Part shown: positions 1-64,000 of the stretch, piece after piece
Layout: every line of letters starts with the position of its first letter
How positions within the stretch are numbered: position 1 is the stretch's first letter
NCBI RefSeq assembly: GCF_009725985.1
Contig: NZ_RCNR01000005.1
Coordinates: 1-64,000, forward strand
Direction: 5' to 3'
From: Zobellia amurskyensis
GTDB lineage: Bacteria; Bacteroidota; Bacteroidia; Flavobacteriales; Flavobacteriaceae
Length of the DNA stretch: 64,000 nt
Program-made: the position numbers and the translations under genes
The notes under the pieces: model-generated
Told to the model about the DNA's origin: nothing
What the model saw: only the letters and a program-made list of their open reading frames with translations
Databases searched by the model: none

Positions 1-31
1 TAGAGCTCTTTTTTTATTGTTAGACCACTAT

Positions 32-2146
32 CTAGTAGAAAGCAGCTCTTTTATCCTCTATCTCAGATGCATCTTTTAAAGCATCATAAACAGCTGTATT
101 AACTCTTGCTTCACGAGAAGTTTTTACCGAAGTAGCGTACATACTATAGTTATCCAATTTTGGAGCCTCAGCCTTCTTGGTAACAGTTAACTTGTAAACA
201 CCAGTACTACCTTCAATAAGCTCAGATGTAGCGCCTTCTTTCATTGCAAATGCCGTACCCACAACAGCAGGTTCAGAACCAGCACCAGGAATGGTTGGCG
301 ATTTTACCGTTAATGCCGATGCAGTAGAAGCACTAACATTATTATCCTTTGCTAAATCCTCAATAGACTTTCCTTTATTAGCTGCTATAATTTGTTCTGC
401 CTTACGCTCTTTTCTAAGTTTAGGCAAAACAATGGCAGAAGCATCTTCCACAGACATAAGGCCATCTTGGTAGGTCTTGGTCAATTGTGCAACGGCATAA
501 CCTCCCGCTAAATCAAAACGCTTAATATCTCCAACTTTAGTATCTTCTTGAAAAGCCCACTGTACAATACTTCTTTGTGCAGAAAGACCTGGCAGATTTT
601 CATCGGTAGCTTTTATCTTGTTTACCGGGCGAACCAAATACTCATTTTCTTTTGCTAAGTCTGAAAAGGCCTTACTGGATTCAATAGACTCCATTTCAAA
701 TTTGGTAGCATCAGTAAACAGTTTATTTGTAGTTTCTTCAGATGGTTCAATTTCACGAGCTAAAGTAGCCACTTGAACTATATCTTCCTTATCATCAATT
801 TTTATGATGTGAAAACCAAAATCGGTTTCAACCATACCAATTGTTCCTACTTTATTTTCAAATGCGAAATCATTAAAAGCAGGTACCATTCTACCTTCTT
901 GGAAATAACCCAAGTCTCCTCCGTTAGGTGCAGATGGACCATCAGAATTATCTCGTGCTAATTCCACAAATTTGGCGTCTTTCTTTTTAGCTTCCCTAAG
1001 TAAACGTTTAGCTTCTGCCTCTGCTTCTTCTTTTGTTCTAGTTACTTCCGGGTTGGCACGTTGTGCTCCTTCGTACGCAATTAGAATATGACTGGCCTTT
1101 ACAGACCCGTTAGGTTTTCTGCTCACCATTTTAGAAACTTTGAAAAAGCCGCCATCTCTATAAGGGCCATACATTTCACCTACCTGCAAGGTCATTAAAG
1201 TATCTGCATATTTAGCAGACAGTTGCTTTTTAGACTTATAGATGGTATCAAATTTAATATCTGAATTACGATCTAAGAATGCGGCCATATCGGTAGCTGC
1301 TCTAAAGCCAGCAATAGTATCATTCTTATCGGTCTGTGCATTGTATTCAACCGTATCATCCATTAACTTAGTAATGGCAGCTTTTACAGCATTCTCATCT
1401 GCTGTAGAGGCTTTTTCTTGAAAATAAACAAACTGAATATCCCTAGCTGGGTCTTGCTTGAAATCTTCCTTGTGATTATTGATGTACGTCTGAATTTCAC
1501 TTTTTGAAACCGAAATAGTACTGTCCGCTATAGAAGTAAATGGAATACGAACATACTTAATATCGATTTTGTCGTTTGCCAATTTATAATCTAGCTCACC
1601 TTCTTTTAAAGTTGCACCAACACCTGCTTTGATCAAATTAAAATAGGTTTGTTGTTTAGCACTTTGAATAATTGCCTGCTCATCTTGCAACCAAAGATTG
1701 TATTGCTCAGGGTTGTTCACCTTAAGCTCTGCAATAAAGTTTCTGAACTTGTTTTGATCGAACACACCATTTGCATTCTGAAATTGTGGACTCTGTGAGT
1801 ACGACGGAATGGTACCAATGTAGTTCAAAATTTGGTCTTGCTCTATATCAACACCTAAATCTGCGAACTGCTGGCCTAAAACTGCATTACGAACTTCTTG
1901 GTCATACACTTGGTTTACCGTTTGCATAGTAGAGGCATTTGCAGACCTTCTAGAAGCAACATCTACCTTTTGGCGAAATGCATCTATTGAAATTTCCTCT
2001 CCATTAATTTCGGCTATACTAGAGCCTACTTTACCACTAACGTCTCCGTTGACAAATACACCGGAAATTACAAATGCGAAAAGGGCCAAGCCTATAATCA
2101 GTATTAGAACGGTGGTCCGTTTTCTTATATTCTCTAAAATTGCCAT
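32..2146 (-). CDS. PpiD/SurA-like membrane-anchored peptidyl-prolyl isomerase
   Basis: This is a 704-residue periplasmic foldase of the PpiD/SurA type, which helps exported and outer-membrane proteins fold. The N terminus is a short cytoplasmic stretch followed by one hydrophobic helix (about residues 12-31), so the protein is anchored in the inner membrane. A SurA_N-like region covers about 35-220. A parvulin rotamase domain covers about 349-450, with KASHILI near its start, a GGDLGYF motif in the middle and GFHIIK at its end. A second, degenerate parvulin-like region may follow. Length and layout fit Bacteroidota PpiD proteins. The ATG start places the basic residues directly before the membrane helix. 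The next gene in the same direction upstream is a CorC-like membrane protein, 70 bp away. Confidence 0.9.
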   Translation of the reverse strand: MAILENIRKRTTVLILIIGLALFAFVISGVFVNGDVSGKVGSSIAEINGEEISIDAFRQKVDVASRRSANASTMQTVNQVYDQEVRNAVLGQQFADLGVDIEQDQILNYIGTIPSYSQSPQFQNANGVFDQNKFRNFIAELKVNNPEQYNLWLQDEQAIIQSAKQQTYFNLIKAGVGATLKEGELDYKLANDKIDIKYVRIPFTSIADSTISVSKSEIQTYINNHKEDFKQDPARDIQFVYFQEKASTADENAVKAAITKLMDDTVEYNAQTDKNDTIAGFRAATDMAAFLDRNSDIKFDTIYKSKKQLSAKYADTLMTLQVGEMYGPYRDGGFFKVSKMVSRKPNGSVKASHILIAYEGAQRANPEVTRTKEEAEAEAKRLLREAKKKDAKFVELARDNSDGPSAPNGGDLGYFQEGRMVPAFNDFAFENKVGTIGMVETDFGFHIIKIDDKEDIVQVATLAREIEPSEETTNKLFTDATKFEMESIESSKAFSDLAKENEYLVRPVNKIKATDENLPGLSAQRSIVQWAFQEDTKVGDIKRFDLAGGYAVAQLTKTYQDGLMSVEDASAIVLPKLRKERKAEQIIAANKGKSIEDLAKDNNVSASTASALTVKSPTIPGAGSEPAVVGTAFAMKEGATSELIEGSTGVYKLTVTKKAEAPKLDNYSMYATSVKTSREARVNTAVYDALKDASEIEDKRAAFY

Positions 2147-2216
2147 TAATTAGGGTTTTGTTTAATCAGTTTGCGAAATTACCATTTTTCCTTCTAATTA
2201 TAAAAGGAATGAAAAA

Positions 2217-3506
2217 CTATTCTTTATCAACGATTTGCATAGACACCAAATCGATTTTTGTATTTGAAACTTCTACTATTTTAAATAGAAAATTTTGAAT
2301 CTGTATTTCTGAGTTTTGCTCGGGAATTTCACCTGTTTCGCTTACAATAAATCCGCCAAGTGTCTCATACTCTTCACTTTTAGGGAGCTCCAACTTATAC
2401 ATCTCGTTCAAATAATCAACCTCCAAACGAGCCGAAAATGTATAGGTATTATCTTCTAACTGCTCCTCTATTAAATCTGTAGTATCATGCTCATCTTCAA
2501 TCTCCCCGAACAGTTCTTCTACAATATCCTCTACCGTCATGATACCGGAAGTACCACCATACTCGTCTAAAACCACCGAAATGCTCTTGCGCTTTTTAGT
2601 CAGCACATTAAGGATATCTTGAATAAGCATCGTCTCTGGCACGAACTCTACCGGCAACAGAATACTCTTGATTGTCTTGGGTTTTTTAAATAGTTCGTAT
2701 GAATGCACGTAACCAATGATATTATCTATAGTATCTTTATAAACCAAAATTTTTGAATAGCCCGTTTCAGTAAATAGCTTTGCGAGGTTTTTAGGGGTCT
2801 CATGAAGTTCTACGGCCATGATTTCGGTACGGGGCACCATAACTTCCCGTGCTTTTACAGCAGCGAACTCTAGGGCGTTTTGAAAAATCTGAATCTCGGA
2901 ATCTACTTCATCTTCCTCCTCTACAGCTTCCATTTGCTCCGTAATGTAATCCCCCAATTCAATTTTACTAAAGGCAAGTTGCACTTCATCTCCATCCGTC
3001 TTAAAGAAAGCTTTCAATATAAAGTCGGACACCCAAATGACAAATTCCGAAATTACCGAAAAGACGATATAAAACAGATAGGCCGGTATAGCCAAAAACT
3101 TAAGTAAAGTATTAGAGTAAATCTGAAAAAGAACTTTAGGAAGAAACTCTGCTGTAAAAAGGATGATCAATGTAGATATTACGGTTTGGGTCACCAAACT
3201 GAAATCTCCTAAAAACAGATTAAGGAACTCACTATTAACCGGCGCCATACCCTGAAACCACGCCATGAGCAAATCACCCATAAATAAACCGTATATCACC
3301 AAGGCGATATTATTACCTATGAGCATTGTGGCAATGAACTTAGATGGCTTCTTGGTTAAGCGCGTTAGCACTTTGGCCAATAGACCTTCTTGTTTCTTCT
3401 CTATTTCAATGTGTATTTTATTGGCGGAAATAAATGCAATCTCCATCCCTGAAAAAAAAGCTGAAAACAACAGGGACAAAACAATAATTAAAATGGGCGT
3501 TTCCAC
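2217..3506 (-). CDS. CNNM/CorC family (hemolysin-like) transporter-associated protein
   Basis: This 429-residue inner-membrane protein has the CNNM (DUF21) layout. Several hydrophobic helices fill about residues 1-170. A CBS pair follows, beginning near MVPRTEIMAV (about residue 222) and running to about 340. A CorC_HlyC domain occupies the last 75 residues. The family is linked to Mg/Co efflux; the hemolysin name is historical. In flavobacteria a relative, GldE, supports gliding, but I cannot tell GldE from its paralogues here. It lies 2 nt downstream of a small membrane protein gene and close to lptC, so the genes are probably co-transcribed. Confidence 0.88.
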   Translation of the reverse strand: METPILIIVLSLLFSAFFSGMEIAFISANKIHIEIEKKQEGLLAKVLTRLTKKPSKFIATMLIGNNIALVIYGLFMGDLLMAWFQGMAPVNSEFLNLFLGDFSLVTQTVISTLIILFTAEFLPKVLFQIYSNTLLKFLAIPAYLFYIVFSVISEFVIWVSDFILKAFFKTDGDEVQLAFSKIELGDYITEQMEAVEEEDEVDSEIQIFQNALEFAAVKAREVMVPRTEIMAVELHETPKNLAKLFTETGYSKILVYKDTIDNIIGYVHSYELFKKPKTIKSILLPVEFVPETMLIQDILNVLTKKRKSISVVLDEYGGTSGIMTVEDIVEELFGEIEDEHDTTDLIEEQLEDNTYTFSARLEVDYLNEMYKLELPKSEEYETLGGFIVSETGEIPEQNSEIQIQNFLFKIVEVSNTKIDLVSMQIVDKE

Positions 3507-3508
3507 AA

Positions 3509-3712
3509 TTATTGTTGATTATCTTGTTTACGCTGTTCAAACTTTTTCCTGTAATTTCTTCTAAAAAAGAACATTCCTATTGAAACTGCGGCAAAGAAAA
3601 TAAATAGATAGGCAGATTGCCTATCGATACTCCAATCTGTAAAAATTCTATACAACGAAAAAAAGGCGACAGCCAAGTACAAATATTCGGTATATCTTAA
3701 AATTCTAATCAT
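3509..3712 (-). CDS. small two-helix membrane protein
   Basis: This 67-residue protein has two hydrophobic segments (about residues 10-25 and 31-50) and a very basic, Gln-rich tail. Its ATG overlaps the end of lptC by 8 nt and its stop is 2 nt before the CorC-like gene. That tight packing argues that it is real. I do not recognise the family. The position between LptC and the CorC-like protein is the only functional hint. Confidence 0.7.
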   Translation of the reverse strand: MIRILRYTEYLYLAVAFFSLYRIFTDWSIDRQSAYLFIFFAAVSIGMFFFRRNYRKKFEQRKQDNQQ

Positions 3713-4313
3713 TCGATTCTTCTTTAATAGTCATTAGACCATAGGTTTTATGGGCATTGAAGAAACTTAAATCCCTATTAAAATCCATTCCTTCACCATC
3801 CATTATAGTTCCATCCTCGGGATTCGTAAATTTAAAATTCTCTTGGGTAAAAATCCAATTATCATCTTGATCCCAAAACAATTGAGGCGTCTCAAGCTTT
3901 TTCCCATCGTGACTTTCAATAACAACATTGCCTTGTAAATCTATCACATTTGTAGCAGAATAAATAATACCATAATCCGCTTTAATAATACTCTTCTCTC
4001 CGGCTTCGTTAAAATAATGCACCAAAAGCCCATCTGGAAAGGTACGATATGGAAACTTTAAATTATTATAATCTTCATTTAACGGACTGGTCAGTACAGC
4101 CACTACCCTAGTAGAAGTGGAGTCTTCACTTTCAAGCACATCTCTAGCCTCGGTGTACGTCGCCCTAAAATTTTCGGCAATACCCATAGGGTATACTAAA
4201 GGCACTTTTTCCTGCCCCGATCTTTCGTAATTATCTTGACATGAAAAAAAAAGTATTGCCATGGTAAAAACCATGGCAATACTTTTAAGACTATATCCGT
4301 AAGATGAAATCAT
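3705..4313 (-). CDS. lptC: LPS export protein LptC
   Basis: This 202-residue lipoprotein-like protein matches Bacteroidota LptC, the bitopic component that passes LPS from LptB2FG to LptA in the periplasm. The N terminus carries a hydrophobic segment ending in FFSCQ, a lipobox-like site. The body has the LptC/LptA pattern of short beta strands, with the segments ADYGIIYSATNVIDLQGNV and WIFTQENFKF typical of the beta-jellyroll. The ATG at 4313 lies 4 nt from the stop of the TPR gene upstream, so the two are co-transcribed. A later in-frame Met (residue 14) is a possible alternative start just before the lipobox. Confidence 0.82.
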   Translation of the reverse strand: MISSYGYSLKSIAMVFTMAILFFSCQDNYERSGQEKVPLVYPMGIAENFRATYTEARDVLESEDSTSTRVVAVLTSPLNEDYNNLKFPYRTFPDGLLVHYFNEAGEKSIIKADYGIIYSATNVIDLQGNVVIESHDGKKLETPQLFWDQDDNWIFTQENFKFTNPEDGTIMDGEGMDFNRDLSFFNAHKTYGLMTIKEESND

Positions 4314-4317
4314 CTTT

Positions 4318-5691
4318 CTATAAGTTCGGTACTTTTATGCTACCACCTACCCAACAACTGAATGTTACTGTTTTACCAGCCATACCTGAGTTGAAGATAT
4401 CCGTTTTAGACGGTGCTTTTGCAGCATAACTTGCAGCAGATTGATTAGCAGCCCCACTAACAGAAGGATCTACACGACCGGCCTGACGAGCCATATCTGC
4501 AGCCTTCCAATAGATAGCTCTCTTCTCAAAAGGAGTACTACCACAATCATTTGCACTTGTTGCGTAAAGGTTTGCTATTAACAAATAAGCCTTACCATTT
4601 GCTTTGTTAGCGCTAATGGCCATTTGAGCATATTTTCTAGCTGTAGACTTACTTCCTTTTCTTTTATTAATAACCGCTACTTTATAAGCAATATCAGATT
4701 TCTTGTACGAATCGGTCTCTAAACTCATAGCCTTGTCAAAATCTGCAAGAGCTCCTTTAGTATCACCGTTTTTCATTTTTAAAGTACCACCGTAAACGTA
4801 TGCACTAGCCGATGGATCTAAAGCCAACTGAGCTTCAAACAATTTCTGGAACAAAGGATCATCAGTACATTCTTTGTTGAACATTCTTCCTACCGCTCTT
4901 TTTACCCAGGTAACATCTCCTTTTTTCTCTTCAAAACTCTTCTCGTATAAAGGAATAAGGTTGTCACAATCTGCCAACGCACCAAGCTTAGAGTCTACAC
5001 TACCAGCAATCTTACCGTAAGACTCAGAGTTGGTAGTTGCAATTTTTAAACTTCTCTTTTCTTTAGAAGTAATAGTACCCGTAGAATCCTTTGGAAGTAA
5101 AGTTGTAATTATCCCTGTAAGCTTTTTGTTTTCTTCCTCAATTTTATCGTTTACGTTATCGTAAACATCAAAAACTTCTTGCAAGTCTTTCTTACCTCCT
5201 TTATGCAAATCTACTAGACTTGAGAAATAAAGATATAAAGCTTTAGGGTTCTTGAAATTTTTAGAATCCTTTTCAAATGCATCACCTAATAATTTGTATA
5301 GCTCATCATCAGAAGCCATTTTATTGTCATACAAAAACAAAGCTTTGTCTATGCCTACCACACCTGGTGAATATTTTGCTGGAAAATACTTTGCACTATT
5401 ATCGTACAAAGCCAACATATCCTTAACAAAACCGTCTTTTTCGGCGCCAGATGATTTTTCTATTTTGTCGGCCAATATCTTTTCGCCATAGATAAAATTC
5501 GCCCGGTTGATATCAGGACAGTTATCATACACCATTTTCCAAGGTGTGTATGCCGCCTCATAGTTTTTCACTTTTGCATGCTCAACATATATAGATAAGT
5601 TGGTCATACATTCTTGATTTTGAGCTTGGGCATTACTTACTCCCATAAACCCTAAAAGCATAATCGCCGTGAAGTAAAGTTTTGTTTTCAT
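4318..5691 (-). CDS. exported TPR-repeat protein
   Basis: This 457-residue protein has a clear signal peptide ending near the repeated AQAQ. TPR-like helical repeats are clearest at about 289-380 (a GALADFDKAM motif is visible). It resembles flavobacterial periplasmic TPR proteins encoded just before lptC. The conserved cysteines in the mature protein (for example in DNCPD, ADCDNL, ECTDD and NDCGS) suggest disulfides. Its role is unknown; the neighbourhood suggests envelope assembly. Confidence 0.8.
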   Translation of the reverse strand: MKTKLYFTAIMLLGFMGVSNAQAQNQECMTNLSIYVEHAKVKNYEAAYTPWKMVYDNCPDINRANFIYGEKILADKIEKSSGAEKDGFVKDMLALYDNSAKYFPAKYSPGVVGIDKALFLYDNKMASDDELYKLLGDAFEKDSKNFKNPKALYLYFSSLVDLHKGGKKDLQEVFDVYDNVNDKIEEENKKLTGIITTLLPKDSTGTITSKEKRSLKIATTNSESYGKIAGSVDSKLGALADCDNLIPLYEKSFEEKKGDVTWVKRAVGRMFNKECTDDPLFQKLFEAQLALDPSASAYVYGGTLKMKNGDTKGALADFDKAMSLETDSYKKSDIAYKVAVINKRKGSKSTARKYAQMAISANKANGKAYLLIANLYATSANDCGSTPFEKRAIYWKAADMARQAGRVDPSVSGAANQSAASYAAKAPSKTDIFNSGMAGKTVTFSCWVGGSIKVPNL

Positions 5692-5931
5692 CTTTAATTT
5701 TTTACTTGTTTTTCAAATTACAAATTGCCAAACAAAATCGTGGTTAGTGCCCAGAGTCGTTATGGCTCGTTTTTTATGTTCTAATTTTTGGAGGGGTAAT
5801 GTACTAATTTTTAACCAAGAGGTCTAAAGTAAATTTAGAAATTGTCTTTTTGAGATTTTTTTTGCGAATTTACTCAATCATTCTCTAATTAATCGGTTAA
5901 ACACTAATGAAATCTCAAGTATTTTACAATC
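5692..5931. other. intergenic region, 240 bp, no gene seen
   Basis: This is the upstream region of the TPR/lptC group and the downstream region of the barrel gene. It is A/T-rich and holds no ORF of note. I looked for the TAnnTTTG promoter box on the minus strand and found only near matches. Confidence 0.4.
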
Positions 5932-7218
5932 TTAATTTATCTTTCTTTTTCTAAACCACTGGTCATTTAAAGACAATCCTAGGTTGACTTTAAAATAACT
6001 CTCTTCTATTAGATCTGCTGCGGTAGTCCCTCTTTTCCCGTACTCAAATCCTAAGTTAAGGTTTGAGAGATTGTTACCCAACGGTAGACCCAATCCAAAA
6101 GTTATGCCAAAATTGTTTATATCCTTCTCATTAACATACATTCCGGTCTTCTCTAAGCGTAAACCAGCCCTATAAGTAACCCTTTTAAAGTAACTCCCAA
6201 AAGAATTTCTTTCAGGTGTATAAAAACCACCCAATGCCAAAGTACTAGCATCTTTGTATACCAAATTGTTTATTTCCAGAAAGTCGTTTGAGAAATCCGT
6301 TAGCTTCTGAAAACTATATTCCAGACCTAAAAACCATTGCATATCCTTACCGTAACCTACACCTAAAGTAGTTGTTGTAGGTATAGTTACTCCGGTATCT
6401 TCTAGACCCTGAGCAGCCAAGTTTACTTCATTTACGAAGCGTTCTTGAGTTGGACTCCCTATAAAAGAACCTATTCTCTGCGTATTCCTTGCCGTAAGAT
6501 TGGCTTGAGTATTTATGCGTAAAGATGTAAACAAAGTATGTTTTTCATCAATTGCCGGAGTATAGCTAAGGGCGTAATTTAAATCCACCCCATTTATTCT
6601 TGAGACCCTTTCATCTTTAGACCCCAAAAGCACACCTTCCGTGCTTTGAACCTTAAGCGTCTCTATTCTTCCGAAATTATAATTTGCCGTAATACCAAAA
6701 GAGAAATTTTTGGCAAATTCATATCCAACGGACACATAAGCCTTATTTACACCACCTTCTCCTGAGTACTGGTTGATTTCTTGAGAACCTTCAGCTCCTA
6801 CCAAATCTTCAAAATTGTATCCTACCGAAGAGTAAGGGATAATACCAAAACCTACTCCCAGACCCTTTTTAATACTTAAACCTATAGAAAGGTAATCCAG
6901 ATTTGTAACCGCGGTGGTCTGACTCTCCGTATAACTCTTTAAACTTGTTTGCTTGTACGATATACCGGCCGTATACGTTGTTATCCCAAAATCATCACGA
7001 CCTTGGATTCCCAATTTGCTGTACGCAGCAGGGTTTGTTAAGTTAACATGAATACTATCTGCATACATTCCTATCCCACCCATCATTTGGTTTTCTACGG
7101 TAGAACCGCTTCTTAACTCTCCTAAACCAAAATATGAATATGGGGAAACCGAACCATCTTGAGCGTACATGCCCGTTGCAAAAAGGCAAATTATGGCAAA
7201 ACCTATTTTTCTGATCAT
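5932..7218 (-). CDS. outer-membrane beta-barrel protein (FadL/PorV-like)
   Basis: This 428-residue protein has a signal peptide (cleavage near MYAQ) followed by alternating-strand barrel sequence. The early segment SPYSYFGLGEL and a GGIGMYADS stretch are typical of the flavobacterial protein encoded next to coaX. Substrate is unknown; it may be FadL-like or a structural barrel. Its ATG overlaps the coaX stop by one base, so it is translationally coupled to coaX. Confidence 0.78.
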   Translation of the reverse strand: MIRKIGFAIICLFATGMYAQDGSVSPYSYFGLGELRSGSTVENQMMGGIGMYADSIHVNLTNPAAYSKLGIQGRDDFGITTYTAGISYKQTSLKSYTESQTTAVTNLDYLSIGLSIKKGLGVGFGIIPYSSVGYNFEDLVGAEGSQEINQYSGEGGVNKAYVSVGYEFAKNFSFGITANYNFGRIETLKVQSTEGVLLGSKDERVSRINGVDLNYALSYTPAIDEKHTLFTSLRINTQANLTARNTQRIGSFIGSPTQERFVNEVNLAAQGLEDTGVTIPTTTTLGVGYGKDMQWFLGLEYSFQKLTDFSNDFLEINNLVYKDASTLALGGFYTPERNSFGSYFKRVTYRAGLRLEKTGMYVNEKDINNFGITFGLGLPLGNNLSNLNLGFEYGKRGTTAADLIEESYFKVNLGLSLNDQWFRKRKIN

Positions 7219-7946
7219 TAGCGTTTGTTGTATTCCAACAGATAATTTAATCCTACAAGGAGAAATTTGGAGTCCGCAAATATGGTATTTTTTAACCGTT
7301 TAGACAAAAATAGCATGTCACCGCCTGTTAAAATAACTGTTAAATCTGCAAAACGAGATTTGTATTGGTCTATTACACCGTCTATTTCCTGACATATACC
7401 GTTCACCACTCCACTATGAATACTGGTATCGGTAGAGTTTCCAATATAGTCAATGATTTCTTCTGGCTTTAGTAATGGTAATTTTGATGTTTGTTCGTGC
7501 AGTGCCTTATAACGCATATGTAAACCGGGTGAAATAGCCCCTCCCAAATACTCTCCATAATCATTTACCATATCATAAGTAATACAGGTTCCTGCGTCAA
7601 TCACCAAACTATTCCCTTTTGGGTTGTGAAAAAATGCCGCCGTTGCCAAAGCAATACGATCAACCCCTAAGGATTGTGGTGTTGCATAAGAGTTCTTAAA
7701 AGGAGTTTTACTAGCGGGCGTCAATTCATGAACCTCGCAGAAAACAGTCAACACTGGCATCACTTTAGGGTCTAAATTTCCTACGGAAGCTATTATTCCA
7801 CGTTTAATTCTGGGATAATGGTCACAAATTGCCTTTACCTCCCGAGCTACATTATGCACCTCTGAGTTCTGCCTAAAAATAAGGCTATCTCCCTCAAACA
7901 CGGCGAGTTTCACACAAGTATTACCGGCATCTATTACTAGGTTCAT
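7218..7946 (-). CDS. coaX: type III pantothenate kinase
   Basis: CoaX phosphorylates pantothenate, the first step of coenzyme A synthesis, in the cytoplasm. The 242-residue protein begins MNLVIDAGNT, the family's first phosphate-binding motif. It also has GVDRIALATAA, a second phosphate motif LVIDAGTCITYD, and GGAISPG. An upstream in-frame TTG at 7961 would add five residues, but the ATG at 7946 puts the DAGNT motif at the expected place. The stop shares one base with the start of the barrel gene downstream. Confidence 0.95.
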   Translation of the reverse strand: MNLVIDAGNTCVKLAVFEGDSLIFRQNSEVHNVAREVKAICDHYPRIKRGIIASVGNLDPKVMPVLTVFCEVHELTPASKTPFKNSYATPQSLGVDRIALATAAFFHNPKGNSLVIDAGTCITYDMVNDYGEYLGGAISPGLHMRYKALHEQTSKLPLLKPEEIIDYIGNSTDTSIHSGVVNGICQEIDGVIDQYKSRFADLTVILTGGDMLFLSKRLKNTIFADSKFLLVGLNYLLEYNKR

Positions 7947-7999
7947 AAGTGCAAAGATCAAAAAATGTTATCTAACAAACATCTTTTTTTCGATTTTTG

Positions 8000-8030
8000 T
8001 TTGCATATCATAAAATTGAAATTATATTTG
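8000..8030 (+). promoter_or_regulatory. promoter of tRNA-Phe (Bacteroidota type)
   Basis: TTG at 8001-8003 and TATATTTG at 8023-8030 are separated by 19 nt, the spacing of the Bacteroidota sigma-A promoter. The predicted transcription start is about 8036, a dozen bases before the tRNA. Confidence 0.75.
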
Positions 8031-8048
8031 CACCCCGCAAACGGGCAT

Positions 8049-8121
8049 GGTGCCTTAGCTCAGTTGGTAGAGCAATGGACTGAAAATCCATGTGTCCCTG
8101 GTTCGATTCCTGGAGGCACCA
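8049..8121 (+). tRNA. tRNA-Phe (GAA)
   Basis: A complete cloverleaf can be drawn. The acceptor stem is GGTGCCT with AGGCACC and discriminator A; the D arm is GCTC/GAGC; the anticodon stem is ATGGA/TCCAT with loop CTGAAAA, giving anticodon GAA. The T arm CCTGG/CCTGG has loop TTCGATT and one T-T mismatch in the middle of its stem. The 3' CCA is not encoded. The tRNA lies inside a spurious upstream extension of the following ORF. Confidence 0.97.
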
Positions 8122-8122
8122 C

Positions 8123-8153
8123 AAAAAATCCTTACTTCGGTAAGGATTTTTTT
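8123..8153 (+). terminator. rho-independent terminator of tRNA-Phe
   Basis: A 13-bp perfect stem (8123-8135 with 8140-8152) closes a TTCG tetraloop between C and G. The A-run and T-run flank the GC part. It follows the tRNA by one base, so transcription of the next gene needs read-through or its own start. Confidence 0.9.
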
Positions 8154-8186
8154 GTTTTTGGACTTATCTTGCAAAAAACTACTGTT

Positions 8187-9161
8187 TTGACTGCAATAGA
8201 TACCAACACCCCCCTAGAGGAGCTACAGAATTATCTACTGGCCAAAGAATGGTTACATACCGCAGAAAAAATTACTGCCGTAGAAAAACCGGGAGACGGC
8301 AACATGAATGTAGTACTCCGCATTACAACAGACCAGCGCTCTTTTATTTTAAAACAGTCAAGGCCCTACGTACAGAAATACCAACAAATTAAAGCCCCTT
8401 TGGACCGCATTGCCGTAGAAAAAAAATTCTACCAAGCCGTTAGAGATAATGCCGTTCATGCCCATGTACCAAAAATTATAGGTTTTGATGCCAGTGAACA
8501 TTTATTGTTATTAGAAGACCTAGGCCATTGTGAAGACATGGTCTACATCTATCAAAAGCAGGCAATCTCTAACAAACAGCTAGACCGGCTAATTTTCATA
8601 TTAGGGCTTATTCACCGAAAAAAGGTATCAAGCGACTTTCCGGAAAACCTAGAAATGCGCCAACTTAACCACCAACATATTTTTGAACTTCCCTTTTTAG
8701 AGGACAACGGATTTCAATTAGACGATATACAACCTGGACTCCAAGAGCTTTCACTTCAGTTTAAGCAAGATAAAAAGATAAAAAAGGTTGTAAAAAAGGT
8801 TGGAAAAAAATACTTGTCGCCCGGGAACACCTTATTGCATGGTGATTACTACCCCGGAAGCTGGATGACAGAAGCTGAAAATCTTTACATCATAGACCCT
8901 GAATTCGGTTTTGTAGGTTTTCCTGAGTTTGATTTAGGTGTTATGTCCGCACATATCATTATGGCAACGGGCAAAAAAGGCTACCTAAAACGTATTCACG
9001 CAGCCTATCAAGGAGAGGCTAATTTGGAACTAATGTCGCAAGTGGCCGGTATAGAGATTATGAGACGGTTAATAGGGCTCGCACAATTACCTCTGGAACG
9101 CACCTTAAAAGAAAAAAGTAAGCTTCTAAAAAAAGCGCGTAAACTTATTTTGTCTCCATGA
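8187..9161 (+). CDS. phosphotransferase, methylthioribose-kinase-like
   Basis: This is a protein-kinase-fold small-molecule kinase of the APH/choline kinase superfamily, about 324 residues. The nucleotide-binding region is GDGNMNVVLRI near residue 36, with a lysine in FILKQS. The catalytic loop is LLHGDYYPGSW near 217, and the metal-binding motif is IDPEFGFVGFPEFDLG near 236. The DPEF motif followed by a glycine-rich turn and FD(L/I)G is the MtnK (5-methylthioribose kinase) pattern, so a pentose or nucleoside-derived sugar is a likely substrate. The frame stays open upstream to 7965, but that part runs through tRNA-Phe and its terminator. The start must be after 8153; in-frame TTG codons at 8187 or 8169 are the only good candidates. 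It overlaps the next gene by 4 nt. Confidence 0.78.
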   Translation: MTAIDTNTPLEELQNYLLAKEWLHTAEKITAVEKPGDGNMNVVLRITTDQRSFILKQSRPYVQKYQQIKAPLDRIAVEKKFYQAVRDNAVHAHVPKIIGFDASEHLLLLEDLGHCEDMVYIYQKQAISNKQLDRLIFILGLIHRKKVSSDFPENLEMRQLNHQHIFELPFLEDNGFQLDDIQPGLQELSLQFKQDKKIKKVVKKVGKKYLSPGNTLLHGDYYPGSWMTEAENLYIIDPEFGFVGFPEFDLGVMSAHIIMATGKKGYLKRIHAAYQGEANLELMSQVAGIEIMRRLIGLAQLPLERTLKEKSKLLKKARKLILSP

Positions 9162-10462
9162 AACGACTGATAATTTGCGTCCTTACACTTCTTTTCATTA
9201 GTTGTAAAGAGAACTCCACCCCTCTAGATATACCCGCTCCAAAAGAGGACGCGTACACTTCAGACACACTAAGCCTTTCAGAAAAAGTGTATTACGATAA
9301 AGTTTTGGGAGCCCTGGTGGGTTCCGCCATTGGTGATGCCATGGGCGCCTCTACCGAAATGTGGTCCCGAAAAGACATTCAACTTAAATACGGCTACATT
9401 ACCACCCTTACCCCAGCCGTACGCCAACAATCGCCAGAAGGCACATGGGACCATAATTTAATTGCCGGCGCCACAACGGACGATACCCGTTGGAAATACG
9501 CCATGGTTAAATATCTGTCAAAAAATAAGGGAGATTTCAATGCTACTAACTTCACCCATTTCATAACGGAATATTATGCATCGCTCACAAAAACCATAAG
9601 TGATAACGGTTCTGTACCGGACACCGATTTTCTAGACACACAAATTGAAAAAATAGACTGGATCAAAGAATGGGCCCGCGTAAGCATGGCCTACCAAAAA
9701 GATACCGAAACCTACCTTAAAGCCATGAACCGCTTTTACGGTGGAGAAATGTCTTGTGCCGGGCAATTGTACACGCCTATGTTCGGACTCATAAGCAACA
9801 GTCCAGAAGACTCCTATACCCTTGCCTATGACCACACTTTGTTTGATTTGGGCTATGCTAAGGATATTTCATCTTTAGTGTCTGCAATGACACATATGGC
9901 CCTTCGCACTAAAAATATCGACTCAATAATAAACACGGCCACCTTTGTAGATCCGTTGGGATACCAAGACAGCAGACTGGTTGGACGTATTTCCTATAAC
10001 ATCGCCGATGCCTCTGTAAAAAAAATACTATCCATTAAACAACTTGTATTAGCGGACACCTTAACGCCTCAAGACAGTATTCTATTTAAAATTCCTGAGG
10101 GATTTAACGGGACCCAAAAGGAATGGACCCGCCAAGAACTGGCCTATCAATTTTTAGAGGAAAACGAAAAAGCCATTCCCTTTCACTCTGGAGAAATTTG
10201 GCAGATTTTAATTACCGCATTAGAATATGGAGAAGGCGATTTTGAAAAAACACTTCAATTCATAGTCAACTACGGGCGCGACAATGACACCGTTGCCGCA
10301 GTGGCAGGAATGATTCTGGGCGCAAAAGACGGTTACTCCAATCTACCCATAGCGCTCCGTACACAAGCACTTAAAGTCAACAAAGAAAATATGGGTATAG
10401 ATTTAGAAGCACTGGCTCTTGAGATGGTAGAAAAAAAGCATATAGACCTCCGCAATCCTTAG
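9158..10462 (+). CDS. ADP-ribosylglycohydrolase-family lipoprotein
   Basis: This 434-residue protein starts with a lipoprotein signal ending in LLFISCK, so it is probably anchored in the envelope. The rest is an ADP-ribosylglycohydrolase fold (DraG/ARH family). Visible metal-binding motifs are GSAIGDAMGAS near residue 50, TTDDTRW near 105 and GRDNDTVAAVAG near 372. The family hydrolyses N- or O-glycosidic bonds to ribose using two Mg ions. An exported member cannot easily act on cytoplasmic ADP-ribosylated proteins, so a ribosyl small molecule is plausible (inference). It overlaps the kinase gene by 4 nt (ATGA). Confidence 0.88.
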   Translation: MKRLIICVLTLLFISCKENSTPLDIPAPKEDAYTSDTLSLSEKVYYDKVLGALVGSAIGDAMGASTEMWSRKDIQLKYGYITTLTPAVRQQSPEGTWDHNLIAGATTDDTRWKYAMVKYLSKNKGDFNATNFTHFITEYYASLTKTISDNGSVPDTDFLDTQIEKIDWIKEWARVSMAYQKDTETYLKAMNRFYGGEMSCAGQLYTPMFGLISNSPEDSYTLAYDHTLFDLGYAKDISSLVSAMTHMALRTKNIDSIINTATFVDPLGYQDSRLVGRISYNIADASVKKILSIKQLVLADTLTPQDSILFKIPEGFNGTQKEWTRQELAYQFLEENEKAIPFHSGEIWQILITALEYGEGDFEKTLQFIVNYGRDNDTVAAVAGMILGAKDGYSNLPIALRTQALKVNKENMGIDLEALALEMVEKKHIDLRNP

Positions 10463-10495
10463 TTTTTACTTAACAACACCCACTCTTTTTAATAG

Positions 10496-10503
10496 TATAT
10501 TTG
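10496..10503 (+). promoter_or_regulatory. promoter -7 box upstream of the rhodanese gene
   Basis: TATATTTG matches the Bacteroidota TAnnTTTG box exactly and lies 25 nt before the ATG at 10529. I see no clear TTG at the -33 position. Confidence 0.5.
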
Positions 10504-10528
10504 TAGTTGTACCACTAGCACCACTCTC

Positions 10529-11026
10529 ATGAAAACATGGTTAAGCACTATACTATTTCTTTGGGTTGTTTCAATTTCCTTTTCACAGAACAAGATTGAC
10601 AAAACCCTGAAAAAACTCAACAAAGAATCTGTAGAGTATATTCATGTTGACGCCCTTAAAAGCGATACAAATCCTATTTTATTGGATGCCCGAGAAAAAG
10701 CTGAATTTGACGTTAGCCACTTAAAAAATGCTATTTGGGTGGGATATGACACCTTTCAATTAGATTCCGTTGTTCAAAAACTTCAAAATAAAAACAGTGA
10801 AATAATCGTTTATTGTTCTATTGGGGTTAGATCGGAAAACATTGGCGAGAAGTTAGAAAAAGCCGGTTACACCAACGTTAAAAATCTCTACGGAGGTATT
10901 TTTGAATGGAAAAACGAAGGAAACCCTGTGTATGACCCCTCTGGGAATGAAACCGAGCAAGTACATGCTTTTAATAAACATTGGGGCAAATTGCTTACTA
11001 GTGGAGAGAAAGTTTACGACAAATAA
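10529..11026 (+). CDS. exported rhodanese-like sulfurtransferase
   Basis: This 165-residue protein has a signal peptide (cleavage near SFSQ) and a single rhodanese domain at about 35-130. The active-site Cys96 is in YCSIGVRS, with the supporting motifs LLDAREKAEFDVSHL and NLYGGIFEW. The six-residue loop after Cys fits single-domain rhodaneses such as GlpE. Periplasmic location follows from the signal peptide. The C-terminal tail with HAFNKHWGKLL is outside the usual domain. It sits in the arsenosugar-associated cluster; rhodanese-like proteins can act on thiols or, in related Acr2 enzymes, on arsenate, but no such activity can be read from the sequence. Confidence 0.86.
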   Translation: MKTWLSTILFLWVVSISFSQNKIDKTLKKLNKESVEYIHVDALKSDTNPILLDAREKAEFDVSHLKNAIWVGYDTFQLDSVVQKLQNKNSEIIVYCSIGVRSENIGEKLEKAGYTNVKNLYGGIFEWKNEGNPVYDPSGNETEQVHAFNKHWGKLLTSGEKVYDK

Positions 11027-11084
11027 AACGTCCAATAGACTCAAGCAATTTAAACACATTACAAACAATTAAAACCTTTCTCAT

Positions 11085-11762
11085 TTGAGTATTATATCTC
11101 CTCAAGAAAAACAAAAAGATGCAGCTACGGTAAATTACACCAATGTAGCATCTAAAAATCTTCTGCTCATCTTTACACGCAACCCACAATTGGGCAAATG
11201 CAAAACTAGGTTGGCAGCCACTGTTGGAAACGAAATAGCTCTGGACATTTACAAGTTTTTACTGAACCACACAGTTAACATCACAAAAAACCTAAATGCC
11301 GCAAAACAAGTGTGGTACTCAGAAGAAGTTTGGGAAGATGATATCTGGAGCTCGAGCATATTTGATAAAAGGTTACAACAAGGCGAGGATTTAGGTATCC
11401 GAATGGCAAAGGCTTTTCAAGATGGGTTCGCTTCAGGTTTTGAACGTATTCTCGTTATTGGAAGCGATATGTACGACCTTAACGAAAGTGATTTACAAAA
11501 CGCTTTTTCGGAATTGAAGAAAAAGGATTTTGTGGTTGGACCTGCAGAAGACGGCGGCTACTATCTTTTAGGAATGAATTCCTTTAAACCGGAGCTATTT
11601 TCCAATAAAGATTGGGGCAAAAACACCGTTCTAACCGATACCTTAGAAAATTTAAAAAACGAAAAATATCATATTTTAGAAGAGCGAAACGATGTAGACA
11701 TTTATGAGGACATCAAAGATGTAGACGCCTTTCACCCCTATTTAAAACATATTAAAGCATGA
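11085..11762 (+). CDS. TIGR04282-family arsenosugar-associated glycosyltransferase (DUF2064)
   Basis: This 225-residue cytoplasmic nucleotidyl/glycosyltransferase-like protein has the DUF2064 pattern. It has a nucleotide-binding start FTRNPQLGKCKTRLA near residue 30, GSDMYDL as the DxD-like site near 128, and GPAEDGGYYLLGM near 155. It matches the family named for its association with arsenosugar biosynthesis (TIGR04282). No in-frame ATG precedes the domain, so I use the TTG at 11085. The stop overlaps the next ATG by 4 nt. The TIGR04283 partner lies 1.7 kb downstream. Confidence 0.85.
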   Translation: MSIISPQEKQKDAATVNYTNVASKNLLLIFTRNPQLGKCKTRLAATVGNEIALDIYKFLLNHTVNITKNLNAAKQVWYSEEVWEDDIWSSSIFDKRLQQGEDLGIRMAKAFQDGFASGFERILVIGSDMYDLNESDLQNAFSELKKKDFVVGPAEDGGYYLLGMNSFKPELFSNKDWGKNTVLTDTLENLKNEKYHILEERNDVDIYEDIKDVDAFHPYLKHIKA

Positions 11763-12574
11763 TACGCAAACAATTAAACGAGTCTGTAGCCTACTTACAG
11801 AGCAAAGGATTTGATAATCCTGAAATTGGTATTGTACTGGGTACCGGCCTTGGCAAACTAGCAGACCAGATAGAAGACCCGATAGAAGCACACTACAACC
11901 ATATACCCTTCTTTCCTTTGGCAACTGTAGAGTTTCATTCCGGAAAGCTCATTTATGGTACTTTGGAAGGCAAAAAGGCAGTAGTCATGCAAGGGCGTTT
12001 TCACCTGTACGAAGGGTATGATTTTATGGATATTACCTATCCCATTCGTGTAATGCACCAACTGGGTATTAAAAAATTATTTATTTCTAATGCTGCAGGC
12101 GCCATCAATTTAGACTACAAGGAAGGTGATTTAATGCTTATTGAAGACCATATTAATCTCCAAGGCGGTTCTCCATTGGCATTTAAAGGCGTTGGGCAGT
12201 TTGGCGACCGTTTTACAGACATGTCAGAACCATATGACGTACCCATGCGCCAAACCCTCTCTAAAATTGCGGAGCAAGAAGAAATAACACTTCACAGAGG
12301 TGTATACGTTTCCGTAGTAGGCCCACAATTAGAGACCAAAGCAGAATATCGAATGCTGAAAATTATTGGCGCAGATGCAGTGGGTATGAGTACGGTGCCC
12401 GAAGTTATTGTTGCAAATCACCTAAACGTGCCCATTATTGCCGTTTCGGTAATTACCGATGAATGTAATCCGGACAACTTAAAACCAGCGGACATACAAC
12501 GCATACTTAAAACGGCCGAAGCTGCGGAACCGAAAATGGTAAAATTATTTCGGGAGCTGATTAAAACGTTATAG
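11759..12574 (+). CDS. punA: purine-nucleoside phosphorylase (trimeric, PNP/MTAP family)
   Basis: This enzyme splits purine nucleosides with phosphate to give the free base and ribose-1-phosphate. The 271-residue protein shows the trimeric PNP motifs: LGTGLGKLA at 27-35, RFHLYEGYD near 80, SNAAGAIN near 110, and PQLETKAEYRML near 190. The motif VGMSTVPEV follows. A base-contacting Asn is probably in ITDECNPDN near 240, where PNPs have VTNxA, so specificity could differ. It overlaps the TIGR04282 gene, which ties it to the same pathway; methylthioadenosine phosphorylases belong to the same superfamily. Confidence 0.92.
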   Translation: MIRKQLNESVAYLQSKGFDNPEIGIVLGTGLGKLADQIEDPIEAHYNHIPFFPLATVEFHSGKLIYGTLEGKKAVVMQGRFHLYEGYDFMDITYPIRVMHQLGIKKLFISNAAGAINLDYKEGDLMLIEDHINLQGGSPLAFKGVGQFGDRFTDMSEPYDVPMRQTLSKIAEQEEITLHRGVYVSVVGPQLETKAEYRMLKIIGADAVGMSTVPEVIVANHLNVPIIAVSVITDECNPDNLKPADIQRILKTAEAAEPKMVKLFRELIKTL

Positions 12575-12666
12575 ACTATTTCTTTTGAACTTAAAACAGA
12601 AACAGGTTAACTCCTAAATGTAAGTTTTTGTGTTAATCCGCTACTTATTGCTAAACCATAGACGGT

Positions 12667-13437
12667 ATGCAATATAATTTAATGGCTAAAATGGCAGTGT
12701 TATCAATTTTTTCCTTAGCGGGCCTTTTTTCCTTTTTTGGAGGAAAAGAAATGCCGCAACACCAATTTCTTGGTAGCGAACGAAATGAAATTTTAAATCA
12801 CTCCGCTTGGAACTCCCTCTTAAAAAAGTATGTAGATAACACAGGTAATGTAGACTATAAAGCTTTTAAGACCGACCAAGCCGCCCTTACCTCCTATCTA
12901 GATGATTTGGCACATACCAAGCCGTCTGAAAAATGGTCAAAAGAGGAAGGACTTGCCTATTACATTAACCTTTACAATGCCGCTACTGTACAGCTAATTT
13001 TAGATAATTACCCTACCAAAAGCATAAAAGACATTAAGGACCCATGGGGAAAAGAATGGGTTAAAATTGGCAGCGAAACTTATTCATTAGGCGATATTGA
13101 ACATAAAATTCTCCGTAAAATGGACGAGCCCAGAATTCATTTTGCCATCAACTGCGCCTCCTTTTCATGTCCAAAATTATTGAACGAAGCATATACAGCC
13201 TCAGCATTGGAGAATCAACTACAAAAAGCCACCGAGGATTTTGTGAACGACCCGACGCGAAATAACATTTCAAAAGAAAAACTACAGCTTTCTAATATTT
13301 TTAAATGGTATAAGAAGGATTTTACCGAGAACGGTAACCTTATAGATTATATCAAAGAATATAGCCATACGGACATCAATCCAAAGGCGAGTATTAAGTA
13401 TGTTACTTACGATTGGAGTTTAAATGAGAAAAAATAG
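12667..13437 (+). CDS. exported DUF547 protein
   Basis: This 256-residue protein has an N-terminal hydrophobic signal (residues 8-25) and a DUF547 domain over most of the rest. Conserved segments are YYINLYNAATVQLIL, HKILRKMDEPRIHFAINCASFSCPKL and IFKWYKKDF. The Asn/His/Cys arrangement resembles a cysteine-peptidase or transglutaminase-like fold, but the activity of the family is not established. It overlaps the TIGR04283 gene by 14 nt. A paralogue is encoded at 24386-25105. Confidence 0.85.
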   Translation: MQYNLMAKMAVLSIFSLAGLFSFFGGKEMPQHQFLGSERNEILNHSAWNSLLKKYVDNTGNVDYKAFKTDQAALTSYLDDLAHTKPSEKWSKEEGLAYYINLYNAATVQLILDNYPTKSIKDIKDPWGKEWVKIGSETYSLGDIEHKILRKMDEPRIHFAINCASFSCPKLLNEAYTASALENQLQKATEDFVNDPTRNNISKEKLQLSNIFKWYKKDFTENGNLIDYIKEYSHTDINPKASIKYVTYDWSLNEKK

Positions 13438-14128
13438 ACTTCAAATAAGTATTATTATTCCGGTATTGAACGAGTCCGAAGGCATTGCCCACACACTCAA
13501 CTATCTAACCGAAAACAGCTCCCCTGAAAACATCAAAGAAATATTGATCGTAGATGGCGGAAGTATTGATAATACAGTAGTAATAGCAGAACAAAATGGT
13601 GGAAAGGCTATACATTCCCCCAGGGGCCGCTCTAAACAATTAAATCATGGAGCCAAGTATGCAAGCGCTGAAATCCTTTATTTCCTTCATGCCGACACTT
13701 TACCTCCAAAAGATTTTGACCAATCTATAGTAAACGCCGTAGAGAGTGGTCATAAAACGGGTTGTTTCCAAATGAAGTTTGATAGCGATAGTAATTTCTT
13801 AAGCTTTTTTGCCTGGTTTACCCGCGTTAACCATAAATTATGTAGGGGCGGAGACCAATCTTTGTTCATAACAGAGCAATTTTTTAAGAGCTCAGGTGGG
13901 TTCAACGAAGCCTATGTAGTCTATGAAGACAATGAATTTATAGGCCGATTATACAAAAAAACTTCCTTTAAAATCTTGCCACGACACGTAAAAACCTCAG
14001 CAAGAAGGTATGAAGAAAGAGGTATGCTAAAACTGCAGTATCATTTTGGAATGATGCACCTAAAAAACTACTTAGGAGCAGGGCCAGAGCAGTTGTACGA
14101 CTATTACAAAAGAAAGATTTCCGTTTAG
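13424..14128 (+). CDS. TIGR04283-family arsenosugar-associated glycosyltransferase (GT2)
   Basis: This 234-residue GT-A fold family 2 glycosyltransferase starts ISIIIPVLNESEGI, with VDGGSIDNT and LHADTLPP as nucleotide-sugar and DxD-type sites. GGDQSLFI near 140 and YEDNEFIGRLY near 167 are typical of the family named TIGR04283, linked to arsenosugar biosynthesis. There is no membrane anchor, so it acts in the cytoplasm. It ends the plus-strand cluster. Its stop overlaps the stop of the convergent amidase gene by 4 nt. Confidence 0.87.
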   Translation: MRKNRLQISIIIPVLNESEGIAHTLNYLTENSSPENIKEILIVDGGSIDNTVVIAEQNGGKAIHSPRGRSKQLNHGAKYASAEILYFLHADTLPPKDFDQSIVNAVESGHKTGCFQMKFDSDSNFLSFFAWFTRVNHKLCRGGDQSLFITEQFFKSSGGFNEAYVVYEDNEFIGRLYKKTSFKILPRHVKTSARRYEERGMLKLQYHFGMMHLKNYLGAGPEQLYDYYKRKISV

Positions 14129-15225
14129 CGAATAGGTCCTATTTCCCCTAGCTCGTGATCAAGAAGAACCCCTTCGCTAATCCATTTGGCCAAAGCTTGT
14201 CTGTTTTCAGGATCCAGGATCCGTCTTTGATCTTTCTTATTTCTAATATTCCCTACCTCTATAAAGGTCATTGCCGGATGTGTCTTTTTTACTAGATACA
14301 ATGAAGTTCTATCTTCAAATGTTCCCGAATAGGTCCGGTTAGGCTGATATTTTTTATATTTTTTCTGAAAGGTCTTATGTATGCTTTCTGCCAACTTTTT
14401 ACCATTCTTGCTCTTTTCATGGTGGTAAAAAAATACATCTATGTTCTGCCCCACACTACGGCTGTCTATATGCGTAACTATGAGGCGTTGGTATTTACCC
14501 CTATTTTGTCTGTACAGGTCATTTACAATATCTACCCGCTGTCTTAAACGGGCCACTTGGTTCAATGGTATAGTCTTATTGGGGTACGCCACTTCATCAT
14601 GATCTATTTCTAGAACACGCTCATCCCTGATTCCATCGTTCTCATCTCTAATGATAATATATACCGTAGCCCCGTGTGACAATAGCTCTTTGGCCAAACG
14701 CAACGTAATGTCGTACGCGTATTCATCTTCCGCTATAGATTTTCCGCCATAAGTAGCCATTGCTCCGGGGTCTGGACCACCATGGCCAGAAACCAGGTAA
14801 TAGACCGCACCTTTTAACTGCTCGCTATTAGGTATTACCGTCTCATGATCTTTCCCAAATATGGCGTATTTCTTTCCTTCTATCTTTTTTATTTCTTTGG
14901 TTTTTCTCTGTATAGAGTCCACAACATCTACAGTGTCCAAGTCCGCGGAAGGTATTTTGTAGGTTCTACCCGCATACAGGTGAATGCTATCGCGTAGATT
15001 TTCAATATTCATTGATATAAAATCATCATAGTGATCATAAGGGTTCACCCCTTGTTTTCTTAATAAAGAAAGTATACCATCGCCCTTTTCGGCAACAACG
15101 GTTTTGATCGTATCCTGAGCAAAAGACGACATTGTAAAACCAATAGCAATAACGAGCAAACCTGCTATTTTTAAGCGATAAGAAAAACTATAAATCATTG
15201 AATAAACTGTATCAAAAACCGACAT
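14125..15225 (-). CDS. N-acetylmuramoyl-L-alanine amidase (Amidase_3)
   Basis: This 366-residue exported enzyme is predicted to cut the amide bond between MurNAc and the stem peptide. The signal peptide ends near SSFAQD. Residues 40-100 look LysM-like (AEKGDGILSLLRK, then YAGRTYKIP). The catalytic domain has the zinc-site motifs SGHGGPDPGA near 143, an acidic EDEYAYD, THIDSRS near 240, and the active-site region FIEVGNIRN near 320. A second possible start is Met10. A promoter is visible 75 nt upstream. Confidence 0.87.
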   Translation of the reverse strand: MSVFDTVYSMIYSFSYRLKIAGLLVIAIGFTMSSFAQDTIKTVVAEKGDGILSLLRKQGVNPYDHYDDFISMNIENLRDSIHLYAGRTYKIPSADLDTVDVVDSIQRKTKEIKKIEGKKYAIFGKDHETVIPNSEQLKGAVYYLVSGHGGPDPGAMATYGGKSIAEDEYAYDITLRLAKELLSHGATVYIIIRDENDGIRDERVLEIDHDEVAYPNKTIPLNQVARLRQRVDIVNDLYRQNRGKYQRLIVTHIDSRSVGQNIDVFFYHHEKSKNGKKLAESIHKTFQKKYKKYQPNRTYSGTFEDRTSLYLVKKTHPAMTFIEVGNIRNKKDQRRILDPENRQALAKWISEGVLLDHELGEIGPIR

Positions 15226-15299
15226 ATATCTGTTTGACCAAGAAAATGGTTCTTTCTGTGAAAATCAAAAACAATGCCTAAAATTATTGGAATCCGATA

Positions 15300-15328
15300 C
15301 AAAATTAAAGAACAACCGAATAAAACAA
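15300..15328 (-). promoter_or_regulatory. promoter of the amidase gene
   Basis: On the minus strand TTG (15326-15328) is followed after 18 nt by TAATTTTG (15300-15307), a full match to the Bacteroidota promoter form. The transcript would start near 15293. Confidence 0.6.
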
Positions 15329-15384
15329 GAAGGCTTTGAATAATTTAGTTAACGATTTCTTCAACAGTCCATATGCTATATACC

Positions 15385-16266
15385 TCAAGTAAATTGACTT
15401 TGCCGATAGCTTTTGGGCGATTGCCCTATATGTCTTTTAAAATATTTTACAAAGTACGAGGCATCCTCAAATCCCAATCGGAATGCAATTTCATTAATCT
15501 GAAGTGTAGTAAACCGCACCAATCTTTTAGCTTCCAATATAGTTCGCTCAGCAATAACCTGAGATGGTGACCTCCCCACCACTGCGTTAGTTAAGGTAGA
15601 TAATGTCTTAGGTGAAATATTTAAAATATTGGCATATTCACCCACCGAAAGACCTTCTTTAAAATGAGCCTCTATCAATTCTTTAAACTCAAAAAACTGT
15701 CTTTCGTAAAGACTATTAAGCTGAATGGGACTATGAGCATCTTCTTGATGAAAACGCTCCAACTGTATTAAAAAGGCCTTTAATAAAAAACGGATACTGT
15801 CTTCGTAACCAAAACGATTTCGCTCCTCCAATTCGGTTTGTATCAAAGAAATATAGGTTGAAGCTATATTTACGGTAGCTCCTTCAATGGTATAACAAGG
15901 CTTTTCTAACATATGAAATATGTTGAATTTCAAAAACATATCTACATCCGTATGCTTAAAAAAGCTCTCATTAAAATGAATAAGCCAACCTTGGACCTCC
16001 TCATTTTTATCAAAAGCATGCACCTGGTCTTTTGTAACAAAGAGCAGGGTATTCTTTTTAATAGCATACTTTTTAAAATCTACGGTATGTGTACCACCAT
16101 CATTAAAAAACCATATAATTTGATAATAGCTATGAGAATGTGGTACCGCAGCCAAATTGCCACTTTTTTTCCTGTAGGCATTTAGATTATACAGCTCAAA
16201 CTGAAGTTTTCGAGGGTCTGATTTATGAAGGTGATACTGTTCAATCTTTGTTTTTGAACGTTGCAT
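15385..16266 (-). CDS. AraC-family transcriptional regulator
   Basis: This is a 293-residue regulator. The N-terminal half is a cupin-like ligand-binding domain with HSHSYYQIIWFFNDGGTH near 45. The last 100 residues hold two helix-turn-helix motifs, the second containing the family signature region AFRLGFEDASYFVKYFKR. The frame is open further upstream, into the oxidase gene, but the ATG at 16266 gives a normal N terminus and avoids a 64-nt overlap. It probably controls the upstream amine oxidase gene, with which it could be co-transcribed; the inducer is unknown. Confidence 0.86.
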   Translation of the reverse strand: MQRSKTKIEQYHLHKSDPRKLQFELYNLNAYRKKSGNLAAVPHSHSYYQIIWFFNDGGTHTVDFKKYAIKKNTLLFVTKDQVHAFDKNEEVQGWLIHFNESFFKHTDVDMFLKFNIFHMLEKPCYTIEGATVNIASTYISLIQTELEERNRFGYEDSIRFLLKAFLIQLERFHQEDAHSPIQLNSLYERQFFEFKELIEAHFKEGLSVGEYANILNISPKTLSTLTNAVVGRSPSQVIAERTILEAKRLVRFTTLQINEIAFRLGFEDASYFVKYFKRHIGQSPKSYRQSQFT

Positions 16267-16327
16267 TCGTTTAGGTTGGTGCTGGTTTACAACCGCTTGG
16301 TCGTAAAAGACAGAGTTCACTAACGGA

Positions 16328-17371
16328 CTACTCCATAAATTTTTCAGCCACATTGATTCCACTATAGATGGCACCATCCATATACCCTCCATGAATTGCC
16401 GAAGTCTCGGCTCCAGAGAGCCGAAGTCTACCGTTCATATAACTTTTGGCAAAAACAGGGTTCCCGTAAGACGGACTCATATAAATAGACTTAATGGTCT
16501 CGCAAGAAGTATGTTTATCTTGAGACCAATCCTTTTCTTGGTAGGTAAGGTAATCCAAAACCTCTGCTCCCAGATATTTGGATAAGTAATCTAGAATCCG
16601 TTGTTTTCTATTTTCTTCTGAGACATCCCTAAGCCCCTCATTTACAAAACCCATAAGCGCATAATGAGAATTAACATCATCATTATGGTCATACAATTCC
16701 GTAACGGCACCTACCTGACCAATGACCATCCCCGAAAAATTCTTTTCTCTCCAAAAAGGGGTCTTAAACGTCAACCCTACTTTAATAGCGTTACTCATCC
16801 ACGTATGGGTTTTGTTCATTGCGTTATTTACCTCAGATGGCAATTCTGGCGTAAAAGAAATTCGCGTAGCTATTAACGGTGGAATGGTCACTATCACTTT
16901 TTTAGCAAAATAGGTTTCCTTATCGGTCTCTACACGTATACCATTTTTGGTTTCATGAATATCCGTCACACTTGTATTCAACTTAATTTTCTTGGAAAAA
17001 GGACTGGCCAAAGCCTGAATCAAAGCTTGAGAATTCCCCTTAATACGATAAGCGGATGGCGTATCCGGATCATTCTCAAAATAGTGCTCTGGCGCCATGG
17101 TGCTATAAACCAAAACACTCTTTCCTTGATTGTACTGATGATATTTAGCTACACCAAGTTCATCCAAAAGACCAATTACAGTTTCATGATGCGTCTGAAA
17201 CCAAGTCGCCCCAAAGTCAATGCCATTCTGGGTTACAATACGCCCACCTATTCGGTCTCGAGACTCCAGTATCGTAAAATCAGTTTTTCCACTTTTATTT
17301 AAATGATAAGCAGACGTAAGACCTGATAACCCGGCCCCTATTATAATGTAATCCGAAGTTGTTGTTACCAT
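16328..17371 (-). CDS. flavin monoamine oxidase-family FAD enzyme
   Basis: This 347-residue FAD-dependent amine oxidase is shorter than the usual 430-460. The N-terminal dinucleotide motif is IIIGAGLSGLTSAYHL, followed by ESRDRIGGRI and GATWF, the FAD-pyrophosphate and flavin contacts. The C-terminal FAD motif is SGAETSAIHGGYMDGAIYSG. It likely oxidises an amine substrate with release of aldehyde and peroxide. No signal peptide is visible. An AraC regulator follows 61 nt downstream. Confidence 0.88.
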   Translation of the reverse strand: MVTTTSDYIIIGAGLSGLTSAYHLNKSGKTDFTILESRDRIGGRIVTQNGIDFGATWFQTHHETVIGLLDELGVAKYHQYNQGKSVLVYSTMAPEHYFENDPDTPSAYRIKGNSQALIQALASPFSKKIKLNTSVTDIHETKNGIRVETDKETYFAKKVIVTIPPLIATRISFTPELPSEVNNAMNKTHTWMSNAIKVGLTFKTPFWREKNFSGMVIGQVGAVTELYDHNDDVNSHYALMGFVNEGLRDVSEENRKQRILDYLSKYLGAEVLDYLTYQEKDWSQDKHTSCETIKSIYMSPSYGNPVFAKSYMNGRLRLSGAETSAIHGGYMDGAIYSGINVAEKFME

Positions 17372-17466
17372 AATTCTAATATGAAATTACACGTTTTAAA
17401 GCAATAAAACGCAATCCAGAAATGCAAGCATTTTGAACTGCGTTAAAACTTAATAAGTATAAGCCG

Positions 17467-18213
17467 TTAATTTCTTCCCGACATTACGCCACCATCCGTA
17501 TCCCAAATAGCACCCGTTACCCACGAAGCTTTGTCCGAAAGTAAAAACGTAATGGTATTTGCCACGTCTTCCGGCTTTCCATACCTACCAATAGGGTGGA
17601 AACCATGAAGACCTTGCAAAGCTTTATGCGCCTCTTCCTTTCCTCCAAAAACAGTATCATAAACAGGAGTTTCAACCACTGCTGGAGATACGGCATTTAC
17701 CCGAATGTTGGAATCTGCCAACTCCATAGCCAAATGCTGGGTTAAAGAGTGCAGACCGGCCTTTTGCATAGAATATGCAGATGACGGAGTTACTTTCACC
17801 GCTTGTTTCGCCCACATAGAGCCTACATTTACAATAGAACCGCCTCCTGTAGCTGCCATTTTTCTGGCTGCTGTTTGAGTAATGAAGAAGAACCCTCTGT
17901 TTAAGTTCATGTAAGAATCATAATCTTCTACACTATGGTCCAAAAAAGGTTTTGGACCAAATATACCCGATGCATTTACTAGATAATCCAGATTATCCCA
18001 CCCATTAATTTGTTGGTTCAGCTTGGCCAAATCATCAGCATTGGTAATATCTATCTTCAAGGTTTTTAAACTACCCATAGCCTCTTCGTTAAATGCTGAT
18101 AACTTTTCAGGATTTGTTCCAACCACATGCACCTCTACGCCCTCATTTAATAGATTTTCAGCCGTTGCTTTTCCTATTCCACTACTACCTCCTATTATCA
18201 ATGCTCTTTTCAT
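17467..18213 (-). CDS. SDR-family oxidoreductase
   Basis: This is a 248-residue classical short-chain dehydrogenase. The cofactor motif is GGSSGIG at residues 7-13, NASG lies near 82, catalytic Ser is in VGSMW, and the YSMQK motif (Tyr-x3-Lys) is near 150. The C-terminal [12 protein letters not shown] is typical. The ATG at 18213 is chosen because it starts directly before the Rossmann fold and has a promoter box just upstream. The longer frame to 18318 has no support. Substrate is unknown. Confidence 0.9.
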
Positions 18214-18240
18214 AATATTACTTTTAGGTTTTAACTGGCA

Positions 18241-18248
18241 CAAAGATA
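18241..18248 (-). promoter_or_regulatory. promoter -7 box of the SDR gene
   Basis: On the minus strand the sequence reads TATCTTTG, an exact TAnnTTTG match. It ends 27 nt before the ATG at 18213, giving a leader of about 20 nt. This supports the shorter start. Confidence 0.55.
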
Positions 18249-18347
18249 TTTCCATCCAACAGCCAGAAACGGTACAATAGGGAGAATGAATGGTAATTTT
18301 CGGAAGTATATGATCCAACTGACTACTTTTAAAATATCTTTATCTTT

Positions 18348-18995
18348 ATGACAGCTCTCAATTTTAACCCTAGGCTACTGGACCACATTGTCCTTACTGT
18401 GCGTGATTTAGATTCGGCAATTACCTCCTTGGAAAAGAAGTTGGGCGTAACCGCTATTTTTGGAGGGTACCACACTACGCAGGGTACAAAAAACGCTCTG
18501 ATCAACCTAGATAACGGCACCTATTTAGAACTTTTGGCCGCTGATGAAAACAATAAAAATGTACCTCCACCAAGATGGATGGGCGTAGACATACTTAAGA
18601 AAGACCAAATAACTCGCTGGGCAATAAAATCCGACCAACTTGAAAAAGATGCTGAAATATTAAAGCAATATACAGCTGGAATGAGGCATATTACTGGCGG
18701 AAGCCGCAATACGGCAAACGGATCATTATTACAATGGAAACTTATTTTACCCCTGCCCGCACCAGAAGTAGAGCTTGTTCCTTTTATGGTAGATTGGAGC
18801 CAATCAGAAACTCATCCGCATGATACGCTGCCTAATATGGGCTGTAAATTGATTGAAGTGTATGGTACACACCCAAAACCCGACCTACTCCTTAACACAT
18901 TCAAAAACTTAGGTGTATTATTGCGGGTAGAACGCAATGAAACTATAAGCCTGAAAGCCATTATACAAAGCCCAAAAGGGATTGTAGAAATTTAA
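18348..18995 (+). CDS. VOC (glyoxalase-like) family protein
   Basis: This 215-residue protein starts with a beta-alpha-beta VOC module: LLDHIVLTVRDLDSAIT, then NLDNGTYLELLA. It matches the Glyoxalase_3-type domain. VOC proteins are metal-dependent enzymes or binding proteins; the visible His and Glu at these strands are candidate metal ligands. It is transcribed divergently from the SDR gene and is followed after 8 nt by a lipoprotein gene. Confidence 0.82.
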   Translation: MTALNFNPRLLDHIVLTVRDLDSAITSLEKKLGVTAIFGGYHTTQGTKNALINLDNGTYLELLAADENNKNVPPPRWMGVDILKKDQITRWAIKSDQLEKDAEILKQYTAGMRHITGGSRNTANGSLLQWKLILPLPAPEVELVPFMVDWSQSETHPHDTLPNMGCKLIEVYGTHPKPDLLLNTFKNLGVLLRVERNETISLKAIIQSPKGIVEI

Positions 18996-19003
18996 ATACT
19001 CCT

Positions 19004-19804
19004 ATGAAAGTCACCTATTATCTTATCATTTTATCAGTATTAGTGGGGTTCTTTTCTTGTAAATCCAAGGAAAAAGAAAACGCAGAAGAATCCTTTATAG
19101 AAACTAACCATTCCGTTGATTCTTCTACATTAAGAGAAGAACCGAACGAGGCAGAAATTTTAGTCCTAGAAACGATTATTGCGCATGGCGGAAATCGCTA
19201 CAACAAGGCCCATTATGGTTTTACGTTTAGGGATAAAGATTATACTTTTCAAAATGACGGCAATAAATACATCTATACGGTAGCCATAAATGACACTATA
19301 GATACGCTTGACAATGGTAAATTATTACGTACCGTAAACGGAAAACCTGTATCACTCTCAACAAAAGACAATGACAAATATAAAGAAGCCTTAAATTCAG
19401 TTATCTATTTTGCTACACTACCCCATAAGTTAAATGATATAGCCGTAAACAAAACTTACATTGAGCGTATTGAAATTAACGGTGAAGATTATAAAGCAGT
19501 AGAAGTATCTTTTGACCAGAAAGGAGGAGGCACCGATCATGACGATGTTTTTATGTACTGGATCAATACGAATTCTAAAACCGTAGATTACTTAGCTTAC
19601 AAATATGAAACTAACAATGGTGGCGTGCGCTTTAGAAGTGCATATAACCGTAGAACGGTTGATGGCATTCTATTTCAAGACTACATAAATTACAAAGCCC
19701 CAATTGGCACACCGTTAACGGAACTACCTTCTTTATTTGAAAAAAAGAAATTAGAAGAGCTTTCAAAAATAGAAACAGAGAACGTTGTAAATTTAGCCCA
19801 ATAA
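19004..19804 (+). CDS. DUF6503-like lipoprotein
   Basis: This 266-residue lipoprotein has a signal ending in VGFFSCKS. The mature part has beta-rich sequence with HGGNRYNKAHYGFTFRDK near 62 and YKYETNNGG near 205. The pattern fits the family now called DUF6503, often wrongly labelled as an aldolase. Function unknown. The def gene follows after 10 nt. Confidence 0.7.
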   Translation: MKVTYYLIILSVLVGFFSCKSKEKENAEESFIETNHSVDSSTLREEPNEAEILVLETIIAHGGNRYNKAHYGFTFRDKDYTFQNDGNKYIYTVAINDTIDTLDNGKLLRTVNGKPVSLSTKDNDKYKEALNSVIYFATLPHKLNDIAVNKTYIERIEINGEDYKAVEVSFDQKGGGTDHDDVFMYWINTNSKTVDYLAYKYETNNGGVRFRSAYNRRTVDGILFQDYINYKAPIGTPLTELPSLFEKKKLEELSKIETENVVNLAQ

Positions 19805-19814
19805 AATAGAAGAT

Positions 19815-20345
19815 ATGGCTGTTCTTGAAGTTATAAAAATGGGGAATCCTTTACTCAGAAAGGTTTCTGAAGCGGTTGAACCAAACGAAATAACCTCACC
19901 CGGTTTTCAAAAATTTATAGTCGATCTAATCGAAACCATGCGTGCGGAAAGCGGGGCAGGTATTGCCGCAATACAAGTGGGAGTCCTTAAAAGGGTCTTT
20001 GCCATGGAAATGAAAAAGAACGATCGCTACCCGGACAAAGGTTCTTTTTCTCTTACTACCGTGATAAATCCAGAAATAGAACCCCTATCTTCTGAGGAAG
20101 TTGAAGGTTGGGAAGGGTGCTTGTCCATACCGGGAATACGCGGCAGGCTAAAGCGTTACAAGAAAATAAAATTAAGCGGATTTGATACAAACGGAGAGAA
20201 GTTTGAAAGAGTTCTTAATGATTTTTCGGCAATTGTCGCTCAACATGAACTGGACCACCTTAACGGAATCTTGTTAATTGACCGTATGCCCAATATGGAG
20301 ACATTAACCTTTCAAGAAGAGTATGATAAGTACTGGAACGTTTGA
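19815..20345 (+). CDS. def: peptide deformylase
   Basis: This enzyme removes formyl from nascent proteins. The 176-residue protein shows all three motifs: GAGIAAIQVG near 48, EGCLSIPG with Cys102, and QHELDHLNG with His144, Glu145 and His148, which bind the metal and act in catalysis. Motif 1 has Ile where most enzymes have Pro (AAPQ). The stop codon abuts the stop of the convergent Omp85-like gene within TGATCA. It could be the second deformylase of the genome rather than the housekeeping one. Confidence 0.92.
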   Translation: MAVLEVIKMGNPLLRKVSEAVEPNEITSPGFQKFIVDLIETMRAESGAGIAAIQVGVLKRVFAMEMKKNDRYPDKGSFSLTTVINPEIEPLSSEEVEGWEGCLSIPGIRGRLKRYKKIKLSGFDTNGEKFERVLNDFSAIVAQHELDHLNGILLIDRMPNMETLTFQEEYDKYWNV

Positions 20346-21617
20346 TCAGAAGTACTGACCAATACCAAAAACAAGCCCTCTAGAAGCATCTTTGGTAACA
20401 CCATAACCGTAATCAATTCTAAAAATGGCATTGAAGATGCGCTTATGCATCAATCTAAGTCCTATTCCCGGGTAAATACGAATATTACTTTTATCGGAAA
20501 AATCATTAAAACTACCACCTGGATTACGCCATGACCCACCGTCAACAAAGAAATTTCCCTGCAACACAAACCAATTTTCCTCTATAAGCGTATGACGGTA
20601 TTCTGTATTAAAAACAATAGCACCGGTACCTCTATCTATTGTATTACCAACACCACGTATATTTAGATTATTATCTACTGTAAAAGGAGCAAAAGGCGTG
20701 TTTACATTACTCGCTAACCCTAGCCTAAGACGATTTGCCCAATTGCCTTTATCACCAACTCGTTTAAAGTAAACAAAGTCATTAAAACCAATTAAAAATT
20801 CCGGTAAAGTGGTATCCGTACTACCTACGTATTGAAAGTTTAAAGTACTTCTAAATCCATCTAAAAAATAGAAAAAGTACTTTATGTTTTCGTAATTGTA
20901 AATGAATTTTAAAAGATGCTTATCCACCTTTAAACTTCTAGGCACATTGTTACTAGTAGCCCCGTACAAGTACTCATAATCTTCAGTAAAAAGACTTCCT
21001 CCTAATTCTATTCGATTTTTAAAATTGAATTCATGTAGGCCCATTATTTCAAACCCGCGATTATTATACCTATAATCGGCCGTTGTATCATCAAAGAAAA
21101 CAGGTTCTTGAGTCGTAAAATCGTTATAACTTAAAGATAATCCCGTAGTTCTACTGAACAGATGTGGAGCCCGGAGAGCTACCCCAAAGGAATTAAACAC
21201 ATCATACTGATAAAAACCTCCAAGGGATATTCCTCTACCTAAAAAATTAAATTCCTGTAAGCCTACTCTAAAGGCAAAAGCATCATTTGATGAAGAAAAA
21301 AGGTTGGCAAAAGGAATTAAAGTAAAGTTCTCCTCTACATTGTAGTATACATTATACCCATTAACATTAGTGTCTGATGAAAAAACTTGATAATAAGCGT
21401 GAGATACGGAAGGTAACCGCTGGAGACGAGCAACATCTTGCTCCAAAAGAACGGAATCCAGTTCCATACCAGCTTTTAGGGTAACCAAGTTATTCAGGAA
21501 AGTAGTCTTGGTTCGTTTAGCTCCCTGAACCTGAACATTTACAACGGTTGCATCTTGTGCCAACGAGAACAATCCATTTAATACAACAATAAAAAACAGA
21601 AGTATTCTTATAGCCAT
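20346..21617 (-). CDS. Omp85/BamA-like outer-membrane protein with one POTRA domain
   Basis: This 423-residue protein has a signal peptide (cleavage near SLAQD). One POTRA-like domain covers about 25-100: VVNVQVQGAKRTKTTFLNNL, then LLEQDVARLQRLPSV. The remainder is a barrel ending in aromatic residues (FGIGQYF). It resembles the short Omp85-type proteins of Bacteroidota with few POTRAs. The client is unknown. Confidence 0.8.
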   Translation of the reverse strand: MAIRILLFFIVVLNGLFSLAQDATVVNVQVQGAKRTKTTFLNNLVTLKAGMELDSVLLEQDVARLQRLPSVSHAYYQVFSSDTNVNGYNVYYNVEENFTLIPFANLFSSSNDAFAFRVGLQEFNFLGRGISLGGFYQYDVFNSFGVALRAPHLFSRTTGLSLSYNDFTTQEPVFFDDTTADYRYNNRGFEIMGLHEFNFKNRIELGGSLFTEDYEYLYGATSNNVPRSLKVDKHLLKFIYNYENIKYFFYFLDGFRSTLNFQYVGSTDTTLPEFLIGFNDFVYFKRVGDKGNWANRLRLGLASNVNTPFAPFTVDNNLNIRGVGNTIDRGTGAIVFNTEYRHTLIEENWFVLQGNFFVDGGSWRNPGGSFNDFSDKSNIRIYPGIGLRLMHKRIFNAIFRIDYGYGVTKDASRGLVFGIGQYF

Positions 21618-21696
21618 GCTTTAATATGATGAGACCGTAAACGCAATTATGTTTCCCTCAAACTATACTGCCAAAATATAGTATAACCGACCTATA

Positions 21697-22416
21697 TCAA
21701 AACTCTATTTCCGAAAAAAGGTTTACCCAATTATCCTCACTCACAGCCATTAAGGTAAAATCATAATCAGCCTCCGCATTTAATGCCGGAGGGGTACCTT
21801 TTGTAATGTTTAAAACTACGTTATCTAGGTTATAATATTGAAAACTGTTCTCATGGGTGTATGTTCCCGACAACAAATTATCTGCATCATCAGATACAAC
21901 TTGAAAATAAATTTTGGAGTCCGTATATTTTCCGTCTTCCCAAGAGAACAAAGGCATACCGGTCTGAAGCGAATCTACCTTGATATTCTGAGAAATATAT
22001 TCTGTAGGTTTTGTAAAATGTTTTAATCTAATAGGATTTGAAAGGTGTATTTTCCCTGCTTCTTCAAAACTAACAATGACCCACCTCTCTTGTGAAACCG
22101 CTACCTCAAACTTCTTTAAATAGCCATTAAAAACATCAAACGCCGGAATTTCTAATCGGTAATATTGCTCATAATCGTTTTTTGACACATTAGTGTCTTC
22201 GGTTTCGTAATACCTAACATTGGTAGCCCCATCTCTTGGATAGAAGAATACACTTACCAAATCATCATTTTCATTACTGGCCGCACAGGCAATGACGTTA
22301 TCAACAACCGGTGTCTTATTGGTCAGGGCATCTTTTAATGTTGCATCTTGATTTTCCAAATCGGACGAACAGCTAACAGCTACCACCAATAGAATAAAAA
22401 AAATGACTGAACGCAT
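21697..22416 (-). CDS. hypothetical lipoprotein
   Basis: This 239-residue protein has a lipoprotein signal ending in VAVSCSS. The mature part is beta-rich with no motif that I recognise. Its ATG is 1 nt past the stop of the GH113-like gene, so the two form an operon, and the role may relate to a polysaccharide. Confidence 0.72.
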   Translation of the reverse strand: MRSVIFFILLVVAVSCSSDLENQDATLKDALTNKTPVVDNVIACAASNENDDLVSVFFYPRDGATNVRYYETEDTNVSKNDYEQYYRLEIPAFDVFNGYLKKFEVAVSQERWVIVSFEEAGKIHLSNPIRLKHFTKPTEYISQNIKVDSLQTGMPLFSWEDGKYTDSKIYFQVVSDDADNLLSGTYTHENSFQYYNLDNVVLNITKGTPPALNAEADYDFTLMAVSEDNWVNLFSEIEF

Positions 22417-22417
22417 A

Positions 22418-23419
22418 TCAATACTTTTTATAAACCTCTTTTATTATTTCTTGCGCCGGTTTGTTCTGTGGTGTAAATCTATTATCCCTCTCTCCCCCAG
22501 ATTTTTTGTAATCTATAAACCACTTCCAAACATAGCCCCCTGCAAACCAATCCTCACCCCAAAACTCTTCAAAAATGGCCTTTTTAGCATTTACCTGAGC
22601 TACTAGATTTACCTCATCCTCATTTTTATCTACCAACCAAGGTTTATGGGCCGTATAGTCCATACTTCTATATCCAAATTCAGTAAACAAAATAGGGCGG
22701 TCCATTTTTTCGGAAAGGGCAACAATATCACCCTTCCACCTTTGCCAACCCTCACGTAATTGCTCTACGGATGGCGTTTTTTCTTCCGACAGCGGAAAAT
22801 ACGCATCTATCCCTATATAATCCAAATCTTTCCAAAAAGGAACTCTGGAATATTCGTCCCAATTGGCCGCATAGGTAAGTTTTCCATCGTAGATAGCCCT
22901 AATTTTTCCAATCAATTCATGCCAATACTCTGGCCTATTGGTTACAAATTTCTCAAGCTCGGTACCAATGCAGAATATTTCGGATTGGGTCTCTTGGGCC
23001 ATTTTAGCGTTGGCCAAGATAAATTTATCGTAGGCAACTTCTAATTTTTTCCAATCTTCCTCGGAGTTCATATGCAATGTTCCCGTAAACTCCCCTCGCC
23101 AAATCCATATCTGCGGTTTCACCATGGTCTTGATACCATTTTTATGCAGTAGACCAATATATTGCATAGCGCCCTTATTGGTTTCCCCAAACCATTGGCG
23201 TTCCGTATTGAAGACAATTTCAGGTGAAGCCACATCGCGGATAAAGCCAAAAGGCATAACCGCTGCGTGGTTGGCATACACTTCTTTTACGCCATCTACG
23301 TGTTCTTGTAGCACCTCGTCTCTGGAGGCAACAAAGCTGACGCCGTTAATTTTTTTGTTAACTTGACTAGAGCAAGAAAATTGAAGTAGACATAAAAAAA
23401 GGAGTCCTAATCTACGCAT
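22418..23419 (-). CDS. GH113-like glycoside hydrolase lipoprotein
   Basis: This 333-residue lipoprotein (signal ends in LLQFSCSS) has a TIM-barrel of the GH113 type, a family known for beta-mannanases. The candidate acid/base Glu is in FCIGTELEKF, and the candidate nucleophile is in ILFTEFGYRSMDY. Other signature parts are MVKPQIWIWRGEF and LDYIGIDAYFPLSE. It is probably exposed at the cell surface or in the periplasm. Activity on mannan is inferred from the family only. Confidence 0.83.
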   Translation of the reverse strand: MRRLGLLFLCLLQFSCSSQVNKKINGVSFVASRDEVLQEHVDGVKEVYANHAAVMPFGFIRDVASPEIVFNTERQWFGETNKGAMQYIGLLHKNGIKTMVKPQIWIWRGEFTGTLHMNSEEDWKKLEVAYDKFILANAKMAQETQSEIFCIGTELEKFVTNRPEYWHELIGKIRAIYDGKLTYAANWDEYSRVPFWKDLDYIGIDAYFPLSEEKTPSVEQLREGWQRWKGDIVALSEKMDRPILFTEFGYRSMDYTAHKPWLVDKNEDEVNLVAQVNAKKAIFEEFWGEDWFAGGYVWKWFIDYKKSGGERDNRFTPQNKPAQEIIKEVYKKY

Positions 23420-23464
23420 GTATCGTTATTAAGACCCCTAAAATACAGTATTTATGATTACCCC

Positions 23465-24355
23465 TTAAAAAATGGCCCTTAAACCTAAATTAAAGGTTTG
23501 CCCAAGACCGGTATTACTACCTCTAACAAAGTTGGTATACAATGCCTCAAGGTTAAGGGCATTGGTCAATTGGTATTTTGCACCACCACCTAACGCAGTA
23601 AAATCCTGAGCAAAATCGTTACCTAAATCTAAACGTTGAGAATGTTGTGCCAAGGCCAAAATGGTAAATTTAGAGCTTGGAAAATAACTTAGAAACACAC
23701 CTGGTGTTAAGTTCAAACTATTATTGGCAAAACTTTCCTCCTTATCACCAAAACTCAGTTCGGAATTCAACTCACTAAACAATTGCCATTTATTTCCTGG
23801 AAAAGTATAGTCATAAAAAAATCGGTTTTGCCAGATGTATCCTTTTTGATCCAAGAAAACACCATTTTCAGTTTCATTATCTACCAAAGGAATAAAGAAA
23901 GAACTCTGAATAGAAAAATTGCTAATAGACCTAAAAGGCACGAATTTAACGGATGGTGCTATAGAGGTTAGGCCTGAACGGGCTGTACTACCTTCTCCAT
24001 CAAACTTAAATACATCTAAAGCATCTCTATCTCCTACTACATTGGAACGAAACTCAAAAATAGCACCTACATTCCACCTTTTGTTTTCTCCCACTCCGGT
24101 ATAAGCTTCCAAAGTAGAAGTAAAAAATGTTTGTCTAGGTTCCTTACCATCACTAAAAGTACTTTCTGTTTGGGTGTACAGGTTATTGAACCATTTTATA
24201 TCTATTTGCCCTTTACCAATTAATTTGGAAGGCGTGTATTGTTGAATGTTACTCTGGGGAGAACTACCTTCATCGTTCGCGTCATCTTGTGCAAATACTA
24301 TTGTCGTGGCCAAAAGAAGACCTGAAAGAAAAAAATTTCTTTGTATTAGTTTCAT
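23465..24355 (-). CDS. outer-membrane beta-barrel protein (transporter-like)
   Basis: This 296-residue protein has a signal peptide (cleavage near VFAQD) and then a barrel of amphipathic strands ending in NLGLRAIF, with a C-terminal Phe. The sequence around KFVPFRSISNFSIQSSFFIPL resembles the small barrels annotated as MetA-pathway or transporter proteins. It precedes a DUF547 gene (24386-25105) in the same direction. Confidence 0.72.
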   Translation of the reverse strand: MKLIQRNFFLSGLLLATTIVFAQDDANDEGSSPQSNIQQYTPSKLIGKGQIDIKWFNNLYTQTESTFSDGKEPRQTFFTSTLEAYTGVGENKRWNVGAIFEFRSNVVGDRDALDVFKFDGEGSTARSGLTSIAPSVKFVPFRSISNFSIQSSFFIPLVDNETENGVFLDQKGYIWQNRFFYDYTFPGNKWQLFSELNSELSFGDKEESFANNSLNLTPGVFLSYFPSSKFTILALAQHSQRLDLGNDFAQDFTALGGGAKYQLTNALNLEALYTNFVRGSNTGLGQTFNLGLRAIF

Positions 24356-24385
24356 AAGTTTTAGTTTAAAAATTAGGGCTGGTTG

Positions 24386-25105
24386 TTATTTAATTTCGTT
24401 CAAGGTCCAATCATATGGGTAATAAGAAACCTTGGCACCTTCAGGCAATGGTTCTGATTTATACTTGTTGATAAAACCCACTAGACTTTGACCGTTCTGG
24501 GTAAAATCGCCTTTGTACCATTCAAAAATCTGGGAGATTTTCACTCTATTTTTATTTAATTGGATAAATTGAGGGTCATTCAGGGCCAACTTGGTCTGCT
24601 TTTCTAATTGAGCATCTAGAGTTTCGGGCTTATATGCTTTGTTTATAATGGGAGGACAGCCTAAACCACCACACACCAATACAAAATGAAAGCGCGCTTC
24701 AGCAGGGAATTTTGCTCGTAACAATTTGTTCTCAATATCATTAAGAGTAGTTTTGTTCCCTCCTATTTCATATTTTTTATTATCGAAAAAACCACCAACA
24801 TCCAGAGGAGATTTTAGAGGATAATTTTCTACTATTCCTTTAATTACAAGAAGATTGTAACTATTAATCCAGAATGCCTGATACTCGTTTGCATTGGCTT
24901 CCGTTACGTTTATTTTTTTTGCAGCTTCAAGTAAGTTATCTAAATCCGAAATGTTTTCTTTCACTGCTGAATAATTAACACGGCCATCCGTTACGTTCGT
25001 CTTAAAAAAGGCGTCGGCTTTGGTAAAAAACTCATCAGTATTCTGTCCGAATGTTGTTGATATTGTGGCCATTGAAAGAAAAAAGACCATAATTGAATAT
25101 TTCAT
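24386..25105 (-). CDS. exported DUF547 protein
   Basis: This 239-residue protein has a signal peptide starting at the ATG at 25105 (cleavage near FGQN). An upstream in-frame start would spoil the signal. The DUF547 domain has YQAFWINSYNLLVIKGIV, ENKLLRAKFPAEARFHFVLV, GCPP and IFEWYKGDF. It is a paralogue of the protein at 12667-13437, with the family's Cys kept in a different local sequence (CGGLGCPPI against NCASFSCPKL). Confidence 0.86.
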   Translation of the reverse strand: MKYSIMVFFLSMATISTTFGQNTDEFFTKADAFFKTNVTDGRVNYSAVKENISDLDNLLEAAKKINVTEANANEYQAFWINSYNLLVIKGIVENYPLKSPLDVGGFFDNKKYEIGGNKTTLNDIENKLLRAKFPAEARFHFVLVCGGLGCPPIINKAYKPETLDAQLEKQTKLALNDPQFIQLNKNRVKISQIFEWYKGDFTQNGQSLVGFINKYKSEPLPEGAKVSYYPYDWTLNEIK

Positions 25106-25147
25106 AATTTGATAATTTTCGTTGTTATCTTGACGCTTCTGTCGAGA

Positions 25148-25155
25148 CAAATTTA
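25148..25155 (-). promoter_or_regulatory. promoter -7 box of the DUF547 gene
   Basis: The minus strand reads TAAATTTG, an exact TAnnTTTG match, 42 nt before the ATG at 25105. No clear -33 TTG is present. It supports the shorter start, because the longer frame would begin upstream of the transcript. Confidence 0.45.
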
Positions 25156-25342
25156 ACATCCATACAAAAAAAGCTCATTTTTTGAGATTTTTTCAATAAT
25201 TTAAAAATCAAGGCCTTACAAGTTCGATTTATCCACACAAACCTTACAGATATCTCAAGAATTTAAAATGTTTCTAAATTAGGAAAGGCAATTAAGGTAT
25301 TACCTTTAAGAACGACAGAACCCGCAACAACCCAATTAAATT

Positions 25343-26689
25343 ATGGAGCATATCGTCATTATTGGTAATGGAATTTCAGGTGTAACAGCCGCTAGGCATA
25401 TCCGAAAACTATCCGATAAAAAAATCACTATCGTATCGGCCGAGACCGATTATTTCTTCTCACGTACCGCCTTAATGTATGTATACATGGGCCACATGAA
25501 ATTTGAGCACACGCAACCCTATGAAAATTGGTTTTGGAAGAAAAACAGGATAGAATTGGTAAAAGGTTTTGTTACTACTGTTGATCATGATAAAAAAACA
25601 CTTGTATTAGCTGAAGGCAAAGAATTAGCTTACGATAAATTGATTATTGCCACGGGTTCAAAGCCTAATAAATTTGGTTGGCCAGGCCAGGACTTAAAAG
25701 GGGTTCAGGGCTTATATTCAAAACAAGACTTAGACCTAATTGAAGCAAATGCCCCAAATAAAGAAGTATGTAATCGTGCGGTTATTATAGGTGGCGGACT
25801 TATTGGAATAGAGCTTGCTGAAATGCTTCGCTCTCGGAAAATTCCCGTAACCTTCTTAGTTCGTGAAAACAGCTTCTGGAACGGTGTTCTACCTAATGGC
25901 GAATCTCAGATGATCAATGAACACATAAAGGAACATCACATAGACCTAAAACTAGAAACCAATCTAGTTGAAATTATAGCCGATGAAAATGGCAGAGCCA
26001 AAGCTATTACTACGGACAAGGGCGAAACTATTGAATGTAACGTAGTAGGGCTTACCGCCGGCGTAACTCCGAACATAGATTTTCTTAAAGATTCAGGTAT
26101 TGAATTAGGAAGAGGCGTAAAAGTTAACCGCTTGCTTGAAACTAATATAAAAGACATTTATGCCATAGGCGATTGTGCCGAACAACACGAAGGCATTGGT
26201 AACCGACGCCCAATAGAAGCTGTTTGGTATACCGGTCGTATGATGGGCGAAACATTGGCGCAAACCATTTGCGGCAAACCAAGAGAATATAATCCCGGAC
26301 ATTGGTTTAATTCAGCCAAATTTCTTGATATAGAATACCAGACCTACGGATGGGTTTTTAGTGAAAGAATCAAAAAAGAACAAGAAAAACATTTTCATTG
26401 GCGTCATGCAACCGAAAAAATTTGCATCACAGCAGCCTTCGATAAAGATTCAAAGAAATTTTTAGGTATTAACACATTTGGCATTCGAATGCGACATGAA
26501 ATATTTGACCGCTGGCTCACCGAAGAAAGAGACATAGACCATGTGATGCAATATTTAAAGGATGCCAATTTTGATCCTGAATTCTATGCTCATTACGAAG
26601 AGGACATCATTTCAAAATACAATTCGGTTATGCATACCAGCTTATCCGTCAAGAAAAAAAGTTGGAAACGAATTTTCAGTAAAGCTTAA
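25343..26689 (+). CDS. NAD(P)/FAD-dependent oxidoreductase
   Basis: This 448-residue pyridine nucleotide-disulfide-type reductase lacks the redox CxxxxC pair. FAD-binding GNGISG is at residue 8; the second Rossmann motif IIGGGLIGIELAEML near 150 binds NAD(P)H; the FAD motif IYAIGDCAE is near 272. The C-terminal 120 residues are an extra domain with the pattern of rubredoxin- or nitrite-reductase-like flavoproteins. It lies 11 nt before a polyferredoxin membrane protein, so the two probably form an electron-transfer unit. Confidence 0.87.
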   Translation: MEHIVIIGNGISGVTAARHIRKLSDKKITIVSAETDYFFSRTALMYVYMGHMKFEHTQPYENWFWKKNRIELVKGFVTTVDHDKKTLVLAEGKELAYDKLIIATGSKPNKFGWPGQDLKGVQGLYSKQDLDLIEANAPNKEVCNRAVIIGGGLIGIELAEMLRSRKIPVTFLVRENSFWNGVLPNGESQMINEHIKEHHIDLKLETNLVEIIADENGRAKAITTDKGETIECNVVGLTAGVTPNIDFLKDSGIELGRGVKVNRLLETNIKDIYAIGDCAEQHEGIGNRRPIEAVWYTGRMMGETLAQTICGKPREYNPGHWFNSAKFLDIEYQTYGWVFSERIKKEQEKHFHWRHATEKICITAAFDKDSKKFLGINTFGIRMRHEIFDRWLTEERDIDHVMQYLKDANFDPEFYAHYEEDIISKYNSVMHTSLSVKKKSWKRIFSKA

Positions 26690-26700
26690 CCAGATATAAA

Positions 26701-28281
26701 ATGAAAGCAATAAAGAATTTAGGACTAGTCATTTTTCTGATAGGACTAACCACTTTTACTGTCGTACCCGTATTGGGCACCTTCAGTTTGGACCAAAGTA
26801 CCTTTGACCAAATCATAAAGGATAAAAACATTAAAAGTGATGTTTTTATCCAATCTATAAACCAGAACGTGGTTGGCAAAGATTTTAATGGCATGCTAAG
26901 TTTATCGCCAACAATTACCTCCGCATTAGATGCCGCAAATAATCAACACAAAAAGAACAAGGAATACAAAAAGGTAATTTACACCAGTGGTCATGATATG
27001 GCCGCTTTAATCGGCAAGAAATCCGGCGCTGGCCTTATCGCCCAAAACAAAGGCCTTATGTGGTTCTTGACCTTTGGCCTTGGCATTATTGGAGCGTTAA
27101 TGTTCATTCTGCCCAATGTTATTCTATTAGGTAAAAAGGGCATTAAAAACGATGGTGTTTACCATGAGAGCGCTACAAACAGAGGTTGGATAGCTTGGAT
27201 GGTATTCATATTCCTAGTATCCTTTTATCTGGTATTGTACTTCCGCCCAGAATTTGCCGTAAACTGGACGTTTTTGGTAGACCCGATAAGCGAAAGCCTT
27301 AGTGGAAATCCTGCTGGCCATTGGTTTGTATATGGTTTTATGTATTGTGTAGTTATGACTGTAATGGCCGTACGTATGTATATTAAATACCGTCACAACG
27401 TATACCAAATGGTACGTACAACATCAGTTTTGTTCTTCCAAATCGTTTTTGCTTTCCTGATTCCTGAAATAATGGTGCGTTTACAAATGCCATATTATGA
27501 TTTCAAGAATGCGTTTCCTTTAGATTATGATTTCTTTTTTCAGTGGAATTTAAAAGAACTACTTAATAGCGGTGGTATTGGATTATTCATTCTGGTGTGG
27601 GGTGTTGTCCTGACCTTAGTGATCGTACCGGTTATGGTCTATTTCTTCGGAAAAAGATGGTATTGTTCGTGGGTTTGTGGTTGCGGAGGTTTGGCCGAAA
27701 CTTTAGGCGACCCTTATCGTCAACATTCAAGTAAATCTTTATTTTCTTGGAAAGTAGAACGTTGGTTGATACACGGGGTCTTACTTTTTGCCGTGGTTAT
27801 GACAGGTATGACGTTATATAGCTTCTTCACAGAGTCCGGAACTATACTCGGTATTAAAACACAAAGCGTTCAAAACACTTATAGTTTGTTAATCGGTGCC
27901 ATCTTTGCTGGGGTCATAGGAACAGGTTTTTACCCTATTTTCGGTAACCGCGTATGGTGTAGATTCGGATGTCCGTTGGCCGCCTACCTTGGTTTCGTAC
28001 AACGTTTCAAATCCCGATTTAGAATCACGACCAATGGCGGACAATGTATCTCTTGTGGTAACTGTTCTACTTATTGCGAGCAAGGTATTGACGTACGGGC
28101 TTACGCTCAAAAAGGTGAAAATATTGTACGCTCTAGTTGCGTAGGTTGTGGCATATGCTCTGCTGTTTGTCCACGCGGAGTTTTAAAATTAGAGAATGGT
28201 CCAGAAGAAGGCCGTATTAACCCAACCGAAGTTTTGCTAGGTAATGATGTTGATTTAATGGAGTTGGTAAATAAAAAATAG
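26701..28281 (+). CDS. NapH/NosR-like 4Fe-4S membrane protein
   Basis: This 526-residue inner-membrane protein has several hydrophobic helices (at the N terminus, near 120-140, 165-185, 205-225, 235-255, 295-315, 345-370 and 390-410). The motif WYCSWVCGCGG near 320 resembles the NapH/NosR cysteine motif. Two 4Fe-4S ferredoxin clusters follow near 450 and 480 (CISCGNCSTYC and CVGCGICSAVCPRG). An extracytoplasmic loop covers about 25-115. It should carry electrons across or within the membrane, probably from the FAD protein encoded just upstream. The acceptor is unknown. Confidence 0.87.
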   Translation: MKAIKNLGLVIFLIGLTTFTVVPVLGTFSLDQSTFDQIIKDKNIKSDVFIQSINQNVVGKDFNGMLSLSPTITSALDAANNQHKKNKEYKKVIYTSGHDMAALIGKKSGAGLIAQNKGLMWFLTFGLGIIGALMFILPNVILLGKKGIKNDGVYHESATNRGWIAWMVFIFLVSFYLVLYFRPEFAVNWTFLVDPISESLSGNPAGHWFVYGFMYCVVMTVMAVRMYIKYRHNVYQMVRTTSVLFFQIVFAFLIPEIMVRLQMPYYDFKNAFPLDYDFFFQWNLKELLNSGGIGLFILVWGVVLTLVIVPVMVYFFGKRWYCSWVCGCGGLAETLGDPYRQHSSKSLFSWKVERWLIHGVLLFAVVMTGMTLYSFFTESGTILGIKTQSVQNTYSLLIGAIFAGVIGTGFYPIFGNRVWCRFGCPLAAYLGFVQRFKSRFRITTNGGQCISCGNCSTYCEQGIDVRAYAQKGENIVRSSCVGCGICSAVCPRGVLKLENGPEEGRINPTEVLLGNDVDLMELVNKK

Positions 28282-28310
28282 TTGGCATAACCTTTATTCT
28301 ATTTCCAATA

Positions 28311-28352
28311 AAAAACCTTTATGTCATAGTTGTTAAGACATAAAGGCTTTTT
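28311..28352 (+). terminator. rho-independent terminator
   Basis: A 10-bp perfect stem (CCTTTATGTC at 28316-28325 with its complement at 28337-28346) closes an 11-nt loop and is followed by CTTTTT. It ends the FAD/iron-sulfur operon. A-runs upstream could make it work on both strands. Confidence 0.85.
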
Positions 28353-28400
28353 GTTAGTTCTTTCTTCAAAATCCGACTATAACCTTAAATAATTATCAAA

Positions 28401-28883
28401 ATGTTCTCCAAGCTGTTTCTTATGATAACCTTTATTTTTTTCGGACAACAACCCGAAGAGAATATGGTGTACCATAAAGCATACTACCAAACGGGAAACA
28501 TTAAAGAAGAAGGTTGGTTAAAAAATGGTGTAAAAGATGAATTCTGGAAGTTTTATCACACCAACGGAAAAATATCCGAACAAGGTCATTACCAAAACAA
28601 CCAACGCGTATCTTATTGGTATTTTTACGATAGCTATGGCAAACCACTTCAAGAAGGCCACTATAAAGACGGAAAGAAGTCTAACTGGTGGTTGTTTTAC
28701 GATTCTATGGGAAAAGTGAACCACAAATGCCAACTGAGCAACGGTGAGAAGAACGGATACTGCCTTCAATATATCAACGAAAAATTGACCTCAGCAGAGA
28801 AATATCAAAACGGCAAAAAAATTAAGGAATGGTTTAGTTTTAGTAGTTTTAGACGCGAAAACAACTTATCCGACCTTAAATAA
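28401..28883 (+). CDS. MORN-repeat protein (YwqK-like)
   Basis: This 160-residue protein is made of about five repeats of roughly 23 residues of the form YxxxGxxxExGxxxNGxxxGxWxFY, the MORN_2 / YwqK antitoxin-like repeat. The short hydrophobic N terminus could be a signal peptide. These repeats form a beta-sheet surface and usually mediate binding. The YwqK antitoxin label is a homology name and does not prove a toxin system; no toxin is next to it. Its stop overlaps the next ATG by one base. Confidence 0.82.
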   Translation: MFSKLFLMITFIFFGQQPEENMVYHKAYYQTGNIKEEGWLKNGVKDEFWKFYHTNGKISEQGHYQNNQRVSYWYFYDSYGKPLQEGHYKDGKKSNWWLFYDSMGKVNHKCQLSNGEKNGYCLQYINEKLTSAEKYQNGKKIKEWFSFSSFRRENNLSDLK

Positions 28884-31282
28884 TGGCACGTTTCTACCAA
28901 CTACTTTTGTTTATTATTACGATTTCTGTTCAGGCACAAACGGAAATTAACTATCCTGAAGTCGTTTATGGAAAAGAAGATATTGGCGCCAGTTGGGTAA
29001 GTCACCCAGATATAAAGGGCGGCGAAGATACAGCTGTTTTGTTTCGTAATACTTTTGAAGTTGATGATTTAAGACCTGATTTCATTATCAACATCTCCGC
29101 AGATAATCATTACTTTCTATATGTAAACGGACAGTTTGTAACTCACGGTCCACAATTGAGTGATATTCAGCATTACAAATATGAAACGCTAAACCTTAAA
29201 AATTATCTAAAAAAAGGAAAGAATGTAATAGCTGTAAAGGTTATTAATTTTGGAAAAAGAAGGTTCTTAGGCATGCAGTCCATTTTCACTAGTTTAATGG
29301 TGAACGGAGTATCGTATGGCGCTAAAATTATAAACACAACCGGCTTTAAAGATTTTTGGGTCTGCACAATAGATGAGTCTTATAAAGCGAACGAAGTAGT
29401 ATGGCGTGGCGGAGAAGAAACAGCAATTGTTGGTGGCTTTTATGCCAATAACCCTACTGATTTTATTGACATGAACAAATACCCCACGGGATGGGAAACG
29501 CTAGGTTATAACGACTCCGATTGGCAAAAGGTAGAGTTTTTTGAGAATGCCAGTAGTATGGGCGGTTCTATTGCTTATTTGCTAGAACCCCGCAATCTAC
29601 CTTTGCTCACCTGGGATAAAGAAGCCATTGGAAACATTGCAAGAAGTTCCGAAAAGGAAATTCCAGAATTTCCCATTTCAGGAGATCTGGTAATTCCCGC
29701 ACACCAGAAGACAATCTTTCTAATCGACCAGAAATACGTTACGAACGGTTTTCCCGAACTTATTTTCAGCAAAGGAAAAGATGCCCGTATTAAAATAAAA
29801 TATGCTGAAAACCTTTTTGGGGAAGACAATGAAAAAGGGGACCGGAACAACATTCAAAACAAAAAGCTTCTAGGGTATTATGACAGCCTTATTTCCAACG
29901 GAAACAACTCCCAAAAATTCATCCCCAATTGGATGCGCACTTTTCGCTTCGTAGAATTTGAAATAGAAACAAAAGACCAAGAGCTGGTCCTTGAAAGTTT
30001 CATCAATTATCGTTCTAGAACAAATATTGCTTCAGCCGCTAGTTTTACTTCTGACAATGAAATGTATAATAACATTTTTGACATCTGTAAACGAACAGTA
30101 GATATCTGCACTCAGGACTATTTCTTAAGTGACGCCTATTATGAGACTATGCAGTATGTAGGAGACACTAAAATACACGCACTACTTTGGCAGGCTATGA
30201 GCGGTAATCTAGACCACACTAAGAATGCTATTGAACAATTTCACCAATCCAGGGATGCGGACGGAAATATTCTAGGAGCCTATCCGCTTAGATCAACTTT
30301 CATCTACCCAACTTATTCATTGGTATGGGTAGATATGATTGCCGATTATTATAATCTAACCGATGACACCTCTTTTATTGAAAAATATAAAGACGGCATC
30401 CTACATACATTGGCTGGTTTTGAAAAGAATATGAACGAGTTAAATTTGGTGAACGAAACCAAATACCGCTATTTCATAGATTGGTATTCAGGACCCAATG
30501 ATGGAAAAGGTACCGCAACAAAAAACAACGGAAAGAACTCTGCCGTAGTAAGCTTACATTATGTACATGCACTACAGAACGCTGCCAAATTATTTAGCGT
30601 TATTGGAGAAACCAACACGGCTGAAAAGTACCAAAATCGGGCAAATGCTATTAAAAAATCCGTTTTTGAACTTTGCTATGACACAAACAGACAATTGTTT
30701 GCCGAGCGTCCGGACAAGACCGTTTACGATCAACATACCAACATCATGGCCATCCTTACGGATGCCGTTGATGAAAGCCAACAAAAAGCACTTTTAACAA
30801 AAATCTTAAACGACCCTGATTTACTACAGGCCACATATTATTATCGTTTCTATTTATTTCAAGCGATACAAAAGGTTGATGCCCCAGAGATGTTTGACTT
30901 GGCACAAAAGCCATGGGAAGCTATGATCGAAAATCATATGACCACTACCCTAGAACGTTTCGAAAGCGAAAAAAAACCAACACGGTCCGAAGTGCATCCG
31001 TGGAGTGCTTCACCCGCTTACTTTTATTTCAATTATTTAGCCGGAATAAAATCCGTTAAAAATGATTTTGAAGAAGTCATGATTGCTCCCGTTTTTGGAA
31101 AACTTCAATCTATGGACGGACTGCTTCCTACTTCAAAAGGAAACATTCTTTTCAAGCTGAGAAAATCAAAAAATAAGCTTTCGGCAGAAATTACTCTTCC
31201 TGAAAAAATGAAGGGCCAATTAGTTTGGAACGGAACGCGCACCCCCTTAAAACAAGGGAAAATCAAATACACTATAAAATAA
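28883..31282 (+). CDS. GH78-like alpha-L-rhamnosidase family glycosidase
   Basis: This 799-residue exported enzyme has a signal peptide (cleavage near VQAQ). An N-terminal beta-sandwich region is present (NHYFLYVNGQFVTHGP, sugar-binding-like). An (alpha/alpha)6 barrel occupies about 380-710. SDAYYETMQYVGD near 415 fits the acid-catalyst region, and RSEVHPWSASPAYFYF near 705 holds the second candidate Glu. A short C-terminal beta domain follows. The family removes terminal L-rhamnose; this branch may have other specificity. It is joined to three glycosyltransferases rather than to SusCD, so it may act on the cell's own glycan. Confidence 0.85.
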   Translation: MARFYQLLLFIITISVQAQTEINYPEVVYGKEDIGASWVSHPDIKGGEDTAVLFRNTFEVDDLRPDFIINISADNHYFLYVNGQFVTHGPQLSDIQHYKYETLNLKNYLKKGKNVIAVKVINFGKRRFLGMQSIFTSLMVNGVSYGAKIINTTGFKDFWVCTIDESYKANEVVWRGGEETAIVGGFYANNPTDFIDMNKYPTGWETLGYNDSDWQKVEFFENASSMGGSIAYLLEPRNLPLLTWDKEAIGNIARSSEKEIPEFPISGDLVIPAHQKTIFLIDQKYVTNGFPELIFSKGKDARIKIKYAENLFGEDNEKGDRNNIQNKKLLGYYDSLISNGNNSQKFIPNWMRTFRFVEFEIETKDQELVLESFINYRSRTNIASAASFTSDNEMYNNIFDICKRTVDICTQDYFLSDAYYETMQYVGDTKIHALLWQAMSGNLDHTKNAIEQFHQSRDADGNILGAYPLRSTFIYPTYSLVWVDMIADYYNLTDDTSFIEKYKDGILHTLAGFEKNMNELNLVNETKYRYFIDWYSGPNDGKGTATKNNGKNSAVVSLHYVHALQNAAKLFSVIGETNTAEKYQNRANAIKKSVFELCYDTNRQLFAERPDKTVYDQHTNIMAILTDAVDESQQKALLTKILNDPDLLQATYYYRFYLFQAIQKVDAPEMFDLAQKPWEAMIENHMTTTLERFESEKKPTRSEVHPWSASPAYFYFNYLAGIKSVKNDFEEVMIAPVFGKLQSMDGLLPTSKGNILFKLRKSKNKLSAEITLPEKMKGQLVWNGTRTPLKQGKIKYTIK

Positions 31283-31291
31283 GCTTTGCTA

Positions 31292-31987
31292 ATGCCAGAA
31301 ACCGTTATTAAAGTCATAATTCCAGCGTACAATGAGGCAGACTCCATAGCTTCGGTAATCCGTGAAATCCCAAAATCGGTTACTGAAATTATAGTGGTTA
31401 ATAATAATTCGTCTGATAAAACAGCTGAAAATGCCGCCGTCGCTGGGGCTACCGTACTGAACGAGAGCAGAATGGGCTATGGCTATGCTTGTTTAAAGGG
31501 AATGGACTATGTAGCCAAACAATCCAAAGCACCTGATATTATCGTATTTGTTGACGGAGACTATTCTGATTATCCAGAAGAACTTGATAAACTTGTAGCT
31601 CCAATATTGAATAAAGAGGTAGATTTTGTAATTGGTTCGCGCGTAAAACGACTAAGAGAAGATGGCAGCATGACTCCGCAACAGATTTTTGGTAACTGGC
31701 TGGCCACTTTTTTAATGAAATTGTTTTTTGGTGCAACATTTACGGACCTTGGTCCGTTTAGGGCTATAAGTTACGGTAAGTTGTTAGCACTCAACATGGA
31801 GGACAAAACTTACGGATGGACGGTAGAGATGCAATTGAAGGCTTTAAAGAAAAAGTTAGCATATACCGAAGTACCAGTACGTTACAAAAAAAGAATTGGT
31901 GTGTCAAAAGTATCCGGTACCGTAAAAGGTAGTATATTTGCGGGCATTAAAATATTAGGTTGGATTTTTAAATACAGCATAAAATAA
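31292..31987 (+). CDS. family 2 glycosyltransferase (dolichyl-phosphate-like)
   Basis: This 231-residue GT2 enzyme of the DPM1/UDP-glucose polyprenol phosphate type begins KVIIPAYNEADSIASVI, with NNNSSDKTAE and VDGDYSDYPEEL (the DxD equivalent). VPVRYKKRIGVSKVSGT near the C terminus is a phospholipid-acceptor-like basic stretch. No strong transmembrane helix is present. The ATG at 31292 is preferred over the TTG two codons upstream. It sits 2 nt before a larger GT2 gene. Confidence 0.86.
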   Translation: MPETVIKVIIPAYNEADSIASVIREIPKSVTEIIVVNNNSSDKTAENAAVAGATVLNESRMGYGYACLKGMDYVAKQSKAPDIIVFVDGDYSDYPEELDKLVAPILNKEVDFVIGSRVKRLREDGSMTPQQIFGNWLATFLMKLFFGATFTDLGPFRAISYGKLLALNMEDKTYGWTVEMQLKALKKKLAYTEVPVRYKKRIGVSKVSGTVKGSIFAGIKILGWIFKYSIK

Positions 31988-31988
31988 T

Positions 31989-33473
31989 ATGGGTTTAATC
32001 ATTGCTTACATTATTATCGCAATCTATAGTGTAGCACTACTATTGATATTTTTTTACAGTTTGGCGCAACTGAACCTTTTGGTAAATTACCTAGGGTACA
32101 AAAGGCGTAACCAAATTGCCCCAAAATTCAATCTTCTAGATCCAAAAGAAATTCCTTACGTCACCATACAACTGCCTGTCTATAACGAAGAATACGTTAT
32201 GGAGCGCTTGTTGGAAAACATTGCAAAAATAGAATATCCAAAAAGCAAACTTGAAATTCAGGTGCTAGATGATTCTACGGATGATTCTGTGAACGATACC
32301 GCTACACGAGTTAAAGCTTTACAAGAAACAGGTCTTGATATTCAACATATACGCCGCGAAAACCGCCAAGGATTTAAAGCGGGAGCCTTAAAAGAAGGTC
32401 TGGAAATTGCAAAAGGTGAGTTCATTGCCATTTTTGATGCCGATTTTATGCCTTCCGGCGATTGGCTAAAAAAGACCGTTCTTTACTTTAAAGACCCAGA
32501 AATTGGTGTTGTACAAACACGATGGGGCCATATTAACCGTGAATATTCCACACTAACCCGTATCCAGGCTTTTGCTTTGGATGCGCATTTTACCCTAGAA
32601 CAAGTTGGAAGAAATGCCAAAGGCCATTTCATTAATTTTAACGGTACTGCCGGTATCTGGCGTAAAGAATGTATTATAGATGCAGGAAACTGGGAAGGAG
32701 ACACATTAACAGAAGACCTTGACCTTAGTTACCGCGCACAATTAAAGAACTGGAAATTTAAGTATCTTGAGGATGTTGAAACACCTGCGGAACTTCCTGT
32801 TGTAATTAGTGCGGCCCGTTCGCAACAATTTCGCTGGAACAAAGGTGGTGCCGAGAACTTCAGAAAAACGGTGGTTAACGTTGTTTCCGCTAAAAACATC
32901 TCATTCAAAACCAAGTTTCATGGTGTTATGCACCTTTTGAACAGCTCTATGTTCTTGTGTGTATTTTTGGTTGCACTATTAAGCATCCCGGCCATGTACA
33001 TTAAGGCTATATACCCTCAGCTAGATATTGTATTTACGCTATTAAGTTTCTTTGTTTTAAGTACCATTATACTTTTTGTGTGCTATTGGTTTACCTATAA
33101 AAGTATTCAGGGCAGTAGCTTTGACAATTTTGTAGATTATATTAAACTGTTCTTCACCTTCTTTTCGGTAGCATTGGGGTTCTCTTTACACAATTCAATT
33201 GCCGTTCTTGAAGGCCATATGGGTAAAAGAAGTGAATTTGTACGTACACCTAAATTCAACTTGAACAATCTTACGGATTCTTGGAAAGGCAATAAATATC
33301 TTACTAAAAAATTGTCTCCGAATATGATTCTTGAAGCTGTTCTAATGGTGTATTTCCTTTTTGGAATGTACAGCGCTATTCCCTTGAACGATTTTGGACT
33401 TTTCCCTTTTCACTTTATGCTTTTTATAGGATTCGGATTCGTTTTCACAAAGTCGTTGACTTCTCGTGTATAA
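31989..33473 (+). CDS. membrane-bound processive-type GT2 (cellulose-synthase-like)
   Basis: This 494-residue integral membrane glycosyltransferase starts with one membrane helix. A GT-A domain follows with YNEEYVMERLLENI, LDDSTDDS, FDADFMP, TEDLDLSYRA and the QQFRW motif. That is the D,D,D,QxxRW signature of processive GT2 enzymes such as CESA, CslA and hyaluronan synthase. Four or five helices end the protein. It is probably a glucan or mannan type synthase; the product is unknown. It lies in an operon with the preceding small GT2. Confidence 0.88.
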   Translation: MGLIIAYIIIAIYSVALLLIFFYSLAQLNLLVNYLGYKRRNQIAPKFNLLDPKEIPYVTIQLPVYNEEYVMERLLENIAKIEYPKSKLEIQVLDDSTDDSVNDTATRVKALQETGLDIQHIRRENRQGFKAGALKEGLEIAKGEFIAIFDADFMPSGDWLKKTVLYFKDPEIGVVQTRWGHINREYSTLTRIQAFALDAHFTLEQVGRNAKGHFINFNGTAGIWRKECIIDAGNWEGDTLTEDLDLSYRAQLKNWKFKYLEDVETPAELPVVISAARSQQFRWNKGGAENFRKTVVNVVSAKNISFKTKFHGVMHLLNSSMFLCVFLVALLSIPAMYIKAIYPQLDIVFTLLSFFVLSTIILFVCYWFTYKSIQGSSFDNFVDYIKLFFTFFSVALGFSLHNSIAVLEGHMGKRSEFVRTPKFNLNNLTDSWKGNKYLTKKLSPNMILEAVLMVYFLFGMYSAIPLNDFGLFPFHFMLFIGFGFVFTKSLTSRV

Positions 33474-33552
33474 CATAGCGAAGCTATATTTAAAAAATAC
33501 CATCAAGTCATTTAATTTCCTTATTTTTTCGGTGACAAGAACAAACCGTTAA

Positions 33553-34914
33553 ATGCCTAATTCTCCTGCCACATACTGGAAACTCCACAAGGTGCCCATA
33601 TTCCTAGCACTAATAGGTGCTTTTCTTTACTACACCTTTGCCTTTCAGTTAGAGCGAACGGACTTTATAAAGCTATTAACGCTGTTTGCGGCTTCCTTTT
33701 TTTTATGTTACAAGCTGATACAATTTGAAAAATGGAACTTTAAATTTCTTCTGGTAGCAGGTATTCTATTTAGGTTGATTTTCTTGACTACCGAACCCAA
33801 TCTCTCACAGGATTATTATCGCTTTATTTGGGACGGACACTTAGTGGGCAATTTCATTAACCCCTACTTAGAAGTCCCCAACGACTTAATTACCCAAAGC
33901 GACTTGGTAATACCCAATGCCCAGCTTCTTTACGACAGCATGGGAAGCCTAAGCGCTAAACACTTTAGCAATTACCCTCCATTAAATCAATTACTATTCG
34001 CCATTGCTTCAATTTTAGGCGGCAAAAGTATTGTGGGCTCGGTACTAGTTCTGAAAACCATTATTATTCTGGCGGATATAGGTATTTTCTACTTTGGGAG
34101 AAAACTATTAAAACATCTTAATCGTTCGCCTCATCTTATTTTTTGGTATTTCTTGAATCCCTTGGTAATTATTGAGCTTACGGGAAATCTGCATTTTGAA
34201 GGCGTGATGCTTTTCTTTTTTGTCTGGGCCCTGTATTTGTTATCCATTAAAAAATGGACCTTGGCAGCCATTCCCTATGCACTATCCATATGCGTAAAAC
34301 TAGTTCCTTTATTGTTTCTTCCCCTTTTTCTAAAACATCTAGGGTTTAAAAAAAGTGTAAGCTTCTATACGGTAATTGGGGTTACGTGCCTTATATTATT
34401 TATTCCCTTTTACTCTTCGGAATTTATTGCGAACTACTCCAAAACCGTTGGCTTATGGTTTTCAAATTTTGAATTTAATGCCGGCCTATACAATGCTATA
34501 AAATATATTGCTATTCAGTTTGATGGAAAACCTTGGGAACTTATAAAAACCTATGGTAAAATAACCCCCATCATAACTATTCTTGCCGTACTGTTCTTTA
34601 CCTTTTTTAGAGATAACCAAAAAATATCCGTTCTCTTAACTTCAATGCTGGCCGTACTTACCCTTTACTACTTCATGTCTGCCACAGTACACCCTTGGTA
34701 CATTATATTTTTGGTAGTGCTTGGCATTTTCACCCGCTATAAATATGCTATACTTTGGTCCGCTACGGTAATACTTAGCTATTACGCCTATTCAAAGATG
34801 GACTTTAAAGAAAATTTAGGATTAATTGCCGTTGAATATATTTCCGTATATGCGTTTTTGATTTACGAAATTTTTAACTCAAGAGAGCAATTTGTTATTT
34901 TTCGCAAAAATTAA
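33553..34914 (+). CDS. polytopic mannosyltransferase-like GT-C protein
   Basis: This 453-residue protein has about ten hydrophobic helices. The first periplasmic loop contains NLSQDYYRFIWDGHLVGNFINPY, where the acidic D-x5-D pattern resembles the catalytic loop of GT-C enzymes (DUF2029/PIG-M-like). Such enzymes use polyprenyl-phosphate sugars, which fits the DPM-like GT2 encoded upstream. It ends before the promoter of the arginine operon. Confidence 0.8.
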   Translation: MPNSPATYWKLHKVPIFLALIGAFLYYTFAFQLERTDFIKLLTLFAASFFLCYKLIQFEKWNFKFLLVAGILFRLIFLTTEPNLSQDYYRFIWDGHLVGNFINPYLEVPNDLITQSDLVIPNAQLLYDSMGSLSAKHFSNYPPLNQLLFAIASILGGKSIVGSVLVLKTIIILADIGIFYFGRKLLKHLNRSPHLIFWYFLNPLVIIELTGNLHFEGVMLFFFVWALYLLSIKKWTLAAIPYALSICVKLVPLLFLPLFLKHLGFKKSVSFYTVIGVTCLILFIPFYSSEFIANYSKTVGLWFSNFEFNAGLYNAIKYIAIQFDGKPWELIKTYGKITPIITILAVLFFTFFRDNQKISVLLTSMLAVLTLYYFMSATVHPWYIIFLVVLGIFTRYKYAILWSATVILSYYAYSKMDFKENLGLIAVEYISVYAFLIYEIFNSREQFVIFRKN

Positions 34915-34946
34915 CCGCACACCTTTATACTTTCGTCATAATCTTG

Positions 34947-34954
34947 TACATTTG
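34947..34954 (+). promoter_or_regulatory. promoter of the arginine/proline operon
   Basis: TACATTTG is an exact TAnnTTTG box. TTTA sits 19 nt upstream at 34924-34927, where TTTG is expected. The start point is predicted at about 34960, only a base or two before the ATG of the leader peptide. Confidence 0.65.
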
Positions 34955-34961
34955 ATCTTCC

Positions 34962-35042
34962 ATGAAAGGACAAAGACACATATCTAAAACTTTGAGCAAC
35001 CTTGCTCCAGTTCGCCCGTTTTCTCGTCGCCGTCGCCCGTAA
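34962..35042 (+). CDS. arginine-rich leader peptide of the arg operon
   Basis: This 26-codon ORF begins with ATG right after the promoter and ends with TAA. Six codons are Arg: residue 5 (AGA), 18 (CGC) and 22-25 (CGT CGC CGT CGC), giving the end PFSRRRRP. It is too short for routine gene calling. By analogy with the his, trp and leu leader peptides, ribosome stalling at the Arg run when charged tRNA-Arg is scarce should change the folding of the mRNA behind it and so control the operon. The next gene starts 90 nt after its stop. I know of no named homologue. The position, the promoter and the codon run together make it convincing. Confidence 0.75.
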   Translation: MKGQRHISKTLSNLAPVRPFSRRRRP

Positions 35043-35111
35043 GGGTGTTCCATATTTCATGGGAATAGGTGAGTCCATTTCCGCACAACGACCAACAATT
35101 CATTATTTTTT
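34994..35111 (+). promoter_or_regulatory. arg leader RNA with alternative hairpins
   Basis: Hairpins that can be drawn are as follows. GAGCA/TGCTC (34994-34998 with 35003-35007) lies inside the leader ORF. CGCCC/GGGTG (35034-35038 with 35043-35047) takes in the last Arg and Pro codons and spans the stop. TTCCAT pairs with 35059-35065, with one bulge. GGGAAT/ATTTCC (35061-35066 with 35077-35082) uses the same bases 35061-35065 as the previous hairpin, so those two exclude each other. TCGCC inside the Arg run can also pair with GGTGA at 35068-35072. A run of six T lies at 35106-35111, but 23 nt from the last stem, so it is not a classical terminator. The mechanism could be Rho-dependent or translational. 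Confidence 0.5.
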
Positions 35112-35132
35112 ACAGTTTAAATCCTTTTGGCA

Positions 35133-35756
35133 ATGAAACTAATTATTGCTAACAAGTCACATGTTAAATACGCCCAAATCATTAGCGATACCATTACGGA
35201 ATCTGCTAAGGTAAGAGGCACTGGCATAGCAAAGCGTACACCTGAATACATTCAGAAACGCTTAGAAAACGGCAATGCCGTAATTGCCTTAGACGGAGAC
35301 AAGTTTGCTGGCTTCTGCTATATAGAAGTATGGGGGCACGAAAAATTCGTGGCCAACTCTGGCCTTATTGTTCACCCTGATTATAGAAATCAAGGGTTGG
35401 CCAAAGCAATTAAAAAAAGAATCTTCGAGCTTTCGAGAGAGAAATTTCCGGATGCCAAAATATTTGGTATCACTACGGGGCTGGCCGTAATGAAAATGAA
35501 CTATGAACTTGGCTACAAACCAGTTACATTTTCAGAACTAACGGACGACCCGGAATTTTGGAAAGGCTGTCAGACTTGCAAAAACTTTGATATTCTAACT
35601 CGTACGGAACGTAAAATGTGCCTTTGTACAGGTATGCTCTACGATTCCAATGCGAAAGAAAAAAAGGTTGAAAAGGAACAAGTCAACAGCAAAGCCTTTA
35701 AAAGACTTAAAAGCATTAAAGAATCGCTTTTCCTAAAAAAGAAAACAAACGAATAA
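35133..35756 (+). CDS. GNAT N-acyltransferase, first gene of the arginine operon
   Basis: This 207-residue acyl-CoA transferase of the GNAT fold has the acyl-CoA binding motif HPDYRNQGLAKAI near 88. It carries an unusual C-terminal Cys cluster, CQTC near 147 and CLCTG near 166, that could bind metal. It opens the operon, where the pathway needs an enzyme to acylate glutamate. I therefore infer N-acyl(acetyl or succinyl)glutamate synthase activity, replacing ArgA/ArgJ, which are not present in the window. The ATG at 35133 is preferred to the TTG two codons upstream. Confidence 0.8.
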   Translation: MKLIIANKSHVKYAQIISDTITESAKVRGTGIAKRTPEYIQKRLENGNAVIALDGDKFAGFCYIEVWGHEKFVANSGLIVHPDYRNQGLAKAIKKRIFELSREKFPDAKIFGITTGLAVMKMNYELGYKPVTFSELTDDPEFWKGCQTCKNFDILTRTERKMCLCTGMLYDSNAKEKKVEKEQVNSKAFKRLKSIKESLFLKKKTNE

Positions 35757-35764
35757 TCATAATA

Positions 35765-35790
35765 GGCCAGTGAATCATCTGATTATGGCC
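35765..35790 (+). other. stem-loop between the GNAT gene and argG
   Basis: GGCCA/TGGCC (35765-35769 with 35786-35790) encloses AATCA/TGATT. No T-run follows, so it is not an obvious terminator. It may shape mRNA stability or processing. Confidence 0.45.
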
Positions 35791-35809
35791 AAGACAATAC
35801 GATTTTAAA

Positions 35810-37000
35810 ATGAAAAAATTAGTTTTAGCATATAGCGGCGGATTAGACACTTCCTATTGCGCTAAATACCTATCACAAGAAGAAGGTTTTGATGTACACG
35901 CAGTAAGTGTAAATACAGGTGGTTTCTCTAAAGAAGAGATTGCTTCCATAGAAGAAAAAGCAATTCAATTGGGCGCTAGTTCGTACACTTCTATTGATGC
36001 CGTTCAGACCTTTTATGATAAAGTTGTTAAATACCTCATCTTCGGTAATGTTCTAAAAAACAATACCTACCCCCTATCAGTTAGTGCTGAACGAATAGTA
36101 CAGGCTATAGAGATAGTAACTTATGCCAAAAAAATTGGCGCGAATTATATTGCTCACGGTAGTACGGGTGCAGGTAATGACCAAGTTCGTTTTGATATGA
36201 TTTTCCAAATCATAGCCCCAGAAATTGAAATCATCACTCCAATTAGGGATAACAAACTAGCCAGGGAAGCAGAAATTGAATACCTAAAACAAAACGGTGT
36301 AGATTACCCTTGGGAAAAAGCTAAGTACTCTATAAACAGAGGGCTTTGGGGTACTTCCGTTGGTGGTGAAGAAACATTAACTTCTCAAAAAGCATTACCG
36401 GATAGTGCATACCCGAGTCAATTACAAGAAAAAGAGCCTACTGATGTAACCTTAACCTTTGAAAAAGGGGAATTAGTTGCGATTGACGGGGTTAAAAATG
36501 GTCCTGTTGCCAATATAGAAAAGTTAGAAGCTATGGCCTCTAAATATGCTATTGGGCGAGACATACATGTTGGTGACACCATTATTGGTACAAAAGGAAG
36601 GGTTGGTTTTGAAGCCGCTGCCGCATTAATTATCATAAAAGCACACCATTTATTAGAAAAACATACGCTTAGCAAATGGCAACAGTTCCAGAAAGAACAA
36701 CAAGGTAATTTCTATGGCATGCTATTGCACGAAGGCAACTACCTAGATGCCGTAATGAGAAATATTGAAACTTTCTTAACGGACACGCAAAAGAACGTTT
36801 CCGGTGATGTTTTCATAAGTCTTTACCCTTTCCAGTTTAGACTGAACGGAATTTCATCTAAACATGATTTAATGACAGATGCTTTTGGTAGTTATGGTGA
36901 AGTAAACAAAGGATGGTCTGCTGATGACGCCAAAGGTTTCATTAAAATACTTTCCAATTCCGGAAAAATATATAACCATGTAAACGGCCAGAATGAATAG
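35810..37000 (+). CDS. argG: argininosuccinate synthase
   Basis: ArgG joins citrulline and aspartate with ATP. The 396-residue protein has the PP-loop AYSGGLDTSYC at residues 7-17, GSTGAGNDQVRFD near 119 and KYSINRGLWG near 170. Length is normal. Its stop is overlapped by 8 nt by the start of a small unknown gene. Confidence 0.96.
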   Translation: MKKLVLAYSGGLDTSYCAKYLSQEEGFDVHAVSVNTGGFSKEEIASIEEKAIQLGASSYTSIDAVQTFYDKVVKYLIFGNVLKNNTYPLSVSAERIVQAIEIVTYAKKIGANYIAHGSTGAGNDQVRFDMIFQIIAPEIEIITPIRDNKLAREAEIEYLKQNGVDYPWEKAKYSINRGLWGTSVGGEETLTSQKALPDSAYPSQLQEKEPTDVTLTFEKGELVAIDGVKNGPVANIEKLEAMASKYAIGRDIHVGDTIIGTKGRVGFEAAAALIIIKAHHLLEKHTLSKWQQFQKEQQGNFYGMLLHEGNYLDAVMRNIETFLTDTQKNVSGDVFISLYPFQFRLNGISSKHDLMTDAFGSYGEVNKGWSADDAKGFIKILSNSGKIYNHVNGQNE

Positions 37001-37403
37001 TATCTTAAAATTACTTGAAACAAGGAGTCTCTATATTCACTTAATGTTATTTAAAATCTATTTGTCAAATAATGGAAAAACGAAATTTCCATATAATGGC
37101 AATTTGCAAAAAGAAATAAAAGAATTTTTTGCTTCAGAATATGACATTGAAGAATATAGGATTGCAGAAGAATATTTAATATCCGAAGGCCTTGTCAATG
37201 ATAAATTTCTAGGCCTTTCAGTTAAAGGTAGAACATATTTTGAAAATTGGATAAAAGAGTTTGAAAACCTAAGCGAAGAAGATCAACAAAATTTAAACGA
37301 AAGTTTATCTCCAAAGATTTCGAAATTTTTTGAACTAACCGATAAAGTAACTAAAGTTGCTACGTTGGTTACAAAATTAGTTGAATTAAGTAGTAAAATA
37401 TGA
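36993..37403 (+). CDS. hypothetical protein inserted between argG and argC
   Basis: This 136-residue acidic, Lys/Glu/Leu-rich, helix-forming protein has no motif that I recognise. It overlaps argG by 8 nt and argC by 4 nt, so translation is coupled. The gene is more A/T-rich than its neighbours and uses many AT-ending codons. Residues 20-80 might form a winged-helix-like fold (inference from a helix pattern and KGRTYFENW). The C-terminal 25 residues form an amphipathic helix. In most flavobacteria I know of, argG and argC are adjacent, so this looks like an insertion. Confidence 0.7.
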   Translation: MNSILKLLETRSLYIHLMLFKIYLSNNGKTKFPYNGNLQKEIKEFFASEYDIEEYRIAEEYLISEGLVNDKFLGLSVKGRTYFENWIKEFENLSEEDQQNLNESLSPKISKFFELTDKVTKVATLVTKLVELSSKI

Positions 37404-38374
37404 TTAAAGCAGGAATTATTGGCGGTTCTGGTTATACAGGAGGGGAACTCATTAGAATTCTTTTGCACCACCCTGAAGCTGAAATAGATTTTGTATTCAG
37501 TACCACCAGAGCCGGCAAGAAAGTTACAACGGCGCATGCCGATTTATTGGGAACCACTGAAATGAAATTTACAGGGAGTATCAACCCTGATGTAGACGTT
37601 GTGTTTTTATGTCTAGGTCATGGTAACTCCTCTAAGTTTCTACAGGAAAATGAGTTTTCGAAAGACACGAAGATAATTGACCTTAGCAACGATTTCAGAC
37701 TGCAGGCCGATGCTGTTTTTGAAGGAAAGAAATTCGTTTACGGACTTCCCGAACTCAAAAAGGAAGAGATAAAAAAAGCCAACTATATCGCTAACCCTGG
37801 TTGTTTTGCAACCGCTATTCAATTGGGTCTTTTACCCTTAGCGAAAGCAAACAAGTTGAAGAATACCGTTCATATCAACGCGGTAACGGGTAGTACCGGT
37901 GCAGGAGTCAGCCCTTCCGCTACTTCGCACTTTAGCTGGAGAAATAATAACGTGAGTTGGTACAAACCTTTCACCCATCAACATTTGGGAGAGATAAACG
38001 AAAGTTTAAAATCGTTGCAATCAGATTCAGGTGAGCTGTTTTTTCTGCCTAACCGCGGAAACTTCACTCGTGGTATTCTTGCTACAGCCTATACAGAATA
38101 TGACGACAGTTTAGAGGAGGCTATTGAGTTGTACAAAGATTTTTATGCGGATGCACAGTTTACGCAAGTAGCCGAAGAGCCCATCCACCTAAAACAGATT
38201 GTAAATACCAATCAGTGTCATATTCATTTGCATAAGCATGAAAACACGTTGCTTATCACCTCGGCCATAGACAATTTGCTCAAAGGTGCATCGGGACAAG
38301 CAGTTCAGAATATGAACCTTATTTTCGGCTTTGAAGAAGGCACAGGCCTTAACCTTAAAGCTGGCGTTTTTTAG
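37400..38374 (+). CDS. argC: N-acetyl-gamma-glutamyl-phosphate reductase
   Basis: ArgC reduces acylglutamyl phosphate to the semialdehyde. The 324-residue protein has the NADP motif GGSGYTGGELIRIL at residue 8 and the active-site Cys in NPGCFATAI near 134. HINAVTGSTGAG follows. Its ATG overlaps the unknown gene's stop by 4 nt. The substrate may be succinylated (see ArgF'). Confidence 0.95.
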   Translation: MIKAGIIGGSGYTGGELIRILLHHPEAEIDFVFSTTRAGKKVTTAHADLLGTTEMKFTGSINPDVDVVFLCLGHGNSSKFLQENEFSKDTKIIDLSNDFRLQADAVFEGKKFVYGLPELKKEEIKKANYIANPGCFATAIQLGLLPLAKANKLKNTVHINAVTGSTGAGVSPSATSHFSWRNNNVSWYKPFTHQHLGEINESLKSLQSDSGELFFLPNRGNFTRGILATAYTEYDDSLEEAIELYKDFYADAQFTQVAEEPIHLKQIVNTNQCHIHLHKHENTLLITSAIDNLLKGASGQAVQNMNLIFGFEEGTGLNLKAGVF

Positions 38375-38391
38375 AGATTAATAGAAAACTA

Positions 38392-38429
38392 TTTCCGTAA
38401 TAAAGGTCTTATTGGACCTCAAACGGAAA
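38392..38429 (+). other. nested stem-loop between argC and proC
   Basis: A perfect 7-bp outer stem TTTCCGT/ACGGAAA (38392-38398 with 38423-38429) encloses a 5-bp stem AGGTC/GACCT. No T-run follows, so a role in mRNA stability or in setting relative expression is more likely than termination. Confidence 0.55.
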
Positions 38430-38446
38430 CAACCAAAAACTTGAAA

Positions 38447-39247
38447 ATGAAAATAGCCATAATAGGAGCTGGAAACTTAGGACTCTCCATTGCAAAGGGG
38501 ATTTTAAATTCTAATGGTGCTACAACCATGTACCTGACCAAAAGAAACACCTCGGAAATAGAGGAGTATGAAAAATACGGCAATGTCACCATCACTTCTG
38601 ACAACAGAGAAGCGGTTAAAAATTCCGATATTCTTATTTTGGCCGTACAGCCCAGTCAATTGGAGAGCATTCTGGAAAGTACCAAAGATTTGCTTACTGA
38701 AAAACATGTGGTCATTTCTACCATAACCGGTTTCAGTATTGCAAAGATGGAGGTTATTCTAGGCGAAGACTGCAACATCATTAGAAGTATGCCAAATACG
38801 GCTATTTCGGTAGGTCAATCCATGACGTGTATTTGCAGTAACGAAAAAGGCAAAAAGAAAATTGATTTAGCGAAGGCCATTTTCAATCGTATGGGACATT
38901 CAATGGAAATTCCAGAAGGACAAATGCAAGCCGCAACGGTTATATGTGCCAGTGGCATCGCTTTCTGGATGCGCTTAATACGTGCTACCACCCAAGGTGC
39001 TATTCAGTTAGGTTTTGATGCCAAGGAAGCGCAAGAATTAGCTATGCATACCTGTAGTGGGGCAGCTAGCCTGTTAATTGAATCCGGAAGTCACCCAGAA
39101 GCAGAAATTGATAAGGTAACGACCCCAAAAGGCTGTACCATCCAAGGCCTTAATGAAATGGAGCACCAAGGACTTAGTTCCTCCCTTATTCAGGGTATTG
39201 TGGCTTCCTATGAAAAAATCAGTAGAATTAAAGAGGGCCAGTTGTAA
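38447..39247 (+). CDS. proC: pyrroline-5-carboxylate reductase
   Basis: ProC makes proline from pyrroline-5-carboxylate. The 266-residue protein has IIGAGNLGLSIAKGIL at the N terminus for NAD(P)H. It has RSMPNTAISVGQSMT near 110 and a C-terminal domain with SGIAFWMRLI and TTPKGCTIQGLNEME. The ATG at 38447 is preferred over TTG at 38441. Confidence 0.94.
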   Translation: MKIAIIGAGNLGLSIAKGILNSNGATTMYLTKRNTSEIEEYEKYGNVTITSDNREAVKNSDILILAVQPSQLESILESTKDLLTEKHVVISTITGFSIAKMEVILGEDCNIIRSMPNTAISVGQSMTCICSNEKGKKKIDLAKAIFNRMGHSMEIPEGQMQAATVICASGIAFWMRLIRATTQGAIQLGFDAKEAQELAMHTCSGAASLLIESGSHPEAEIDKVTTPKGCTIQGLNEMEHQGLSSSLIQGIVASYEKISRIKEGQL

Positions 39248-39301
39248 AACCCCTCGCTAAAAAATGTGCCAGAAGATATGATCAGCACAACAGCAAAAGT
39301 T

Positions 39302-40426
39302 ATGAATTTATTTGATGTTTACCCATTATACGATGTAACCCCGGTTTCGGCAAAAGGGATAGTAGTAACTGATGACAAAGGAACGGAATACCTAGATTTC
39401 TACGGAGGACATGCCGTAATTTCTATAGGTCACTCCCATCCGCATTACGTAAAACGCCTAACCGACCAGTTGAACAAAATAGGCTTTTACAGTAACTCCG
39501 TAAAGAACCCATTGCAGGAGGAACTGGCTACTAAACTTGGTCAGCTCTCAAATTGCGAGAATTACAATTTATTTTTATGTAATTCAGGTGCTGAAGCTAA
39601 TGAAAACGCTTTAAAACTAGCTTCTTTCCACACTGGAAAGTCTAGGGTAATTGCATTCACCAATGGTTTTCACGGCCGTACATCTGCAGCCGTTGCCGCT
39701 ACGGACAACCCAAAGATAAATGCACCTATCAATTTACAACAAAAGGTTACTTTTCTTCCGCTGAACGATTTAGAAGCATTTCAAGCCGAAATAGAAAAAG
39801 GAGATGTATGTGCGGTTATCATAGAAACCATACAAGGTGTTGGTGGATTAGATGAACCAACGACCGAATTTTATCAAGAAGTTGCCTCACTTTCCAAAGC
39901 AAACGAAGCTATATTGATTGCTGATGAAGTACAATGTGGTTTTGGCCGAAGCGGTAAATTCTTCGCTTTTCAACATCACAATATTCAACCGGATATTATT
40001 TCGGTAGCAAAAGGAATGGGCAACGGTTTTCCTGTGGGAGGCATTTTAATACATGAAGATATTAAAGCTTCTCATGGTTTATTGGGCACCACTTTTGGCG
40101 GAAACCATTTAGCTTCCGTGGCTACTTTAGCTGTTCTAGAAGTATTGGAAGATGAGAAGCTCATTGAAAACGCAGCTCATTTAGAAGGTTATTTCAGAGC
40201 GCTTGCTGCAGAAATACCACAAATCAAAAAAGTTAAAGGCCGAGGACTTATGTTGGGACTTGAATTTGATTTTGAGGTGGCCGATTTAAGAAAGCGACTG
40301 ATTCACAACCAAAAACTATTTACCGGAGGCGCCAAAGACAAGTATGTCTTAAGGGTCCTTCCTGCTTTAAATATTACCGAAGCCTACTTGGACACCTTTT
40401 TCACCGCCTTAAAAGCTGAATTGTAA
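39302..40426 (+). CDS. argD: acylornithine aminotransferase
   Basis: This PLP-dependent class III aminotransferase is about 374 residues long. It has YGGHAVISIGHSHPHYV near 27, the PLP-binding segment NSGAEANENALK, IIETIQGVGG, DEVQCGFGRSG, and the PLP lysine in VAKGMGNGFPVGG. The ATG at 39302 (MNLFDVYPLYDV) fits the usual start of the family. A GTG at 39266 and an ATG at 39278 are in frame upstream. Its stop overlaps the proA start. Confidence 0.93.
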   Translation: MNLFDVYPLYDVTPVSAKGIVVTDDKGTEYLDFYGGHAVISIGHSHPHYVKRLTDQLNKIGFYSNSVKNPLQEELATKLGQLSNCENYNLFLCNSGAEANENALKLASFHTGKSRVIAFTNGFHGRTSAAVAATDNPKINAPINLQQKVTFLPLNDLEAFQAEIEKGDVCAVIIETIQGVGGLDEPTTEFYQEVASLSKANEAILIADEVQCGFGRSGKFFAFQHHNIQPDIISVAKGMGNGFPVGGILIHEDIKASHGLLGTTFGGNHLASVATLAVLEVLEDEKLIENAAHLEGYFRALAAEIPQIKKVKGRGLMLGLEFDFEVADLRKRLIHNQKLFTGGAKDKYVLRVLPALNITEAYLDTFFTALKAEL

Positions 40427-41625
40427 TGAGTTTATTATTGAATATAAAACAACGCAACGCCGTACTTTCAGATATGGCCCACCTACTGGACAAGGAGCGG
40501 ACCGCTATTCTTGCTGCCAATAAAGTGGATATGGATACCTACGCAGGTGATGATATTGCCATGCGCGATCGTCTTAAAGTAGACCAAGGTAAAATAGACG
40601 GTATGATTTTGAGCCTGCAACAACTTGCGGCACAAGAGGATCCCCTAGGCGTGGAACGTTTTAGTTTTGAGCATGACAATGGTATGCAGGTAAGTAACAA
40701 AACTGCTCCTTTTGGAACGATTCTTATTATTTATGAATCTAGACCGGATGTTACTATTGAAGCTGCAGGTATCGCCTTTAAATCTGGCAACAAGATTTTA
40801 TTGAAAGGTGGAAAAGAGTCTTTAAACAGTAATTTATTACTAGTTGATTTATGGCATAAGGCGCTCGAAGCCAACGAAGCTGAAATTGAATGGGTTACCT
40901 ATCTACAATTCGACAGAACGGAAACACAGGCTTTTCTAGAAAAGCCTACCCAAAAAGTAGACCTTATTGTGCCTAGAGGTGGCGAAAGACTAATTGCTTT
41001 TGTAAAACAACATGCAACATGCCCAGTAATTATCAGTGGTCGTGGCAATAACTTTGTTTATGTAGGTGAAGAAGCAGATTTGGAAATGGCCATAGATATT
41101 ATCATTAATGGTAAGACCACTAAAATATCTGCCTGCAACGCAGTTGACAAGGTGCTGATTTCTTCGGATTTGCCCCGCAAACAACAGTTTCTTCAGCATT
41201 TAATTCAAGAATTACAGAAGAGTAATGTTGAAATCCTAGCCGATGACGCTATTGCCGGAATGGAAGGAACAAAAGCTATAGAGAATGATAACGTCTGGTA
41301 CGAAGAGTTCCTAGATTACAAAATCGTAATCGGACAAAGCTCTGATCTAGAAGACGCCATTTCCAAAATAAACACCTACGGAGGGGGACATTCAGCAGCT
41401 ATTATTACTGCAAACAATGAAAAGGCCGAGTATTTCATGAATAATGTAGATACAGCAGCGGTCTACCACAATGCCTCTACCCGCTTTACAGATGGCGGAC
41501 AATTTGGTCTGGGTGGTGAGCTTGCCATTAGTACGGACAAATTACACCAAAGAGGCCCTATAGGTCTTCAACATTTGGTAACCAACAAATGGTATGTAAA
41601 AGGAAACGGGCAAACAAGAGGATAA
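40426..41625 (+). CDS. proA: gamma-glutamyl phosphate reductase
   Basis: ProA reduces glutamyl-5-phosphate. The 399-residue aldehyde-dehydrogenase-fold protein has FGTILIIYESRPDVTIEAAGIA near 90 and KSGNKILLKGGKES near 113. The active-site Cys is in ISACNAVDKVL near 239, and HNASTRFTDGGQFGLGGE is near 345. It starts within the argD stop (TAATG) and precedes proB by 45 nt. Confidence 0.95.
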   Translation: MSLLLNIKQRNAVLSDMAHLLDKERTAILAANKVDMDTYAGDDIAMRDRLKVDQGKIDGMILSLQQLAAQEDPLGVERFSFEHDNGMQVSNKTAPFGTILIIYESRPDVTIEAAGIAFKSGNKILLKGGKESLNSNLLLVDLWHKALEANEAEIEWVTYLQFDRTETQAFLEKPTQKVDLIVPRGGERLIAFVKQHATCPVIISGRGNNFVYVGEEADLEMAIDIIINGKTTKISACNAVDKVLISSDLPRKQQFLQHLIQELQKSNVEILADDAIAGMEGTKAIENDNVWYEEFLDYKIVIGQSSDLEDAISKINTYGGGHSAAIITANNEKAEYFMNNVDTAAVYHNASTRFTDGGQFGLGGELAISTDKLHQRGPIGLQHLVTNKWYVKGNGQTRG

Positions 41626-41670
41626 ATTTCAATTTCCCTTTATCTGCCAAATGATGTAAAAGAACACCTA

Positions 41671-42459
41671 ATGAAAAAAAGGATTTTATTAAAAATAGGC
41701 TCTAACACCTTAACCAAGGAAACCGATCAGATTTCCCGAGGAAAGATAGAGGATATAGGCAGGCAGATAGCTTCGCTCAAAGAGGACTATGAGTTTATTA
41801 TTGTGAGTTCGGGCGCTATTGCCGCAGCCAAACAATTCGTAAAACTGGAACACAATGGAGAAGATATAAACGTAAAACAAGCCCTAGCTGCCATTGGACA
41901 ACCCCATTTAATGCGTATGTTCCAAGAAAGCTTTAGAGAGCTTGGCCTTTTTTCAGCACAGTGTCTTTTATCGTATTCAGACTTTGAGAACCCAAAATCC
42001 AAAGCCAACATCAAAAATACCATAGACATCTTGGTTAGCAACAATTTCATTCCCATTATTAATGAAAATGACACGGTTGCTGCAGATGAAATTCAATTTG
42101 GTGATAACGATAAATTAGCGGCACTAACAGCAGCGCTTCTTAAAGCGGACCTTTTGATGATTGCCACCAATACAGATGGTATCTACACCAAAATTTCCAT
42201 AGAGAATGGGAAACCAGAGACCATTTCCGAAGTGTTGGGCGTCTCTAGTTTACAACAAGAAGTTAGCTCTGGAAAATCATCACACGGTACTGGCGGAATG
42301 CAGTCAAAAGTTGAAGCTGCGACCATTGCGCAGAATGCAGGTATAGAAACATGGATTGTAAACGGACTTAACGATAGCTTCATTACGGATGCTTTTTCGG
42401 GTTCAGGAAACCATACCAAAATCAAAACCAAAAACGGTCACTTTTCAGAAGACCATTGA
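41671..42459 (+). CDS. proB: glutamate 5-kinase
   Basis: ProB phosphorylates glutamate in proline synthesis. The 262-residue amino-acid-kinase protein has LLKIGSNTLTKE at residue 4, VSSGAIAAAK near 45, NENDTVAADEIQFGDNDKLAA near 130 and GTGGMQSKVEAA near 209. It lacks the C-terminal PUA domain of the E. coli enzyme, which affects regulation, and this is normal for many bacteria. Confidence 0.94.
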   Translation: MKKRILLKIGSNTLTKETDQISRGKIEDIGRQIASLKEDYEFIIVSSGAIAAAKQFVKLEHNGEDINVKQALAAIGQPHLMRMFQESFRELGLFSAQCLLSYSDFENPKSKANIKNTIDILVSNNFIPIINENDTVAADEIQFGDNDKLAALTAALLKADLLMIATNTDGIYTKISIENGKPETISEVLGVSSLQQEVSSGKSSHGTGGMQSKVEAATIAQNAGIETWIVNGLNDSFITDAFSGSGNHTKIKTKNGHFSEDH

Positions 42460-42517
42460 TGTATAATGCATCGACAGAAAATAAATAAATAGGAATAGCC
42501 AGAGAAACAGAGCACAA

Positions 42518-43456
42518 ATGAAACATTACCTTTCTTTACAAGACATAGATTCGTTAAACAATTGGGTGGAAGAAGCCCGAGACTTAAAAGAAGACCCAAG
42601 AAAACACAAAGGCCTAGGTTCAGATAAAACTATTGGTTTATTGTTCTTCAACAACAGTCTTCGTACGCGCTTAAGTACTCAAAAAGCAGCTATGAACCTT
42701 GGATTGGAAGTTATTGTCATGAACTTTGGAAGTGAAGGATGGGCTTTAGAATATGGCGATGGAACTGTCATGGACCAAGGTACTTCCGAACATATTAAGG
42801 AAGCGGCACAAGTTATATCACAGTATTGTGATATTGTTGCCATTAGAGCGTTTGCCGGATTAAAGGACAAAGAAGAAGATGAGGCCGAAAAGGTTTTGAA
42901 CGGATTTAAAAAATACGCTAGTGTACCCATTGTAAATATGGAAAGTTCGGTAGGGCACCCATTACAAGCCTTGGCCGATGCTATTACTCTGGCTGAACAA
43001 AACACCAAAGCAAAGCCCAAAGTGGTACTTTCTTGGGCGCCACACCCAAAAGCGTTACCTCATGCAGTTGCAAATTCTTTTGTTGAGATGATGCATTTGC
43101 AAGATGCCGATTTTGTTATTACACACCCCGAAGGTTACGAATTGAACCCTGAAATCACCAAAGGAGCAACCATAGAATACGACCAAAAGAAAGCCTGTGA
43201 AAATGCCGACTTCATTTACGTGAAGAACTGGAGCAGTTACAATGACTATGGCAAAGTACTGAACCAAGATAAAAACTGGACGATGACCCCGGAAAAAGTG
43301 GGCAACGCTAAATTCATGCATTGCCTTCCGGTACGTAGAAATATAGTGGTTGCGGATGCTGTCCTAGATGGCGACCAATCTTTGGTTATAGAACAGGCCA
43401 ACAACAGAACTTACGCTGCACAAATTGTATTGAAGAAAATCTTGGAGAACAATTAA
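42518..43456 (+). CDS. argF': N-succinylornithine (acylornithine) carbamoyltransferase
   Basis: This 312-residue enzyme has the acyl-ornithine transcarbamylase signatures FFNNSLRTRLSTQ (carbamoyl phosphate site), HCLPVRRN and WAPHPKALPHAV, and not those of ordinary OTCase. In published work on this family, residue 90 (Bacteroides numbering) sets specificity: Glu in acetyl-ornithine enzymes, Pro in the succinyl-ornithine enzyme. Here it is Ser90 in TSEH. Work on the Xanthomonas enzyme reported that replacing that Glu with Ser shifts it to succinylornithine. I therefore predict the succinyl form. Confidence 0.9.
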   Translation: MKHYLSLQDIDSLNNWVEEARDLKEDPRKHKGLGSDKTIGLLFFNNSLRTRLSTQKAAMNLGLEVIVMNFGSEGWALEYGDGTVMDQGTSEHIKEAAQVISQYCDIVAIRAFAGLKDKEEDEAEKVLNGFKKYASVPIVNMESSVGHPLQALADAITLAEQNTKAKPKVVLSWAPHPKALPHAVANSFVEMMHLQDADFVITHPEGYELNPEITKGATIEYDQKKACENADFIYVKNWSSYNDYGKVLNQDKNWTMTPEKVGNAKFMHCLPVRRNIVVADAVLDGDQSLVIEQANNRTYAAQIVLKKILENN

Positions 43457-43462
43457 AAAACC

Positions 43463-44215
43463 TTGACCATTAAAAAACTAGAAAACAAAGTATGCATAGT
43501 AACTGGGGCCACCAGTGGAATGGGCAAGGCAATAGCCGAGCTTTTTTCTCTTGAAGGTGCCAAGTTGGTGCTTTCTGGTCGAAATGAAGAACAAGGTTCG
43601 TTATTGGTAGAGGAATTACCTAATTCCGTATTTGTACCTGGTGACGTTACAGAGTCCGCATATAATGAGACCTTAGTGGCAACGGCAATAAAAGAATTTG
43701 GCAAGCTTGACATCATTTGTTTAAATGCCGGAATTCTAGGTTTGGGAAATGTTGTAGACCTTTCCGATTCTTTATGGAACAATACAATAGCCACAAATTT
43801 AACCAGCATTTATTTTCTGTCTAAATTTGCGATTCCCCATTTGCAAAAGCAGAACGGAACCATCTTAATTAACGCATCTATAGCCGCTTATAAGAGTTTT
43901 CCCAACCATCCGGCCTATTGTGCGTCAAAAGCGGGCGCCGTAGCATTAATGAAACAAATGGCGGTAGAGTACGCACCTAACATAAGGGTTAATGCTATTT
44001 GTCCAGGACCTGTAGACACACCGTTATTATGGGATTCTGCAGAGGCTTTTGATAACCCAAAAGAAGCAGTTGCCAGCGCCGAAGGCGCCACTTTATTAAA
44101 ACGCTTAGGGCAACCAATAGATATCGCAAAACTTGCTCTTTTTCTAGTGTCCGATGATTCTTCATGGATTACCGGAACAGCAATGACCATTGATGGGGGC
44201 ATTCTAAATACTTAA
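43463..44215 (+). CDS. SDR-family oxidoreductase within the arginine operon
   Basis: This is a 250-residue classical short-chain dehydrogenase. The cofactor site is VTGATSGMGKAIAELF near 13, with NAG near 84, catalytic Ser in INASIAA, and YCASKAG near 151. C-terminal WITGTAMTIDGG is typical. The best start is the TTG at 43463, because no in-frame ATG precedes the Rossmann motif. It lies 6 nt after argF' and ends 1 nt before argB. It has no obvious step in arginine synthesis. Confidence 0.88.
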   Translation: MTIKKLENKVCIVTGATSGMGKAIAELFSLEGAKLVLSGRNEEQGSLLVEELPNSVFVPGDVTESAYNETLVATAIKEFGKLDIICLNAGILGLGNVVDLSDSLWNNTIATNLTSIYFLSKFAIPHLQKQNGTILINASIAAYKSFPNHPAYCASKAGAVALMKQMAVEYAPNIRVNAICPGPVDTPLLWDSAEAFDNPKEAVASAEGATLLKRLGQPIDIAKLALFLVSDDSSWITGTAMTIDGGILNT

Positions 44216-44216
44216 A

Positions 44217-44996
44217 ATGAAACAGAAACTATCTATCATAAAAATAGGCGGTAACGTCATTGAAAACAAAGAGGAACTTTCTAAGTTTCTAAAAGCATTT
44301 TCTGAACTGGAAGGTCCAAAAATATTGGTTCATGGCGGCGGAAAACTGGCCACCCAATTGGGCAAAAAATTAGGTATAGAATCCAAACTCATAGGCGGAC
44401 GCCGTATTACAGATGAAAAAAGCCTTGAACTGATCACCATGGTCTATGGCGGACTCGTCAATAAAAATATCGTAGCGGAGCTACAATCCTTGAATTGTAA
44501 TGCTATTGGACTTAGCGGTGCGGACGGAGATACCATTCAAGCGCACAAAAGACCTGTAAAAGATATTGATTACGGCTTTGCTGGAGATGTTGATGGCATT
44601 AACGCCTCAACTATTACAAAACTCTTGGAGGCAGGCCTCAATCCCGTTTTTTGTGCGATGACCCATGACGGTAATGGACAATTGTTGAATACCAACGCAG
44701 ATACCATTGCTTCTGAGTTGGCCATTGGCATGAGTGCCAATTACGAAACCACCCTTTATTATTGTTTTGAGAAAAAGGGCGTCCTTATGGATGTAGCCGA
44801 TGATGAATCCGTAGTAAAACATATTGATAGCGCATCATATCAAGACTTATTGGAACAGAAAATTATTGCTGATGGCATGCTTCCAAAGATGGAAAATTGT
44901 TTTCACGCTTTACAAAAAAACGTACATCAGGTACGTATTGGGGACATTAGCATGTTAGACCCTAAATCGACTTTATTCACTACCCTTACCCTATAA
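44217..44996 (+). CDS. argB: acetylglutamate (acylglutamate) kinase
   Basis: ArgB phosphorylates the acylated glutamate. The 259-residue protein has IKIGGNVIENKEEL at residue 8, KILVHGGGKLATQLGKKLG near 34 and GLSGADGD near 97, with NTNADTIASELAI near 160. It lacks the N-terminal helix of the arginine-inhibited hexameric kinases, so feedback inhibition by arginine may be weak. That would fit control by the leader peptide (inference). Confidence 0.94.
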   Translation: MKQKLSIIKIGGNVIENKEELSKFLKAFSELEGPKILVHGGGKLATQLGKKLGIESKLIGGRRITDEKSLELITMVYGGLVNKNIVAELQSLNCNAIGLSGADGDTIQAHKRPVKDIDYGFAGDVDGINASTITKLLEAGLNPVFCAMTHDGNGQLLNTNADTIASELAIGMSANYETTLYYCFEKKGVLMDVADDESVVKHIDSASYQDLLEQKIIADGMLPKMENCFHALQKNVHQVRIGDISMLDPKSTLFTTLTL

Positions 44997-44998
44997 AA

Positions 44999-46063
44999 AT
45001 GGAACAAGCAGCATTAACGCAAAAAGCAATAGACCTATTAAAAGAACTGATTTCGATTCAATCGTTTTCATCTGAAGAGGATAAAACTGCGGACGCCATT
45101 GAAAACTGGTTCAAGGCTTTTGACATTCCTTTTAAACGTCACTTGAACAATGTCTACGCGGTAAACAAACATTACGACGAAAGCAAGCCTACCTTGCTTC
45201 TGAATTCGCATCACGATACGGTAAAACCTAATTCGGCTTATACCAAAGACCCTTTTAACCCACATATTGAAGATGGAAAACTTTATGGTTTGGGCAGTAA
45301 CGATGCCGGTGGCGCTTTGGTTTCCCTTATCGCAACTTTCACCCACTATTATGCGGAAGAAAACCTAAATCATAACATTCTAATGGTAGCTTCCATGGAA
45401 GAAGAAAGTTCAGGTCCTAATAGCCTTCGTGGACTTTTACCTCATCTACCAAAGATTGATGTTGCCATTGTGGGCGAACCTACTTTGCTGGATTTAGCCA
45501 TAGCTGAAAAAGGATTGGTTGTTTTTGACGCGGTGATAAAAGGCACTCCATCGCATGCCGCACACCCCAACGATAACAACTCCATTTACAACACCATTGA
45601 AGTTCTGGAGTGGTTTAAAAACTATAAGTTCAATAAGGTTTCGGAAGCCCTGGGCCCCGTAAAATTAACGGTTACACAAATTAACGGAGGCTCACAACAT
45701 AACGTGGTTCCTGCACAGGTAGACTTGGTTATTGATGTGCGTGTAAACGACAAATACACCAACGGAGAAATTGCTGAAATTCTAAAGAAAGAAGCGCCTT
45801 GTGAATTAAAGGAGCGCTCATTAAAACTGAATTCTTCGGCTATTGATAAAAATCATCCATTAGTGCAGTCGGGAATTGCATTAGGAAGAAAAACCTACGG
45901 CTCCCCTACTCTCTCGGACCAAGCCGCATTAACCTGTCAGTCCCTTAAATTAGGGCCTGGGGATAGCACACGATCACATTCGGCGGATGAATACATCTAC
46001 GTCAAAGAAATAGAAGACGGAATAGATTTGTATATTAATTTATTGAAAGGATTTATAAAATAG
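44999..46063 (+). CDS. argE: acylornithine/acylcitrulline deacylase (M20 peptidase)
   Basis: This 354-residue zinc deacylase of the M20/DapE-ArgE family has metal ligands in LLLNSHHDTVKPN near 70, LGSNDAGGALVSL near 100 and the catalytic MEEESSGPNSL near 134. Given Ser90 of ArgF', the natural substrate may be N-succinylcitrulline. It starts 2 nt after argB. The downstream spacer to argH holds a large palindrome. Confidence 0.9.
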   Translation: MEQAALTQKAIDLLKELISIQSFSSEEDKTADAIENWFKAFDIPFKRHLNNVYAVNKHYDESKPTLLLNSHHDTVKPNSAYTKDPFNPHIEDGKLYGLGSNDAGGALVSLIATFTHYYAEENLNHNILMVASMEEESSGPNSLRGLLPHLPKIDVAIVGEPTLLDLAIAEKGLVVFDAVIKGTPSHAAHPNDNNSIYNTIEVLEWFKNYKFNKVSEALGPVKLTVTQINGGSQHNVVPAQVDLVIDVRVNDKYTNGEIAEILKKEAPCELKERSLKLNSSAIDKNHPLVQSGIALGRKTYGSPTLSDQAALTCQSLKLGPGDSTRSHSADEYIYVKEIEDGIDLYINLLKGFIK

Positions 46064-46075
46064 CGATTAGTACAA

Positions 46076-46113
46076 AGTACCGAGTATTGAGATTAATCTC
46101 AATACTCGGTACT
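46076..46113. repeat. 38-bp perfect palindrome between argE and argH
   Basis: AGTACCGAGTATTGAGATT at 46076-46094 is followed directly by its exact reverse complement at 46095-46113, with no spacer. Partial copies of the motif (CAATACT, ACTCAACACT) trail after it to about 46135. No T-run follows. It looks like a REP-type extragenic element. In RNA it would form a very stable hairpin just before argH. Confidence 0.8.
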
Positions 46114-46141
46114 CAATACTAACTACTCAACACTAAGAAAA

Positions 46142-47422
46142 ATGAAACTCTGGGACAAAGGCTTTAGCACCGATAAAAAAATAGACCATTTCACTGTTGG
46201 AAACGACCGTGAGCTTGATTTACACTTGGCGAAATACGACGTTATTGCTTCGCAGGCGCATGCCAAAATGCTGGGTAAAATAGGACTGTTGACCAATGAG
46301 GAAACTACGGACTTGGTAAAAGAATTGGATGCCATTGCCGAAACCATTGAAAAAGGCGAGTTCGTAATTGAAGATTCGTTTGAGGACATGCACTCAAAAA
46401 TAGAATATGTACTCACTGAAAAACTTGGCGACACCGGTAAAAAAATACACACCGCACGGTCTAGAAACGATCAAGTTTTGGTGGCCATGCACCTATACCT
46501 GAAAAACGAACTTTCAGAAATAAAATCAAGCACCAAGGAGTTGTTTGATTTGCTTTTGGAACTTGCCAAAAAGCACAAAGACGTTTTGCTTCCGGGATAT
46601 ACCCATTTACAGATTGCAATGCCATCTTCTTTTGGGCTGTGGTTATCGGCTTATGCAGAAAGTCTTATTGATGATTTATATTTTGTTGATGCAGCTTATA
46701 AGGTAGCTGACCAAAATCCTTTAGGAAGTGCAGCCGGTTATGGAAGCTCCTTCCCTATAGACCGTAGTTTCACGACAAAGGAAATGGGTTTTGAAACTTT
46801 AAAATATAACGTTGTTGCTGCTCAAATGGGCCGTGGCAAAGTGGAGAAAGCAACTGCTTTTGGCATGGCAAATATTGCCGCTACCCTATCAAAACTGGCT
46901 ATGGACATCTGTTTGTACATGAGTCAGAATTTCAACTTTCTGTCCTTTCCAGATGAGTTGACCACCGGTAGCAGTATTATGCCGCACAAGAAAAACCCTG
47001 ATGTTTTTGAACTGGTGCGGGGTAAATGCAACAAGCTACAGAGCATACCCAACCAGTTGACTTTGGTCATCAACAACCTACCAAGCGGGTATCACCGTGA
47101 TCTGCAATTGGTAAAGGAAATTATTGTTCCCGCCATTCAGGATATGAAGGCGTGTATTGAGATTCTTACTTTCAGCCTTAAAGAAATGCAGGTGAACAAA
47201 GGCATTTTGGAAGACCCGAAATACGATTATCTCTTTAGTGTAGACACATTGAACGAATTGGTACAAAGCGGGTTACCCTTTAGAGATGCCTACAAAAAAA
47301 TGGGCCAAGAAATTCAAGAAGGCACCTTTACGCCAAAGCGAGATATTCATCATACGCATGAAGGCAGTTTAGGTAATTTATGTCTGGAGGAGATTAAAGG
47401 GAAGATGGACAAAATTTCTTAA
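46142..47422 (+). CDS. argH: argininosuccinate lyase
   Basis: ArgH splits argininosuccinate to arginine and fumarate, the last step. The 426-residue protein has TARSRNDQVLVAMHLYLKN near 105, TTGSSIMPHKKNPD near 280 as the fumarase/lyase signature, and HTHEGSLGNL near the end. Length is a little under the usual 450-460 because the C-terminal part is short. Confidence 0.95.
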   Translation: MKLWDKGFSTDKKIDHFTVGNDRELDLHLAKYDVIASQAHAKMLGKIGLLTNEETTDLVKELDAIAETIEKGEFVIEDSFEDMHSKIEYVLTEKLGDTGKKIHTARSRNDQVLVAMHLYLKNELSEIKSSTKELFDLLLELAKKHKDVLLPGYTHLQIAMPSSFGLWLSAYAESLIDDLYFVDAAYKVADQNPLGSAAGYGSSFPIDRSFTTKEMGFETLKYNVVAAQMGRGKVEKATAFGMANIAATLSKLAMDICLYMSQNFNFLSFPDELTTGSSIMPHKKNPDVFELVRGKCNKLQSIPNQLTLVINNLPSGYHRDLQLVKEIIVPAIQDMKACIEILTFSLKEMQVNKGILEDPKYDYLFSVDTLNELVQSGLPFRDAYKKMGQEIQEGTFTPKRDIHHTHEGSLGNLCLEEIKGKMDKIS

Positions 47423-47499
47423 AACGCTAGGCATATTATAGAAAGATTTTTTTAGGAAATTAGCCTCATACATTATGTAAGTATATAGAGAAGTTTTTA

Positions 47500-48828
47500 A
47501 TGATTGATTTAAGTGATGTAAATTTCAAAAAAGTAAGAAAAGCTATTCTCGAATATCTTGAATTGTTCCTACACCCTATTAAATCGTGGAGAAAGGCGTA
47601 TTCATCGAAAAGTTCTTCACATCGCTTTGTCTTAAAGCACACTTATTACTTTCTGATTTTTCTTGTTTTTATATTCGCCTATGATTTTTCGGAATCTATC
47701 AAAATTCTAATTTTAGAGTTTTTAAGTATTTTTTTGCTAGTTATACCAATGCTTCCTGCATTTATTTACTGGAATTCCCAATTATCGAGAGGAAAGGGTT
47801 GGATGAATTTGTTCAGAGTAATTTTAATATTTAAATATCAACTATATCCTTTCTTGATTATATTTCTTTTAGGAGCTAAAAGATTTGGTATTGACATTTT
47901 ACTTGAGTTATTTATTCCTTTTGCTTGTTTCTCAATTATTTCATCTCTTTCAATAGCACCATATCTTACTAGAATCACTAAATGGTCTAGATTCAAATGG
48001 ATAATCACAAATATCATATCTTTTATTTTTTGGTATGCGATTTTATTCGGTATCACTAGTTCAATTCCAGTAAAAATTGATTCTAATTCAAAATCAATCT
48101 TTGCATTATACCAAAAAACTTTTTCGAAAATCTCCCCACTTACAGAAATCTCCCATTTCAATTACTTTGAAAGTCAAAAATCTTGGGAAAGCATTCATGA
48201 AAATCAATACTTACTTCTTCTAAAATATAAAAACGATTCTCTATTTGTATTCAAACGAGCACAATTTTTAACCCATGAACTCAAACTGGTTATGATTAAA
48301 AAAGCTATGTTTGACAACTATAAAAACTTATTGACATTAGATTCAATTAAAAGAGCTAATGACCCTAGTTACAGAACATCTCCAATAGAAAAACCTCCAA
48401 ATATTGAAGAGAATTATATAAGCCCAAATATGAAAACAATAGATTCTTTTTGGTTAAAATTCAATGATGAATTCTATAATGATATTAGGTTAACACAAAA
48501 CATAAAAGATTCTGCAAAATTTAGTTTTTCACAAAATTACTTTAAGGTCTTACATGAATATCTCGTTACTTATGATAGTATTTTCAAAAATGACTTACCA
48601 CAACTTCCCATAATTGATAAATTATCAGATTCGGAATTAGTTATAAATCTTGAAGATGGTAATTTCGGAATTCTTAAAGATTATGATGGTTTAAAAAATT
48701 CCGAAATAAAATCAAGCTATAAAACCCATACTAATAATATCAACAAATATGAAAAATTTTTAGACATATTAATACTAACTATTGTTGTTGTTTCTACACT
48801 TTATTATACTGTAATGGGGAGAAGCTAA
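47500..48828 (+). CDS. hypothetical polytopic membrane protein
   Basis: This 442-residue protein has about five hydrophobic helices in residues 50-200, a long soluble, Ser/Lys-rich region (205-415) and a final helix near 418-437. It has no motif that I recognise. The first 45 residues resemble the N terminus of YIP1-like or DUF3667-type flavobacterial proteins (LELFLHPIKSWRKAYSSKS), but this is weak. The gene is notably A/T-rich compared with argH upstream, which suggests later acquisition. Confidence 0.6.
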   Translation: MIDLSDVNFKKVRKAILEYLELFLHPIKSWRKAYSSKSSSHRFVLKHTYYFLIFLVFIFAYDFSESIKILILEFLSIFLLVIPMLPAFIYWNSQLSRGKGWMNLFRVILIFKYQLYPFLIIFLLGAKRFGIDILLELFIPFACFSIISSLSIAPYLTRITKWSRFKWIITNIISFIFWYAILFGITSSIPVKIDSNSKSIFALYQKTFSKISPLTEISHFNYFESQKSWESIHENQYLLLLKYKNDSLFVFKRAQFLTHELKLVMIKKAMFDNYKNLLTLDSIKRANDPSYRTSPIEKPPNIEENYISPNMKTIDSFWLKFNDEFYNDIRLTQNIKDSAKFSFSQNYFKVLHEYLVTYDSIFKNDLPQLPIIDKLSDSELVINLEDGNFGILKDYDGLKNSEIKSSYKTHTNNINKYEKFLDILILTIVVVSTLYYTVMGRS

Positions 48829-48895
48829 AATATTAATTGAAGGATAGTCTAAAAATATTGAATTTCATAATATACTTATGAACTAAACCGCTATA

Positions 48896-50500
48896 ATGAA
48901 GACACCATTTTCAAAAACCAAAGACATCATACTCTCACTACTGTTTTTATATACAGCACTTTCAAACGCCCAAGACACCTATCAAAGAAACACCTCAGCA
49001 GATGTACAGGCTTATGTTTTTGGGCTTACTTTAAATGACGAATCCAATAGCATAAAAGGAGAAGCTGAAATTACGGTTGATTTTAAAAACGAAGTGAATC
49101 CGTTTGCATTGGACCTCATCGCCAAAGGAGATACCTATGGCATGCAAGTAACCCATGTTTTTGAAGGAGACACGGAAGCCAACTATAGCTACGAGCGTAA
49201 CAAAATAAACATAACGCCATCTGCATCCGAAGAAAAAACAAGAACTTTTAAAGTGGTCTATGAAGGTATTCCTGAGAGAGGCCTTGTCATAGACACCACT
49301 AAATTTGGGCAACGTTCTTTTTTTGGTGACAACTGGCCCAATTTGGCACGGCATTGGCTTCCATCGGTAGACCACCCATCGGACAAAGCTACTATCGAAT
49401 TTAGGATTACCGCTCCCGACCATTATGATGTTGTGGCCACAGGCGAAAAAATAGAAGAGAGCAATCTGGGTAGCGGATTTAAATTGACTACCTACAAAGA
49501 GCCTGCTCCCGTTGCCATGAAAGTAGTAACCATTGGCGTGACAAAATTTGCTAGCAAACTGTTGGACGAGGTGTATGACATTCCCGTTTCGGCATGGGTC
49601 TACCCAGAAAACCGATTAGACGGATTTTCGGACTATGGTGTAGCTACCAAAGTATTGAAATATTTTATTGATAATATTGGTCCGTATTCCTACGCCAAAT
49701 TGGCCAACATGCAGGCCAAGACCCAATGGGGAGGTCTCGAAAATGCGGGCACTATTTCTTATTTTGAAAATTCCGTAACCGGAAAAAACGAAGTGGAAGG
49801 ACTTATTGCCCACGAAATAGCTCACCAATGGTTTGGTAATTCTGCCAGTGAAAACGATTGGAACCATGTTTGGCTCAGCGAAGGTTTCGCTACTTATTTC
49901 GCTATCCTTTATCAAGAAAGCATATATGGGAATGACAAGCGAAAAGAGGAATTAGAACTGGACCGTAAGCAAATCATAGACTATTATCAAAAGAACCCAT
50001 CACCCATTGTAGACCCTTCCATAACTGACCCAATGAAGGTTTTAAGTACAAACACCTACCAAAAAGGAGGTTGGATATTGAATATGCTGCGCCATAAGTT
50101 AGGCGATGAAATTTTTTGGAAAGGCATACAAGCTTATTACAAGGCTTATCGCAATTCCAATGCAATGACTGTAGACTTTCGGAAAATAATGGAACAGGCT
50201 TCAGGGGAAGACCTTGAGCCGTTCTTTCAGCAGTGGCTGTTTATAAAGGGTTATCCTGAACTTAAATGGGATTGGAACTACAATAAGAAGCATCTCCAAA
50301 TTAATCTTACTCAAGTTCAAAAGCATCATATTTTTAAATTCCCCATTGAAATAGGTGTCGTTAAAGAAGGGGAAATTGTCGTCTACAAAATGGATATGGA
50401 AAATGCCAGAAAAAACTTGACCATAAAACTAGACTACCAACCGGACAGTGTTGTTCTAGACCCGGAATCTTGGTTGCTGTTTGAGAATAAGAACGATTAG
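48896..50500 (+). CDS. M1-family metallopeptidase (aminopeptidase)
   Basis: This 534-residue exported zinc peptidase has a signal peptide (cleavage near SNAQD). A GAMEN-like exopeptidase motif GGLENAG lies near 281. The zinc site HEIAHQWFGN is near 306, followed 18 residues later by LSEGFATYF. It lacks the large C-terminal helical domain of the longer M1 enzymes. A decayed copy of its last 95 codons lies 1.3 kb downstream. Confidence 0.9.
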   Translation: MKTPFSKTKDIILSLLFLYTALSNAQDTYQRNTSADVQAYVFGLTLNDESNSIKGEAEITVDFKNEVNPFALDLIAKGDTYGMQVTHVFEGDTEANYSYERNKINITPSASEEKTRTFKVVYEGIPERGLVIDTTKFGQRSFFGDNWPNLARHWLPSVDHPSDKATIEFRITAPDHYDVVATGEKIEESNLGSGFKLTTYKEPAPVAMKVVTIGVTKFASKLLDEVYDIPVSAWVYPENRLDGFSDYGVATKVLKYFIDNIGPYSYAKLANMQAKTQWGGLENAGTISYFENSVTGKNEVEGLIAHEIAHQWFGNSASENDWNHVWLSEGFATYFAILYQESIYGNDKRKEELELDRKQIIDYYQKNPSPIVDPSITDPMKVLSTNTYQKGGWILNMLRHKLGDEIFWKGIQAYYKAYRNSNAMTVDFRKIMEQASGEDLEPFFQQWLFIKGYPELKWDWNYNKKHLQINLTQVQKHHIFKFPIEIGVVKEGEIVVYKMDMENARKNLTIKLDYQPDSVVLDPESWLLFENKND

Positions 50501-50502
50501 AG

Positions 50503-50530
50503 AGGGGGGTGGGCTAACCACTCCCCTTTT
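50503..50530 (+). terminator. rho-independent terminator of the M1 peptidase gene
   Basis: A 10-bp stem (50503-50512 with 50518-50527, with one G-T pair) closes a 5-nt loop and is followed by TTTT. It lies 3 nt after the stop codon. Confidence 0.85.
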
Positions 50531-50546
50531 AATTTTATAATTAATT

Positions 50547-51167
50547 ATGAAGAAAATTGTAATTTTTATTCTTTTACTAGCTCCATTGTTCATTCTTTAC
50601 GGACAAAACGAACCAAAATCGTATTTGGAGTTTTCATTTGGGCTCAGCAGACATGGAACAGGCGATATTACTGGGTATCATTTCGGCACCAACTATGGTA
50701 AGGAATTTTCAAATAAATTTTATTGGCAATTAGGTTTCGAAGGCACCCTGAACGATTCCCCCTACACTCCACTTTTTTATGAACTATCGGATGGCGAAAG
50801 GGTCGATGCTACATTGCATACGGTTACTGCCGGTTTTCAGCTTGTCACAGGTATTAGATATAATTTTATAAAAACAACCAATCAGCGATTCGGTCTTTCC
50901 ATTCTTCCCTTATTTCGATATCAGGCTACCTCGCTTATGGACCTGGATTCAGTCCTGTACCCAGCAGGGACAGACCTTCCATATCCCGTTCGAAGTAGTA
51001 TTAGGTTCTCTCCGGCTAGAACTTTTGCAGTAGGAGCGTCGCTTCGGCTAAACTATAATTTTCAAATTGGAGATACTTTTTACCTAGGTCTTTTAGGGGC
51101 CGTTCAATTTGATTCCAATGGTGATACCATTCCCCATTTTGACTTAGTCTTAGGCAAGAGATTATAA
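50547..51167 (+). CDS. small outer-membrane beta-barrel protein
   Basis: This 206-residue protein has a signal peptide (cleavage near LYGQN) and an eight- to ten-strand barrel pattern, with a Phe/Tyr-rich periodic sequence such as YLEFSFGLSRHG and FYLGLLGAVQF. No enzymatic motif is visible. It lies between the intact M1 gene and its truncated copy, so a barrel/peptidase pair may once have been duplicated. Confidence 0.72.
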   Translation: MKKIVIFILLLAPLFILYGQNEPKSYLEFSFGLSRHGTGDITGYHFGTNYGKEFSNKFYWQLGFEGTLNDSPYTPLFYELSDGERVDATLHTVTAGFQLVTGIRYNFIKTTNQRFGLSILPLFRYQATSLMDLDSVLYPAGTDLPYPVRSSIRFSPARTFAVGASLRLNYNFQIGDTFYLGLLGAVQFDSNGDTIPHFDLVLGKRL

Positions 51168-51520
51168 TCATAAAATCTAATATTGGTTGCACCCGATCTG
51201 CAAGGGCCTAATCTACTGGCTAAAGCCCGAATTTTTGAAAAAAATAATTTCAAAGATTTTAAAGAGTCTTTATTGTTAATCAAAAAGAATTCCCCGATGC
51301 TTTGCGGCGGGGTTTTCTAAAAAATGTAATTCCTATGACATGCAGTATCTAAATAATAGTATCTCGGTTTTTGAACTACAGTTCAAAATGAAACCGGTGA
51401 AACCCCTCCACGACTAAGCCTTAAGAATAGTTGGTTCAGATAATAATTGGCCTATACAATCAGTCTCATGTTCTTGTCCATATCCAACTCGAATTTCTCA
51501 TATAGGTTTACATGTGCATA
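51168..51520. other. intergenic region with decayed sequence
   Basis: About 350 bp without a convincing gene. It holds one hairpin with a T-run (51292-51316) and short open stretches in several frames: about 40 codons on the plus strand ending near 51319, and about 24 on the minus strand near 51440-51520. I cannot match them to a protein, and the whole block looks like debris next to the M1 pseudogene. Confidence 0.45.
51292..51316 (+). terminator. possible rho-independent terminator
   Basis: CCCCG/CGGGG (51292-51296 with 51308-51312) with an inner GC/GC pair closes a loop and is followed by TTTT. It lies 125 nt past the stop of the barrel gene. Confidence 0.5.
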
Positions 51521-51832
51521 GAGCAATAGGCTTCAGGCTAGGACCTTGAAGAGTTCTTTCAGCAATGGCTTTTTTCCAAAGGACATCCCGAGCTTAAATG
51601 GAATTGGAGCTACGACAAGAAAAAATTGCAAATCAATATTGAGCAACTTCAAAAACACCATGTTTTTAAATTTCCTATAGAAATTGGGGTAATAAAAGAT
51701 GGGGAAATCGTGATCTATAAAATGGATATGGCAACCGCTAGAAAGAACACTACCATAAAACTGGATTACGAACCGGACAATGTTATTCTGGATCCGGAAT
51801 CTTGGTTGTTGTTTGAAGAGAAAAGCAACTAA
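51521..51832 (+). pseudogene. C-terminal remnant of a second M1 metallopeptidase
   Basis: Translation in one frame matches the end of the intact M1 protein almost residue by residue, for example DLEEFFQQWLF against DLEPFFQQWLF, and LDPESWLLFEEK against LDPESWLLFENK. Just upstream the match continues for a few codons, but two TAG stops break it (51527-51529 and 51539-51541). No zinc motif or start is present, and the remaining 68-codon open part is not expected to be expressed. Divergence is high enough that it is not a recent duplication. Confidence 0.85.
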
Positions 51833-52120
51833 ATATACCTACCACCACTTTACGCTTTAACTTCCTTTCCTCTTGAACATAATACTAGGGAGGTGGATTT
51901 ATCTTACAATAATCTTTTGTTTTTTAGAACTATTTACTCCTCTAAAAATCAATGTTGTAGCCATATTTTCCCTATTCAAATATATCTCACACTTATAATT
52001 TTAACAAACTCACCTTGTAAATTATAGTATTCACAACAAAAATTCTTCGACAGAATACCATTCTTATACTTTTAAATACCAATTAACCAATACCCAACCA
52101 TTTTTAACCTACTACCTCAC
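51833..52120. other. intergenic region before the metzincin lipoprotein
   Basis: About 290 bp of A/T-rich sequence with no gene. Near 52070 it has TATACTTTTAA, which resembles the promoter box but is not an exact match. Confidence 0.35.
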
Positions 52121-53188
52121 ATGAAAAGAATTTTCATTCCCCTAATTTCCCTTTGTATATTTTCTTGCAGTACTGATTTGGAAGAAGATACCCTGGATGC
52201 AATTGATGAGACTACCAAAACAACATCCGAAAATGAGGAAGAGACCGAAGAAACTACCTCGGAAAATACAAATTCAATTCCTGTTTTTGAAGCAGCCAAC
52301 TATTCAATAAATGAGCACTCAATAGCAGCCAGTTCTATTGGCTTTGTAACCGCTATTGATGGTGACCAAGATGAAATAACCTACACAATAGAGTCTGATG
52401 CAGACCTTGTAATTAATGAAAATACTGGTGAAATAACCACTGGAACCAACCTTAAACTAGACTTTGAAACAAAGGATTCCCACGCATTCATGGTCTCTGC
52501 ATTTGATGGTAAAACTATAGTAGACAAGGATTATAATTTAACCGTTAACGATGTAGATGAATTTACCCTTCTAACGGACGAACAAAAAGAAGTAGTAGCC
52601 TACGCCCAACATTTAACCTATTGGAAAGGAGATAGCAACACCCCTTTAGGCTTTAACCAAAAATGGGCGAGTTCTATGAAATTGCACCTCACCGGAACCA
52701 TTACAGAACAATATGAAACTACTACGGAAAGTGTCCTAGAGCAGTACAACGCATTATTCTCTTCTGGAGATTTCAACATATCGTTAGTTCAAAATTCAGA
52801 GGATGCCAATGCCATTCTATTTTACGGCACAAAAGAAGAGGTAGAAGGGGTTTGGCCCGATATGTACGATGAAATTAAAGATGGCAACTACGATGGTTTT
52901 GCCATGACTCCGTCTGAAAATTCTGTTTTAGTCTCTACTCGTATATGGATTTCGAACCCAGCAGAAGTATTGCTTAAGCATGAACTTGGACATGCATTAG
53001 GTTTTGGTCATTCTGACAAATGTGAAGACGAAGGAAGTTTTTTGTGTTCTCAAATTAGTACAGAAAATGATTTTCTAGATGTAGAAAAAGATATTATTCG
53101 TTTTATCTACGGTTCAAGAATTACCGCTGGACTTACTGAAGAAGAAATTGAAGCAATTCTTGCCGATATTATTCTAAATGAGGACTAG
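52121..53188 (+). CDS. cadherin-like plus metzincin-like protease lipoprotein
   Basis: This 355-residue protein has a lipoprotein signal ending in CIFSCST. A Thr/Glu-rich linker (30-50) follows. A cadherin-like domain covers about 52-148 (YSINEHSIAASSIGFVTA, INENTGEI, FMVSAFDGK). A C-terminal zinc peptidase domain has HELGHALGFGHS near 287, the HExxHxxGxxH pattern of matrixin-like metzincins. A downstream turn Met is not obvious in the usual place, so the fold call rests on the zinc motif. It is probably exposed on the cell surface. The giant adhesin gene follows 70 nt later. Confidence 0.82.
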   Translation: MKRIFIPLISLCIFSCSTDLEEDTLDAIDETTKTTSENEEETEETTSENTNSIPVFEAANYSINEHSIAASSIGFVTAIDGDQDEITYTIESDADLVINENTGEITTGTNLKLDFETKDSHAFMVSAFDGKTIVDKDYNLTVNDVDEFTLLTDEQKEVVAYAQHLTYWKGDSNTPLGFNQKWASSMKLHLTGTITEQYETTTESVLEQYNALFSSGDFNISLVQNSEDANAILFYGTKEEVEGVWPDMYDEIKDGNYDGFAMTPSENSVLVSTRIWISNPAEVLLKHELGHALGFGHSDKCEDEGSFLCSQISTENDFLDVEKDIIRFIYGSRITAGLTEEEIEAILADIILNED

Positions 53189-53258
53189 ACCATAAAAATC
53201 TAGCCCCTTTTCGTACATCTATAACTGCGTACCAATAACTTACCCAAACCAACCAACA

Positions 53259-56200
53259 ATGATTAAAAACCTACTTCTTGTCCTGCTGTTTTTTATGATT
53301 AGCGCTAGCACAATTGCCCAATCATTTACCTCAATTTGGAATACCAACAATACAGAAATAGGGTCCTCTGCAAATAACGAGGTTACTATACCTACCAACC
53401 CAGCCTATACAACATATAATTACAATGTAGATTGGGGAGATACCACATCTGATTCTAGTGTAACAGGAAACATTACACATACCTACGCCACTCCTGGCAC
53501 TTACACTATTAGTATAAGCGGCACATTCCCTTCCATTTATTTCAATGATGAAGAAGCTAATGACAAACTTAAAATTATTGAAATACTAAGCTGGGGGACC
53601 ATACAATGGCAGACTATGGAAAATGCTTTTTTTGGGTGTGCAAATATGAATTTTGATTTAATCGATTCACCAGATTTGACCCAAGTAACTTCATTTAAAA
53701 ATATGTTTAGAGGAGGAACTTCATTCAATGGAATTGTGAATGATTGGGATATAAGTACGATTACTGATCTTTCTGGAACTTTTGCAAATTGTAACACCTT
53801 TAATAGACCTTTAGATTTATGGGATACAAGTAACGTTACAGATATGTCTGAAACTTTTGCTAGTGCAGGTCAATATAATGAGCCATTAGATAATTGGAAT
53901 ACTGGTGCTGTAACTAACATGTCCGCAATGTTTAGTAGTGCTGGTAATTTTAACCAAAATATCAACAATTGGAATGTTGCTCAGGTAACAAACATGTCTG
54001 CAATGTTTAGATATACTAATAGGTTCAATTTCCCATTAAATAATTGGATTGTAAGCAACGTAACAGATATGTCGTCCATGTTTGATGGTTCTGCTTTTAA
54101 CCACCCTATTGGTAATTGGAATGTAGCAAGTGTAACAAATATGTCTGGAATGTTTAGACATGCCGTTTACAATCACCCTTTAGCTAGTTGGGATGTATCT
54201 TCTGTTCTAGATTTCTCAGAAATGTTTCAAAGACATAGAACTTTTAATCAACCCTTAAACAATTGGAATGTTACTAATGCAACAGATATATCTAGCATGT
54301 TTGACGGTTGGATATGGGGACAAGTTTTTAACCAACCCTTAGATAATTGGAACGTAAGTAATGTAACGGATATGAGTTACATGTTAAGAGACAATACTGC
54401 TTTTAACCAAGATATTAGCGGATGGAATGTGAGCAATGTGACCAATATGGCGGGGATGTTTGAGGATACTTCCGTTTTTAACCAAGATATAAGCTCTTGG
54501 AATGTGAGCAACGTAACCAATATGCAAGGGATGTTTCAACAAACAGATGCTTTTAACCAACCCCTAAATAATTGGAATATAAGTAATGTAACTAATGTTT
54601 CATCAATGTTTGATAGGGCCTCAAGTTTCAATCAACCATTAAATTTATGGAACCTCAGCAATGTTACTAGTTTCCAAAACATGTTTAACCGTGCAAGTTC
54701 TTTTAATCAAGATATAACGGGCTGGAATACATCTAGTATTACCAATATGTCTGGTATGTTCACTTCTGCCAATACTTTCAACCAAAACTTGGGTATTTGG
54801 GATATTTCTTCTGTGACCAATATGACAAATATGTTGTCAAATAGTGGAATATCGCAGGAAAATTATGATAATACATTAATTGGTTGGGCTGGTCAAACTG
54901 TAAATACTGGAGTAAATTTGGGCGCAACAAACCTACAATATTGCGATGCCTTAAGCCAAAGACAAAGTTTAATAGATGATGATGGTTGGACTATTGCTGG
55001 AGATGCGGTCAACTGTTCTTATGTATTGTGTACCGATATTACGATGCCGCATGCAAGTGATACAGCTACACCTGCTAATAGCGATATCCGGTGGGATTCT
55101 GCACCAAATGCCACAGGGTATAAAGTTACCTTAGAAATTGAACGTGGTGGGGTTCGTAGTTATGCTACTATTGGTGGAAATACCGCTAACAATTATGATG
55201 TAGGAAATACCGTAGGTTTAGACTTTACCAATGAATTTATGGCTAATGACACCGTATATGTTACCGTAGTACCTTATAATGGTGAAGGGGATGCCGTAGG
55301 ATGCCAAGAAATTAGTTTTACTGTAGTTGAAAGTTGGGTTAACAGAACCGATGTTTTTAAAATCACTATTGATACTAGAAATTTAGATACCAGTTCTTCT
55401 GCGGCAAATCAATATAGAATAGAACTAAATGATGGCTATCCTGACTATTTAACATACGACTTTAATATTGACTGGGGAGATGGACAGTATGATAATAATG
55501 TTACAAATGATATAACACATACTTATTTAAACCCTGGAATTTATACAATAGCAATCATTGGAGATTTCCCTGCATTTTATCATAGTTCCAGTAATAGAGA
55601 TAACATTAAACTTATTTCAATGGACCAATGGGGAGACCAGGTTTGGGGTTCTATGCAAAGTACATTCTATTACTGCCAAAATATGGAATATAACGCAACG
55701 GATATTCCTAATCTTACACAAGTTGAAAGCATGCAAAATATGTTTGGTGCTTGTTTTTTGTTTAACGGCAACATTAATGATTGGGATGTTAGTAATGTTA
55801 CTAATATGAGTGGTGTTTTCTTAGCAGCTCAAGCTTTTAACCAACCATTAAATAATTGGGATATAAGTAATGTAACAACTATATCTACAATGTTTCTTGG
55901 TGCGGATGCCTTTGACCAACCACTTAACAATTGGAATACCAGTAATGTAACGGATATGTCCAGAACTTTTGAACAGACCGAATTATTCAATCAGAACATT
56001 AATAATTGGGATGTTAGTAATGTAACCGATATGTCTAGTATGTTCGAAAGAGCACTGCTTTTTAATCAACCACTAGATAATTGGGATGTCAGTAATGTAA
56101 CCGATATGTCTAAAATGTTCGATGGTTTTGTATATGACATTCCATTTAATCAGCCTTTAGACAATTGGGACGTTAGTAGCGTAACCAACATGACAATGAT

Positions 56201-59200
56201 GTTTAGGAGAGCAATAGACTTTAATCAAAATATTAATGGTTGGAATGTTACTAACGTAACCAATATGGCTTTAATGTTTAACAATACAGATGCCTTTAAT
56301 CAACCTTTAAATAATTGGAATGTATCATCTGTAACAGATATGAATTCTATGTTCAACGGAGCAGATAATTTTAATCAAAATATAGATAGTTGGAATGTTA
56401 CCAATGTAACTAATATGTCCTCCATGTTTAACAATGCTTCAAGTTTTGACCAACCACTAAACAGTTGGGACGTAAATTCCGTGGTAAACATGTCTAGTAT
56501 GTTTCGTGGTGCATCAGTATTTAACCAACCCTTAGATAGCTGGGATGTAAGTGCAGTAGCAAATACGACTTCTATGTTTGAAGATGCTGTACTATTCAAC
56601 CAACCTATAAGTACATGGAACGTTAGTTCTGTAACCATTATGGAATCTATGTTTGAAGATGCCGAAGTTTTTAATCAAGATTTAAATAATTGGAACACTG
56701 CAGTAGTAACCAATTTTGAAGCGATGTTTAAAAACGCTCTAGCATTTAATGAACCGCTATCTAATTGGAATACTGGTGAAGCATTAACCATGCAAGAAAT
56801 GTTTATGGGAGCTTCTACCTTTAACCAAAACATTGACCCTTGGGATGTTTCCTTTGTAACCACTATGGAAGCCATGTTCAATGGAGCAACATCATATAAC
56901 CAAACCATGAACTCTTGGAACGTAGCTTCTGTAGCTACTATGGAAGATATGTTTAAAGATGCAATAGCCTTTAATGAAAATATTGGTGATTGGAATGTTC
57001 GTGGTGTTACTACTATGGAAGAAATGTTCAGCGGCGCAACCGTCTTTAACCAAGACCTAAATAACTGGCGTATTTCTGGAGTAGAGAACATGGATTATAT
57101 GTTCAGAAATGCATCGGCATACAACCAACCTATGGACTTATGGAATCCAGGTTTAGTAACAATGCGTGCTATGTTTGATAATGCCATTGCTTTAAACCAA
57201 AGTTTGGCAGAATGGGATGTAAGCAACGTAACAGATATGCGAGATATGCTCGATAACACGGCATTGGAAAGAGAAAACTACGACAACACCTTAATTGCAT
57301 GGTCTGAACAAAATTTAACTCCCGGCATTACACTTGGGGCAGAAGATTTACCGTATTGCGATGCCCAAGAAGAAAGACAATCTATGATAGATAATTTTGG
57401 GTGGACATTTGACCAAGATGTTCGCGATTGTCCTATTCCAGACTGTACAGTACTTACCGCACCATTAAACGGCGATACAGATGTACCGGTAAATACCAAT
57501 ATTACTTGGAAACATGCGCTATACGCCCAAGGATATAGATTAACTGTAGGTACAACATCTGGCGGTAATGACATTATTAATAATGAAACTATAACCAATG
57601 AAACTTCATATGAGTTTACTTCAGATTTTAATACTGGCGACACGGTTTATGTAACTCTAATTCCTTTTAATACCGAAGGTGATGCGGTTGGCCCTTGTAC
57701 CGAAGAGAGTTTTACTATATCTAACAGCCCAGCAACCATACCTGAATGTACCAATTTAACAGATCCCTTAAATGCCGCAACAAATGTTGCTGTAACCACA
57801 GACCTAAGTTGGAACCCTATTTCCAACGCAGATGGTTATAAAATAACAGCAGGAACCTCAACTGGGGCTAACGATATTCTTAATGCTGAAGATGTTGGTA
57901 ACATTACTACATATGACCTTACAACAGATTTACCAGAAGACAGCGATATATTTGTAACTATTATTCCTTATAATGATGAAGGTGATGCTACTTCGTGTAC
58001 CGAAGAAAGCTTCCATACGGAAATAATTCCTGTACCACCGGTTTGTACAAATTTAACAACTCCATTGAATGGGGCAGTTGACGTACCTATTGATACGCAA
58101 TTAAGTTGGGCAGCAGTATCTAACGCTACTGGATATTTAGTAGTTGTTGGAACTACTTCTGGTGGAATTGAAGTAGTAAACAATATTGACGTTGGTAATT
58201 TTACCACGTATGATATTCCTGGAGATTTACAAGAAGCTAGGATGCATTACGTAACTATTATTCCATATAATGCAGAAGGTGATGCAACAGGTTGTATAGA
58301 AGAAACCTTTACTACAGGAGATTCTACGAGTCCTCCGTCATGCACAAGTTTATCTGCGCCAATAAATGGAGCAACTGCGGTTGCCCCTGATACCAATTTA
58401 ACATGGGCCGAAATAACTTCTGCTACGGGGTACAAACTATCAGTAGGTACGTCTTCAGGCAGTTCCGATATTTATTCTGACGATGTTGGCGATATTTTAA
58501 TTCACGATCTTGCTGCTGATTTACCCGAGAGCACAACAATTTATGTAAGTGTTACTCCGTACAATGATAATGGCGACGCCATGAGCTGTACAGAAGAAAG
58601 TTTTACTACCGATGGTGTTCCGCTTTGTACAACATTATTAACGCCTGCAAACGGAGCAACAAATATTGCGGTAGACTCTAATATTGAATGGAACCCTAGT
58701 AGCAACACTAATGGCTATAAATTAACGGTAACTGCTAGCAGTAGTACTGCCAATAATTTAACAGATGTTGATATCACATCAGGTACTACACACACTTTTG
58801 CAAATGACTTTGAAAGAGGTGAAACTGTTACTGTCACTATTACGCCATACAACGATACTGGTGATGCTATTGGATGCACCTCGGAGAGCTTTACTATTGT
58901 TCCTCCTCCAGTACCAGCGTGTACTACTTTGGTGACACCTACAGACGGAGCTATTGATATTGCACCCGATACCAATATAGAATGGAACGCAAGCCCAGAT
59001 GCAGACGGTTATAAACTTACCGTTATGGCAAGTAATAGCTCATCAAACAATATAACAGATGTTGATATAACTTCAGGCACCATATACGATTTCGCCAATG
59101 ATTTTGAACAAGGTGAAACTGTTACCGTAACCATTGTACCATATAATTCCGTTGGTGATGCTGTTGGGTGTACTTCTGAAAGTTTTACTATAAAACCTGT

Positions 59201-60932
59201 GCCTACTTGTACAGCTCTAAGTTCTCCAACAAATGGTTCTATAGATATTGTAGTGGATTCTGATATTACCTGGAATGCCGTAGCAGATGCAACAGGTTAT
59301 AAACTATCTGTAACTGGTAGTAGCACCACCACAAATAACTTAACGGACTTTGACACTACCGCAACTACTTATGATTTTGCTAATGACTTTGAACAAGACG
59401 AAACCGTTACGGTTACCATTACCCCATATAATGAAGTAGGTGATGCAATTGGGTGTACTTCTGAAAGCTTTACTATTGAGGCCGTACCGCCATGCACCTA
59501 TTTAACTACCCCTACAAATGGCACTATTGACGTAGCTGTTGACACAAATTTGGAATGGCAACCTATTGCCGAAGCAAATGGATACAAGTTAACCGTTTTA
59601 GCAAGTAGCAGTACAGGTAATAATGTAACCGATTTAGTTTTGTCGACTGGAACATCGTATAGTTTTCCAAATGATTTTGAACAAGGTGAAACGGTTACAG
59701 TTACCATTGTTCCTTACAATAATGTTGGAGACGCCATTGGGTGTACTTCGGAGAGTTTCACTATAAAAACCATACCCATGTGTACCAACTTGGTATCTCC
59801 TGTAAATGGAGATATCATACAAACTACAAGCGAAATTAGCTGGAATCCAGTTATAGACGCTGATGGTTATAAATTAACTATTGATGGTAGCAATAGTACC
59901 GCAAATGACATTTCCAATTATGACACAACAGATACCACTTATGTTCTTCCAAATGATTTTGATGAAGGGGAAAATGTTACGGTTACCATTACTCCGTACA
60001 ATGAAGTAGGTGATGCGATGGGGTGTGCCTCGGAAAGTTTTGTAATACGGCCAATACCTTCTTGCACCAATTTAACAGTTCCTCTAAACGATGCAACTGA
60101 AGTTTCTATCATGACCGATATTTCATGGAATCCAAGCTCAGATGCCGATGGTTATCGAATTTCAGTAGGTACATATCTAAACGGTACCGATATTGTAAAC
60201 AATGAAGACGTAGCTTCTTTAACCAGCTATACCTTTGCTGAAAATTTACCTTCCGAAAGTTTAATTTATGTTACCATTACACCATACAACACTTCTGGCC
60301 AGTCTACCGGCTGTAGTTCGGAAAGTTTTGAAACGGAAATAATAGCTCCAGAATGCACCCACTTGTCCAGTCCGTTCAATGGAGAAAATGATGTACCAAT
60401 GGAAAGCAGCATTTCATGGAACGCGATAGACAAAACAGATGGTTACCGCTTATCAATTGGAACCACTCCTAGTGGAACTGAAATCCTCAACAATCAAGAT
60501 TTAGGTAATACTACAACATACACACACACAGAGGAGTTACCTCTTGATACACAAATTTATATAAATATTGTTCCATACAACAATGCAGGTGACGCAGTAC
60601 AATGTGAAGAACAGTCCTTTACTACGGTTATACCGGAAGATGACACCAAGTATGGCTTCTCACCTGATGGAGATGGAATAAATGAATATTGGTATATAGA
60701 TAATATTGAGTACTACCCAGAAAACGTGGTAATGATTTACAACAGATGGGGAGATGCCGTTTTTCAAATAAACAATTACGACAATAACTCCAATGTTTTC
60801 CGCGGTGATGCCAATTTGAAGACCAAAATGGGTGCAGGAAAATTACCGGCAGGAACTTATTTCTTCCACATTCAGATTGAAGGTGAAACTATTCTTAAAA
60901 AAACTACAGGGTACGTAGTAATCAAGCGTTAA
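53259..60932 (+). CDS. giant T9SS-secreted repeat adhesin (PKD, BspA/DUF285, Fn3-like, CHU_C)
   Basis: This is a 2557-residue secreted or surface protein. A signal peptide ends near TIAQS. Domain order by rough residue: PKD-like 22-92; 15 DUF285/BspA-type leucine-rich modules of 25 residues (127-560, pattern NxWNVSNVTNMSxMF); one Fn3-like domain (587-694); a second PKD-like domain (694-780); 20 more DUF285 modules (794-1357); 11 tandem Fn3-like domains of about 95 residues, each starting CTxL (1390-2460); and a C-terminal CHU_C/gliding-motility type B domain beginning near YGFSPDGDGINEYW. The type B domain marks it for type IX secretion. BspA-type modules bind matrix or glycans in other bacteria. 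The downstream PorP/SprF gene supports a SprB/SprF-like arrangement. Confidence 0.92.
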   Translation: MIKNLLLVLLFFMISASTIAQSFTSIWNTNNTEIGSSANNEVTIPTNPAYTTYNYNVDWGDTTSDSSVTGNITHTYATPGTYTISISGTFPSIYFNDEEANDKLKIIEILSWGTIQWQTMENAFFGCANMNFDLIDSPDLTQVTSFKNMFRGGTSFNGIVNDWDISTITDLSGTFANCNTFNRPLDLWDTSNVTDMSETFASAGQYNEPLDNWNTGAVTNMSAMFSSAGNFNQNINNWNVAQVTNMSAMFRYTNRFNFPLNNWIVSNVTDMSSMFDGSAFNHPIGNWNVASVTNMSGMFRHAVYNHPLASWDVSSVLDFSEMFQRHRTFNQPLNNWNVTNATDISSMFDGWIWGQVFNQPLDNWNVSNVTDMSYMLRDNTAFNQDISGWNVSNVTNMAGMFEDTSVFNQDISSWNVSNVTNMQGMFQQTDAFNQPLNNWNISNVTNVSSMFDRASSFNQPLNLWNLSNVTSFQNMFNRASSFNQDITGWNTSSITNMSGMFTSANTFNQNLGIWDISSVTNMTNMLSNSGISQENYDNTLIGWAGQTVNTGVNLGATNLQYCDALSQRQSLIDDDGWTIAGDAVNCSYVLCTDITMPHASDTATPANSDIRWDSAPNATGYKVTLEIERGGVRSYATIGGNTANNYDVGNTVGLDFTNEFMANDTVYVTVVPYNGEGDAVGCQEISFTVVESWVNRTDVFKITIDTRNLDTSSSAANQYRIELNDGYPDYLTYDFNIDWGDGQYDNNVTNDITHTYLNPGIYTIAIIGDFPAFYHSSSNRDNIKLISMDQWGDQVWGSMQSTFYYCQNMEYNATDIPNLTQVESMQNMFGACFLFNGNINDWDVSNVTNMSGVFLAAQAFNQPLNNWDISNVTTISTMFLGADAFDQPLNNWNTSNVTDMSRTFEQTELFNQNINNWDVSNVTDMSSMFERALLFNQPLDNWDVSNVTDMSKMFDGFVYDIPFNQPLDNWDVSSVTNMTMMFRRAIDFNQNINGWNVTNVTNMALMFNNTDAFNQPLNNWNVSSVTDMNSMFNGADNFNQNIDSWNVTNVTNMSSMFNNASSFDQPLNSWDVNSVVNMSSMFRGASVFNQPLDSWDVSAVANTTSMFEDAVLFNQPISTWNVSSVTIMESMFEDAEVFNQDLNNWNTAVVTNFEAMFKNALAFNEPLSNWNTGEALTMQEMFMGASTFNQNIDPWDVSFVTTMEAMFNGATSYNQTMNSWNVASVATMEDMFKDAIAFNENIGDWNVRGVTTMEEMFSGATVFNQDLNNWRISGVENMDYMFRNASAYNQPMDLWNPGLVTMRAMFDNAIALNQSLAEWDVSNVTDMRDMLDNTALERENYDNTLIAWSEQNLTPGITLGAEDLPYCDAQEERQSMIDNFGWTFDQDVRDCPIPDCTVLTAPLNGDTDVPVNTNITWKHALYAQGYRLTVGTTSGGNDIINNETITNETSYEFTSDFNTGDTVYVTLIPFNTEGDAVGPCTEESFTISNSPATIPECTNLTDPLNAATNVAVTTDLSWNPISNADGYKITAGTSTGANDILNAEDVGNITTYDLTTDLPEDSDIFVTIIPYNDEGDATSCTEESFHTEIIPVPPVCTNLTTPLNGAVDVPIDTQLSWAAVSNATGYLVVVGTTSGGIEVVNNIDVGNFTTYDIPGDLQEARMHYVTIIPYNAEGDATGCIEETFTTGDSTSPPSCTSLSAPINGATAVAPDTNLTWAEITSATGYKLSVGTSSGSSDIYSDDVGDILIHDLAADLPESTTIYVSVTPYNDNGDAMSCTEESFTTDGVPLCTTLLTPANGATNIAVDSNIEWNPSSNTNGYKLTVTASSSTANNLTDVDITSGTTHTFANDFERGETVTVTITPYNDTGDAIGCTSESFTIVPPPVPACTTLVTPTDGAIDIAPDTNIEWNASPDADGYKLTVMASNSSSNNITDVDITSGTIYDFANDFEQGETVTVTIVPYNSVGDAVGCTSESFTIKPVPTCTALSSPTNGSIDIVVDSDITWNAVADATGYKLSVTGSSTTTNNLTDFDTTATTYDFANDFEQDETVTVTITPYNEVGDAIGCTSESFTIEAVPPCTYLTTPTNGTIDVAVDTNLEWQPIAEANGYKLTVLASSSTGNNVTDLVLSTGTSYSFPNDFEQGETVTVTIVPYNNVGDAIGCTSESFTIKTIPMCTNLVSPVNGDIIQTTSEISWNPVIDADGYKLTIDGSNSTANDISNYDTTDTTYVLPNDFDEGENVTVTITPYNEVGDAMGCASESFVIRPIPSCTNLTVPLNDATEVSIMTDISWNPSSDADGYRISVGTYLNGTDIVNNEDVASLTSYTFAENLPSESLIYVTITPYNTSGQSTGCSSESFETEIIAPECTHLSSPFNGENDVPMESSISWNAIDKTDGYRLSIGTTPSGTEILNNQDLGNTTTYTHTEELPLDTQIYINIVPYNNAGDAVQCEEQSFTTVIPEDDTKYGFSPDGDGINEYWYIDNIEYYPENVVMIYNRWGDAVFQINNYDNNSNVFRGDANLKTKMGAGKLPAGTYFFHIQIEGETILKKTTGYVVIKR

Positions 60933-60936
60933 TCCA

Positions 60937-61869
60937 ATGAAACTAAACCAAAAAATTGGCACGCTCGCACTAGGTGTTCTGCTGTCGCTTACCTCATATA
61001 GCTCTCTGTTCGGTCAACAAACACCAACATTTACAGAGTACAATTACAATCCGTTTATATTAAATTCCGCTTATGCGGGTTTAACCCAAAACACGGAGAT
61101 TTCATTAAGCAATTCTGGATTTTTTAACCAGATAGAGGGTAGCCCTAAAAGCTTCTCTTTGAGCGGCCATGGATTTTTAAACCGGAATAAGGTTGGTCTA
61201 GGAGCAGGTCTTATTAGAGATCAGATCGGAGTAACTACTTCCACAAATTTCTTTGCTTCGTACTCTTACAAAATATTCTTTGACTTTAAAAGTAACAGAC
61301 CTTATTGGCAACTTTATGATGCAGGGGTATTGTCCTTTGGGGTTACTGCAGGCCTACAACAATATCAAGATAACTTAACCCAATTGGGCATTGTTGGCGA
61401 TCCCAATTTTGCGCAAGACATAAACGCTACAGTACCCACTATTGGTTTAGGGTTTTTATTTAATCACGCTTCGTTTTACGTGGGATTTTCAACACCAAAT
61501 ATCTTAGGGGACGCGTTGGCTTCAGACGATTCTTTAAAATTAAACAGTCCGTATTATGGATATTTTGGGTATCGCTTTTTCAACAATCGTTTTCAAGATT
61601 TAATGATAAAGCCCAACGTTCTCATAAAACATGAGAATGGTGCCGCATTACAGGCAGATTTAAATGTTGCTGTGAGTTTTAGAAACAAATTTGAATTAGG
61701 TACGGGATATAGGACCAATAATTCTTTTAACTTTTTAGCAGGCATTTATTTATTTGATAATGTACGGGCCATATATAACTACAATTTGGCTACTAATGAT
61801 TCTTCGCTAGGGAATACCCACGGAATTATTTTGAGCTATCAATTTGGGGATGGTTATGCATTAGACTAA
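60937..61869 (+). CDS. PorP/SprF-family type IX secretion membrane protein
   Basis: This 310-residue outer-membrane protein has a signal peptide and the PorP/SprF start QQTPTFTEYNYNPFILNSAYAGL. The sequence continues as a barrel with GVTAGLQQYQDNL and the end HGIILSYQFG. SprF-like proteins are needed for the secretion of their partner type B cargo, usually encoded next to them. It starts 4 nt after the giant adhesin, so I assign it as that cargo's partner. Confidence 0.9.
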   Translation: MKLNQKIGTLALGVLLSLTSYSSLFGQQTPTFTEYNYNPFILNSAYAGLTQNTEISLSNSGFFNQIEGSPKSFSLSGHGFLNRNKVGLGAGLIRDQIGVTTSTNFFASYSYKIFFDFKSNRPYWQLYDAGVLSFGVTAGLQQYQDNLTQLGIVGDPNFAQDINATVPTIGLGFLFNHASFYVGFSTPNILGDALASDDSLKLNSPYYGYFGYRFFNNRFQDLMIKPNVLIKHENGAALQADLNVAVSFRNKFELGTGYRTNNSFNFLAGIYLFDNVRAIYNYNLATNDSSLGNTHGIILSYQFGDGYALD

Positions 61870-61878
61870 ATTTCAGCT

Positions 61879-62424
61879 ATGTCCATAAAAAAAATAATTA
61901 TTGGGTCCCTCCTGCTTGGTGTAGCTATAATAGTGAGCTCTTTTTACTTAGTTTTTAGGACAAAAACAGAGGATTTATCCAATAAATTCCCCTATAACAC
62001 AATCATTAATAAAACCTTAATATCCAAACATGAATGCTATATAACCATACACCAGCATTCTTTAGAAAACCCATATATCTTAGATATAACTAACACTAAT
62101 TTTTACGAGACCAATAAACCCATTTATAAACTGCCTATTGGAACTTCATTAAATATTGAAAAAACAAAAGCATTTACAACAGCCGTTAGTGGCTCAACAC
62201 ATTCTATTGTATTGGGAAGCGTTTATATTCCCGAACTAAAAGAAATCGTAAAATTTGAGTTTTTCTGGGGAGAGAACCCTACTTATGGCCTTTATGACCA
62301 TGACGATAATTACGATATTTACCCACTTGCTCCATGGCAAGAAAAGGCACTACCCTATAAATATTTTTGGGATGGCCATAAAGAATCCCACGATTGGGAA
62401 GAATGGAACTCGTTATCCAATTAA
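61879..62424 (+). CDS. hypothetical membrane-anchored protein
   Basis: This 181-residue protein has one N-terminal hydrophobic helix (about 5-27) and a soluble rest, rich in Trp/Asp near the end (YDHDDNYDIYPLAPWQEKALPY). No recognised family. It starts 9 nt after the PorP/SprF gene and is the last gene of the adhesin group. Confidence 0.62.
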   Translation: MSIKKIIIGSLLLGVAIIVSSFYLVFRTKTEDLSNKFPYNTIINKTLISKHECYITIHQHSLENPYILDITNTNFYETNKPIYKLPIGTSLNIEKTKAFTTAVSGSTHSIVLGSVYIPELKEIVKFEFFWGENPTYGLYDHDDNYDIYPLAPWQEKALPYKYFWDGHKESHDWEEWNSLSN

Positions 62425-62447
62425 GCGAGAGTTCTAGAAAAGACAAA

Positions 62448-62465
62448 ACCGATACGAATATCGGT
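62448..62465. terminator. hairpin between convergent genes
   Basis: ACCGATA/TATCGGT (62448-62454 with 62459-62465) closes a CGAA loop. The T content after it is low, so this is only a possible terminator between the plus-strand hypothetical gene and the minus-strand rluB-like gene. Confidence 0.4.
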
Positions 62466-62589
62466 CTTAAGGCTTGTTGCTGCTTACTTAAACAAATAAA
62501 CTATGACACAAAGATGTAGCTTTTGTAACTTTCAAAAGTTACCTTAATCTTACTTTATGGTTATCAAATTCAACCTATCTCTCAATTAA

Positions 62590-63438
62590 TTATTTAATCA
62601 TACCCAAATTAACCACCTCTTGCTCCGTTAGGTAACGCCAATGGCCTCTAGGCAAATCCTTCTTGGTAAGACCCGCATAAACTACGCGGTCTAATTTTAC
62701 GATTTCGTACCCCAAGGTCTCAAAAATACGTTGCACGATATTTGTTCTGGTACTGAAGATTTCCATACCAATCTGGTTTTTGGGTGCCTTATCTACAAAA
62801 CTAACATCTTGCACCTTAATTACCTTTTCATCTACAATGATACCTTCTTGAATTTTTTTCAAGTCGGCACTACGTAAAGGCTTACTTAGCTCAATATGAA
62901 ATATCTTTCTTAAACCGTTTTTAGGGCTATTCAAGCGTTTTGTTAAATCACCATCGTTAGTGAACAACAAAAGTCCTGTAGTATCTTTACCTAATTTACC
63001 AACGGGTAAAAGTTCGGTTTTAGTCGCCTTGGAAATTAAGCCCAAAGCAGTACGTCTACCATGCTCATTACGAGCTGCAGTTGTAAAATCTTTAGGTTTA
63101 TTAAGTAAAACGTATTCTTTTTTTATTGGATTCAATAAGCGACCGTCAAACTTAACCTCATCGGTAAGCTTCACCTTGTAGCCCATCTCAATTACAGGTT
63201 TTCCGTTTACGGTAACGCTGCCTGCAGAAATATAAATATCAGCTTCTCTACGTGAACATACACCGGAATTGGCCACATACTTGTTCAAACGAATCAAGTT
63301 AGGGTCTGATGGTTTCTTTGGTTCTTGTTCCGTTTTCTTTCGTACCGGTGAATTGCCACGTGCATAACTCTTCTTGCGGAAAGTACCGCCTTGTCTGCCT
63401 GAAGCTCTCTTATCATTGTTGGAGTCTGATCTGCCCAT
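62590..63438 (-). CDS. RsuA/RluB-family pseudouridine synthase homologue, catalytic Asp lost
   Basis: This 282-residue protein has a basic, low-complexity start (residues 1-45), an S4 RNA-binding domain (IRLNKYVANSGVCSRREADIYI) and an RsuA/RluB fold. The motif that normally reads GRLDxxTxGLLL reads GKLGKDTTGLLL, so the catalytic Asp is Gly150 (GGT for GAT). A second conserved region, usually G(R/K)NRxVRR, reads STRTNIVQR. It may be an inactive RNA-binding paralogue. The S4 domain and the basic tail are kept. A promoter box lies just upstream. Confidence 0.85.
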   Translation of the reverse strand: MGRSDSNNDKRASGRQGGTFRKKSYARGNSPVRKKTEQEPKKPSDPNLIRLNKYVANSGVCSRREADIYISAGSVTVNGKPVIEMGYKVKLTDEVKFDGRLLNPIKKEYVLLNKPKDFTTAARNEHGRRTALGLISKATKTELLPVGKLGKDTTGLLLFTNDGDLTKRLNSPKNGLRKIFHIELSKPLRSADLKKIQEGIIVDEKVIKVQDVSFVDKAPKNQIGMEIFSTRTNIVQRIFETLGYEIVKLDRVVYAGLTKKDLPRGHWRYLTEQEVVNLGMIK

Positions 63439-63452
63439 ATCTATAATTTATG

Positions 63453-63460
63453 CAAAGGTA
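63453..63460 (-). promoter_or_regulatory. promoter -7 box of the rluB-like gene
   Basis: The minus strand reads TACCTTTG, an exact TAnnTTTG match, giving a short leader of about 9 nt to the ATG at 63438. No clear -33 TTG is present. Confidence 0.45.
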
Positions 63461-63463
63461 ACT

Positions 63464-64000
63464 TTAATCTTTGAACTCTACGGTAGATTGACGCTCCCGA
63501 TTTACGGTAAGCTTCGTTACATCCGGTCTTGAATAGTGCCCAACCGGGTCAAAATTCTGGCGTTCCTCGTAAACCCTGTTAAAATCTAGGTTATGATATA
63601 ACAATCCTTCTTTATCCAGCACAGGTTCTACCAACCATTCGCCATCCGGACCTGCTATACATGACCCACCATTGGCCATAACTTTGGGTGCCTTTTTCAA
63701 AATTTCAGCTAAATGCGGCGTGGTTTCAGGAAAATCACCCCTTTTCATCAATGAAGAAACAGAGATAACAAAACTGCGCGACTCACGTGCTATGAAACGT
63801 GTAATGTCTTTGGTATTATGGTCACTACCCGGCCATACGGCAATATGTAAGTTTTCTCCTTGTCCGTACAAAGCGGTTCGTGGCAAAGGCATCCAATTCT
63901 CCCAGCAGTTGAGTCCACCGACAGTAAAGTTTTTCAGCGGATGCACTTGAAGTCCATTGCCATCACCAGGCGCCCACGTCAGGCGTTCATCATAAGTGGG
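63464..64000 (-). CDS. nitrilase-family carbon-nitrogen hydrolase (N terminus outside window)
   Basis: The last 178 codons of a nitrilase run to the window edge. The visible start [17 protein letters not shown] is the lysine/glutamate-proximal region of the family. The active-site Cys is in [31 protein letters not shown] follows, typical of true nitrilases. The likely role is hydrolysis of a nitrile to acid and ammonia. The internal GTG at 63946 is not the start: the frame is open to 64000 with family-typical sequence. Confidence 0.9.

Follow-up and report, generated by a model that had tools for sequence, protein, structure and literature searches.

Introduction

The attenuators of the his, trp and leu operons have, between the promoter and the biosynthetic genes, a short open reading frame (ORF) in which codons for the end product form a run. 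In the parts of their study that concern attenuator codons, Elf and Ehrenberg (PMC1183508) describe selective charging of isoacceptors, Arg tRNAs included, and argue that attenuator codons favour the isoacceptor that is most sensitive to starvation. In the ilvB leaders of Actinobacteria, the regulatory codons overlap a candidate terminator hairpin; the codons are those of branched-chain amino acids, the terminators carry poly-U tracts, and the sections describing them speak of no further conserved hairpin (PMC1262725). Those sections also present the actinobacterial LEU element, which combines a leader ORF with a conserved fold of unclear mode of action, and which has a pseudoknot and a base stem to the Shine-Dalgarno box, with no conserved unpaired nucleotides.

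Leaders that sense arginine itself have been described elsewhere. In orf34 of the Salmonella speF leader, as far as its published description goes, consecutive Arg codons sense arginine and a hairpin follows the stop codon; that leader is long, responds to ornithine and serves putrescine synthesis, and its rare and frequent Arg codons are equivalent (PMC6386406; the comparison made here is by description, not by sequence). In the eight-residue rbfL of Staphylococcus aureus, Arg codons of one tRNA (AGA/AGG) report arginine shortage, and translation of a biofilm regulator is blocked, according to the relevant passages of PMC13009471. Within the family Flavobacteriaceae, strong clues for attenuation before amino-acid operons come from Flavobacterium psychrophilum, arginine operons not being named in the passages concerned (PMC9723704), and leader-like short ORFs are mentioned in Bacteroides in the passages of PMC7366714 on this subject. 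No arginine leader in Flavobacteriaceae was found when the open-access literature was searched for such leaders and for arginine regulation; the supplement of PMC9723704, which lay outside that search, may list one.

Here we describe a leader that precedes the arginine operon of Zobellia amurskyensis, in a stretch of 64,000 nucleotides referred to as the window, and compare it among Flavobacteriaceae. It shares with classical attenuators the Arg-codon ORF and the use of codons of a chosen isoacceptor (as set out for such attenuators in PMC1183508), with the ilvB leaders the overlap of regulatory codons and hairpin, with the LEU element a conserved fold next to a leader ORF, and with orf34 and rbfL the use of Arg codons. 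It differs from classical attenuators in its regulated amino acid, arginine, in the failure to find a strong terminator or an antiterminator, in the position of the last Arg codon inside a hairpin, in its near-leaderless ORF and in the presence of an extra hairpin, H3.

A leader ORF at the head of the arginine operon

The leader ORF (34962..35042, plus strand) runs from ATG to TAA over 26 codons, encodes MKGQRHISKTLSNLAPVRPFSRRRRP and contains, just as the original prediction had it, six Arg codons, at residues 5, 18 and 22–25; its frame and Arg-rich end are kept in relatives. The Arg run had been placed just before the stop: the four consecutive Arg codons (22–25) are indeed there, but a Pro codon (CCG, residue 26) separates them from the stop codon. 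R18 and R22–R25 make up the sensor stretch (35013..35036, plus strand), in which each Arg codon is CGC or CGT, and R5, further upstream, is AGA.

From the end of the leader stop codon to the first gene there are 90 nt, the distance given in the prediction. This gene encodes a GNAT-family acetyltransferase (35133..35756, plus strand; PF00583), its start being taken as the ATG at 35133. The rest of the operon (35810..47422, plus strand), named from Pfam and NCBIfam matches and from recall, comprises argG, a 136-aa ORF, argC, proC, argD, proA, proB, a carbamoyltransferase gene, an SDR gene, argB, an ArgE/DapE-like gene and an argH-like gene, in that order. The 136-aa ORF (36993-37403), in the interval between argG and argC, has no match in Pfam or NCBIfam, and the top NCBIfam match of the carbamoyltransferase is N-acetylornithine carbamoyltransferase, at 287.9 bits against a cut-off of 288. 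The genes that we take to be proA and proB are so called by recall from sequence, Pfam family and position, and the argH-like gene is presumed to be such by recall from its sequence.

A promoter had been predicted directly upstream of the ORF, and a −7 box of the TAnnTTTG type, TACATTTG (34947..34954, plus strand), ends 7 nt 5' of the ATG. A short ORF with a run of end-product codons therefore lies between promoter and operon, which is the arrangement of known attenuator leaders. Because such boxes are placed at positions −12 to −5 in the promoter description of PMC9723704, the transcript is predicted to start at about 34959, that is, about 3 nt before the ATG, with a 5' untranslated region of about 3 nt. 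A TAnnTTT box ending 3–10 nt before an in-frame start codon occurs in 81 of 115 non-redundant loci, compared with 1/115 and 3/115 for the other frames and a mean of 0.95 with shuffled upstream sequence; the remaining 34 of 115 have no box-plus-start under this rule. A scan of the window with a sigma-70 consensus gave no match on the plus strand. In the relative studied in PMC9723704, leaderless mRNAs make up only 5.5%, and Shine-Dalgarno sequences are described there as largely absent in the phylum, where a near-leaderless ORF is of interest for that reason.

Distribution among Flavobacteriaceae

Of 299 family genomes, 200 contain a match to the first gene; three of these matches (G152, G173 and G271) are weak and may not be to the same gene. 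The conserved RNA element, which consists of the hairpins H2 and H3 described below (35029..35086, plus strand), is matched by two covariance models, R1 and R2, built from 23 and 100 sequences of the same locus set, so that matches within that set are partly by construction. R2 matches 182 of the 299 genomes, once per genome; 181 of these also match the first gene (G152 weakly) and one lacks it, 19 genomes have the first gene without an R2 match, and 98 have neither gene nor element. The window genome has a single element match at E≤0.001, a second R1 match standing at E 2.57.

At the level of loci, 150 (L002–L151) were examined, including that of the window's own genome, 30 of them obtained from the first-gene search and 120 fetched further. 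In 143 of the 150, the H3 loop word stands where it is expected ahead of the first gene; this is the fair figure for its conservation, since the 143 loci were chosen by this word and the 100% of its fixed loop bases among them is by construction. It is absent there in L039, L047, L054, L071, L090, L101 and L102; five of the genomes behind these seven loci (G070, G115, G134, G061 and G185) match R2, and G140 and G110 do not. Removal of loci with >85% identity over 74 bases thinned the 143 to 115 non-redundant loci, the window's included. The H2 word fits 112 of these, about 30–36 nt 5' of the H3 word; for L072, L089 and L149, where it does not fit, the frame was set from a CGC codon. All 80 named loci carry the leader with both words, at least 12 of the 80 being contigs already counted among the other loci. 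By genome (182/299) as by locus (143/150), the leader is thus found in relatives at the place predicted.

In two genomes, the leader precedes a different first gene, which has no Pfam match in G084 (L188) and is a distant GNAT in G152 (L189), and argG and argC follow. Because the leader is kept before another gene in these genomes, it seems, from gene order, to go with the operon rather than with the first gene. A scan of the phylum with R1 (395 genomes) gave 14 matches and a scan of the order with R2 (296 genomes) gave 22, all in Flavobacteriaceae, the share of other families in either sample being unstated. Upstream regions were inspected in 11 of the 19 genomes that have the gene only: in four (G033, G081, G216 and G218) a diverged leader was recognised by eye, and in the remainder the leader was doubtful or absent, G127 being among those where it was absent. 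In the genus of G127, four genomes with the GNAT gene (L176–L178 and L185) have no Arg leader in the 260 bases upstream. The diverged leaders L174, L179 and L183 show, by eye, Arg codons and an H2-like hairpin, with the H3 loop changed or missing.

Constraint on the leader reading frame

In all 115 non-redundant loci, the 20 codons 5' of H2 are open in frame, compared with 37/115 and 36/115 for the other two frames, and Arg occupies 240 of 920 positions at codons −9 to −2, compared with 50/920 and 24/920, the frame having been set by the search itself, which fixed codon 0 as CGC. Because both counts exceed those of the other frames, the leader ORF goes beyond chance. Arg is found at codon −1 in 92% of the 115 loci, and Phe and Pro are often retained 5' of the Arg run.

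The expectation that followed from the prediction was that the Arg-run end of the ORF would be kept while the rest diverges. This holds for the 26-codon and 27-codon leaders, in which pN/pS is 0.28 and 0.33 respectively for the seven codons before the final Arg-Pro, compared with 0.68 and 0.96 for the rest of the leader; it fails in the 28-codon leaders (n=11), where there is no such contrast (0.45 vs 0.42). These values come from 90 of 100 ORFs and from pairs with <35% divergence only, and the pairs are not independent.

Codon choice and the tRNA probably sensed

The 240 Arg codons at positions −9 to −2 consist of 223 CGY, 12 AGR and 5 CGR codons, the last all CGA. Further upstream (−10 to −22) the pattern is reversed, with AGR at 41 of 53. 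As a baseline, the GNAT gene and the available part of argG use CGY for 22% and AGR for 50% of their Arg codons (n=1928), a set taken from 108 of 110 near-relative loci, with argG cut at the locus end, and hence narrower than that of the 115 leaders; against it, the CGY excess at −9 to −2 has a Fisher p of 3e-48. The contrast is milder with the 14 genes of the window, in which 61 of 134 Arg codons are CGY and 56 of 134 are AGR. The window leader itself follows the trend, with CGC or CGT at R18 and R22–25 and AGA at the distant R5. A bias that results from pairing with a following C or from local composition was considered; against this, CGY persists where no C follows (70/78), and 151 of 355 other fourfold codons in the sensor stretch have A or G as their third base.

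CGU and CGC are both read by one tRNA, with anticodon ACG. The Arg tRNA genes found in the window genome have anticodons ACG, TCG, TCT and CCT (27 of 30 loci were scanned, the other three lying inside scanned neighbours), and eight further tRNA stretches of this genome contain no Arg tRNA. Given this set of anticodons, the CGU/CGC sensor codons correspond to one tRNA, tRNA-Arg(ACG). On codon counts, the choice made in the leader fits the selective-charging argument, at least in the form given in the attenuator passages of PMC1183508.

The conserved end of the ORF might instead be that of an arrest peptide, whose Arg-rich nascent chain, as with TnaC or SpeFL, would stall the ribosome at the Pro-stop once free arginine or ornithine is bound in the exit tunnel. 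Pro follows the H2 Arg codon in 94% of the 115 loci, with the stop codon immediately after this position in 100 of them, and this agrees with such an arrest, as do the retained Phe and Pro residues and the low pN/pS near the end. An arrest peptide would, however, keep its end and its stop regardless of codons, and the dominance of CGY is not predicted at the peptide level. In addition, 15 of 115 loci have no stop at the usual place, the stop codons of the 143 loci vary (TAA 122, TAG 18 and TGA 3), and Thr replaces Pro in five loci, discussed below, in which the RNA stem changes. We consider arrest improbable, and the near-exclusive use of CGU/CGC favours a sensor of tRNA charging over it, as judged from these codon counts.

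ArgR in the family

The original prediction took repression by ArgR to be the textbook model here. For other groups, textbooks give ArgR control as the model, and a Bacteroides genome carries the ArgR domain PF02863, which keeps in view a rival in which ArgR represses the operon and the leader ORF is a chance reading frame. That model is not a likely one in this family: PF02863 was found in 0 of 299 genomes, the window's own included, in a search that covered this ArgR domain alone and that matched 8 of 14 named control genomes, the Bacteroides among them. The statistics of frame and codons also oppose a chance ORF, and we regard this rival as extremely unlikely. Another regulator of the arginine operon may exist.

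Two conserved hairpins, H2 and H3

Three hairpins can be drawn in the leader RNA. H1, a small hairpin inside the ORF (GAGCAA..UUGCUC; 34994..35007, plus strand), comes from the fold of the window leader and varies in sequence among relatives; the folding signal of the ORF part is moderate (mean z −0.89, 81 loci), and H1 is weakly supported.

H2 (CGCCC-GUAA-GGGUG; 35034..35047, plus strand) was recognised from the sequence and from pair counts over 100 sequences. Arg codon 25 and two bases of Pro codon 26 form its 5' arm, and the loop contains the stop codon. Across the 100 sequences, 94.6% of cells are paired in H2, and changes from C-G to A-U are seen in 4 and from G-U to G-C in 11. In the five loci mentioned above (L063, L067, L143, L147 and L150), the stem is CGCAC/GUGCG and the Pro codon becomes Thr; because Thr accompanies the change of the stem, RNA pairing seems to dictate this residue. 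A U-rich spacer follows (35048..35060, plus strand), with 6 U of 12 at 35048-35059 in the window and U at up to 79% per position in relatives (column profile, 112 loci).

H3 (35061..35082, plus strand), recognised by covariation and by its loop word, has a stem of GGGAAU/AUUUCC, a bulged A, GG/CC and the pentaloop UGAGU in the window. Across relatives, the stem of six pairs is kept, as are the bulge (one A or a few bases), GG/CC and a strongly conserved loop of the consensus UGNGU, and the lower stem shows two-sided changes in 6 of 6 pairs, with 96.7% of cells paired (100 sequences). For H2 and H3 together, 96.4% of cells pair in the 100 aligned sequences and 8 of 13 pairs have two-sided changes; the covariation score was reached by 0 of 500 shuffles and was lost when partners were slid, in an alignment that had been fitted to the structure. 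In a second alignment (A2), not fitted to the structure, 5 of 13 pairs have two-sided changes, every one of them belonging to H3, and the score is likewise reached by 0 of 500 shuffles; A2 holds 23 sequences of one bulge type in which H2 is nearly invariant, hence it is uninformative on H2.

Beyond H3 (35083-35100), an A tract is seen in relatives, at up to 67% per position, with a U-rich tract nearer to the gene start. H3 may resemble the MS2 coat-protein hairpin, and the word AGGUG a Shine-Dalgarno word.

The conserved pentaloop and bulged A on a covarying stem could also belong to a riboswitch or protein site that senses arginine directly, the ORF being incidental. Frame, Arg-rich end and codon bias are, however, conserved in their own right, and in L174 and L183 the H3 loop is lost, as judged by eye, where Arg codons and an H2-like hairpin remain, so that direct sensing by H2-H3 is given very little credence, even less than arrest. 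A scan of 34600-35400 against Rfam 15, at E up to 5, gave a sole match, on the other strand and below the gathering score, and hence no usable match to a T-box, a known riboswitch or another Rfam leader.

Further pairings and contacts were considered and set aside. A contact between GGUG of the H3 loop and CGCC of the H2 arm is made less likely, though not impossible, by the loci in which H2 changes to CGCAC while the H3 loop is unchanged, since other CGCC words are present upstream in some of these loci. By eye, the ORF start CCATGAAA can pair with the spacer between H2 and H3 in the window and a few near relatives, but not in others. Binding of H3 by the Arg-rich peptide is put low on grounds of the codon bias.

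Terminator evidence and the output of the leader

A terminator scan of the window gave none on the plus strand. By a loose rule, H2 and its U-rich tract are terminator-like in 58 of 115 loci, compared with 4.6 expected from single-base (not dinucleotide) shuffles, and 57 of 115 fail. The window's own H2 does not pass, and its energy, −7.9 kcal/mol, is far weaker than the −18.2 of the his terminator of the same genome. No antiterminator pairing was noticed by eye or in folds.

The his leader of this genome (L271, G000:C57), upstream of hisG, encodes MKNRTTHHHIHTHAQAR and is followed by a strong hairpin and a U-run; its ATG lies about 7 nt 3' of a TAnnTTT-like box. Because this His-codon leader with a strong terminator precedes the his operon, ordinary leader attenuation probably exists in the genome, as the sequence suggests, and the arginine leader is built differently. 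Since no strong terminator or antiterminator was found and the element has two conserved hairpins, the arginine leader is not a plain attenuator of the his/trp type.

That the output of the leader is transcription termination is put at about even odds. The same sensor might act on another output, namely translation of the first gene, mRNA stability or access of Rho, and not on an intrinsic terminator. Such an output is in keeping with the lack of a strong terminator, with the RNA 3' of H3, which is G-poor and A-rich, then U-rich on approaching the start codon, and with the speF leader, which acts via Rho, RNase G and translation according to its published description (PMC6386406). Against it, a U-rich tract follows H2, there is no folding signal 3' of H3 (mean z 0.34, 81 loci), and the H3 loop lies 48 to 104 nt (mostly 50–60) from the start of the first gene, for whose start region no conserved pairing partner was seen. 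We therefore hold an output of this other kind to be possible and on balance rather unlikely.

Proposed mechanism

The comparison shows a conserved ORF, a sensor dominated by CGY, an Arg codon placed in the arm of H2 and a covarying H3, and further a tie with the arginine operon in a family in which ArgR was not found. We propose that the leader senses arginine by the position of the ribosome on CGY codons, with a probability of roughly 0.78. The prediction of control by ribosome position on Arg codons is in this respect well supported by frame, constraint and codon choice, and needs correction where it implied a plain his/trp attenuator; our verdict is ribosome-mediated attenuation in variant form, with a second RNA element of unexplained role.

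According to this proposal, the leader would sense the charging of one tRNA, tRNA-Arg(ACG). Transcription would start about 3 nt before the ATG, as judged from the promoter box, so that a ribosome could load immediately and translate the leader. When arginine is ample, the CGY codons would be read fast, and the ribosome would run on to the stop codon, which lies in the H2 loop, and leave; after its release, H2 would fold, presumably acting as a weak terminator or pause, and the operon would be turned down. If little of the tRNA-Arg(ACG) is charged, the ribosome would halt at a CGY codon within the 5' arm of H2 or immediately ahead of it and cover this arm; H2 would remain unfolded and the operon would be expressed. 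Direct masking of H2 by the stalled ribosome is the preferred output.

An ordinary ribosome footprint extends about 12 nt beyond the A site. The masking model is strained for Arg codons at −5 to −9, because a ribosome halted there leaves H2 uncovered, and the CGY bias holds at these codons as well.

H3 stands outside this stepwise account. Its strongly conserved loop suggests that it binds a factor (RNA polymerase, the ribosome or another protein) after the decision at H2. In the fuller version of the proposal, the leader would be a two-part device, in which H2 is masked by the ribosome that stalls on CGY codons, and H3, carried by the read-through transcript, recruits a factor or acts on the polymerase and commits this transcript to the operon; we offer this version tentatively, at somewhat less than even odds.

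Significance for arginine control in Flavobacteriaceae

Through the leader, the cell would probably detect a shortage of arginine with no need of the usual repressor, which suggests how arginine synthesis may be controlled in a large family whose genomes gave no match to the ArgR domain. H3 adds a conserved RNA motif without an Rfam match or known partner. Because the codons of the sensor are those of one among the four Arg tRNAs found, the leader may also serve as a natural test of selective tRNA charging. Arginine would join the amino acids that have a family-wide biosynthetic leader and, if the two-part device is true, Flavobacteriaceae would have their own arginine control, working without a strong terminator and of a kind undescribed so far.
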